From Caldisphaera sp. (lineage in GTDB: Archaea; Thermoproteota; Thermoprotei_A; Sulfolobales; Acidilobaceae): a DNA stretch of 33,617 nucleotides. The notes beneath the pieces are model-generated. The model did no database searches. It was not told the DNA's origin and worked only from the letters and a program-made list of their open reading frames with translations. Made by a program: the position numbers and the translations under genes. The stretch lies in the NCBI RefSeq assembly GCF_023256325.1, contig NZ_JAGDXI010000028.1, positions 3,198 to 36,814 on the forward strand, in the 5' to 3' direction. Shown here piece by piece: positions 1 through 33,617 of the stretch (the stretch's first letter is position 1; every line of letters begins with the position of its first letter).

Positions 1-712
1 CGCGGCCATGGGGCAGAAGCCGGGCCGTAAGGTCCGGTGGACCCGTGACCGATGCAGATCCCGGTGGTAGTAGCAGCGAAGAGGGGTGGGAACCCCCTCC
101 GCCGGAAAGGACAAGGATTCCATGGCAACGATAATCAGCCATGGGTTAGCCGGTCCTAAGGTGGGGCCTAATTGGTACCTGCCGAAAGGGAAACGGGTTA
201 ATATTCCCGTGCCGTGGGGGTAGGTTTCGCGGTAACGCAAGCCCCATCTCCGACGCCTCGGGATAGGGTGGGCGGGGGAATACCCCGCTTAACCGCTGAA
301 GGCCGGGGAGTGCCGTAATGGCGAGAACCGGCTGAAGGCGGGAATAGCCGGGCCTTGAGCCTGGTCCACTCGACTCCTGGGGCCCATGAAAAGGAGATGG
401 GGAACGAGCCTCCACGACCGTACCGAGAACCGACACAGGTGTTCCTGGGTGAGAAGCCCAAGGCGGCTCGGGTGACCCCGGGCCAGGGAACTCGGCAAAT
501 TAGCCCTGTAACTTCGGGAGAAGGGGTGCCCGCGGCTCTGGTGTTTTCCCACTGGAACCGCGGGTCGCAGTGACAAGGGGGACCTGACTGTTTAACAAAA
601 ACATAGGTCCCCGCTAGCCCGTAAGGGTGTGTACGGGGGCTGAATCCTGGCCACTGGCGGTACGTGAAACCCGGGTTCAACCGGGCTAAGCGCCGCTGAA
701 GGCCGGGGGTAA

Positions 713-755
713 ACTCCACTGACTCGTCCTCAATGGGCGGGTGGTGGGGGCCTAG
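713..755 (+). other. 43-nt insertion in 23S helix 69 loop, probable micro-intron
   Basis: Conserved 23S sequence reads GTAACTCTGACC in this loop (about E. coli 1911-1921). Here GTAA ends at 712 and CTCTGACC resumes at 756. The 43 nt between fold into a hairpin: CTCCAC (714-719) with GTGGGG, and ACTCGTCC with GGGCGGGT, closing a short TCAAT loop, with some G-U pairs. The flanking exons can pair as the normal helix 69 stem (GGGT with ACCC). The loop contacts tRNA and the decoding centre, so I infer that the insert is removed by the archaeal splicing endonuclease and ligase. I could not draw a perfect bulge-helix-bulge by eye. Confidence 0.75.
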
Positions 756-770
756 CTCTGACCCTCTTAA

Positions 771-1003
771 CGGGTCCCTGGCAAGGAATGTTTAGAATTA
801 ATTAAAAATGTGAAAATAAAATGATACATGAGGAAGAGGAGGATTTTAAGGAGGACTATATTATTGGTTAAGATAATTGAGAAGACCAGGCAGCCTAATA
901 CCTACGCATATGTTACAGCTATCAAAGATTGGTGAATTGTATTTTAAGAGAAGCACCAGTACCGGTTATTAGTCTTTAATCTATTGCCAGGGCCCGGGAG
1001 GAA
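771..1003 (+). other. 233-nt intron in 23S rRNA at about E. coli 1927
   Basis: The conserved CTCTTAAGGTAGCC is split after CTCTTAA (770) and resumes at GGTAGCC (1004). Because AA occurs at both ends, the boundaries may shift by up to 2 nt. The ends pair in a long helix: CGGG (771-774) and CCCTGGCAA (776-784) with TTGCCAGGG (984-992) and CCCG (993-996), leaving T775 bulged. The 199 nt inside are A+T rich and clearly not rRNA. Introns near this site are known in other crenarchaeal 23S genes, often with a homing endonuclease gene; here only a very short reading frame remains. Confidence 0.9.
828..935 (+). pseudogene. Short reading frame in the 23S intron, possible homing-endonuclease relic
   Basis: A 35-codon frame begins at ATG 828 and stops at TGA 933-935. 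Within it an AAGGAGG element (848-854) precedes an in-frame TTG at 864, which would give a 24-residue peptide ending in ...VTAIKDW. I see no LAGLIDADG motif and the length is far below a working homing endonuclease (at least about 150 residues). The position inside an rRNA intron and the ribosome-binding-like element suggest the remains of an endonuclease gene, but chance cannot be excluded. Confidence 0.3.
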
Positions 1004-1027
1004 GGTAGCCAAATGCCTTGCCGGGTA

Positions 1028-1068
1028 TGGGCTAGTGGTGGGTATGGTTCCCACCCTAGCCTCTCGAT
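1028..1068 (+). other. 41-nt insertion in 23S rRNA at about E. coli 1951, probable micro-intron
   Basis: The conserved GCCGGGTAAGTTCCGGC is split after GGGTA (1027) and resumes at AGTTCC (1069). The insert is a near-perfect hairpin: GGCTAG (1030-1035) with CTAGCC (1056-1061) and GGTGGG with CCCACC, one bulged T, and a loop of about 7 nt. This is the same site as the intron of Desulfurococcus mobilis that encodes I-DmoI, but here no room exists for a protein gene. The flanking exons pair as the normal helix 71 (GCCGG with CCGGC), so the insert sits at the tip of an essential helix and is inferred to be spliced out. Confidence 0.8.
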
Positions 1069-1691
1069 AGTTCCGGCGTGCATGAATGGATCAACGAGGT
1101 CCCCACTGTCCCGGCCCGGGGCCCGGCGAACCCACCTCCGGGTGCAGAGTCCTGGGACCCCCGACGGGGCGAGAAGACCCTGTGGAGCTTTACTGCAGCC
1201 CGTCGTTGGGGTGCGGGAGGGGGTGCATAGTGTAGGTGGGAGCAATGAAGCGCGGTCTCCGGGCCGCGCGGATGCGCCAATGAAACACCACCCACTCTCT
1301 CCCGCACCCCTAACCTCGGGTAGCACTCGGGGGACAGCGGCGGGTGGGCAGTTCGGCTGGGGCGGCACACCCCTGAAAGGATATCAGGGGTGCCCAAAGC
1401 TCGGCTCAGGCGGGTCAGAACTCCGCCGTAGAGGGTAAGGCCAAATGCCGGGCTGACTGCGCCCTTGAACGCAAGGGGCGCAGGGGGGAAACCCGGGCCT
1501 AACGAACGCTCGTGCCCCCACCAGTGGGGGCCGGGCATGACAGAAAAGTTACCCCAGGAGTAACCGGCTCGTCGCGGGTGAGAGTTCCCATCGACCCCGC
1601 GGTTTGGTACCCAGACGTCGTCTCTTCCCATCCTGGGGGTGCAGCAGCCCCCAAGGGTGGGGCTGCCCGCCCATTAAAGGGGAACGTGAGA

Positions 1692-1726
<35 letters not shown>

Positions 1727-2036
1727 CCCGCAGGAGGTGTCGGCCGTCTGAGGGGGAGGTACCCCTAGTACGAGAGGAACGGGGTGCCGCGGCCTCTAGT
1801 GTACCGGTTGTCCTGGTGGGCAACGCCGGGCAGCCACGCCGTAAGGGGTTATCGCTGAAAGCATCTAAGCGAGAACCCTGACCCGAAAAGAGACGGCCAT
1901 CTGCCTTCCAGCGCAAGCTGGAGGACAGCGAGGGCTCCCGTAAAATACGGGTTTGATGGGGTGGGGGTGTAAGTCGCGAGGGCGAAAGCTCGAGCGATTC
2001 AGCCTGCCACTCCCAACAGCCCGAGGCTGCAGGTCA

Positions 2037-2152
2037 ACCTTGGGCTGGTGCTAGTTGGCTCCTGGTTGGGCTGGATGTGGAGGACAAATCTAATCAACAG
2101 GTTAAAAACAGGGTGGCGCATTTATTAAATAAAAATTATATTGCAAAAATTA
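2037..2152. other. 23S 3' spacer and convergent terminator region
   Basis: The first ~70 nt are still G+C rich with several GGCTGG/GGTTGG-like repeats (about 2043-2075) and probably carry the 3' strand of the 23S processing stem; the partner strand is outside the window. From 2115 on the DNA is A+T rich with T runs near 2147-2160 that could end transcription from both sides, since the facing gene also ends here. No gene is seen. Confidence 0.5.
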
Positions 2153-3502
<1,350 letters not shown>

Positions 3503-3511
3503 TCAGAATCA

Positions 3512-3519
3512 CATATATT
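3512..3519 (+). promoter_or_regulatory. TATA box for the M20 amidohydrolase gene
   Basis: ATATATTA lies 24-31 nt before the GTG at 3543, the usual distance from TATA box to transcription start in archaea, so the mRNA would be leaderless. It sits in the 64-bp divergent spacer. Confidence 0.5.
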
Positions 3520-3542
3520 AGCAAACAGTAAATTTTAAGTGG

Positions 3543-4787
3543 GTGGTGAATGTGGACGAAGATTTTGTTGTAAAGGTTACCTCGGATTTAATAAAAATCA
3601 ACTCTCAAAACCCACCAGGTTATACTAAGGGCGTTGTTGATTATATAAAAGATTTACTTAATGACAATGGAATTAAATTCGAGATTTATGAATTTGAAAA
3701 AAACAAGCAAAACCTGATTGCTAAAATAGGAAATGGATCACCAACACTTATATTAAATGGTCATATGGATGTCGTTCCTCCAGGAGATGAGAGCAAGTGG
3801 ATTTATGATCCTTTTTCGGGCAAAATAGTTGATGATAAAATTTTTGGAAGAGGAGCAACTGATATGAAAGGAGGTTTAGCTACTATACTTGTTGCTACAC
3901 TACAGTTATCAGATATCATAGAAAAATCAACAGGTTCATTAATTTTTGTAGCATCTGCTGATGAAGAAGTTGGTGGTCATGCTGGTATGCAAGGGTTAGT
4001 GAAAAATAATTTAATTAAAGGAGATGCTGCGTTAATAGCTGAGCCATCAGGCTATAATAGGGTTTCTATAGGTGAAAAAGGTCTTTGCCAAACAAAGATT
4101 CTAACTAAAGGAATACCATCTCATGGAAGTATGCCAGTACTTGGAGAAAATGCCATATTAAATATGTACAAAGCCATAAATATAGCAAAAGAAACTATTG
4201 ATGAACTTAATTCTAAAATAATTATTCCAACTGATGTTGAATTTGCCATAAAGGAAACATCAAAAACTTATGAATCGGTTATAAAAGAAAAGAAACTAAA
4301 CATTTCTGTTGAAGATATCGAAAAGCAACTCAAATCAGTGTCATTTAATCCAGGTGTTATAAAAGGAGGAAGTAAGATTAACATGGTTCCAGATTATTGT
4401 GAGTTGGAATTAGATATGAGGACTCCACCAGGCTGTAATTGCGAGAATGTAAGAAATCTATTAAAAAATAAACTTAATGGAATTGCAGAAATATATCCTA
4501 TAGACACAAGCGAATCAAACTTCACCTCAACAGAAGAGAGAATTACTAAAATAGCATTAAATTCTGTAGAAAAAATTCTAAATAAAAAACCTGAACTTCA
4601 TATAGAATCAGGAGCAACTGATGGGAGATACCTAAGAGCAATAGGAATACCAACTATTATATATGGTCCGGGAGAACTATTTTTAGCTCATTCATATAAC
4701 GAATACGTCAAAGTTTATGATTTAAAAATGGCGTTAAAAGTAACAAAAAATATTATAACAGAATTTCTTAATATAAAAAGTAGTTGA
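3543..4787 (+). CDS. M20-family amidohydrolase (ArgE/DapE-like)
   Basis: A zinc-dependent deacylase/peptidase of the M20 family (414 residues). Metal ligands can be placed: H74 in GHMDVVPP, D107 in GATDMKGG, E142 with catalytic E141 in DEEVGG, E167 in AEPSG, and H383 in AHSYNEY. The dimerisation/lid domain between about residues 178 and 290 carries the usual histidine in PSHGSMP (H194). Family members remove acetyl, succinyl or other acyl groups from amino acids (acetylornithine, succinyl-diaminopimelate) or cleave dipeptides. Sequence alone does not fix the substrate, and no arginine or lysine operon is adjacent. The start is GTG at 3543 (a second GTG at 3546 and one at 3552 are alternatives); the TATA position favours 3543. 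Confidence 0.9.
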   Translation: MVNVDEDFVVKVTSDLIKINSQNPPGYTKGVVDYIKDLLNDNGIKFEIYEFEKNKQNLIAKIGNGSPTLILNGHMDVVPPGDESKWIYDPFSGKIVDDKIFGRGATDMKGGLATILVATLQLSDIIEKSTGSLIFVASADEEVGGHAGMQGLVKNNLIKGDAALIAEPSGYNRVSIGEKGLCQTKILTKGIPSHGSMPVLGENAILNMYKAINIAKETIDELNSKIIIPTDVEFAIKETSKTYESVIKEKKLNISVEDIEKQLKSVSFNPGVIKGGSKINMVPDYCELELDMRTPPGCNCENVRNLLKNKLNGIAEIYPIDTSESNFTSTEERITKIALNSVEKILNKKPELHIESGATDGRYLRAIGIPTIIYGPGELFLAHSYNEYVKVYDLKMALKVTKNIITEFLNIKSS

Positions 4788-4849
4788 AAAAAATTTTTAT
4801 GTAGAAAGATTTTTATACTACTAAATTTATAATATATTTGGTGAAAGAA

Positions 4850-5437
4850 ATGATAGATGTTGGAGTACAGGCACCTGAATTTAAATCTAGGGCTTATTTC
4901 CCTGCAGAAAATAAGGTTAAAGAAATAAAACTTAGCGATTATAAAGGAAAATGGGTTATACTAACATTCCATCCAGGAGACTTTACATTTGTATGTGCAA
5001 CAGACTTAGAGGCATTCCAGGCACATTATGAAAAGTTTAAGGAAAACAATGCTGAAATACTAGGTATTAGCACTGATTCAGTATATTCGCATAAAGTTTG
5101 GGTAGAAACAAGCCCGAGAGTTAGCAAAGTTAAATTCCCCTTAGTTGACGACATTAAAAAAGAAATTTCATCAGCTTATGGATTCTTGAATCCAACAAGC
5201 GGTATGACTAGAAGGGGAACAGTAATAATAAATCCAGATGGCATAGTTGAGTATGTTTCCGTATTTAATGATAGGCTTGGCAAAGATGTCCCACACATAT
5301 ATAATGCATTTATAAACCTAAAATATCTGTATGAACATCCACCAAAACCAGAAGAATTCGATATAATAGCAGCCAACAAGGGAGAAGGGTTCCAATCTAT
5401 AAGGATAAGAATACCTGATAGCATTGGAAAACTATAA
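4850..5437 (+). CDS. Peroxiredoxin, AhpC/Prx6 type, single cysteine
   Basis: A thiol peroxidase that reduces H2O2 and organic hydroperoxides. The peroxidatic site is in HPGDFTFVC (C49 from the chosen ATG), with the threonine two turns upstream and the conserved arginine in TRRGTVI. The C-terminal domain (about 150-195) is the long arm typical of Prx6/AhpC enzymes. No second cysteine exists anywhere in the protein, so it should act as a 1-Cys enzyme needing an outside thiol. The ATG at 4850 has GGTGA at 4840-4844, the ribosome-binding element used by several genes here; TTG 4838 and GTG 4841 in the same frame are possible, and a TATA-like TTTATAC at 4812-4818 would fit a start at 4841. Next to Mrp on the same strand. 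Confidence 0.93.
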   Translation: MIDVGVQAPEFKSRAYFPAENKVKEIKLSDYKGKWVILTFHPGDFTFVCATDLEAFQAHYEKFKENNAEILGISTDSVYSHKVWVETSPRVSKVKFPLVDDIKKEISSAYGFLNPTSGMTRRGTVIINPDGIVEYVSVFNDRLGKDVPHIYNAFINLKYLYEHPPKPEEFDIIAANKGEGFQSIRIRIPDSIGKL

Positions 5438-5487
5438 CCTTTTTTATATATAAGGATATAATTCTTTTCCTTTTTATAATATTTTTG

Positions 5488-6417
5488 GTGTCTAGATTGA
5501 GCTTTAGAATTAAGAACGAGGAATTTAAAGAAAAATCTTCAAAGACAGCGGCTTACGATTATAAAGAACAAGCCCAAAGAATGAAAGCAATGCAGGATGA
5601 GCAGAAAAAAGTAGTTGAAAAAATGAAAAAAATACCGTATAAAATTGCAATTCTTAGCAGTAAAGGTGGTGTAGGGAAATCCTTTGTCACTTCAAATCTG
5701 GCAATAGCTCTCAGCTCATTAGGTAAAAATGTGGCTATATTAGATGCTGACTTCCATGGACCAAGCATACCAAAAATGCTTGGTGTAAACCTATCAAAGG
5801 GCTTATTAGCTAAGGATGATGGTTCAATAATTCCAGCTATAAGTAAGCATGGAGTAAAAGTAATTTCAGTAGGTCTAATGCTACCTCAAGAAGATACTCC
5901 AGTTATTTGGAGAGGTTCCATAAAGACTACTGCTATAAGACAGCTATTAGCATATACCGATTGGGAAGGAGTGGAATACCTTTTAATAGATCTTCCTCCA
6001 GGGACGGGCGACGAGCAATTAACAATTGCACAAATAATACCACATTTAACTGGATTTTTACTAGTAACTATACCAAGTGAAGTTTCAAAATATGTAGTAA
6101 AGAAAGCAGCAAATTTCGCTCAAAAGCTAAATGTACCTATTATAGGAATCGTAGAAAACATGAGCTATTTTAAATGCGATGATGGAAAAACATATTATAT
6201 CTTTGGAAAGGGGGCTGCAGAAGAAATTTCTAAAGAATATAACATACCATTCTTAGGGAAAATACCAATCGATCCAAAAATAAGAGAAAGCAACGATAAT
6301 GGTATAGCATTCTTTATAGATTACCCTGATTTAGAAGCATCTAAAATGTTTATGGAAATATCAAAGAAGTTTATGGATATAGTTGAAAACAAAGAAAAGA
6401 AAATTGAATCTGCATAA
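5488..6417 (+). CDS. Mrp/NBP35-family P-loop ATPase (iron-sulfur carrier)
   Basis: A MinD/Mrp-type ATPase that binds and hands on [4Fe-4S] clusters in the cytosol. The deviant Walker A KGGVGKS is at 59-65, followed by DADFHGPSIPKMLG, the switch segment DLPPGTGDEQLT (about 168-179) and ENMSYF near 223-228. An N-terminal charged helix (about 15-50) precedes the ATPase core. Family members normally carry a CxxC pair just after NMSYF that bridges the cluster between two subunits; here the segment reads YFKCDDGKTYY, leaving one cysteine (C230), which is the only cysteine in the protein. The start is uncertain: TTG 5485, GTG 5488 or TTG 5497; the last has GGTG seven bases upstream. It converges on the ribosomal-protein genes with 9 bp between. 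Confidence 0.9.
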   Translation: MSRLSFRIKNEEFKEKSSKTAAYDYKEQAQRMKAMQDEQKKVVEKMKKIPYKIAILSSKGGVGKSFVTSNLAIALSSLGKNVAILDADFHGPSIPKMLGVNLSKGLLAKDDGSIIPAISKHGVKVISVGLMLPQEDTPVIWRGSIKTTAIRQLLAYTDWEGVEYLLIDLPPGTGDEQLTIAQIIPHLTGFLLVTIPSEVSKYVVKKAANFAQKLNVPIIGIVENMSYFKCDDGKTYYIFGKGAAEEISKEYNIPFLGKIPIDPKIRESNDNGIAFFIDYPDLEASKMFMEISKKFMDIVENKEKKIESA

Positions 6418-6426
6418 TTTAAAAAA

Positions 6427-6681
6427 TTATAGCAATCCAAACTTTGTAGCTATATCAGTTGCTTTGTATTCTTTTGATAACCTTACCATAGCCTTCTTTT
6501 CTCCTCTAGGAGTTATAAGAGTCTTAACAGACTCTACCTTAACGTTATATAAGTTTTCTATGGCTTCCCTAATTTTTTGCTTATTTGCATCTCTTGCAAC
6601 AATAAAAGTTAATGTGTTGCTTTCTTCCATTAATCTTGATGCCTTTTCACTCATAACTATCTTTAAAATAATTTCTTCCAT
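6427..6681 (-). CDS. rpl23: Large ribosomal subunit protein uL23
   Basis: An 84-residue protein with the uL23 fold, which binds 23S domain III near the exit of the nascent-peptide tunnel and docks SRP. Recognisable are the N-terminal MSEKAS segment, TFIVARDANKQKI and the C-terminal region VKTLITPRGEKKAMVRL. Length is normal for archaea. The ATG lies 2 nt after the uL4 stop, and the stop codon of uL4 is part of GGTGATTAA, whose GGTGA serves as the ribosome binding site for this gene. It is the last gene of this three-gene operon: uL2, the usual next gene, is absent, and the facing gene is Mrp. Confidence 0.95.
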   Translation of the reverse strand: MEEIILKIVMSEKASRLMEESNTLTFIVARDANKQKIREAIENLYNVKVESVKTLITPRGEKKAMVRLSKEYKATDIATKFGLL

Positions 6682-6683
6682 AT

Positions 6684-7511
6684 TTAATCACCTAAACTAA
6701 ATCTCTTACCTAAATAATTTAATGCTTCAGTAGTTATTACAGTCAGCCTCCCTGGTACACCTCCAGGAGACAAATGAATAACACTAACAATTTCTGGCTT
6801 AACTACATCAACACCAGGCATATTTATAACAGCTCTTGCAAACGGAGACTTATAATCTTCGACTATGAATAATATACTTTTAACTCCTTTGTAAGTTCTA
6901 CCTCTCATCTTCCCCTTTCCAGCCCTTACTTTTATTCTTTCTGAAGCTCTTTCTATATCTTTATAGACACCTATTTTAGTTAGAAATTCCTTAGCATCTT
7001 TTGTTTTCTTTATCTCGTTTAAAACATCTGAACTAATTACTAAGGGTACTGTCTTAGCATCAAATTCATGCCCTCTCTCTTTAACTAAATCTAATATAGC
7101 TGTTGCAGCTAATGAACTCATAATAGCTAACCTTTTTTCCTTTTTATTTATATCTTCATATATTTTTTCATCTAATCTTGGTGGAAATGCAGCTCTACCT
7201 TTCCTAACCATAGGTGCAAATGCAGCTCTCATTCCTCCTTTTATCCTAGGAACTCTAGCGACACCATGACCAATTCCTATGCTCCTAGCTGTAGTCCTCT
7301 TACCAGCCATAGGATCCCTAGCTTTTGGTTGAATAGATGCAGTAAATTCGCTTAAAAATGCCCTTAATATTAAATCTCTCCTTACAGGCATTCTAAAAAC
7401 ATCAGGTAATTCTATCTGTCCGTCTTCTTCTCCTTTTACATTATATTTACTAACTGATACTTTAGGAGACAAATAAAATATCATTGAAGAATTAATTGTC
7501 GCCATAATCAT
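6684..7511 (-). CDS. rpl4: Large ribosomal subunit protein uL4
   Basis: A 275-residue archaeal/eukaryotic-type uL4 (formerly L1e). The long extended loop that lines the peptide exit tunnel is visible as RTTARSIGIGHGVARVPRIKG (about 70-90), followed by the basic segment with RKGRAAFPPR. The C-terminal part has the SPFARAVINMPGVDVV element. The ATG at 7511 overlaps the uL3 stop in ATGA (translational coupling); ATG at 7505 would be an alternative start. Second gene of the uL3-uL4-uL23 operon. Confidence 0.95.
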   Translation of the reverse strand: MIMATINSSMIFYLSPKVSVSKYNVKGEEDGQIELPDVFRMPVRRDLILRAFLSEFTASIQPKARDPMAGKRTTARSIGIGHGVARVPRIKGGMRAAFAPMVRKGRAAFPPRLDEKIYEDINKKEKRLAIMSSLAATAILDLVKERGHEFDAKTVPLVISSDVLNEIKKTKDAKEFLTKIGVYKDIERASERIKVRAGKGKMRGRTYKGVKSILFIVEDYKSPFARAVINMPGVDVVKPEIVSVIHLSPGGVPGRLTVITTEALNYLGKRFSLGD

Positions 7512-8545
7512 ACACCCTGCTTACTTGATAAACTAATATAAGTAATTTGAGGCTTCTTAATTCCCATAGTTAAATACCATACAGGAGGCCTTATTGGGTA
7601 TCTTAATACTACAGGCCTCTTAACAGTTCCTGGTATTGAACCGTCTAGTATAATGTAAGAACTTTTAACGACTCCATAATTAACAAATCCTCCCGATGGA
7701 GTTATTTTAAGTCCATCATCACCTATATCTAATATTCTTTTATTATATTCAGTTCTTCTGTGGAATCCCAATTGGCCTGGCGATGGATTTTCCCACCAAG
7801 TCCCTAATCCGTGACTTCTCGCTCCTATTTTTCTGCTTCCTTTTCTGTGCTTCGTCCACCTCGGCAATTGCTTTGCTCCAGCTCTTTTGATAACGCCTTG
7901 CCATCCTTTACCTTTAGTGACAGCTAAAACGTCTACTACTTGGCCTATTTGGAATACATCCTTTACTGATACCTGTTGGCCAAGTTTACTTATAGCAAAG
8001 TCCAAAGCTTTTTTGACATCATTTGAAGGAGTATTAACTTTCACTTCTATTACATCAGGTTTCTTCTTGCTTAGACCACCAGTTAACTTTGGCTGCGAAG
8101 CTATAAGGACTCTTATTTCTTTTAGTTCACTTAAGCTTTTCTGTAACTCTTTTATAGATCCTTCAGTATCAAAGTTACCTAATGTACTTATTCTTCTTTC
8201 AAGCTCTAAATCCTCAGGTACTTTACTCCAAGCCTCAGTCAACGGATATAGACCTTTATTTGTATCTAAAGCATATCCCCTAACAGCTAAAACATATACA
8301 GGAGGAACTTCAACAACTGTTACAGGCTTCATTACTTCTTTTCCATATGTTGGTAAACCTTGTCTATTTTCTATCATAAATATGTGTGTCATTCCTACCT
8401 TATATCCGATAAAACCTAAAAGTTTTGGCTCTTGAATTGATAGTACAGGCCATGATTTAATTCTTGGTACAAATTCTTCTGCTCTTTGTCTAGGGTAGAA
8501 TCCTAGGCTACCACGACGTGCTGCTGATTTCTTACGATGCCCCAT
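7508..8545 (-). CDS. rpl3: Large ribosomal subunit protein uL3
   Basis: An archaeal uL3, whose central extension reaches close to the peptidyl-transferase centre. The start MGHRKKSAARRGSLGF is typical of archaeal/eukaryotic uL3, so ATG 8545 is preferred over the in-frame GTG at 8554. An AAAGGTG element precedes it. The WTKHRKGSRKIGARSHG segment and the GQLGFHRRTEYN segment are the family's hallmark 'W-finger' region. A TATA-like TTTATAAA lies near 8583-8590. First gene of the operon; upstream is RtcB. Because the 23S rRNA here has substitutions in the catalytic centre, the uL3 residues that approach it deserve comparison with relatives. Confidence 0.95.
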   Translation of the reverse strand: MGHRKKSAARRGSLGFYPRQRAEEFVPRIKSWPVLSIQEPKLLGFIGYKVGMTHIFMIENRQGLPTYGKEVMKPVTVVEVPPVYVLAVRGYALDTNKGLYPLTEAWSKVPEDLELERRISTLGNFDTEGSIKELQKSLSELKEIRVLIASQPKLTGGLSKKKPDVIEVKVNTPSNDVKKALDFAISKLGQQVSVKDVFQIGQVVDVLAVTKGKGWQGVIKRAGAKQLPRWTKHRKGSRKIGARSHGLGTWWENPSPGQLGFHRRTEYNKRILDIGDDGLKITPSGGFVNYGVVKSSYIILDGSIPGTVKRPVVLRYPIRPPVWYLTMGIKKPQITYISLSSKQGV

Positions 8546-8652
8546 CTTTAGCACCTTTTCAAGGCTGTAGGGGTGTATCTAGTTTATAAAGCTTTACTTA
8601 AAAATAAAAATGATTTTCAATTATCTCTATACATAAAAGACCATAACAGGTT

Positions 8653-10095
8653 TTAACCTTTTGTTACACCTATAGGTCTCATCCTAGCAACTAACTTAGC
8701 TATTCCTACAGAGGCTGCTGTTTCAGCTACATTATCTACATTTTTATATGCCTCGGGCATTTCTTCAATTACGGTTGAAACATTACTTGCCTTTAAGTAT
8801 ATACCTTTCTTATTTAAATCATCAACAACATCTTTATAGCTTTTCTCCTTCTTAGCAGATGTCCTGCTGAGTTGTCTACCTGCCCCATGAGGTGCAGTAA
8901 ACCATGATTTAACACCTGTCTCAATTCCAGCTAATATGTAACTTGCTGTTCCCATACTTCCTGGTATTAATACTGGTTGCCCATAATCTCTATATTTAGC
9001 AGGAATTTCAGGACTACCTGGAGGGAATGCCCTGGTTGCTCCTTTTCTATGAACTACCACTTTTTTCTTTTTGCCATCTATTTCGTACTCCTCTATTTTT
9101 GCTATATTATGGGCTACATCATAAACTAAATTCATTTCTAAGTTTTCTGGATCTGTATGAAATACGTGAGCGAAGCTTTCTCTAGTCCAATGCATTATAA
9201 TTTGTCTATTGGCCCAAGCATAGTTTGCTGCAGATGCCATAGCCCTTGAATAATCCTGTGCTTCTGGAGAATTATATGGTATGCTTGCAAGTTCTCTGTC
9301 CGGAGGTATTGTATTATATCTTCTCATAGCCCTTTCCATTATTTGCAAATAATCGCTTGCAACTTGATGTCCTAATCCTCTACTCCCTGTATGTATCATT
9401 ATCGTAACCTGATTTTCAAATATACCATATGCTTTTGCAAGCCTTTCATCAAAAACTTTATCGACATACTGAACTTCCAAAAAATGATTTCCACTGCCTA
9501 ATGTTCCAAGTTCATTAGACCCTCTTTTTCTTGCAGAATTGCTTACCTTTGTAGCGTCAGCAAGCTTCCATGCACCGTTTTCTTCTATAAATTCAATATC
9601 TTTTTCCCATCCATAACCTTTTTCAACAGCCCATTTAGCTCCATAATTTAATACTTCTGTTAGTTCATTATTTGTCAACTTTAGTTTTCCAGTACTTCCA
9701 AGACCGCTTGGAACATTTTCATAAATTAAATTGACAAGATCTTTAATCTTCGGCATTACATCTTTTAAAGTTAAATTTGTTTTTATCAATCTAACTCCAC
9801 AATTTATATCATAGCCGACTCCACCAGGGCTTATTACTCCTCCTTCATCGATAGCCATAGCTGCTACTCCCCCTATCGGGAAACCATAGCCCTGATGACC
9901 ATCTGGCATAACCAAACTATACTTTTGTATACCTTGGAGGCATGCAACATTCATTGATTGCTTCAATGTTTGATCTTGTTTCATTTTTTCTATTAATATA
10001 TCATCAGCATAAATTACTGATGGTACTCTCATACAACCATTTCTTTCTATAATCCATGTGTTGTTTGCTATTTTTCTGGGTTCTATTTCCTGCAT
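8653..10095 (-). CDS. rtcB: tRNA/RNA-splicing ligase RtcB
   Basis: A GTP- and Mn-dependent RNA ligase that joins 2',3'-cyclic phosphate and 5'-OH ends left by the archaeal splicing endonuclease. Numbered from ATG 10095, the metal ligands are C99 (DINCGVR), H204 (GSGNHFLE), H235 (HTGSRGLGH) and H329 (DVAHN), and H403 in APHGAGR is the residue that becomes guanylylated; spacing matches Pyrococcus RtcB closely. The protein is full length with no intein. ATG 10095 is preferred over an upstream GTG at 10107 because GGTGGT lies directly before it and the ligand numbering fits. In this organism the enzyme would be needed for intron-bearing tRNAs and for the interrupted 23S rRNA in this window. Transcribed toward uL3 and divergent from tRNA-His. 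Confidence 0.97.
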   Translation of the reverse strand: MQEIEPRKIANNTWIIERNGCMRVPSVIYADDILIEKMKQDQTLKQSMNVACLQGIQKYSLVMPDGHQGYGFPIGGVAAMAIDEGGVISPGGVGYDINCGVRLIKTNLTLKDVMPKIKDLVNLIYENVPSGLGSTGKLKLTNNELTEVLNYGAKWAVEKGYGWEKDIEFIEENGAWKLADATKVSNSARKRGSNELGTLGSGNHFLEVQYVDKVFDERLAKAYGIFENQVTIMIHTGSRGLGHQVASDYLQIMERAMRRYNTIPPDRELASIPYNSPEAQDYSRAMASAANYAWANRQIIMHWTRESFAHVFHTDPENLEMNLVYDVAHNIAKIEEYEIDGKKKKVVVHRKGATRAFPPGSPEIPAKYRDYGQPVLIPGSMGTASYILAGIETGVKSWFTAPHGAGRQLSRTSAKKEKSYKDVVDDLNKKGIYLKASNVSTVIEEMPEAYKNVDNVAETAASVGIAKLVARMRPIGVTKG

Positions 10096-10233
10096 TTTTA
10101 CCACCACTAAATATAATCTAATTAAAGCTTTAGAACATTATTTTTTATTTTTTAATATATTAATTAAATTAAAGGAAAACAATTTAATAAACCTTGTTAC
10201 CACATACAATTCCTGGGCCCGATCAGATTCATG

Positions 10234-10307
10234 GCCCGGATAGCTCAGCTGGTTAGAGCGCTCGGCTGTGGACCGAGAAGTCCCGGGTTCGAATCCCGGT
10301 CCGGGCC
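10234..10307 (+). tRNA. tRNA-His (anticodon GTG)
   Basis: A complete cloverleaf: acceptor GCCCGGA with TCCGGGC, D arm GCTC...GAGC, anticodon stem CTCGG/CCGAG with loop CTGTGGA (anticodon GTG), T arm CCGGG-TTCGAAT-CCCGG. The discriminator is C73 (10307), the histidine identity base, and a G stands directly before position 1 (10233), so the G-1 required on tRNA-His is genome-encoded. No intron; CCA is not encoded. Upstream, GGGCC at 10215-10219 could pair with the 5' acceptor strand. A TATA-like TTTAATAA is near 10182-10189. Confidence 0.97.
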
Positions 10308-10400
10308 CTTTAAAAGGGTAAAAATAAAGAGCTTCATAATAAATCTATTCTCAATTCTTATTGAAAAATAAGTTTAATGGCTCTGACTGACTAATTAAAA

Positions 10401-10793
10401 ATGGGTAAAAAGATGGGTGAAACTATAAATAAAGCGATTATAAAGGTTGTAATTAGGGTAGAGGATCTTTATCTTAAAATTCCATATTCCATAGAAAACG
10501 AATCTATGGAAAACAGTTTAGAAGAGTTATCTTCACTATTACAGTATGATCAGAAAAAAGATTTTATAAGAAGGCCGTATAGTGGGCTTGATTATGAAGC
10601 TAAGCTTCTTTCAGACTTGAGCAAGGCATTAAGAATAAGAATGGAGTTAAATAAAACATTAAATGTATCTGGAATTGAATATTTCAGTAAAAGATTAGAG
10701 GAGTTTTTGGAAAAAGTTAGGTATTCATTAGGCTACAATCCCCATATACCATTGAACTTAAACGAAAGATCAAGGCCAAACATTAAAATATAA
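10401..10793 (+). CDS. Hypothetical protein, 130 residues
   Basis: I do not recognise a family. The product is a charged, soluble, mostly helical-looking protein with no signal peptide, membrane segment or cysteines. The second half (about 70-110) looks like an amphipathic helix pair, and the tail is rich in Asn, Arg and Pro. The frame is open from ATG 10401 (a second ATG at 10413), and a TATA-like GTTTAATGG lies about 25 nt upstream, suggesting a leaderless mRNA. The stop codon overlaps the proposed promoter of the C/D box RNA that follows. Likely a real gene because codon use matches its neighbours and no other feature occupies the space. Confidence 0.7.
   Translation: MGKKMGETINKAIIKVVIRVEDLYLKIPYSIENESMENSLEELSSLLQYDQKKDFIRRPYSGLDYEAKLLSDLSKALRIRMELNKTLNVSGIEYFSKRLEEFLEKVRYSLGYNPHIPLNLNERSRPNIKI
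10785..10792 (+). promoter_or_regulatory. Possible TATA box for the C/D box sRNA
   Basis: An AAATATAA-like stretch at the very end of the upstream gene is about 27-34 nt before the predicted 5' end of the C/D box RNA, the right distance for an archaeal promoter. A second A+T-rich stretch at 10804-10811 is too close to the RNA. Confidence 0.35.
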
Positions 10794-10819
10794 CCTCTTT
10801 CTATTATAAATAATTAATG

Positions 10820-10885
10820 CCGACCAATGAAGTTAATAAGAGGGTCGACTGATATTTGATGATTGTTGGAACTGCTGAGGGTCGG
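10820..10885 (+). ncRNA. C/D box small guide RNA
   Basis: A 66-nt RNA with every part of the archaeal C/D box design: terminal stem CCGACC (10820-10825) with GGTCGG (10880-10885); box C ATGAAGT (10827-10833, two changes from RTGATGA); box D' CTGA (10849-10852); box C' TTGATGA (10856-10862); box D CTGA (10875-10878). The D guide spacer is exactly 12 nt (10863-10874). The D' guide (10837-10847) is complementary to 23S rRNA 759-769 (ten Watson-Crick pairs and one G-U), and the base five nucleotides before D' pairs with C762, equal to E. coli C1920. It should direct 2'-O-methylation there with fibrillarin, Nop5 and L7Ae. I found no target for the D guide in this window. It ends 3 nt before the ATG of the next gene. 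Confidence 0.85.
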
Positions 10886-10888
10886 TAA

Positions 10889-12001
10889 ATGATTAACATA
10901 GGTGTTTTGGGAATAGGAAATGTAGGAAAAAGAGCGGCCTTTTTATTAAAAAGAGAAGGGTTTAATGTAACCCTTTTTGATTATAACGAAGATATCTTGA
11001 AAAATACTGCAAAAGAACTTAACTTAAATTACAAAAAAGTTAATGCATTAAACAAAAATGAAGTTATGTCATCATTGTCGAATATAGATCTTGTAGTAAC
11101 GTCTCTACCAGGTAGCGTCGCACATAAAGCATTAAAAAACTTAGTGGAATCAGGGAAAAACGTTGTTGATGTCTCATTTTTCCCTGAAGACCCTTCTGAT
11201 ATTGGAGAAATTGCTGAAAAAGAAGGATTATCTGTTTTGCTAGATGCTGGTGTTGCACCTGGGTTATCAAACATGTTAATTTCTTATGCAAAAAATGAAA
11301 TAGGAGAAATTAATAGAGGGGTAATCTATGTCGGAGGTATTACTGAAAAACCAGATCCTCCATTAGGAATAATAGCAAGCTGGAATACAATGGATCTAAT
11401 AGATGAATATAGAAGAAAGGCCAGATTTATTTCAAATAGAAAAATTATGGAAATTGATCCGTTAAAGAGTGAGAAAGGAAAAATATATGTAAAAGGAGTA
11501 GGAGAACTTGAATATTTTCCAACTGACGGCTTAAGATCACTATTAAAAACTTTTAATAATTTAGAGTACTTAGTAGAATATACTCTAAGATGGCCAGGCC
11601 ACATTGAATTTATGGAAGGACTTAATAAACTTGGATTTTTAGATCATAAAAAAATTAAAATGAACAACGCAGAAATTTATGCAGATGAATTTTTAAGCTA
11701 TATTATTTCTAATTATAAACCAAATTTAAAAGATATTGTTGTATTAGTGGTAGAAGCGTTTACTCAAAATAAAGGAATAAGGTTCACTCAAATAACTAAA
11801 CCCGAAAATGAGTTTACAGCTATGTCAAGAGTAACTGGGAGCTTTCTATCTTATTCAGCGATAGAATTTATAAAAGGAAAGATAAAGAGAAGTGGATTAA
11901 TATATCCCGAAGAACTCGGAGAAGAAAATATAGGTAAAGAGATTATAGAAATGATGGCTAATGATAGTATGAATATAAACAAAGAGATTATAGTTAAATA
12001 A
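10889..12001 (+). CDS. Saccharopine dehydrogenase-like oxidoreductase
   Basis: A 370-residue NAD(P)-dependent oxidoreductase of the saccharopine dehydrogenase / lysine 6-dehydrogenase superfamily. The Rossmann motif is GVLGIGNVGKRAA at residues 5-17, followed by the acidic end of strand two (LFDYN). The middle has LLDAGVAPGLSNML (about 116-129), characteristic of this family, and WPGHIEFM near 230. Substrate cannot be set from sequence; no other lysine-metabolism gene is adjacent. The ATG lies 3 nt after the closing stem of the C/D box RNA, so the leader either contains that RNA or is trimmed from it. The last 8 nt overlap the convergent helicase gene. Confidence 0.85.
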   Translation: MINIGVLGIGNVGKRAAFLLKREGFNVTLFDYNEDILKNTAKELNLNYKKVNALNKNEVMSSLSNIDLVVTSLPGSVAHKALKNLVESGKNVVDVSFFPEDPSDIGEIAEKEGLSVLLDAGVAPGLSNMLISYAKNEIGEINRGVIYVGGITEKPDPPLGIIASWNTMDLIDEYRRKARFISNRKIMEIDPLKSEKGKIYVKGVGELEYFPTDGLRSLLKTFNNLEYLVEYTLRWPGHIEFMEGLNKLGFLDHKKIKMNNAEIYADEFLSYIISNYKPNLKDIVVLVVEAFTQNKGIRFTQITKPENEFTAMSRVTGSFLSYSAIEFIKGKIKRSGLIYPEELGEENIGKEIIEMMANDSMNINKEIIVK

Positions 12002-14150
12002 AACTGTCTAGACCCTCCTCATCGTTTCTCTTATATTCTTTACTCTCATCATTTCTATTAAAGTATTCTAATATTTTTGAAACGATTGATGGCCCTATAC
12101 CATTAATTTTTAATAGATCCTTAGGATTAGCAGTTGCTAAATCAGCAAGACTTTTGTAACCAGAATTATAGAGCCTTCTTGCCCTCACACGACCTATTTC
12201 AGGTATAGATATCAGTTCAAATAGCTCTGGTTTAATTCCGCTCTCGATTCTTTTTTCCATTAACTTAAATTGTGCAACTACATCATTAGGAATACCAATA
12301 ACTTCTAATATTTCTCCTAAGGATCTTGCTATCCACTTAGCATTATCAATTAAAGAAGCTATATCTCCAGGACCTATATTATAATTTTCTGTTATTTTGT
12401 CTTCTGGAACCTCATTTATCCAATCCTTTAACACAAACATTGTTTTAATGACTTCAATTTCCTCGGGACCCATCCACTCTACAATATCTACGAGCTCAGG
12501 GGCGTCCTCTAATACTCTATCCATTATTTTATCTTCTTCAGATTTACTTACTATAAAAGGATTTATATCGGGCATCGATGAAATAATATATAAAATTATA
12601 GTCTCGTTAAATTTCTTTACCTTGCCCAATATTCTTTTAAGAATTGGTATGCTTTCTGGATCTATATAAGTTTTTGATGTAACATAACCTAAATTTGTAG
12701 AAAATAGCTTGTTGTTATCCTCTTGTATTAAACCCCAATCAATTAACTGCTTTATAGCAGTATTTAATAAACGTGAAATAGTTTTTTCTCCTCTTTGTAT
12801 ATAATATAAAGTTTTTTTATGCAAGTTTATTATGCTATCCTCATCATTAGAAATGCCTGATGCTATAGCCCCTAAAACTGAATGTCTTAATCCTCTGAGT
12901 CCAGAAAGCTTACTTTCAAGTTTTTCCAAACTTCCATTTACGTATACTTGAATTAGTTCTTCTGAACTATCCGATTTTTTAGCAACTATTATTGCCTCAC
13001 CGTAAGGATCTAGACCAGGTCTTCCTGCTCTACCTGCCAGTTGTTTATATTCAGAAACTTTTATTGGAGATCTATAGCCTCTTTCATATCTATAATATTC
13101 ATCTACTATAACTCTTCTTGCAGGCAAATTGACACCTGCTGCAAGAGTAGGAGTAGCAACTATTACTGATATAGCATTATTTACAAAAGCTTCTTCCACG
13201 ATGCTTCTTTGCTCGTTCGAAAGCCCTGCATGATGATAAGATACTCCATTTAAAATAAGCTGGGCTAATTCATCTCTTAGGCTCTTTGGTCCCCCTGTTG
13301 AAATTATTTTCTTTGCATATTTTTTTGCTAAAATTTTATCATAACTGTAATATTGATGATATGATGATGCCTTTTTAGCAAGTTGCACAACCCTTTTTCT
13401 AGATTGAGCAAAAATTAGAGATTGTCCTTTATTATTAGATGCATCTATAGCTAAATCTATACTAGGTTCTTTAGATATTATATCAATCTCTTTCTTTTTA
13501 TTATCGGAGAACTCAATTATTCCATCTTTATAAACTCCTTCATAAAGTGGAACCGGCCTCCATGAGGAATAAACCAAATCAGCATTTAACCACTTAGCTA
13601 TTTCATCAGCATTTGGTACAGTTGCACTTAATGCAACTACTTGTAAGTCTGGACTTTTATATAATATTTTTGATATTAAAGTTTCTAAAATTGGTCCTCT
13701 TTTTTCATCATCTACATAATGAACTTCATCTATAACAACACATCCAATTTGTTTCAAAATATCTGGGGAATTTCTTATAATAGAGTCAAGCCGTTCATAA
13801 GTCGTTATTAAAACATCTGCTTTAGGAGGACCTGCTTCATAGTCTCCAATACTAAGCCTTACTTTATATCCCATTTCTTCTATTTTTTTAAATTCTTTAT
13901 ATTTTTGAGATGCAATACTTCTTAATGGTGCAGTATATACCGCTCTTTTGTTTTCTCCTCTGCTTAAAGAATTTATTATAGCATCTAATGCAACAAATGT
14001 TTTTCCTGAGGCAGTTGGAGATGCGATCAATAAGCTTTTTCCGTTTTCCAAATCTTTTTCTAAAGCTAACTTTTGCGGAGGATATAAAGTCTTGTATCCC
14101 ATTATCTTCATTAAATCTGTTGTTATGCTATTTGTCAAATTCAATCCCAT
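11994..14150 (-). CDS. hel308: Hel308-type superfamily 2 DNA helicase
   Basis: A Ski2-like 3'-5' helicase acting on stalled replication forks (718 residues from ATG 14150). Motifs numbered from that start: Q-motif region YPPQKLAL (about 23-30), Walker A SPTASGKT (44-51), DEVH (141-144), SAT in ALSATVPN, and motif VI QLAGRAGRPGLD (about 374-385). A winged-helix and ratchet domain follow, and the C-terminus has a helix-hairpin-helix (IPEIGRVRARRLYNSG, then INGIGPSIVSKILEYF). The in-frame TTG at 14168 would add six residues, but a TATA-like AACATATATT (14181-14190) predicts transcription from about 14160, favouring ATG 14150. Next upstream on the same strand is MCM, so the replication context fits. 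It converges with the dehydrogenase gene. Confidence 0.93.
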   Translation of the reverse strand: MGLNLTNSITTDLMKIMGYKTLYPPQKLALEKDLENGKSLLIASPTASGKTFVALDAIINSLSRGENKRAVYTAPLRSIASQKYKEFKKIEEMGYKVRLSIGDYEAGPPKADVLITTYERLDSIIRNSPDILKQIGCVVIDEVHYVDDEKRGPILETLISKILYKSPDLQVVALSATVPNADEIAKWLNADLVYSSWRPVPLYEGVYKDGIIEFSDNKKKEIDIISKEPSIDLAIDASNNKGQSLIFAQSRKRVVQLAKKASSYHQYYSYDKILAKKYAKKIISTGGPKSLRDELAQLILNGVSYHHAGLSNEQRSIVEEAFVNNAISVIVATPTLAAGVNLPARRVIVDEYYRYERGYRSPIKVSEYKQLAGRAGRPGLDPYGEAIIVAKKSDSSEELIQVYVNGSLEKLESKLSGLRGLRHSVLGAIASGISNDEDSIINLHKKTLYYIQRGEKTISRLLNTAIKQLIDWGLIQEDNNKLFSTNLGYVTSKTYIDPESIPILKRILGKVKKFNETIILYIISSMPDINPFIVSKSEEDKIMDRVLEDAPELVDIVEWMGPEEIEVIKTMFVLKDWINEVPEDKITENYNIGPGDIASLIDNAKWIARSLGEILEVIGIPNDVVAQFKLMEKRIESGIKPELFELISIPEIGRVRARRLYNSGYKSLADLATANPKDLLKINGIGPSIVSKILEYFNRNDESKEYKRNDEEGLDSFI

Positions 14151-14180
14151 AATTCTTTTTCTGTTCAAAGGTTTTAACTT

Positions 14181-14190
14181 AATATATGTT
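14181..14190 (-). promoter_or_regulatory. TATA box of the Hel308 gene
   Basis: AACATATATT on the minus strand is centred about 26 nt before position 14160, predicting a short leader before ATG 14150 and separate transcription from MCM. Confidence 0.45.
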
Positions 14191-14274
14191 AAGCATCAAA
14201 TAAAAACTGTTTCGTAATAGTTCTATATAAATATTTGATTATAATATAAAAGTAATTATTAAAGATAAGACCTA

Positions 14275-16368
14275 TCATGCCGGCTTAAAGCAATTATTAC
14301 GAGTCTCAATAATTAAGCCTTCTTTATGAACTTTCTGTATTGCCTCTATTACTTTATCCTTTTGTATTTTTTGAGTATTAACAATCTCATCAACTAAGTC
14401 ATCTAATTTAGCGCATGGCTTATCTTCAGTTAAACGCTTTAGCGTATCAACAACCAAACTCATTATTCTTCTTGAGTGAAAACTCGAGCCAGTAGTAATA
14501 ATACCTATGTCGATCGTGTTTGATTCTATGTCAAGACCAACGCTAGTCAAAAATGATATTGTTAACCTTATTGCTTCCTCCGCATCTTCTTCTGTAATTT
14601 CGTTCTTTAAAGAAACCTTAGCATGAGCTTCTGCTAACCTAACTATCGCCTCAAGTTGCCTTGCTGTTATAGGAACAGGGGTTTGACCTCCTTCCTGATT
14701 TCCTGCACTTAATGCACTACCTCTCAAAGTAACAAAGAATGACTCTATTAAATCCTTAGCTTCTTCAGTAAGCTTTGGTTTAACATACCTCTTTGCATAT
14801 ATAACATATTTCTTTAACAATTGAGGATCTATTTCTGGGGTAAATTTATCATAATCGCTATGAACATCTAATATGTGCCTCGCAAGCCTTTGATCTCTTT
14901 CTTTATTCATTTCATCCCTAACAACAAAAATTAGATCAAACCTCGATAATATTGTTGGAGGCAAGGTAACATTATCGGGGAATGGCTTATTTATATCATA
15001 CATGCCCCATTTTGGATTACCTGCTGCTAAAACGCTTGCTCTGGCGTTTAATCTAGCAACAATTCCTGCTTTGGATATACTTATTGTTTGCTGTTCCATA
15101 GCTTCATGTATAGATACTCTATCCTCGGGCCTCATTTTGTCAAATTCATCAATTATTGCTAGTCCTCCATCAGCTAAAACAAGAGCGCCAGCTTCTAAAT
15201 AATATTCTCCAGTCCTTGAATCTTTAACTACTGTTGCAGTTAAACCTGCCGCTGTAGATCCCTTACCACTAGTAAAAACAGCTCTTGGAGCTACCCTTGC
15301 TGCAGATTGTAATAATTGACTTTTAGCTACACCTGGATCTCCTACAAACAATAAATGTATATCACCTCTTATTCTGGTACCATCTGCAGCTTGTTTAGGT
15401 ATACCGCCGAATAATTGTAAAGCTATAGCTTCTTTAAGATCCCAATGACCATAAATTGTTGTACCAATACTTGATATTATTTTTTCTCTGATCCATGGAT
15501 CTTTACTCAATTCTAATATTTTTTCTTCATCCTCTCTAGTTATACTTATTTCTTCCAAGACTTTTTCTGAAACCTTAACGCTATTTGCTTCAATATAAAT
15601 CTCAAACAGAGGACTTAATGAAGTAACTCCTGTCTGTTGTAGTTTAACAACACCAACTATCGTTACCCTGTCTCCAGGTCTTGCTATATCTACTAAATCA
15701 TCAATTAATTGAACAGGAGTACTTCTAGGCATCTGCCCGCCTGGTACATCTTCGGGTTTTTCTTGAACAGTTAACTCTTGCCAATCTATATATAATGATT
15801 TTCCTTTAATTAAAGTAAATTTACCCCCAGCTTCTCCGCATACCGGACAAATTGTAGGTTTTTCTATCTTATCCTCTATGTATTCATTCTCTTCAGAAGG
15901 CCAATAAAATTCTGCATTACATCCTTCTTTTTCATGCCTAAATGTAGCTTTAATCATTTTACTCCTGATCGGATGCATCCTTGTAATTATACCTTCAACT
16001 TGTATAAGCTTTCCTGCATGGCTAGTTCTAATTTCTCTTATTTTTATTGTATCAAATAAACCATAAACTCTTATATGGAATTTTCCTTTCTTTTCTGCAT
16101 AGGAAGGATCCTCGCTAGAAACCAAATCTTTTAGTGCGTCACCAAACTGTATTAAAATATCGTCTGGATTATCTACGAGGGCTTCCGCTAATGTAGTATT
16201 ATATCTGTATAAATCAGGATAATCAATGTTTAGACTAGACATATCCATATTCATCATTCTGTGAATCCTTTCAACATATTTGAATATTCCAGTAGAATCT
16301 CTATAATTTCTTAAAAAATCCTTAAACTTATCTCCATAGCTTATTTGTTGGGATAGTTCTTTACTCAT
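14275..16368 (-). CDS. mcm: Replicative helicase MCM
   Basis: The archaeal hexameric replicative helicase (697 residues). N-terminal domain with a zinc site made of H145, C150, C174 and C177 (HEKEGC...CPVC), the same His-Cys3 pattern as Sulfolobus MCM. AAA+ core: Walker A GDPGVAKS (343-350), Walker B LAIIDEFD (403-410), arginine finger SRFD (475-478), and sensor-region segments between. The C-terminal winged helix spans about 620-697. No intein. The ATG overlaps the stop of the GINS gene by 8 nt (ATGAGTAA), so the two are translated from one mRNA, matching their physical contact in the CMG-like complex. Confidence 0.98.
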   Translation of the reverse strand: MSKELSQQISYGDKFKDFLRNYRDSTGIFKYVERIHRMMNMDMSSLNIDYPDLYRYNTTLAEALVDNPDDILIQFGDALKDLVSSEDPSYAEKKGKFHIRVYGLFDTIKIREIRTSHAGKLIQVEGIITRMHPIRSKMIKATFRHEKEGCNAEFYWPSEENEYIEDKIEKPTICPVCGEAGGKFTLIKGKSLYIDWQELTVQEKPEDVPGGQMPRSTPVQLIDDLVDIARPGDRVTIVGVVKLQQTGVTSLSPLFEIYIEANSVKVSEKVLEEISITREDEEKILELSKDPWIREKIISSIGTTIYGHWDLKEAIALQLFGGIPKQAADGTRIRGDIHLLFVGDPGVAKSQLLQSAARVAPRAVFTSGKGSTAAGLTATVVKDSRTGEYYLEAGALVLADGGLAIIDEFDKMRPEDRVSIHEAMEQQTISISKAGIVARLNARASVLAAGNPKWGMYDINKPFPDNVTLPPTILSRFDLIFVVRDEMNKERDQRLARHILDVHSDYDKFTPEIDPQLLKKYVIYAKRYVKPKLTEEAKDLIESFFVTLRGSALSAGNQEGGQTPVPITARQLEAIVRLAEAHAKVSLKNEITEEDAEEAIRLTISFLTSVGLDIESNTIDIGIITTGSSFHSRRIMSLVVDTLKRLTEDKPCAKLDDLVDEIVNTQKIQKDKVIEAIQKVHKEGLIIETRNNCFKPA

Positions 16369-16927
16369 GATCTATCAACCCCTTTGATAAAGATAAAACA
16401 TAGTTTCTCCATGAATTAATTATATCTTTAATCATTACATAAACTAAAACTTCCTCTGGCGTCATACGATCTTTTAAATCGTCCCCACTAGTTTGAGACA
16501 GCCTTATTATCTTCAGTAGTCTATTTTCTGAGAGCTCAATAAAGTTCTTTTCGGCTACTTCTCTATCATTAATAAGCATATGCGTTGGCGTTTGGGCTAT
16601 TGCACTATCAAGATTCTTTATTAAATTGCCAATTTTTATATAGAAATCTTGAGGCAAAGAAGTTAATTGATTAGGAGCTTGATTTCTTTTCTCCCTAAAA
16701 TGATAGGTGTTTATGTAATTAATGTCTACCTCCTCATCTTTTACATCAGCGACTCCAATACTTTTTAAATATTCTGCTTGCCACATAGGTAAATCAATTT
16801 CATCCCCTTTTTTTGCATTTATTGTTCCATCTGGAAATGATATTATATAGTCTTTTTTCATCATAACCCTTTTTCTTCTTACTATTGAATCATAACTTAA
16901 CAATTTTAGTCGTTTTTCAAATTTCAA
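16361..16927 (-). CDS. GINS complex subunit, Gins23 (Psf2/Psf3-like)
   Basis: A 188-residue GINS protein that stimulates MCM at the fork. Domain order shows the class: the small beta B-domain is first (YIISFPDG...KKGDEIDLPMWQAEYLKSIGVA, about 27-60) and the helical A-domain second (DFYIKIGNLI... to the end). This B-A order is that of Psf2/Psf3 and archaeal Gins23; Gins15 has the reverse. Gins23 next to mcm is also known in Sulfolobus. The start is TTG at 16927; ATG codons at 16864 and 16861 would remove about 21 residues and cannot be excluded. It overlaps MCM by 8 nt. Confidence 0.85.
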   Translation of the reverse strand: MKFEKRLKLLSYDSIVRRKRVMMKKDYIISFPDGTINAKKGDEIDLPMWQAEYLKSIGVADVKDEEVDINYINTYHFREKRNQAPNQLTSLPQDFYIKIGNLIKNLDSAIAQTPTHMLINDREVAEKNFIELSENRLLKIIRLSQTSGDDLKDRMTPEEVLVYVMIKDIINSWRNYVLSLSKGLIDHE

Positions 16928-16985
16928 CTCCTGTACCCAGTTTTTAATAGAAACTGAAACGTATAAGGAAGTTTGAGCTCTTCTT

Positions 16986-17426
16986 TTAAATTTCCTTCTT
17001 TATTTTATTTTCTACCTTTATGTTAGTAATTAAAGTATTAGGGTACAAACCATTTGGGTCTTTCTCATATTGCTTGCACATATCCCATACAGCTAATAAT
17101 CCAGCGGTAACGCCTGCTAAAGCATCCATTTCTACCCCTGTTTCTGCCTTAGTTTTTACCTTTACAACTATCTTTACTTTATCCTTGTCATATGAAAAAT
17201 TGACACTTACCCCTGTTATTGGTAATGGGTGAGCAAGAGGGATAATTTTGGATGCATCCTTTGCAGCCATAATTGCTGCAACTGAAGCAACAGCTTCTAC
17301 ATCTCCTTTTTCAATTTCTCTGTTTAATATTTTTTTAATTGTCTCTTCTCTTAATTTTATTTCTCCGCTAGCTATAGCTTCTCTATATATATTTGGTTTA
17401 TTAGTAACATCTACCATTTGTGCCAT
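16986..17426 (-). CDS. moaC: Cyclic pyranopterin monophosphate synthase MoaC
   Basis: The second enzyme of molybdenum/tungsten cofactor synthesis, which turns the MoaA product into cyclic pyranopterin monophosphate. The 146 residues carry the family signatures MVDVTNK at the N-terminus, AAIMAAKDASKIIPLAHPLP (about 50-69) and ETGVEMDALAGVTAG (about 95-109), plus WDMCKQYEKD. Length is typical. A GGTGG element lies 5 nt before the ATG and a TATA-like CATATAA at about 17443-17450. No other cofactor gene is nearby; it stands among replication genes. Confidence 0.95.
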   Translation of the reverse strand: MAQMVDVTNKPNIYREAIASGEIKLREETIKKILNREIEKGDVEAVASVAAIMAAKDASKIIPLAHPLPITGVSVNFSYDKDKVKIVVKVKTKAETGVEMDALAGVTAGLLAVWDMCKQYEKDPNGLYPNTLITNIKVENKIKKEI

Positions 17427-17458
17427 TTTTCCACCAATTAAGTTTATATGGGCAAACC

Positions 17459-17722
17459 TTAAAGGTTTTCAATTTCTTTAAATATCTCATACAATCCACT
17501 AATTTTAGGATCTCTTAGATCTATCATATAAATTCTAAGCCTTCCATATCTTTTTTCTTCTACTATACCCATTTCTTTAAGTTCCTCCATATTCTTAACT
17601 ATAACATCGTGATGTAAACCTGTTAACTTAACAAGCCTAGATATATTTACTTGACCCTCTTTCATTAAAACTTTCAATATCCTAACTTTTCCTTTACTTG
17701 CCAAAACCTTTTCTATATCCAT
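17459..17722 (-). CDS. Winged helix-turn-helix protein, ArsR/MarR-like
   Basis: An 87-residue DNA-binding protein. KVRILKVLMKEGQVNISRLVKLTGLHHDVIVKNMEELKEMG (about 12-52) is a winged-helix core, with the wing in EEKRYGRLRIYMI. There is no ligand-binding domain and no cysteine metal site. It starts 9 nt after the Orc1/Cdc6 stop, so the two are probably cotranscribed, and it may regulate that operon or assist DNA binding; both ideas are inference. Archaeal families of such single-domain winged helices are large, and no specific target is evident. Confidence 0.8.
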   Translation of the reverse strand: MDIEKVLASKGKVRILKVLMKEGQVNISRLVKLTGLHHDVIVKNMEELKEMGIVEEKRYGRLRIYMIDLRDPKISGLYEIFKEIENL

Positions 17723-17731
17723 TTTTCCTCA

Positions 17732-18967
17732 CTAATTTGGCTTCGGACTTCCCACTCTATCTAATAATATAGATTCTATTACTTCTTTCAACCTTTCTGC
17801 AGGAATATCTAATGGCAACCTCATTATAGTTGTCTTGCCTCTAATACCTTTACCTGATATTCTTGTTTCGACCAATCCCATATTGTTAAGATTTTTTATG
17901 TATTCATAAAATTGTGTATGTTTTCTAGGTTCTTCTCCATAATTGCGAGAAAGATGGAAATATTCCTCTTCTACTTCACCGCTTGTAAGCCAACCTCCTT
18001 TGGTTATTAGTAAATCAGAAATAGATTGTAATATTAGCAATTCATGAAGGCTTAGAGACCTTATTATATCTAGTGGTATATTAGAAACAGCATCTGCACT
18101 CAAGGCGTCTCTAACGTGCTTTTCTTCTATTCTACTAGAGTTTTCCGCATCAGCTATCTCTGCTGCCATTCTTAAAGTCAATATTGCTTTTCTTGCACTT
18201 CCATCCCCTCCTTTTGTATCAGTATAACCATAATAATCAGCTATCATATTCAAAATTTCCTGATCATACGCATTTTCATAAAGCCCTTCAATAGCTCTTT
18301 GCTCAATTATCGTCTTTAATTCCTCACTATTATATGGCCTCAAATAAACTCTAAATCCTATTTGGGATTCTACTTGAGGTATTCTTTCTTTCATATAAGT
18401 TAAAACTCTAAAGTCTTGAGAAACTAAAAGAAAATTGAGTCTATTTATATTATCTTTAGGAGGTATCTCTTCATAAACCCTTAAAAGCAAGTAAAGCTCG
18501 TCATCGCTAAGCTTTGTAGACATAAGTAATGATTGAAACTCGTCTAATATAATTAATGCATACGCATCTTTTATATAAAGGAAATCTGATATAGCTTTCA
18601 AAACTTCAATAGTAGCATTGCCCCTGACTGGAATATTCATTTCTAGCTCTGAAACTATCCTAGAGAGTATCTGATGCAGACTTGGAGCCCCATAAACATT
18701 TATGTAAACAGGCTTAAAGTTCATCCCTTTATCTTCTGCTTTTCTTAATAAAACTCTGGAGACATACTTTGCTAGTGTCGTCTTTCCTATTCCAACCTTA
18801 CCTATAGACCCATAGACAACAGATACATCAGTAGAGCCTAAACCTTCTCCTAGCCTAGATAAATATCTCGAAATCAGAACATTAGCCTCATTATCCCTAA
18901 CTAGTAGAGTCGATGGTATATAAGTTTCATCAAACACAGCTCTATTTGTGAATATTTTTCCTGACAT
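17732..18967 (-). CDS. Origin recognition protein Orc1/Cdc6
   Basis: An archaeal initiator ATPase of 411 residues that marks origins and loads MCM. AAA+ core: Walker A GSIGKVGIGKTT (53-64), Walker B LIILDEFQSLL (138-148), sensor 1 in FLLVSQD and sensor 2 in GDGSARKAI. The C-terminal winged helix spans about 310-400. The insert before the P-loop (GSIGKVG) is a little longer than in the Orc1-1 group, so it may be one of the paralogues (Orc1-2 or -3); I cannot settle this by eye. ATG 18967. It heads a minus-strand set with the winged-helix protein directly after it. Crenarchaeal orc1/cdc6 genes often sit beside an origin; the 115-bp upstream spacer was examined and is described in the findings. 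Confidence 0.93.
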   Translation of the reverse strand: MSGKIFTNRAVFDETYIPSTLLVRDNEANVLISRYLSRLGEGLGSTDVSVVYGSIGKVGIGKTTLAKYVSRVLLRKAEDKGMNFKPVYINVYGAPSLHQILSRIVSELEMNIPVRGNATIEVLKAISDFLYIKDAYALIILDEFQSLLMSTKLSDDELYLLLRVYEEIPPKDNINRLNFLLVSQDFRVLTYMKERIPQVESQIGFRVYLRPYNSEELKTIIEQRAIEGLYENAYDQEILNMIADYYGYTDTKGGDGSARKAILTLRMAAEIADAENSSRIEEKHVRDALSADAVSNIPLDIIRSLSLHELLILQSISDLLITKGGWLTSGEVEEEYFHLSRNYGEEPRKHTQFYEYIKNLNNMGLVETRISGKGIRGKTTIMRLPLDIPAERLKEVIESILLDRVGSPKPN

Positions 18968-19008
18968 ATGTAACCCCTTCCATAATATTACATTTGATAG
19001 TAGTTATC

Positions 19009-19054
19009 ACTTTCAGTAACCTCTTTAACTAATCTCACTCTCGCAAGTGAAAGT
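19009..19054. repeat. Inverted 9-bp repeat upstream of orc1/cdc6
   Basis: ACTTTCAGT at 19009-19017 is matched in inverted orientation by AGTGAAAGT at 19046-19054 (one mismatch, 28-bp spacing). It lies in the 115-bp spacer before the initiator gene. It could be an operator or initiator-binding pair. It does not clearly match the ORB consensus as I know it. Confidence 0.35.
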
Positions 19055-19082
19055 ATTTTTAAGAAATCTGATATACTTTTTG

Positions 19083-19580
19083 CTATATTTGATAAATAGT
19101 AATGCATGATGGTCCGCATTTCCTAATAATACCGCTAGCTGATATATAATATTCCTCTATATTCTCTAAAACAAGAGCATAATTAGACTTTTTGGTTAAT
19201 TTATAGCCTTGGCTAATAACTATATTAGAAATATCTTCTTCACTTACCTTGCCTTTCAATGGTTCTCTCAGATGAACAATAAGTTTTATGAAACCTTTAG
19301 GCAAACTTAATAAAGATTTTCTTACAACTAAATCTAAATCATTGCCACATTCCTTAATAGGTATAACTCTACTAATGAATGCATGGCTATACAAAGAAAA
19401 ATTCTTTACCACATCATCTATTAAACCCTGTTCGAGGTATATCAAATAAACGCCCTTATATTTTGATGGAACTATTGATGCGTGAGAATCTTTTTCAAAT
19501 ACTGTATCGCTAATTTCTTCAAATGCCCAGGATTGTTTATTTGGCAAGGAAACAGCTATTAAACTTGGGCAGACGGACAT
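19083..19580 (-). CDS. Hypothetical protein, possibly THUMP-like
   Basis: A protein of about 165 residues (from ATG 19580) with no membrane segment. The middle segment SRVIPIKECGNDLDLVVRKSL and the following IKLIVHLREPLKGKVSEEDI, then NYALVLENI, recall the THUMP fold of Tan1-like RNA-binding proteins, but I cannot confirm it without profiles. Cysteines near the end (RKCGPSC) might bind metal. The frame opens at GTG 19598, overlapping endonuclease III by 40 nt; ATG 19580 reduces the overlap to 22 nt. The overlap suggests coupled translation with endonuclease III. Function unknown. Confidence 0.65.
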   Translation of the reverse strand: MSVCPSLIAVSLPNKQSWAFEEISDTVFEKDSHASIVPSKYKGVYLIYLEQGLIDDVVKNFSLYSHAFISRVIPIKECGNDLDLVVRKSLLSLPKGFIKLIVHLREPLKGKVSEEDISNIVISQGYKLTKKSNYALVLENIEEYYISASGIIRKCGPSCITIYQI

Positions 19581-20272
19581 ATCTCTTTCAGAAAACACTC
19601 CTTACACCTCGGATTTTTTGATTTACAATAACTTCTACCAAATGCAATCATTAATTTATGTGCATTTCCTGAAAGTTCACTACCAAAAAAATTTATAAGG
19701 GTATTTGATATATCTTTATAAGATTTGCTATCAGTTAGCCCCCATCTTCTCGCGATTCTTTTAATGTGAGTATCAACTGGAAAGACATTAAAGCCTCTAA
19801 AAAATGATAGAAATACATCACTTGTTTTTTCACCGATGCCTGGTATTTCCATAAGTTCCTTTTTTAATTCTAACGGGTCTTTTTCCATTAAATATTGCTC
19901 TCCTCTATCTTTTACAAATTTAGCAAGCTCAATTATAGACTTAGACTTCTGCCTAGGAAGACCTGCTACTCTTATAATTTCAGATAATTCTTCTATACTT
20001 AGGTTCACTATCTTATTAATGTCCAACTTTGTTTTAGCATAAAGATTATTATACGCTTTTATTGCGTTTTTATCCGTAGTGTTTTGACTTAATATGATAG
20101 AAACTAAGATTGAGAATGGACTTTTATTTTTGCCCAAAGCAACCATCGGAGAAAAATCGCTCTCATTTATTGTTAAATGTTTAGCAAGCATATTATATAC
20201 TTCCTTTCCATTAGCCTTGATCTTATTCACAATATCACCATTTCGCATAGAGAGCTCTCGTTCATTGAGCAT
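19559..20272 (-). CDS. nth: Endonuclease III (DNA glycosylase/AP lyase)
   Basis: A base-excision-repair enzyme that removes oxidised pyrimidines and cuts at abasic sites. Helix-hairpin-helix MEIPGIGEKTSDVFL (141-155) with catalytic K149, catalytic D167 in PVDTHIKRIARRWG, and a [4Fe-4S] cluster site C216-x6-C223-x2-C226-x5-C232 near the C-terminus. The 237 residues are typical in size. The start is ATG 20272; ATG 20248 is possible and would remove eight residues that align poorly with the family. A TATA-like TTATAAATA lies around 20310-20318, giving a short leader. The opposite-strand archaemetzincin is divergent. Confidence 0.95.
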   Translation of the reverse strand: MLNERELSMRNGDIVNKIKANGKEVYNMLAKHLTINESDFSPMVALGKNKSPFSILVSIILSQNTTDKNAIKAYNNLYAKTKLDINKIVNLSIEELSEIIRVAGLPRQKSKSIIELAKFVKDRGEQYLMEKDPLELKKELMEIPGIGEKTSDVFLSFFRGFNVFPVDTHIKRIARRWGLTDSKSYKDISNTLINFFGSELSGNAHKLMIAFGRSYCKSKNPRCKECFLKEICPSAQV

Positions 20273-20390
20273 TAGCTCTCACTCGGTTTGCTTCAGCACA
20301 TCTCAATTATTTATAACTTAGAGAACTTATTTATCTTTTTTAACAAGAGCATTAATATTTAAAATTCAAATTTATTAATGGGGGAATGTT

Positions 20391-20942
20391 ATGAGAGAGA
20401 TTAAAGTTATGATTCAACCAATTGGAGAGATTAACCTAGAAGAAGATTATTTGATTGAAAACATACCATCGCATTTTCCATTTCCCATTAAATTATATCC
20501 ACATTTATGGTCATTACAGCCCCCTTTTAGAGCATATAATATAAATAGAATGCAATATAATGCTGATGAAATAAACAGATACTTATATTCAAAATATGAA
20601 GAACTATTAAAAATACCTGAATTTTATATATTAGGCATTGCTAGTTTTGATGCGTATTATAATGATTTAAATTTTGTTTTTGGATTAGCAAGCAAAGAAA
20701 TAAAAGTGGCATCCATTTATGCGAAAAGATTGAAAACAGATGAATTATCGAAATATAATGAAAGATTACTAAAAGAAAGCATCCATGAACTCGGTCATTT
20801 ATTTGGTTTAAATCATTGTAATTCATTTAACTGTGTCATGAATTTTAGTAATAAATTATCTGACGTTGATAATAAAAGCTTCAACTTTTGTGAAAAGTGC
20901 AAATTAAGTCTTACGTCGTTTTATGAAAAAATTAATGCCTAG
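20391..20942 (+). CDS. amzA: Archaemetzincin (zinc metalloprotease)
   Basis: A small metzincin-like protease (183 residues). The extended zinc signature is complete: HELGHLFGLNHC (132-143), then CVM with the Met-turn methionine M150, and a structural zinc set C143, C148, C167 and C170 (FCEKC). The N-terminal half carries the conserved beta-rich archaemetzincin domain. The physiological substrate of archaeal archaemetzincins is not known. A GGGGGA element precedes the ATG. The last 11 nt overlap the convergent Lrp gene. Confidence 0.95.
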   Translation: MREIKVMIQPIGEINLEEDYLIENIPSHFPFPIKLYPHLWSLQPPFRAYNINRMQYNADEINRYLYSKYEELLKIPEFYILGIASFDAYYNDLNFVFGLASKEIKVASIYAKRLKTDELSKYNERLLKESIHELGHLFGLNHCNSFNCVMNFSNKLSDVDNKSFNFCEKCKLSLTSFYEKINA

Positions 20943-21429
20943 AATTTAACCAATAATCAAGAGCTCCTATAATATTTTCTCCTGATTTAAGAGTATTTAA
21001 AGACATCAAAGTATTTACCTCCACAATACCCGGGATTTTCATTATATTTTCTATCGCTTTCGATACTTCTCTTTGAGAAGGAGCTAACATTTTTACCAAA
21101 AATTGATAAGAACCTGTAATTTCATGCATTTCTACTATATAATCCAAATCAACTAATTCTTTTTTTATTTGAATTATGTTTTCTGCTCTAGCCTTTATTA
21201 ATAAAAAAACTGTTATTGAGAGTCCAATCTTCAATGGATCAACTTTTATTGTAAACCCTTTAATAATTTCATTTTCTTCTAACTTTTTTATTCTTAAATA
21301 TATCGTGGCTTCACTTAAATTTAGCTCTTTAGCAAGTTGTCTCCATGGTTTTCTGGAATCGCTTTCTAACGATTTTATAATTACTATATCTTTTTCATCT
21401 ATATTACCCTGCCTCACTGCTCTAATCAC
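20932..21429 (-). CDS. Lrp/AsnC-family transcription regulator
   Basis: A 165-residue regulator with an N-terminal HTH (IDEKDIVIIKSLESDSRKPWRQLAKELNLSEATIYLRIKKLEE, about 10-52) and a C-terminal RAM domain (about 70-150, with EITGSYQFLVKM). Such proteins form octamers and sense amino acids. The start is GTG 21429 and overlaps the stop of the preceding reductase gene by 8 nt, so the two share an mRNA; this suggests it may respond to or control lipid or amino acid status, which is inference. Confidence 0.93.
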   Translation of the reverse strand: MIRAVRQGNIDEKDIVIIKSLESDSRKPWRQLAKELNLSEATIYLRIKKLEENEIIKGFTIKVDPLKIGLSITVFLLIKARAENIIQIKKELVDLDYIVEMHEITGSYQFLVKMLAPSQREVSKAIENIMKIPGIVEVNTLMSLNTLKSGENIIGALDYWLNSRH

Positions 21430-22477
21430 CCATATAATTCATTAGTTTAAGCGCTAAATCAGGTCTTGATGCTAATGCTTTTATAATTTTAAGCTTGCTC
21501 ATACCTCCTAAAGCAACCTCTGCATGAACTTCTGCAGGCATGCTAGACAACAATTCTTTTCTCCTTTCCCTATCCATTGACTTTACTCTCTCTAAAATCT
21601 TTCTTTGTATTTTAATTGAATTGGTTATCTTTAGTTTTGATAGGTGATTTTTAATGTCATATCCATTAATCATAGCATTAGCTATTTCAAAACCTGATAT
21701 TAATGATGGTCTTATTCCTTCGCCAGTTAATGGCAAGACAAAACCAGCAGCTTCACCAATTTTAGGGAATTTATAATCGAAATCTAAGTTAACACCACCT
21801 ACGGCTATTTCCGCTCCCTTAATTGGAGAAATTACCTTTGATCCTCTTAGATATTCATTATTCTCTATAAACTTGTTTAATAATTTAGTTAGTTCTTCCA
21901 CATTTCTATATCCTCCAACACCAACTTCTATTTCATCACCTGCCGGAAATATCCAATAATAACCTACAATATCCGTATCAAAAAATATGATTAGTTTTTT
22001 CAATCCTTCTAAGCTTTTTGAACTAACAATTGTCTGAATAGCATTTATTTTTTCTCCGCTATAAAATGCAAAACCTCCTGCTATGATAGCGCTATTTATT
22101 TCCTTTATGTTACCATTTTCTTTTATGCTATTTTTAAGTGGATTAAATCCTGAGTTTTTTATTAACTCCGATCCTGATTCTATAATTAAAGATTCTAAGA
22201 AGTTTTCTTTATCTAGAATATATCCTTCTAAGAAGTTTTCTTTATCTAAAACAATAACATCATCAACATACATAGTTACTCCATTTATAGTTTGTACTAT
22301 GTATTGTTTTTGTATTTTTATAGGTAGATCCTTAACAGATGGAACGCCAAGACCGCATGGTTTCATAGCTAATCTTTTATTAGCTTCATAAACCTTTACT
22401 TTATAACCATTTTTAGATAGCATATAAGCTGCAGCAGCTCCTGCTGGTCCAGACCCAATTATACTATATTCTTGCAA
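21422..22477 (-). CDS. Geranylgeranyl reductase-family flavoprotein
   Basis: An FAD-dependent oxidoreductase (351 residues) of the family that saturates the isoprenoid chains of archaeal membrane lipids. FAD motif GSGPAGAAAA (8-17), KPCGLGVP (39-46) which corresponds to the family's KPCGGG site, YYWIFPAGDE matching PxxYxWxFP (about 169-180), and EAAGFVLPLTGEGI near 243-256 matching the second FAD motif. Shorter than typical digeranylgeranylglycerophospholipid reductases (about 390-450), so the substrate might differ. An in-frame 33-bp duplication puts LDKENFLE twice at about 77-95. The start is TTG 22477, with GGGAGG upstream. Confidence 0.88.
   Translation of the reverse strand: MQEYSIIGSGPAGAAAAYMLSKNGYKVKVYEANKRLAMKPCGLGVPSVKDLPIKIQKQYIVQTINGVTMYVDDVIVLDKENFLEGYILDKENFLESLIIESGSELIKNSGFNPLKNSIKENGNIKEINSAIIAGGFAFYSGEKINAIQTIVSSKSLEGLKKLIIFFDTDIVGYYWIFPAGDEIEVGVGGYRNVEELTKLLNKFIENNEYLRGSKVISPIKGAEIAVGGVNLDFDYKFPKIGEAAGFVLPLTGEGIRPSLISGFEIANAMINGYDIKNHLSKLKITNSIKIQRKILERVKSMDRERRKELLSSMPAEVHAEVALGGMSKLKIIKALASRPDLALKLMNYMGD
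22193..22248 (+). repeat. 33-bp tandem duplication inside the reductase gene
   Basis: The same 23-nt sequence occurs at 22193-22215 and 22226-22248, an offset of 33 bp or 11 codons, so the reading frame is kept. Both copies encode LDKENFLE, and the unit continues GYI in one and SLI in the other. Related proteins have one such element before the YILDR-like segment. Confidence 0.85.
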
Positions 22478-22549
22478 TCTTTCCTCCCATTAGCGATAGT
22501 CTAAGGCAAAAATATAATTCTTTTATATAGACATACATATTTAACCTTA

Positions 22550-22584
22550 CTGACTTCCTCCCAGTCCTGAAGGGCGAGGCTTTC
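22550..22584 (-). mobile_element. Relic of an IS200/IS605-type right end (TnpB/omega RNA terminus)
   Basis: On the minus strand the piece reads GAAAGCCTCGCCCTTCAGG, then an ACTGGGAGG and GAAGTCAG segment. This closely resembles the well-known hairpin and terminal sequence (GCCC...TTCAGGGCGGGGAGGAAGTCA) that ends tnpB-containing elements in archaea and bacteria. Here the hairpin is imperfect, and no tnpB or transposase lies on either side: the flanks are a reductase gene and a membrane-protein gene. I take it as the stranded right end of a lost element. Confidence 0.7.
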
Positions 22585-22598
22585 TTTTTATGTAAAAT

Positions 22599-23288
22599 TT
22601 AAATCATTAAAATTTTTGTTAATTGGGGAAAAAATATTACAGAAACCAATAAAGTTACTAAAGAAACTAAAGGTACTGTTATATTATCATCAATTTTGTT
22701 CCACCTCTCCACTAAGGTCGCGAAAACAGCTGCAATAATTCCTGCTAATCCAAACTTTAAACCAACAGCAACACTTACAATTAACATTCCAACACTTCCT
22801 TCCCAACCTTTAACTCTCTTCTTATATCTTATATTTCTTATTATACCCGTTATTCCATCGCCCCAAGACATCATTAATGCAGGTACTACACCAAGCCAAA
22901 AACTTCTATCTATAAACCAAGTTATGAAAATAACTATTCCCCACATTAAAGCAAAATGAACTTCATATTCGTTTTCGGGATCTTGAAACCAATACATTAG
23001 CTTTCCTGATCTATGTAATGAATATGTTAATATGGATATTAATAAGGCCATTATTAACGGATACAAAGGTTCTTCAAAAGTAAATGGTAACAAAAAAGCA
23101 ACTAAACCTCCAGCCAAAATATGAATTACCTTTCTTGCAAAGTATTTTGCTGAATGGTCGCTCCATCCTTTTTTTAATGCAAAATTATATGTTAATTTTG
23201 CCAAATAAACTGTTACAAAAATAACCCATATCATTAATATAATTGCCATTAATGTATCATGAACTATTTCCGTGTATGCTATCAACAT
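22599..23288 (-). CDS. Dolichol/phytol kinase-like membrane protein
   Basis: A 229-residue integral membrane protein with about six to seven helices, related to the CdsA/dolichol-kinase/phytol-kinase superfamily. Markers are FARKVIHILAGG (about 49-60) and the CTP-binding-like segment SWGDGITGIIRNIRYKKRVKGWEGSVGM (about 141-168). These proteins phosphorylate or cytidylylate long-chain isoprenoid alcohols or lipid phosphates. Placement between a geranylgeranyl-reductase-like gene and a UbiA prenyltransferase supports an isoprenoid substrate, which is inferred. GTGA lies just before the ATG at 23288. Confidence 0.8.
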   Translation of the reverse strand: MLIAYTEIVHDTLMAIILMIWVIFVTVYLAKLTYNFALKKGWSDHSAKYFARKVIHILAGGLVAFLLPFTFEEPLYPLIMALLISILTYSLHRSGKLMYWFQDPENEYEVHFALMWGIVIFITWFIDRSFWLGVVPALMMSWGDGITGIIRNIRYKKRVKGWEGSVGMLIVSVAVGLKFGLAGIIAAVFATLVERWNKIDDNITVPLVSLVTLLVSVIFFPQLTKILMI

Positions 23289-23338
23289 ATATTTTCACGG
23301 TATAATATAATTTGTTTCTAGCTTAAAAACATTTTTTA

Positions 23339-24274
23339 TTACATTATTTTCAAATATTTTGTTATTATCATAGATGCAACTACTATTATTAATATTATTA
23401 ACTTAAACCAAAATGGGTGCTTCCAAAGTCTTTTTATTTCATTGCTTTTATTTTTTATTTCATTTTCGCTAATACTAAATAATGGTCTTACTATCTTTAC
23501 AGTTCTATATAACAATAGTAGGGAAACTAGAGATATTAATGGAATATAGTTTAATATCGAAGAAATTACCAAAGATAAATACATAACTAGTATACCGGCT
23601 AAAATAGCATATTTAGTTTTATTCAACCCTATTTTTAATACAAGAGTTTTCTTATTTGCCTCTTTGCTGGCCTCTAGCATTAAAATACTTGATGCTATTA
23701 AAATCAAATATGTGTCAGCTCCATTTATTGCACCTACAATCAAAGGATACAAAGGCATAATAGATCTCGTTTGAACCACAAAAGATCCCCATACTACTAA
23801 TGGACCCATTATAATACCTGCGATTATTTCTCCCAAACCTCTATAAACTAGCTTAAACGGAGGCTCTGTATATGCTATACCTAAAAATATCCCTATTATA
23901 CCTATAATTAAAACAGAAACACCAACCATTAAGGCCAAGTAAATTCCGGCAAATAATGCAAATAAAATTAAAGAATATCCAAGAACTTTTACATGCAATG
24001 GTTTTAATTTATAATCTATAATTGGATTAGCTCTATGAGCAATCCCTAACTCTCTGTAAATAATATCCGTCTTATAAACAAACTCTCTGTAATCGTGAGT
24101 TAAATTAATTCCGGCCTGAGCAAACAAAATACCTAATAATGTTATTATATAAAAAAGCCAATTTATTTTACCATTATGATACCAAGCAAGAGCTGTTCCT
24201 AGTGTTACTGAAGAAAATGCACTTATCAAAGTTAATGGCGAGAAAGATAAAAACCATAGCTTTATTTTATTCAT
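23339..24274 (-). CDS. UbiA-family prenyltransferase
   Basis: An integral membrane prenyltransferase (311 residues, eight or nine helices). First aspartate motif NLTHDYREFVYKTD with N57, D61 and D70; second site region AYTEPPFKLVYRGLGEI (about 135-150) resembling the MenA-type consensus. The second aspartate motif (around EASKEANKKTLVLKIG, about 200-215) has Lys-Lys-Thr as in MenA-like enzymes but lacks the usual first Asp. It may make a quinone or an ether lipid. GGTGA immediately precedes ATG 24274. Confidence 0.88.
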   Translation of the reverse strand: MNKIKLWFLSFSPLTLISAFSSVTLGTALAWYHNGKINWLFYIITLLGILFAQAGINLTHDYREFVYKTDIIYRELGIAHRANPIIDYKLKPLHVKVLGYSLILFALFAGIYLALMVGVSVLIIGIIGIFLGIAYTEPPFKLVYRGLGEIIAGIIMGPLVVWGSFVVQTRSIMPLYPLIVGAINGADTYLILIASSILMLEASKEANKKTLVLKIGLNKTKYAILAGILVMYLSLVISSILNYIPLISLVSLLLLYRTVKIVRPLFSISENEIKNKSNEIKRLWKHPFWFKLIILIIVVASMIITKYLKIM

Positions 24275-24297
24275 ATTTCACCACATCTGATATAATT

Positions 24298-25467
24298 TTA
24301 GACTATGTTATTTTTGATTAGCTTGGGTATTAGCAGTGAAAAAATAACCCCATATAATGGTGGAAAGGCAAGCGTTAACATAACAATTCTAAAATCGAAG
24401 TAAAATCCTATTTCTAATGCCAAAATTGATGACCATATATGAAATGAAGATCCTATTAGAGCAAATTCCCATGTTCCTTTTGCTACTAATTTTTCTGGAT
24501 ATAAATATCTAGGTATTGAATATATGAAAGGTACAGCAAAAGCTTCCATATTTATTAATAATATAGCCAATGTTAATATCATATATTTAGGTTCGTCATA
24601 CCAAATTATTAAAAACCCTATAAAACTTAATAGATAACTCAATGTAACTACCTTAACCATATTATTTAAGGACTTAGAATAATACATTATTATACCCCCG
24701 ATAACAGTAAAAAGTGCAGCACTATAACCAAATGTCTGCATAGCCAAAGTTATGTTATTTGGACTGTACATGGAAATATATTGAGGCAATACTATACTTA
24801 AAACCAAATTTCCTCCAGCTATTGTCGCCCATAACAAACCCATAAGCCATGTTCTTCCATACCTATAGGTAGTTCCAGGAATTTCTTTTTTTAATTTATT
24901 CATAACAAATTTATTTTTTCTTATCAGCAAAATATATAATATTGATGAGACTAAAGATAGTAACGAAAACAAAGTAAAGATAGTAATAGGATCCTCTTTT
25001 GTCAAAATATATGCAGAAGTGCCTATTGCTACTCCTGCAGGTATACCTGAAATTGATACTGCCGAAGCTAAATTTCTCGTCGTGATTTTATCATATAAAA
25101 AAGAATAAACATTTGAAAATACCTCCATATATATGGTTACCATCCCCTGTAAAAACCTAAAAATCATTAATTCAACAAAATTCTTAACAAAAGGCATCAA
25201 TGCTATGGTTAATGATATCAATATAGTAATTCCCAATAGAGCTGTTGACAAATTTCTATAGAATTTGAGATATCTACCTATTATCTTACCTACTGGCATT
25301 CCCACAAAATAAATTATATTTCCCCATAATATCAATGATTGCACGCTAACATTTAACTTTAAACTAAAATAACCAGCAAACAATACAAATGTTGACAATG
25401 ATGTAGTCATAATAGCTGCTGAAATAAAACCAACTAATGATAACAATATTTTATTTTGACCAGACAT
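24298..25467 (-). CDS. MFS-type transporter
   Basis: A 389-residue polytopic membrane protein with about twelve hydrophobic helices in two groups of six, separated by a basic loop (RKNKFVMNKLKKE, about 182-194). The GxxxGR-like MPVGKIIGRYLKF after helix 2 is the MFS signature. Substrate unknown. A GGGAGG element precedes ATG 25467. It lies next to lipid genes and is divergent from the 40-residue peptide gene at 25731, so export of that peptide is possible but unsupported. Confidence 0.85.
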   Translation of the reverse strand: MSGQNKILLSLVGFISAAIMTTSLSTFVLFAGYFSLKLNVSVQSLILWGNIIYFVGMPVGKIIGRYLKFYRNLSTALLGITILISLTIALMPFVKNFVELMIFRFLQGMVTIYMEVFSNVYSFLYDKITTRNLASAVSISGIPAGVAIGTSAYILTKEDPITIFTLFSLLSLVSSILYILLIRKNKFVMNKLKKEIPGTTYRYGRTWLMGLLWATIAGGNLVLSIVLPQYISMYSPNNITLAMQTFGYSAALFTVIGGIIMYYSKSLNNMVKVVTLSYLLSFIGFLIIWYDEPKYMILTLAILLINMEAFAVPFIYSIPRYLYPEKLVAKGTWEFALIGSSFHIWSSILALEIGFYFDFRIVMLTLAFPPLYGVIFSLLIPKLIKNNIV

Positions 25468-25730
25468 TGCATATACCTCCCATTATCTTAGTTAATGACA
25501 TTTTTATTCCCTAACTAGTGGTTAATTTCATGTTAAAAAATATATAGCAGATATAAAAATTTGACACTTATGATGTTATGTATAGCTGATATTATCGATA
25601 CAAAATTACTTTTACTACATTATTTTTTGATTCTTATTTAGAATATCTACAAGACGTAATTTAAACATTATTTATGTCCCACCAATAAAACTTTAAAACC
25701 CCTGCTTATAACATCTTTAGTGGGAGGTAA
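25468..25730. other. A+T-rich spacer between MFS gene and peptide gene
   Basis: No gene of normal size is visible. It holds promoters for the divergent MFS and peptide genes; a TATA-like CTTTAAAA lies at about 25691-25698 before the peptide gene. An ATGATGT followed by CTGA near 25570-25590 looks like half of a C/D box RNA but lacks the other boxes. Confidence 0.4.
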
Positions 25731-25853
25731 ATGGGCATGAAAAAAGAAAATATTAAAAATATTAAAGAAGAAATCAGCGAGGAAGATAAATGGTATATGG
25801 AATGGTATATGATATTAAAGGATACACCTTTCCATGGAGCGCCAGGAGGTTAG
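25731..25853 (+). CDS. Small peptide of 40 residues ending in Gly-Gly
   Basis: ATG 25731 to TAG 25851-25853, too short for ordinary gene finding. The start is preceded by GTGGGAGGTAA, the strongest ribosome-binding element in the window, and by a TATA-like CTTTAAAA about 33 nt earlier. The N-terminal half is charged (KKENIKNIKEEISEEDK), the middle is aromatic (WYMEWYMILK), and the tail is DTPFHGAPGG. This leader-then-core shape, with a Gly-Gly end, recalls modified-peptide precursors or small protein modifiers, but no maturation enzyme is nearby and I recognise no family. It may be the start of a gene truncated by mutation, though codon use and signals argue for a real gene. Confidence 0.55.
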   Translation: MGMKKENIKNIKEEISEEDKWYMEWYMILKDTPFHGAPGG

Positions 25854-26003
25854 TACCATTTTTGTATAAATTGTATAAATTCTTAATAAAGTATCTGCTT
25901 TTTTTACATCAATTACAAATTTTGCCTTCTAATTAATAATAAAAAAGATAAAATATTATGGCAATTATAAAAAATTATTCATGCTTAATGCTTATTATTA
26001 AAA
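25854..26003. other. Spacer after the peptide gene
   Basis: A+T-rich, with a direct repeat GTATAAATT twice at about 25863-25882 and T runs near 25899-25907 that may end the peptide transcript. No gene seen. Confidence 0.35.
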
Positions 26004-28697
26004 TTATCTTAATCCCTTATGAATTTTCCTTAAAACATAATGCAATATACCACCATTCTTATAATATTCCACTTCTATTGGTGTATCTAATCTAACCTTT
26101 GCTTTAAATTCAATGACCTTTCCATTTTCTTTCTTCGCTTTAACTGTTAATAATTTTTTAGGAACCAAACCATCTTCTATACCTATGATATCATATATTT
26201 CGCTTCCATCTAATCCTAGTTCATCGGGTCCTTCATTAGGCATGAATTCTAATGGCAATATACCCATACCAACCAAGTTGCTTCTATGAATTCTCTCATA
26301 TGATTTCGCTATAACCGCCTTTACTCCTAATAGATACGGTCCTTTAGCCGCCCAATCTCTACTGCTCCCCATTCCGTATTGGTTTCTTCCTATAACTATA
26401 ACTGGTATTTTTTCTTGCTTATATTTAACAGAAGCATCAAATACATGCATTACCTCTTTTGTTGGCCAATATATTGTATATCCACCTTCTTTATCTTTTA
26501 CTAATAGATTTTTGAATTTGGGATTATCAAATGTACATCTCATCATAACTTCGTGATTACCTCTTCTACTTCCGCATGAATTCAGTTCATTTGGTTTAAC
26601 TCCTAACGATAACAAATATTGACCAGCTTTTGAATTAGGATTTATATTACCTGCTGGGCTTATATGATCAGTTGTAGTTCTATCTGGTGCGTAAATCAAC
26701 ACTCTAGCATTCTTAATATCACGCAAATCTTCTACGTTTTCTTTTAGTCCTTCAAAAAATGGAGGCTTCTTTATATAAGTACTATTTTTATCCCATTCAT
26801 ATGTTTCACTTTCTTTTACTTCAAGTTTATTCCATGCATCAGTTCCTTCAAATATATCACTATACTTCTCTTGATATACTTTTGGATCTAGTGCTACCTC
26901 CATAGCTTTCCTTACTTCATCACTATTAGGCCATATATCTTTTAAATATACTGCCTCGCCATTAGGATCATATCCTACAGGCTCTTTATCAAAGTCTATA
27001 TCAATTCTTCCAGCTAATGCATAAGCAACTACTAATGGAGGACTGGCTAGAAAAGCTCCACTTGCTAAAGGATGTACTCTACCTGAAAAGTTCCTGTTGC
27101 CGCTTAGCACAGCTGCTGCATATAGCCCTTCTTTTCTTAGAGTTTCTTCGATTTCTTTCCTTAACGGACCAGTATTTCCTATGCATACAGTACAACCATA
27201 ACCAGTTATGTGGAAACCTAAAGCTTCTAAATAAGGCAATAAGTTTAACTTTGTTAGATATTCTGTAACCACCCTGCTACCAGGAGCATTGCTTGTTTTT
27301 ACCCATGGCTTGACTTTAAGTCCTTTTTCAACTGCTTTTTTGGCAACTAACCCAGCAGCAATCATAACACTTGGATTGCTTGTATTTGTACAGCTAGTTA
27401 TCGCAGCTATAATTAGACTACCATCTTTTAATTCAACTAAATCATTTCCTAACTTTAATGTAACGGACTTGGGCTCTCTTTTCTTTTCACTTAAATATTT
27501 GCTTATTAAACCATTCAAGACTTCTTTTGCTTCTTTTAATGGAATTCTATCTTCAGGATTTGCAGGCCCAGCAATTGATGGCTCAACTTCTCCTAAATTT
27601 ATTACAACTACGTCGCTATATTTTGGTTCGCTGCTAGGATCATACCATAATCCTAATAACTTAGCTGCTTCAACTACAAATTCAACGTGCTTAGGATCTC
27701 TTCCTGAGCCTAACAAATATTGAACGGTTGCATCATCTATAGGGAAATACCCCATAGTAGCGCCATATTCAGGTGCCATGTTAGCCAATGTTGCTCTATC
27801 TGGCACGCTCAGCTTTTTAATACCTTCTCCATAAAATTCTACAAATTTTCCTACAACACCTTTCTTCCTAAGTTTTTCTGTTATATATAAAACCAAGTCT
27901 GTTGTAGTTACCCCCTCTTTTAATTCACCTATTAGTTTTACCCCTACTACTTCAGGTATGAGCATATAGTAAGGTTGACCTAATATTACTGCTTCTGCTT
28001 CTATACCACCTACCCCCCAACCTAATACGCCCAAGCCATTTATCATCGTCGTATGACTGTCTGTTCCTAAAACACTGTCTGGATACGCTGTAAGTCCTCT
28101 TTTTGATTCGCCAAGCCATATTACTTTAGCTAAATATTCTAAATTAACTTGATGTATTATACCTTTTCCTGGAGGAACAACTCTAAAATTCTTAAATGAT
28201 TTTTGAGCCCACTTTAAAAGCTTATATCTTTCTGAATTTCTTTCAAACTCCTTTTCCATATTCTTTTGCAATGCCGTAGAAGTTCCATAATAATCTACTT
28301 GCACACTATGATCTATAATTAAATCAACTGGAATTTGCGGATTAACTAGCTTTGGATCGTTTCCTAGATCTTTAAATGCATCTCTCATAGTTGCTAAATC
28401 AACAACGGCTGGTACCCCTGTAAAGTCTTGCATGACAACCCTAGTTGGATGTAAAGGAATCTCTTCTTTACCAGCATTTTTATCCCAGTTTAATATATTT
28501 TTCACATCCTCATCTCTTACAACAAAACCATCATAATTTCTTATTATATTTTCTATTAAAATCCTCATAGAATATGGTATTTCTTTTAATTTTCCTAATC
28601 CGAGTTCATCTATCTTATTTAAGTTTATTATGGAAGCTTTCCCTAAATATGTATCAATGTTTTCAAATAATTTGTCTATAGTTTCCTTCATTGCCAT
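26004..28697 (-). CDS. acnA: Aconitate hydratase (AcnA type)
   Basis: The citric-acid-cycle enzyme that converts citrate to isocitrate with a [4Fe-4S] cluster; 897 residues from ATG 28697. Cluster ligands are C436 (SCTNTSNPS), C502 and C505 (GCTVCIGNTG), almost the same numbers as in mammalian IRP1. The swivelling fourth domain has GSSRDWAAKG near residue 735. The open frame runs 36 codons further upstream (to 28805), but that extension is A+T rich and unlike aconitase, so ATG 28697 (or 28691) is chosen; a TATA-like CATATTTTA (28719-28728) supports it. Divergent from rfcS. Confidence 0.96.
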   Translation of the reverse strand: MAMKETIDKLFENIDTYLGKASIINLNKIDELGLGKLKEIPYSMRILIENIIRNYDGFVVRDEDVKNILNWDKNAGKEEIPLHPTRVVMQDFTGVPAVVDLATMRDAFKDLGNDPKLVNPQIPVDLIIDHSVQVDYYGTSTALQKNMEKEFERNSERYKLLKWAQKSFKNFRVVPPGKGIIHQVNLEYLAKVIWLGESKRGLTAYPDSVLGTDSHTTMINGLGVLGWGVGGIEAEAVILGQPYYMLIPEVVGVKLIGELKEGVTTTDLVLYITEKLRKKGVVGKFVEFYGEGIKKLSVPDRATLANMAPEYGATMGYFPIDDATVQYLLGSGRDPKHVEFVVEAAKLLGLWYDPSSEPKYSDVVVINLGEVEPSIAGPANPEDRIPLKEAKEVLNGLISKYLSEKKREPKSVTLKLGNDLVELKDGSLIIAAITSCTNTSNPSVMIAAGLVAKKAVEKGLKVKPWVKTSNAPGSRVVTEYLTKLNLLPYLEALGFHITGYGCTVCIGNTGPLRKEIEETLRKEGLYAAAVLSGNRNFSGRVHPLASGAFLASPPLVVAYALAGRIDIDFDKEPVGYDPNGEAVYLKDIWPNSDEVRKAMEVALDPKVYQEKYSDIFEGTDAWNKLEVKESETYEWDKNSTYIKKPPFFEGLKENVEDLRDIKNARVLIYAPDRTTTDHISPAGNINPNSKAGQYLLSLGVKPNELNSCGSRRGNHEVMMRCTFDNPKFKNLLVKDKEGGYTIYWPTKEVMHVFDASVKYKQEKIPVIVIGRNQYGMGSSRDWAAKGPYLLGVKAVIAKSYERIHRSNLVGMGILPLEFMPNEGPDELGLDGSEIYDIIGIEDGLVPKKLLTVKAKKENGKVIEFKAKVRLDTPIEVEYYKNGGILHYVLRKIHKGLR

Positions 28698-28718
28698 TTC
28701 TGGCACCCAATTAATTTG

Positions 28719-28728
28719 TAAAATATGA
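28719..28728 (-). promoter_or_regulatory. TATA box of the aconitase gene
   Basis: On the minus strand CATATTTTAC is centred about 26 nt before ATG 28697, and shows that the longer open frame is not the real start. Confidence 0.5.
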
Positions 28729-28823
28729 GTTATTAAAGCGTGATATATTAATTTTATATAACTTTTATAACAAGGAGTGTTTAATTTAAATTTCTGGAGA
28801 TACATCTTATATACGGTGAAAAA

Positions 28824-29801
28824 ATGAGTTCAGTTACAGAACTTCTATGGACTGAAAAATATAGACCAAGATCTTTAAAGGATATAATAAATCAACAAGA
28901 TATAACAGCCAGACTTATGAAATTTGTTAATGAAAAAAATATGCCCCATTTACTTTTTGCAGGTCCGCCAGGAACTGGTAAGACCACTGCAGCGCATGCA
29001 TTAGCTCATGATTTATATGGCGATGCTTATCAACAGTTTATGCTAGAGTTAAATGCAAGCGACGAAAGAGGTATAGATACCATAAGAGAAAAAGTAAAAG
29101 AATTTGCTAGAAGCAAAACACCACCGGATATTCCATTTAAAATCATATTATTGGATGAAGCAGATAATATGACTAGTGATGCACAGCAAGCTTTAAGAAG
29201 GCTTATGGAGCTATATAGCGCTTCAACAAGGTTCATTTTGGCAGCCAATTATCCATCAAAAATTATAGATGCTATACAAAGCAGATGTGCTTTTTTCAGG
29301 TTTACGTCCTTAAAAAAAGAAGATGTTGTAAATCGTCTTAAATATATAGCTGATAAAGAAAAAATTGATTATGAAGAAGAGGCATTAGATATAATATTTG
29401 AAATATCTGAAGGAGATATGAGAAAGGCTATAAATGTTTTACAGGCATCAGCTTATTTAGGCAAGGTATCTTCAGATCTTGTATTTAAAGTAGTTGGTAT
29501 GGCTAGGCCAAAAGATGTTAGAGATATGATAGAAACCGCATTAAAAGGAAATTTTATTGAAGCAAGAGAATTATTAAGGAAAGTAATGATAGAATATGGT
29601 TTAAGCGGTGAAGATGTAGTAAGACAAATACATAGAGAAATAATGGGGTCAGATATAAAGATAAGCGAAGAGTTGAGGGTTTTAATTGCTGATTATCTTG
29701 GAGAAGTTCATTTTAGAATTGCTGAAGGTAGTGATGAAGATATTCAGCTCAGCGCATTTTTAGCATGGCTTTCTATGATGGGTAAAAAGTTGGGTGCCTA
29801 A
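28824..29801 (+). CDS. rfcS: Replication factor C small subunit
   Basis: The small subunit of the archaeal clamp loader (325 residues), which with one large subunit opens and loads PCNA on DNA. RFC box II-type start LLWTEKYRPRSLKDIINQ (8-25), Walker A GPPGTGKT (47-54), Walker B DEAD (111-114), SRC arginine-finger motif (153-155), and GDMRKAINVLQ (sensor 2, about 198-208). The collar domain follows. No intein. GGTGA stands 5 nt before the ATG. The large subunit starts 2 nt after its stop, so they form one operon with the stoichiometry set by translation. Confidence 0.98.
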   Translation: MSSVTELLWTEKYRPRSLKDIINQQDITARLMKFVNEKNMPHLLFAGPPGTGKTTAAHALAHDLYGDAYQQFMLELNASDERGIDTIREKVKEFARSKTPPDIPFKIILLDEADNMTSDAQQALRRLMELYSASTRFILAANYPSKIIDAIQSRCAFFRFTSLKKEDVVNRLKYIADKEKIDYEEEALDIIFEISEGDMRKAINVLQASAYLGKVSSDLVFKVVGMARPKDVRDMIETALKGNFIEARELLRKVMIEYGLSGEDVVRQIHREIMGSDIKISEELRVLIADYLGEVHFRIAEGSDEDIQLSAFLAWLSMMGKKLGA

Positions 29802-29803
29802 AT

Positions 29804-31222
29804 TTGCAAACTGAAATGAAAATACCATGGATAATCAAATATAGACCAAAAAAAGTTGACGATGTAATAAATCAAGAAGAAGCTAAAAGTCAAATCTTAA
29901 CTTGGCTGCACTCATGGCTTGAAGGTAGAAGACCTGAGAAAAAAGCTTTGCTTCTGTATGGCCCTCCAGGCGTTGGGAAGACAAGTCTTGTTGAGGCAAT
30001 TGTTAAAGAATATGACCTAGAATTACTTGAATTAAATGCTAGCGACTATAGAAGAACCCAAGACATTAGAAAAACTGTTGCTATTGCCTCTCAAAAAAGA
30101 CCTTTATTTAAGAGAATGACATTAATTCTAATGGATGAAGTTGATGGATTAAGCCCCAGGGGCGATATAGGAGGAATTGATGAATTAATTAAAATAATTC
30201 CTAATACAATTAATCCAATTATATTAACCGCCAATGACCCTTGGAAGGATCAATTAAGACCTTTAAGAGAACTAGTTTCTATGGTAGAGTTTAAATCTCT
30301 AACCTTGAATCAAACTATATCTGTTCTACAAAACATTTGCAATAAAGAAAAAATAGAATGTGAAAGAGAGGCTTTAAAATTTATAGCAGAGAGAAGCATG
30401 GGAGATTTAAGAGGAGCAATAAATGATTTAGAGTCAGTTGCAGAAGGTTATGGAAAGGTTACGTATAATATTGTATCATTAGTTATCAAGGGTAGGGATA
30501 AAAGTATTGATCTATGGAGGACCCTTAACGGAGTTTTTTATGCAAAAGAAGCATGGCAAGCTAAAAGATCGGTTACAAATTCAGAAGAAGATTACGAAAC
30601 ATTAATGGCCTGGTTTAATGATAATGTTCCACTAAAATACGGCGATTATGAAGATTTATTTAGAGCATTGGACTCTTTATCAAGGGCATCACTATTTTTG
30701 AGAAGAGCAAAGTCTGGAAATTGGGATATGCTATCATATGTTTTTGATTTAATAGGTCCTGGGATTACCTTTTCAAGAAAAAATGGAGAACTGTTAAAAA
30801 ATAGGTTTTCTTATCCAGAGAGAATTAAAATCATGGCGCAACTCAAAGGTTTAAGAGAGAGCAGAGATAGAATAGCAGGCATCTTAGCTAAAAGATTGCA
30901 TACCTCTCAGAGGTTTGTTAAATCTGATTTAATGCAATATATAATAGTTATGCTAAGATATGGCAATATAGAAAAAGCGGCTATGCTATCAAGGGCTTAC
31001 GGATTTAATGAGGATGATCTAAAATACTTAACTGGTAATAGATATAAGGACATACAAAAAGAAATAGAATTGTTAAAAGAAGGAAGAAGTGTGGAAGAAA
31101 AAGAAGTAAGTAAAGTAAGAAGTGTGGAAGAAAAAGAAAAAAGGCATGTTTCTTTAGAGACCTTTGGAGCCAAACCGACAAACAAAGAAGAATCTAAGAA
31201 AAAATACAGAAAAAGCAAATAA
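29804..31222 (+). CDS. rfcL: Replication factor C large subunit
   Basis: The large clamp-loader subunit (472 residues). IPWIIKYRPKKVDDVINQ (7-24), Walker A GPPGVGKT (53-60), Walker B DEVDG (111-115), GDLRGAINDLES (sensor 2 region), and a collar domain to about 420. The tail is highly charged with an 11-residue duplication (RSVEEKE twice) and ends in a basic stretch; HVSLETFGAK near 453 might be a weak PCNA-binding (PIP-like) motif, but it lacks the normal glutamine and double aromatic. Start TTG at 29804, with GGGTG just before, or ATG 29816 removing four residues. Confidence 0.97.
   Translation: MQTEMKIPWIIKYRPKKVDDVINQEEAKSQILTWLHSWLEGRRPEKKALLLYGPPGVGKTSLVEAIVKEYDLELLELNASDYRRTQDIRKTVAIASQKRPLFKRMTLILMDEVDGLSPRGDIGGIDELIKIIPNTINPIILTANDPWKDQLRPLRELVSMVEFKSLTLNQTISVLQNICNKEKIECEREALKFIAERSMGDLRGAINDLESVAEGYGKVTYNIVSLVIKGRDKSIDLWRTLNGVFYAKEAWQAKRSVTNSEEDYETLMAWFNDNVPLKYGDYEDLFRALDSLSRASLFLRRAKSGNWDMLSYVFDLIGPGITFSRKNGELLKNRFSYPERIKIMAQLKGLRESRDRIAGILAKRLHTSQRFVKSDLMQYIIVMLRYGNIEKAAMLSRAYGFNEDDLKYLTGNRYKDIQKEIELLKEGRSVEEKEVSKVRSVEEKEKRHVSLETFGAKPTNKEESKKKYRKSK
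31084..31138 (+). repeat. 33-bp duplication in the rfcL tail
   Basis: The same 22-nt purine-rich stretch occurs at 31084-31105 and 31117-31138, an offset of 33 bp or 11 codons, giving RSVEEKE twice. The frame is kept. It lies in the disordered tail, where length can vary. Confidence 0.8.
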
Positions 31223-31223
31223 T

Positions 31224-31328
31224 TTAGTGAGCAAATATTAATCCTATGACTGGTATTAAAAACACGACTATCAATATTATAGCAAATATTACTAGCAAGG
31301 TCTTCTTTTTTGATTTATTTCTTGACAT
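31224..31328 (-). CDS. Small single-span membrane peptide, 34 residues
   Basis: ATG 31328 to TAA 31224. Basic start MSRNKSKKK, then a hydrophobic helix TLLVIFAIILIVVFLIPVIGLIF and a short AH tail. An AAGGGAG element lies 6-12 nt before the ATG, and a TATA-like CTTAAATAT at about 31362-31370. Basic N-terminus and one helix suggest a membrane-anchored peptide with its tail outside; no family is recognised. It ends 2 nt from the rfcL stop, facing it. Confidence 0.5.
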   Translation of the reverse strand: MSRNKSKKKTLLVIFAIILIVVFLIPVIGLIFAH

Positions 31329-31517
31329 TCTTAACTCCCTTCTATTTTGTATATCTTGCATATTTAAGGTTATATCGATTTTTGATTAAAACGTAAAGTT
31401 TTATATTTTGCAAGCATTAAAATTATCAAGACGGTCTAAATAGCACTCTGTTTTATTAAATTAAAATTTATAAAAGTAAAAAATATTTAAAATATTAAAA
31501 TAAAATTGTTTATAAAA
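31329..31517. other. A+T-rich spacer
   Basis: It contains promoter sequence for the small membrane peptide and the downstream end of the permease gene, with A/T runs. No gene or RNA was recognised. Confidence 0.4.
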
Positions 31518-33437
31518 TTATTTATTATTTTCATTTTTTGTTATATCGATTCCCATGTTTTTCATTACTATTACAAGATCATCTGTCAATATACCACTAA
31601 GAGCTGAATATACAAACAATATTGCTCCAACAACAGCAGCTAACAACATATCCCAAGGATATGGTACTATAGCATAACCGGAGTATGGACCTAATGAACT
31701 AACATATTCAACTATTAACCCAGCAAAAATTACTACGATAACCCATAAACCAGCCTTTATCTGTGATTTACCATAACTAGATATACCTCTATAAAGCACA
31801 TATGTGAATAGCAGTGTTGTTATTAGATTAATAACTACCCATAAAACAAAGTTTGGAAGCGTCTCCGCTAATACCTGACTAAATGGCGGTGGACTTGAAC
31901 TACTAAGAACTGACGCTTTAACGACAACTCCATAATCCAAAAGCCAAATTGTTGTTACAGCAAGTATTACCCAATAAACAATACCCAAAAATATGCCTAA
32001 TAATCTATTGCTTCCTAGTCTCTTTGGCATAGTATACATATAGAAAATAGGTATACCAGCTAAAATTAATGCATCTACTGCCCATAAAACGGAAAAAGTG
32101 CTCCAATATACTATCATAAATGCTGCAACAAAAGCTATGCCACCTAGAACCCAGGGGAAAGGTAGCTTTAATGGTCTATGCGCGCTAGGTGCAGTTCTTC
32201 TAAATACAACTAGAGCTGAACCACCTATCATATAAGTGAACACTGTAGTAGTTGAAATAAATCCGACTATTAAAACCCAAGCTGGGTACGGTATTAGGAA
32301 TATTGCGCCTATCAGCCATGATGCAAGTAATGAGACCCATGGTATCTTATGCTTATTTAACCATAGAAATGCATCCGGCAAATGTCCGTCCGTAGCCATG
32401 CCATAAAATACTCTAGTTGTAGTTCCTTCGTATATCCATCCAGTACCTGACGGTGATACTATAGCATCTATAAGTAGAAATATGCCCCAGCCTACAAGTA
32501 TTGGTATTGCTGAAATTTTTAAAATTTGATAAAATGGACCTTTACTCAATACTGAATACTGCAAAGCAGTCCAATTACCAGGTGTTATAGTCATATTTGA
32601 AGCCGCAGATAGTTTAACCCAATCTATTCCACCCGTAAATGCAACCTGCAACAATACATATATTGCAACTACAATCAAAAACCCTAAAAGCGTTCCTAAT
32701 GGAACATCTCTTTTTGGATTTTTGGCTTCTCCTGCATATTCTAATCCTTGCCTAAAACCTAAATAAGCAAATACTATACCAGTTGTTGGAAGTGCAAAGA
32801 ATACTGGTGACGTCCCGTAAGGCAAGAATGATGGAGTTACAAAATTCTTTGGATGGAAGTAAAATGACATTAACAATATTATAGTTATTAGAGGGACAAG
32901 AAGTTTCCACCATCCTACGGCAGTGTTAGTTTTACCCATTACATGAACTCCAAAATAATTTAACAAGAAGAAAAACGTCAGAAATGCAAAGGCAACTAAG
33001 ACACCCAAAGCAGTAAGATAGCCTGAAGTATTAACTAATCCTGGCACATATGAAGCCATATATGTAACAACAGCTTCTGCTTCAGCTGGCGCAACAGTCA
33101 TAGCACTAAGCAGATATGCCCAAGCAAGTACATATGAAGTAAGACTTCCATGAGAATATTGTGGATATCTAACTATAGCTCCCGTTTTTGGTATCATACC
33201 TGATAGTTCCGCAAACGCCAACGCGACAAAAAACATCAAAATGCCTGCAATTAACCAAGATAATATAGCCCCAGGACCTACAAGTGTACCTGCATATAAA
33301 GCTCCAAAAAGCCATCCTGAACCAATCATTGCTCCTACAACTAAATAAGCTATATCCCAAACACCTAATGCCTTTCTAAGCTGTTTGTCTGCCTCTTCTG
33401 CTCTATTAATATATTTTTCCTCTCCCAAAAACACCAC
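31518..33437 (-). CDS. APC-superfamily amino acid permease
   Basis: A large amino acid/polyamine transporter (639 residues; about twelve to fourteen membrane helices). VVGAMIGSGWLFGALYAG (about 34-51) is the first-helix signature that binds the substrate backbone, and FAYLGFRQGLEYAGEAKNPKRDVP (about 224-247) corresponds to the family's helix 6 and following loop. The tail has two further hydrophobic segments and a short acidic/polar end. Substrate not determinable. The start is GTG at 33437, or a TTG at 33428 preceded by GGTGGTG. Upstream 180 bp to the window end are A+T rich with no gene. Confidence 0.9.
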   Translation of the reverse strand: MVFLGEEKYINRAEEADKQLRKALGVWDIAYLVVGAMIGSGWLFGALYAGTLVGPGAILSWLIAGILMFFVALAFAELSGMIPKTGAIVRYPQYSHGSLTSYVLAWAYLLSAMTVAPAEAEAVVTYMASYVPGLVNTSGYLTALGVLVAFAFLTFFFLLNYFGVHVMGKTNTAVGWWKLLVPLITIILLMSFYFHPKNFVTPSFLPYGTSPVFFALPTTGIVFAYLGFRQGLEYAGEAKNPKRDVPLGTLLGFLIVVAIYVLLQVAFTGGIDWVKLSAASNMTITPGNWTALQYSVLSKGPFYQILKISAIPILVGWGIFLLIDAIVSPSGTGWIYEGTTTRVFYGMATDGHLPDAFLWLNKHKIPWVSLLASWLIGAIFLIPYPAWVLIVGFISTTTVFTYMIGGSALVVFRRTAPSAHRPLKLPFPWVLGGIAFVAAFMIVYWSTFSVLWAVDALILAGIPIFYMYTMPKRLGSNRLLGIFLGIVYWVILAVTTIWLLDYGVVVKASVLSSSSPPPFSQVLAETLPNFVLWVVINLITTLLFTYVLYRGISSYGKSQIKAGLWVIVVIFAGLIVEYVSSLGPYSGYAIVPYPWDMLLAAVVGAILFVYSALSGILTDDLVIVMKNMGIDITKNENNK

Positions 33438-33617
33438 CTAACTGGTAATCATTAACACTAAAAATGGTTTAAAAATATTTTATTTAGAAAGTATATATGT
33501 GGGATTAATTAAATTTATGATATAACCTAAATTTTTATTAATAAAATAATTTTATATTGACTAAATTTTTAAAAATTATATTAATTTCCAATTATAAATA
33601 AATATATAGTTATATAT
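33438..33617. other. A+T-rich end of the window
   Basis: Promoter region of the permease; no reading frame or structured RNA was seen. Confidence 0.4.

Follow-up and report, generated by a model that had tools for sequence, protein, structure and literature searches.

A stretch resembling a C/D box guide RNA ends almost at the start codon of a dehydrogenase gene in a Caldisphaera genome, which raises the question of whether it is a genuine guide, what it would modify, and how it is tied to the gene that follows. The locus lies in a window of 33,617 nucleotides (contig NZ_JAGDXI010000028.1), by which we mean the whole stretch of DNA that was analysed; positions refer to this window, and the RNA with its parts, the TATA-like elements, the rRNA targets and the dehydrogenase gene lie on the forward strand (+). 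The first-pass annotation had placed a C/D box guide RNA at 10820–10885, and orthologues together with co-variation between guides and rRNA bear this out. Judged by sequence comparison, the stretch is a C/D box guide RNA, very probably directing methylation of the ribosome.

The guide RNA and its boxes

The whole sRNA, from terminal stem to terminal stem (10820–10885), was delimited by its boxes, its similarity to Rfam models and comparison with relatives. In the window sequence, the boxes C, D′, C′ and D are all present in the expected order, enclosed by a terminal stem of 6 bp, whose strands CCGACC (10820–10825) and GGTCGG (10880–10885) pair with each other and covary in relatives. Box C, AUGAAGU (10827–10833), agrees with RUGAUGA at 5 of 7 positions, and relatives carry RUGAUGA or RUGNNGA at the equivalent position. 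Box C′, UUGAUGA (10856–10862), likewise recognised from the sequence and from relatives, agrees at 6 of 7; RUGAUGA itself occurs in many orthologues outside f1, the genome family to which the loci linked to the dehydrogenase belong. Boxes D′ (10849–10852) and D (10875–10878) both read CUGA, as expected of an archaeal C/D box sRNA, and D′ is mostly YGA in relatives. The D guide spacer is 12 nt long and the spacer from box C to D′ 15 nt, against the usual ~12 nt. The tandem G·A pairs of a k-turn are possible (G10829·A10878 and A10830·G10877), with an extra G10879 separating box D from the stem.

The best Rfam match to the window RNA was sR20 (33.5 bits, E 0.0014; gathering score 44). Among 4227 Rfam models, none matched the element itself at gathering score, either in the window or in the two sets of relative loci scanned (14 and 10). 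When the window was scanned with a strict C/D pattern, no other C/D RNA came up, and the one at 10820–10885 was missed too, because its box C is degenerate. L7Ae-family, Nop and fibrillarin genes are encoded in the genome of the window. Taken from the window alone, the Rfam match below gathering score and the pairing of the D′ guide provide moderate evidence for a C/D RNA, which becomes strong once the relatives are added.

Predicted targets in 23S rRNA

According to PMC7994747, the nucleotide targeted by a C/D RNA is set by the N+5 rule, counted from box D or D′, and both guides are complementary to rRNA in the register that puts the target at N+5. The D′ guide, UAAGAGGGUCG (10837–10847), is predicted to pair with UGACCCUCUUA in helix 69 of 23S rRNA (759–769), with G10844 opposite the equivalent of Escherichia coli C1920 (window 762). 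The D guide, GUUGGAAC (10865–10872), would pair with GUUCCGGC (1070–1077), with A10870 opposite U1956 (window 1072). Both targets belong to domain IV, and their numbering was checked on E. coli rrlB. Helices 68–71 of 23S rRNA are described in PMC4644070 as a predicted hotspot of 2′-O-methylation, and both predicted targets fall inside it.

Within the window alone, the D′ pairing amounts to 10 Watson–Crick pairs, and the D pairing is not significant. In 23S rRNA the D′ guide pairs with GACYCUCUU; the partner of the D guide, GUUCCGRC, is 36 nt away from it in the rRNA of G003. Shuffled guides of this genome reached the score in 5/400 cases for D′, in 92/400 for D, and in 0/400 for both within 60 nt. 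The D′ duplex with the genome's own 23S rRNA was found in all 23 genomes having both sequences, where 205 of 207 duplex cells are paired (194 Watson–Crick, 11 G–U, 2 mismatches); for the D duplex in the same genomes, 172 of 184 cells are paired (164 Watson–Crick, 8 G–U, 12 mismatches). At position 1921 the rRNA–guide combination is C–G in 11 genomes, U–G in 7 and U–A in 5, and C never faces A. Position 1960 has G–C in 16, A–U in 5, G–U in one (the window genome) and G facing A in one (G028). Both positions are cases of co-variation between two separate RNAs, carried by few independent changes among related genomes. The 23S pattern scans covered 147 genomes, and matches outside rRNA were dropped (G017, G023, G056, G124, and one each in G022 and G049).

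The 23S gene of the window seems to carry two introns, at approximately 771–1000 and 1028–1068, which directly adjoin the two target sites, one following CUCUUAA and the other preceding AGUUCC; their bounds were set by eye against the gene of G003.

Orthologues across the order

A model, R1, was built from 15 related RNAs lying 5′ of f1 dehydrogenase orthologues and run on 147 genomes of the order, of which 118 matched with E ≤ 1, a count that includes weaker, unchecked matches. Twelve of the 30 best R1 places adjoin the dehydrogenase, all of them in f1, and the other orthologues read have mostly canonical boxes and occur in other families and settings, away from the dehydrogenase. Orthologous RNAs are present in Desulfurococcales-type archaea (Ignisphaera, Staphylothermus, Pyrodictium, Aeropyrum and Acidilobaceae), and across the order the guide gene is found in the dehydrogenase leader, after a tRNA or in intergenic DNA. 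Some f3 genomes have the guide RNA closely 3′ of a tRNA (L073 and L082 by sequence, L084 by cmscan), which suggests joint tRNA–sRNA transcripts. In G016, an sR1 C/D RNA stands just 5′ of the orthologue (L024, 2767–2821, minus strand; 48.8 bits, gathering score 45).

Besides the 24 copies linked to the dehydrogenase, 41 orthologues were read, 33 outside f1 and 8 unlinked members of f1; the RNA of G019 is a model match and not one of these. Box D is CYGA in 33/33 orthologues outside f1, of which a script read 31 and inspection by eye the other two; the same holds for 4/8 unlinked f1 members and 2/24 linked members, the window RNA being one of the latter two. In the remaining 22 linked members box D is eroded. 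The rows that the script left unparsed (L146, L054, L139, L067 and L074) were read by eye. With box D eroded, some linked relatives may no longer function as normal terminal C/D motifs. Their outer stem is often long, with two-sided changes in 10/10 pairs, and 72% of the stem cells are paired, versus 52% in shuffles.

The element was at first read as a riboswitch-like leader, that is, a cis-regulatory element of the dehydrogenase that merely resembles a C/D RNA. Such a leader would account for an element conserved before the dehydrogenase in divergent relatives, for its long covarying stem and for the loss of a good box D from most of the linked copies. However, a cis element is bound to the gene it controls, and the guide RNA is not: orthologues with canonical boxes lie away from the dehydrogenase, also in genomes that do not have that gene. 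These orthologues and the co-variation with rRNA overturned the reading, and we now consider it very improbable. That AT-rich intergenic DNA should resemble C/D boxes by chance would fit the sub-threshold Rfam score, but this reading is contradicted by the comparative data, namely the orthologues, the co-variation and the absence of any joint success in the shuffles, and its probability is close to nil.

The dehydrogenase gene and its linkage to the RNA

Downstream of the RNA lies a saccharopine/L-lysine-dehydrogenase-like gene of 370 aa (10889–12001), with the Pfam domains Sacchrp_dh_C and Sacchrp_dh_NADP. Its closest PDB match is 3abi, PH1688 (E 1.2e-54), which we take to be an L-lysine dehydrogenase. 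The ATG at 10889 is the correct start, because the NAD-binding motif begins at residue 3, and only a TAA (10886–10888) separates it from the terminal stem. The annotation had the stem ending 3 nt before this ATG and the guide RNA within the leader region of the gene; both statements hold, and no space is left between RNA and ATG for the distinct promoter at 10886–10889 that it had named as counter-evidence. The last 8 bp of the dehydrogenase gene (11994–12001) also belong to a convergent gene for a Hel308-like helicase.

Linkage was counted in 40 f1 genomes, with E < 1e-3 for the RNA and E < 1e-20 for the gene. The RNA stands just 5′ of the dehydrogenase in 24 of the 40, and thus in 24 of the 30 having both; RNA and gene are on different contigs in six (G006, G007, G015, G019, G161 and G162). 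One further genome has the gene only (G023), two have the RNA only (G008 and G135) and seven have neither, some of these being incomplete. The position of the Shine–Dalgarno (SD) sequence, the flanking genes and the TATA elements were each parsed in 17 of the 24 linked loci, and the other 7 were left uncounted. The gene before the RNA is common to 6 of the 17 (in Caldisphaera-like and Acidilobus-like genera) and otherwise shared only within genera; a convergent helicase behind the dehydrogenase is common to 13 of the 17. The RNA therefore keeps its dehydrogenase neighbour, whereas the gene before it varies. The window carries at 10401–10793 a 130-aa ORF with no Pfam or NCBIfam match, which is conserved 5′ of the RNA in 6 of the 17 parsed loci. 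No earlier description of the RNA–dehydrogenase linkage was found in the literature searched, which was covered in part and without supplements.

Promoters and leader

The distance from the TATA box to the transcription start is usually ~26 nt. An AT-rich TATA-like sequence, TTAAAATATAA (10783–10793), a weak candidate identified by sequence, is spaced for a putative start near the 5′ end of the RNA, and a second, ATTATAAA (10803–10810; score 5.4), for a predicted start inside the RNA, near 10833. These scores are weak, given that the region has only 32% GC. Candidates lie solely before the RNA, in keeping with the earlier claim that the nearest plausible TATA box precedes the RNA and not the gene. 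The genome G001 has a TATA-like TATATAAG ~31 nt 5′ of box C, and in G000, G003, G001, G013 and G165 the short gap 3′ of the RNA leaves no room for a separate promoter. Two of the 17 parsed loci out of 24, those of G022 and G079, have a good TATA, TTTAAATA, between RNA and dehydrogenase; the promoter layout across the linked genomes is thus not uniform, and a shared promoter is argued against in those two. The guide RNA and the dehydrogenase mRNA are likely to come from one shared precursor. It is plausible that guide output is coupled to the dehydrogenase through this transcript, and such a coupling would agree with the conserved adjacency. A C/D sRNA overlapping the 5′ end of a gene has been reported to lower downstream expression in a reporter (PMC7994747).

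It is also conceivable that a real guide RNA and the gene are passive neighbours with separate transcription starts, that of the mRNA being placed within the RNA by the element at 10803–10810, and that their adjacency is kept by the short interval alone. The spacing of ATTATAAA, the TTTAAATA between RNA and gene in G022 and G079, and the six of 30 genomes with both parts on different contigs are in line with this, and a short shared interval holding the promoter explains the linkage without a regulatory role. The five genomes whose gap has no room for a promoter, and the TATA-like element before box C in G001, speak against separate starts, which we consider rather unlikely. A different kind of link is raised by an SD-like GAGG (10877–10880; 16S end GGATCACCTCC), which stands 8 nt 5′ of the ATG and overlaps both box D and the stem, and by a GAGGT at the equivalent place in G003, overlapping box D and the stem likewise. 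In l7ae leaders, the binding of L7Ae hides the SD in a k-turn helix (PMC6298567, PMC5539422), and the present layout matches the leaders described in PMC6298567. By this analogy, the RNA would have a dual function: L7Ae on the terminal k-turn would close the stem, hide the GAGG and lower the dehydrogenase, so that the gene would sense free L7Ae. However, GAGGT(G) lies 3′ of the RNA and beyond the stem in G017, G018, G005 and G159, among several other f1 genera, box D, on which a terminal k-turn depends, is eroded in 22 of the 24 linked members, and the leader stem is predicted to fold free of protein (−17.7 kcal/mol, z −2.0). Such a switch is, in our judgement, improbable. The same low expectation applies to an f1 RNA with two jobs, serving as a methylation guide near the subunit interface and as an L7Ae-sensitive leader that sets the dehydrogenase level, with the erosion of box D as the trace of that tuning.

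Discussion

The comparative data establish the orthology of the RNA, both guides, the guide–rRNA co-variation and the conserved adjacency. From these sequences, we consider it probable that the locus is a functional C/D sRNA gene guiding methylation of C1920 and U1956, which in f1 shares the promoter and precursor of the dehydrogenase. The D′ guide would direct fibrillarin to 2′-O-methylate C1920 of 23S rRNA, and the D guide would direct it to U1956. In f1, the guide gene would have settled just 5′ of the dehydrogenase gene and shared its promoter. The common precursor, with its 5′ end at the start of the RNA or further upstream, would in some copies be processed down to the sRNP and so yield the guide; in other copies it would act as the mRNA of the dehydrogenase, the RNA forming its leader. 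Several points count against this explanation: the match of 5/7 in box C, the 15-nt D′ spacer, the extra G10879, Rfam scores below gathering, the erosion of box D in 22/24 linked copies and the D-guide mismatches (12/184).

The analysis yields two predicted methylation sites that are well supported, with guide–target co-variation over an order. Moreover, the same guide gene in a leader, after a tRNA and between genes makes a natural series on promoter borrowing versus effect on the host gene. The reason why C/D genes occupy such changing transcription units remains to be understood, according to PMC7994747.

A guide RNA at the head of a gene is an arrangement already known in archaea, of which the RNA–dehydrogenase pair is a further case. 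Tripp et al. 2017, as cited in PMC7994747, found that 7% of archaeal C/D sRNAs overlap the 5′ end of a gene and that others lie within 25 nt of one. The sRNAs beside or overlapping ORFs in that account share with ours the position next to an ORF. They have no promoter of their own and are processed from a longer transcript, a likeness that probably extends to the present locus, and promoter sharing, known for archaeal C/D genes from the same account, fits the f1 linkage. In contrast to the cases given in PMC7994747, a single RNA–gene pair is kept here across f1, with dehydrogenase identity down to about 26–28%, and most of the linked RNAs have an eroded box D. The Rfam families sR20 (RF01140) and sR3 (RF01133) have the same C/D layout and are the best matches, canonical orthologues included, but every match is below gathering score. 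The k-turn switch in the l7ae 5′UTR (PMC5539422, PMC6298567) resembles the leader in setting a k-turn beside the SD, with L7Ae as a possible effector here; it differs in controlling l7ae itself, and the accounts of the switch in those two papers describe no guide role for it, whereas the RNA before the dehydrogenase very probably acts as a guide.

Follow-up and report, generated by a model that had tools for sequence, protein, structure and literature searches.

The window analysed here, a 33,617-nt stretch of the Caldisphaera sp. genome, contains a gene for a small RNA (sRNA) of the archaeal C/D box type and, about 9 kb away, part of a 23S rRNA gene interrupted by introns. The distance between the two is similar in a genome of the same genus, G003. 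The sRNA gene lies between two open reading frames and has the following parts.

10401-10793: reading frame of 130 amino acids with no Pfam match, upstream neighbour of the sRNA
10820-10885, plus strand: C/D box sRNA gene, 66 nt, bounded by a terminal stem
10820-10825 and 10880-10885, plus strand: the two halves of the terminal stem, CCGACC and GGUCGG, as read from the sequence
10827-10833, plus strand: C box AUGAAGU, degenerate, with 5 of the 7 bases of RUGAUGA
10834-10848, plus strand: D' guide, in which 10837-10847 pair with 23S 759-769; its +5 base is 10844
10849-10852, plus strand: D' box CUGA, as read from the sequence
10856-10862, plus strand: C' box UUGAUGA, as read from the sequence; TGATG is kept in 6 of 6 aligned copies
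10863-10874, plus strand: D guide UUGUUGGAACUG, which pairs with 23S 1069-1078 in helix 71; its +5 base is 10870
10875-10878, plus strand: D box CUGA, as read from the sequence
10889-12001: saccharopine-dehydrogenase-like gene, downstream neighbour of the sRNA

An archaeal C/D box sRNA was defined as an RNA of ~50-70 nt with boxes C (RUGAUGA), D' (CUGA), C' (UGAUGA) and D (CUGA). In 10820-10885 the boxes stand in the order C, D', C', D, and all are good except the degenerate C box. The C box AUGAAG is shared with same-genus G003, whereas other families have the canonical TGATGA; as D box, G003 and G001 have CAGA and UAGA, respectively. The terminal stem and the k-turn are conserved in relatives, since compensatory changes keep the stem paired in G003 (CCAACC/GGUUGG) and the k-turn in G001 (AUGAUA with UAGA). 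The predicted fold is better than that of most shuffled sequences (z -2.35), and a search of Rfam at the gathering threshold did not call the sRNA. Its 3' end lies 3 nt ahead of the ATG of the saccharopine-dehydrogenase-like gene (10879-10889). The same gene also lies downstream of the sRNA in G001, G003, G013 and G078, and throughout family f1 the sRNA keeps its place in the leader of the dehydrogenase gene; because it adjoins the ATG and has the same downstream gene in relatives, it may be cut out of that leader. A gene for an RtcB ligase is found nearby at 8653-10107, beside tRNA-His. RtcB is the type of ligase that joins tRNA and rRNA exons, and its closeness to the sRNA is probably due to chance.

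The 23S rRNA gene contains three introns within 40 nt of mature rRNA around the sites with which the two guides pair.

713-755, plus strand: intron 1, after E. coli position 1913; central helix 707-710 (GGGU) with 750-753 (GCCU), bulges AA/A and AG/C
756-769, plus strand: 23S micro-exon of 14 nt, E. coli 1914-1927; it contains the D' target, with C762 = C1920
770-1002, plus strand: intron 2, after E. coli position 1927; central helix 764-767 (CUCU) with 997-1000 (GGAG), bulges UA/A and GA/A
1028-1068, plus strand: intron 3, 41 nt, after E. coli position 1952; central helix 1022-1025 (CGGG) with 1063-1066 (CUCG)
1069-1078, plus strand: target of the D guide in helix 71, with U1072 = E. coli U1956

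The junctions were set from the spliced 23S of intronless relatives, and a bulge-helix-bulge motif was taken as a central helix of 4 bp flanked by 3-nt bulges, one at each junction. All the introns at the three sites, in the 17 genomes fully read, have this motif: the four-base central helix always forms, and the bulges are split two and one. In eight genomes the intron half of the intron 2 helix is GGAG, AGAG or GGGG, and it always pairs with the exon CUCU. The original prediction that the D' target lies in a micro-exon flanked by two introns holds, except that the exon is 14 nt by the bulge-helix-bulge geometry and not 15 nt; since exchanging A770 for A1003 leaves the sequence unchanged, 756-770 is an alternative reading. 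The third intron, which lies between the D' and D targets, was overlooked in that prediction, as were the D guide and its U1956 target.

Three further features of the rRNA region were observed. An N-run is present within the 23S just ahead of the window start, and the 16S gene upstream of the window (L001 1-1450) carries several AT-rich insertions, which are probably introns; a reading frame there ends before the 16S sequence. In addition, the helix 69/71 bases of the window (1069-1090; C1914-U1915 context, G1960, U1963 region) are unlike those of same-genus G001 and G003 and resemble those of other families, a difference possibly brought about by gene conversion or intron homing.

A guide was taken to be the stretch of ~12 nt adjoining D' or D on the 5' side that is complementary to rRNA across the +5 base, with at least 9 consecutive Watson-Crick pairs. 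The D' guide, 5'-UAAGAGGGUCGA-3' (10837-10848, followed directly by the D' box), forms 11 contiguous pairs with 23S 759-769, ten consecutive Watson-Crick pairs and one G-U: 10837-A769, 10838-U768, 10839-U767, 10840-C766, 10841-U765, 10842-C764, 10843-C763, 10844-C762, 10845-A761, 10846-G760 and the wobble 10847-U759, with A10848 unpaired opposite C758. G10844, the fifth base before D', faces C762, which corresponds to C1920 in an alignment to E. coli MG1655 rrlB. Direct reading of the pairs, this alignment and the conserved register described below thus bear out both the pairing and the target base that had been predicted. When guides were shuffled, only 8 of 1500 matched the spliced 23S (3,072 nt, anywhere) equally well (P ~0.005), and CTGACNCTCTNA is present once in the 1.52-Mb genome. 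A better-matched target, which would have spoken against the prediction, was sought in the rRNA, where the 5' part of 23S includes a 10-base assembly gap; no other site with at least 8 Watson-Crick pairs around the +5 base was found, leaving 23S 759-769 as the only good rRNA site for the D' guide.

The match of the D guide is less distinctive. UUGUUGGAACUG forms a duplex with AGUUCCGGC(G) in helix 71, with its +5 base 10870 opposite U1072. Its 10 pairs include 3 G-U, so that alone it falls short of the strict definition of a guide, and 28% of shuffled sequences match equally well somewhere in the whole 23S, which is not significant. Within 100 nt of C1920, however, the match has P ~0.03, and C1920 and U1956 are 36 nt apart in mature, spliced 23S, an arrangement typical of double guides. 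Furthermore, guide base -9 is U in G001, G003, G013 and G030, where rRNA position 1960 is A, and C in relatives in which position 1960 is G; as judged from the sequences, this matched change may have happened just once, in family f1. In the window, U at -9 stands opposite G1960 as a wobble, and across the order the D guide is often mismatched at G1954.

A DNA search found the sRNA in two genomes of the same genus. A sequence model made from six sRNA copies was then used to search the Thermoproteota order to which Sulfolobaceae and Desulfurococcaceae belong; its matches span at least 9 families. Exactly two bases separate GGGTC from the D' box in 69 of the 70 matches read out, a count that includes one match that is not an sRNA (G070) and G206 twice, and that is partly built in because the model itself contained the two-base spacing. 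This spacing fixes the +5 position on C1920. It stays constant while the D' box varies (CTGA, ATGA, TTGA, GTGA), and the +5 base is Watson-Crick paired with C1920 in every genome compared. An unbiased pattern that allowed a spacing of 0-5 bases also recovered copies in G001, G003, G049, G077 and G039. Conservation in the same register settles C1920 as the site to which the D' guide is directed. Two candidates were rejected as sRNAs: the G070 match (L087), which has neither a C nor a D box, and a match at G000:C8:106438, whose boxes are not properly placed. Metallosphaera yellowstonensis MK1 (L226) has two near-identical sRNA copies, at 320-341 and 5040-5061, 4.7 kb apart.

In the GTDB collection as a whole, the pattern TGATGANAAGAGGGTCNNNTGA was found in 118 stretches. 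Of the 80 matches listed, 77 come from archaea, among them Thermoplasmatota and Altiarchaeota, which lie outside this order. In these two groups the C1920 guide is joined to other D guides, so that it is either old, with its partner exchanged, or has arisen more than once. Several Thermoplasmatota sRNAs (L176, L183, L190, L207, L211, L244 and others) combine the C1920 D' guide with the D guide CCCTATGAGTG. This D guide is complementary to ACTCATAGGG, the anticodon loop of intron-bearing pre-tRNA-Met(CAU), as found at L285, L286, L287, L291 and L296, with C34 at the +5 position. Three further pairs extend into the pre-tRNA intron, and CCCTATGAGTG would therefore prefer the unspliced tRNA. Guides of the sR49 type for tRNA-Met Cm34 have been described (PMC2584109); the Thermoplasmatota sRNAs join such a C34 guide to the C1920 guide, whereas the sRNA of the window has a helix 71 guide in its place.

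The gene, its boxes, the pairings, their register and their conservation are observed directly, and we conclude with considerable confidence that the element at 10820-10885 is an archaeal C/D box sRNA with two guides, which directs 2'-O-methylation of both C1920 and U1956. For the D' guide taken by itself, the sequences indicate that it very probably directs a methyl onto C1920. The sRNA, presumably transcribed, would be bound by L7Ae, Nop5 and fibrillarin, and a fibrillarin gene was found in the source genome. The D' guide would then pair with the 3' strand of helix 69, leading to methylation of C1920, and the D guide with helix 71, leading to methylation of U1956. Since the two sites are 36 nt apart in mature 23S, on the side turned towards the small subunit, the likely role is to assist the folding and stabilising of the bridge region.

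A double guide to nearby sites need not be a methylation guide, since such RNAs have been proposed to act as chaperones (PMC4644070). The degenerate boxes C and D of this genus would suit an RNA that merely helps helices 69-71 to fold, with no methylation. In contrast, D' and C' have canonical sequences, a Watson-Crick pair joins the +5 base to C1920 in every genome compared, and the distance to D' stays constant even where the D' box itself varies; a pure chaperone would need neither feature. Thus, we regard a role as folding chaperone only as unlikely.

The introns raise the question of how a methylation guide would act on the precursor. The D' footprint (759-769) includes 764-767, the exon half of the intron 2 central helix, together with bulge bases of that motif, so that both structures cannot coexist, and guide binding should, as one may fairly infer from the modelled structures, compete with splicing of intron 2. 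In a stronger form, the guide and the splicing endonuclease would also compete for intron 2, making methylation and splicing ordered steps. The covariation that keeps the central pairing of intron 2 in eight genomes is consistent with this. However, the argument is one of structure, the guide and the endonuclease may act at different times, and the sequence shows no adaptation to the introns. We therefore consider such an ordering improbable. It is equally doubtful that, with introns at 1913, 1927 and 1952, the sRNP would time splicing, methylation and guide release preceding the endonuclease.

The original prediction went in the opposite direction and suggested that the guide could hold the micro-exon open during splicing or assembly. 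Taken as its main role, the sRNA would keep the micro-exon open while introns 1 and 2 leave. The D' target does lie entirely within the 14-nt exon, the D target begins at the 3' junction of intron 3, and G059 and G155 combine introns at the same three sites with the sRNA. Nevertheless, at least seven relatives (G003, G013, G030, G052, G091, G118 and G206) have the sRNA without any of the three introns, and both guides are present in the sRNAs of these relatives, including that of the same genus (G003); G016, which carries intron 2, gave no match to the sRNA. Accordingly, the sRNA does not depend on the introns, the tie between the two that is expected of a splicing-assisting RNA was not found, and the presence or absence of introns near the targets varies independently of the sRNA. 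Moreover, the D' pairing is confined to exon bases and stops at the exon ends, so that the guide cannot distinguish spliced from unspliced RNA, and it covers 764-767, which the intron 2 motif requires. The idea that the precursor exposes the D' target gained no support from folding either, because opening the target at 37 C costs 7.8 kcal/mol in the precursor versus 3.2 kcal/mol in mature rRNA. The suggestion was thus abandoned, and a main role in splicing appears very improbable. Finally, pairing of the D' guide with the mRNA of the downstream gene, with 14 contiguous pairs (3 G-U) at 10935-10948 and a duplex of -17.3 kcal/mol versus -18.1 kcal/mol for 23S at 37 C, was rejected as its real purpose and can be given hardly any credence, because that site is altered in G003 while the guide and the 23S site are kept, and the 23S duplex is more stable at 75 C (-8.7 vs -4.9 kcal/mol).

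As a methylation guide, the sRNA is best read as an ordinary, well-conserved double guide. According to a study and a review (PMC4644070, PMC7994747), described archaeal double-guide C/D sRNAs have the same box order, size and +5 rule, sites less than 100 nt apart, and targets in helices 68-71, a hotspot of predicted archaeal 2'-O-methylation. Unlike them, the sRNA has a degenerate C box in this genus, and the two main texts contain no mention of C1920. In the archaeal literature searched, neither the D' guide sequence (in the main texts) nor an experimental report of Cm1920 in any archaeon was found. The guide for Haloarcula Gm1950 (E. coli G1909) and Pyrococcus sR41 direct ribose methylation within the helix 69 stem, at another nucleotide on the opposite strand. 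In Haloarcula the methyl detected in helix 69 is this Gm and not one at C1920, and thus the C1920 mark is not universal in archaea (PMC2584109).

Outside archaea, many bacteria and plant organelles place the same methyl with a protein enzyme. TlyA methylates 23S C1920 in bacteria (PMC12805891), as the original prediction had stated, and Cm1920 in helix 69 is also the product predicted here; TlyA, however, uses no guide RNA, is no homologue of the sRNA, and in its type II form also methylates 16S C1409 (PMC12805891, PMC5778110). In the source genome, the best match to the TlyA family covered 46 positions and scored 22.7 bits, below the curated cut-off of 185.8. The Arabidopsis equivalents of E. 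coli C1920 are Cm1935 in chloroplasts and Cm2216 in mitochondria. The chloroplast methyl is unaffected in fibrillarin mutants and was therefore ascribed to a protein enzyme; those authors were aware of no counterpart among the other rRNAs in their comparison (PMC8053127). The sRNA is thus best regarded as an RNA-guided counterpart of the 23S activity of TlyA.

C1920 lies in helix 69, a bridge to the small subunit. The guide for it is widespread in an order of Thermoproteota and also occurs in Thermoplasmatota and Altiarchaeota. In the window, the unusual arrangement of introns creates a naturally occurring situation where the same bases are required by both a guide RNA and the splicing endonuclease. 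Should the archaeal mark prove real, two unrelated routes, one of them RNA-guided, would lead to this ribose methyl, and its purpose could then be tested by comparing the two systems.
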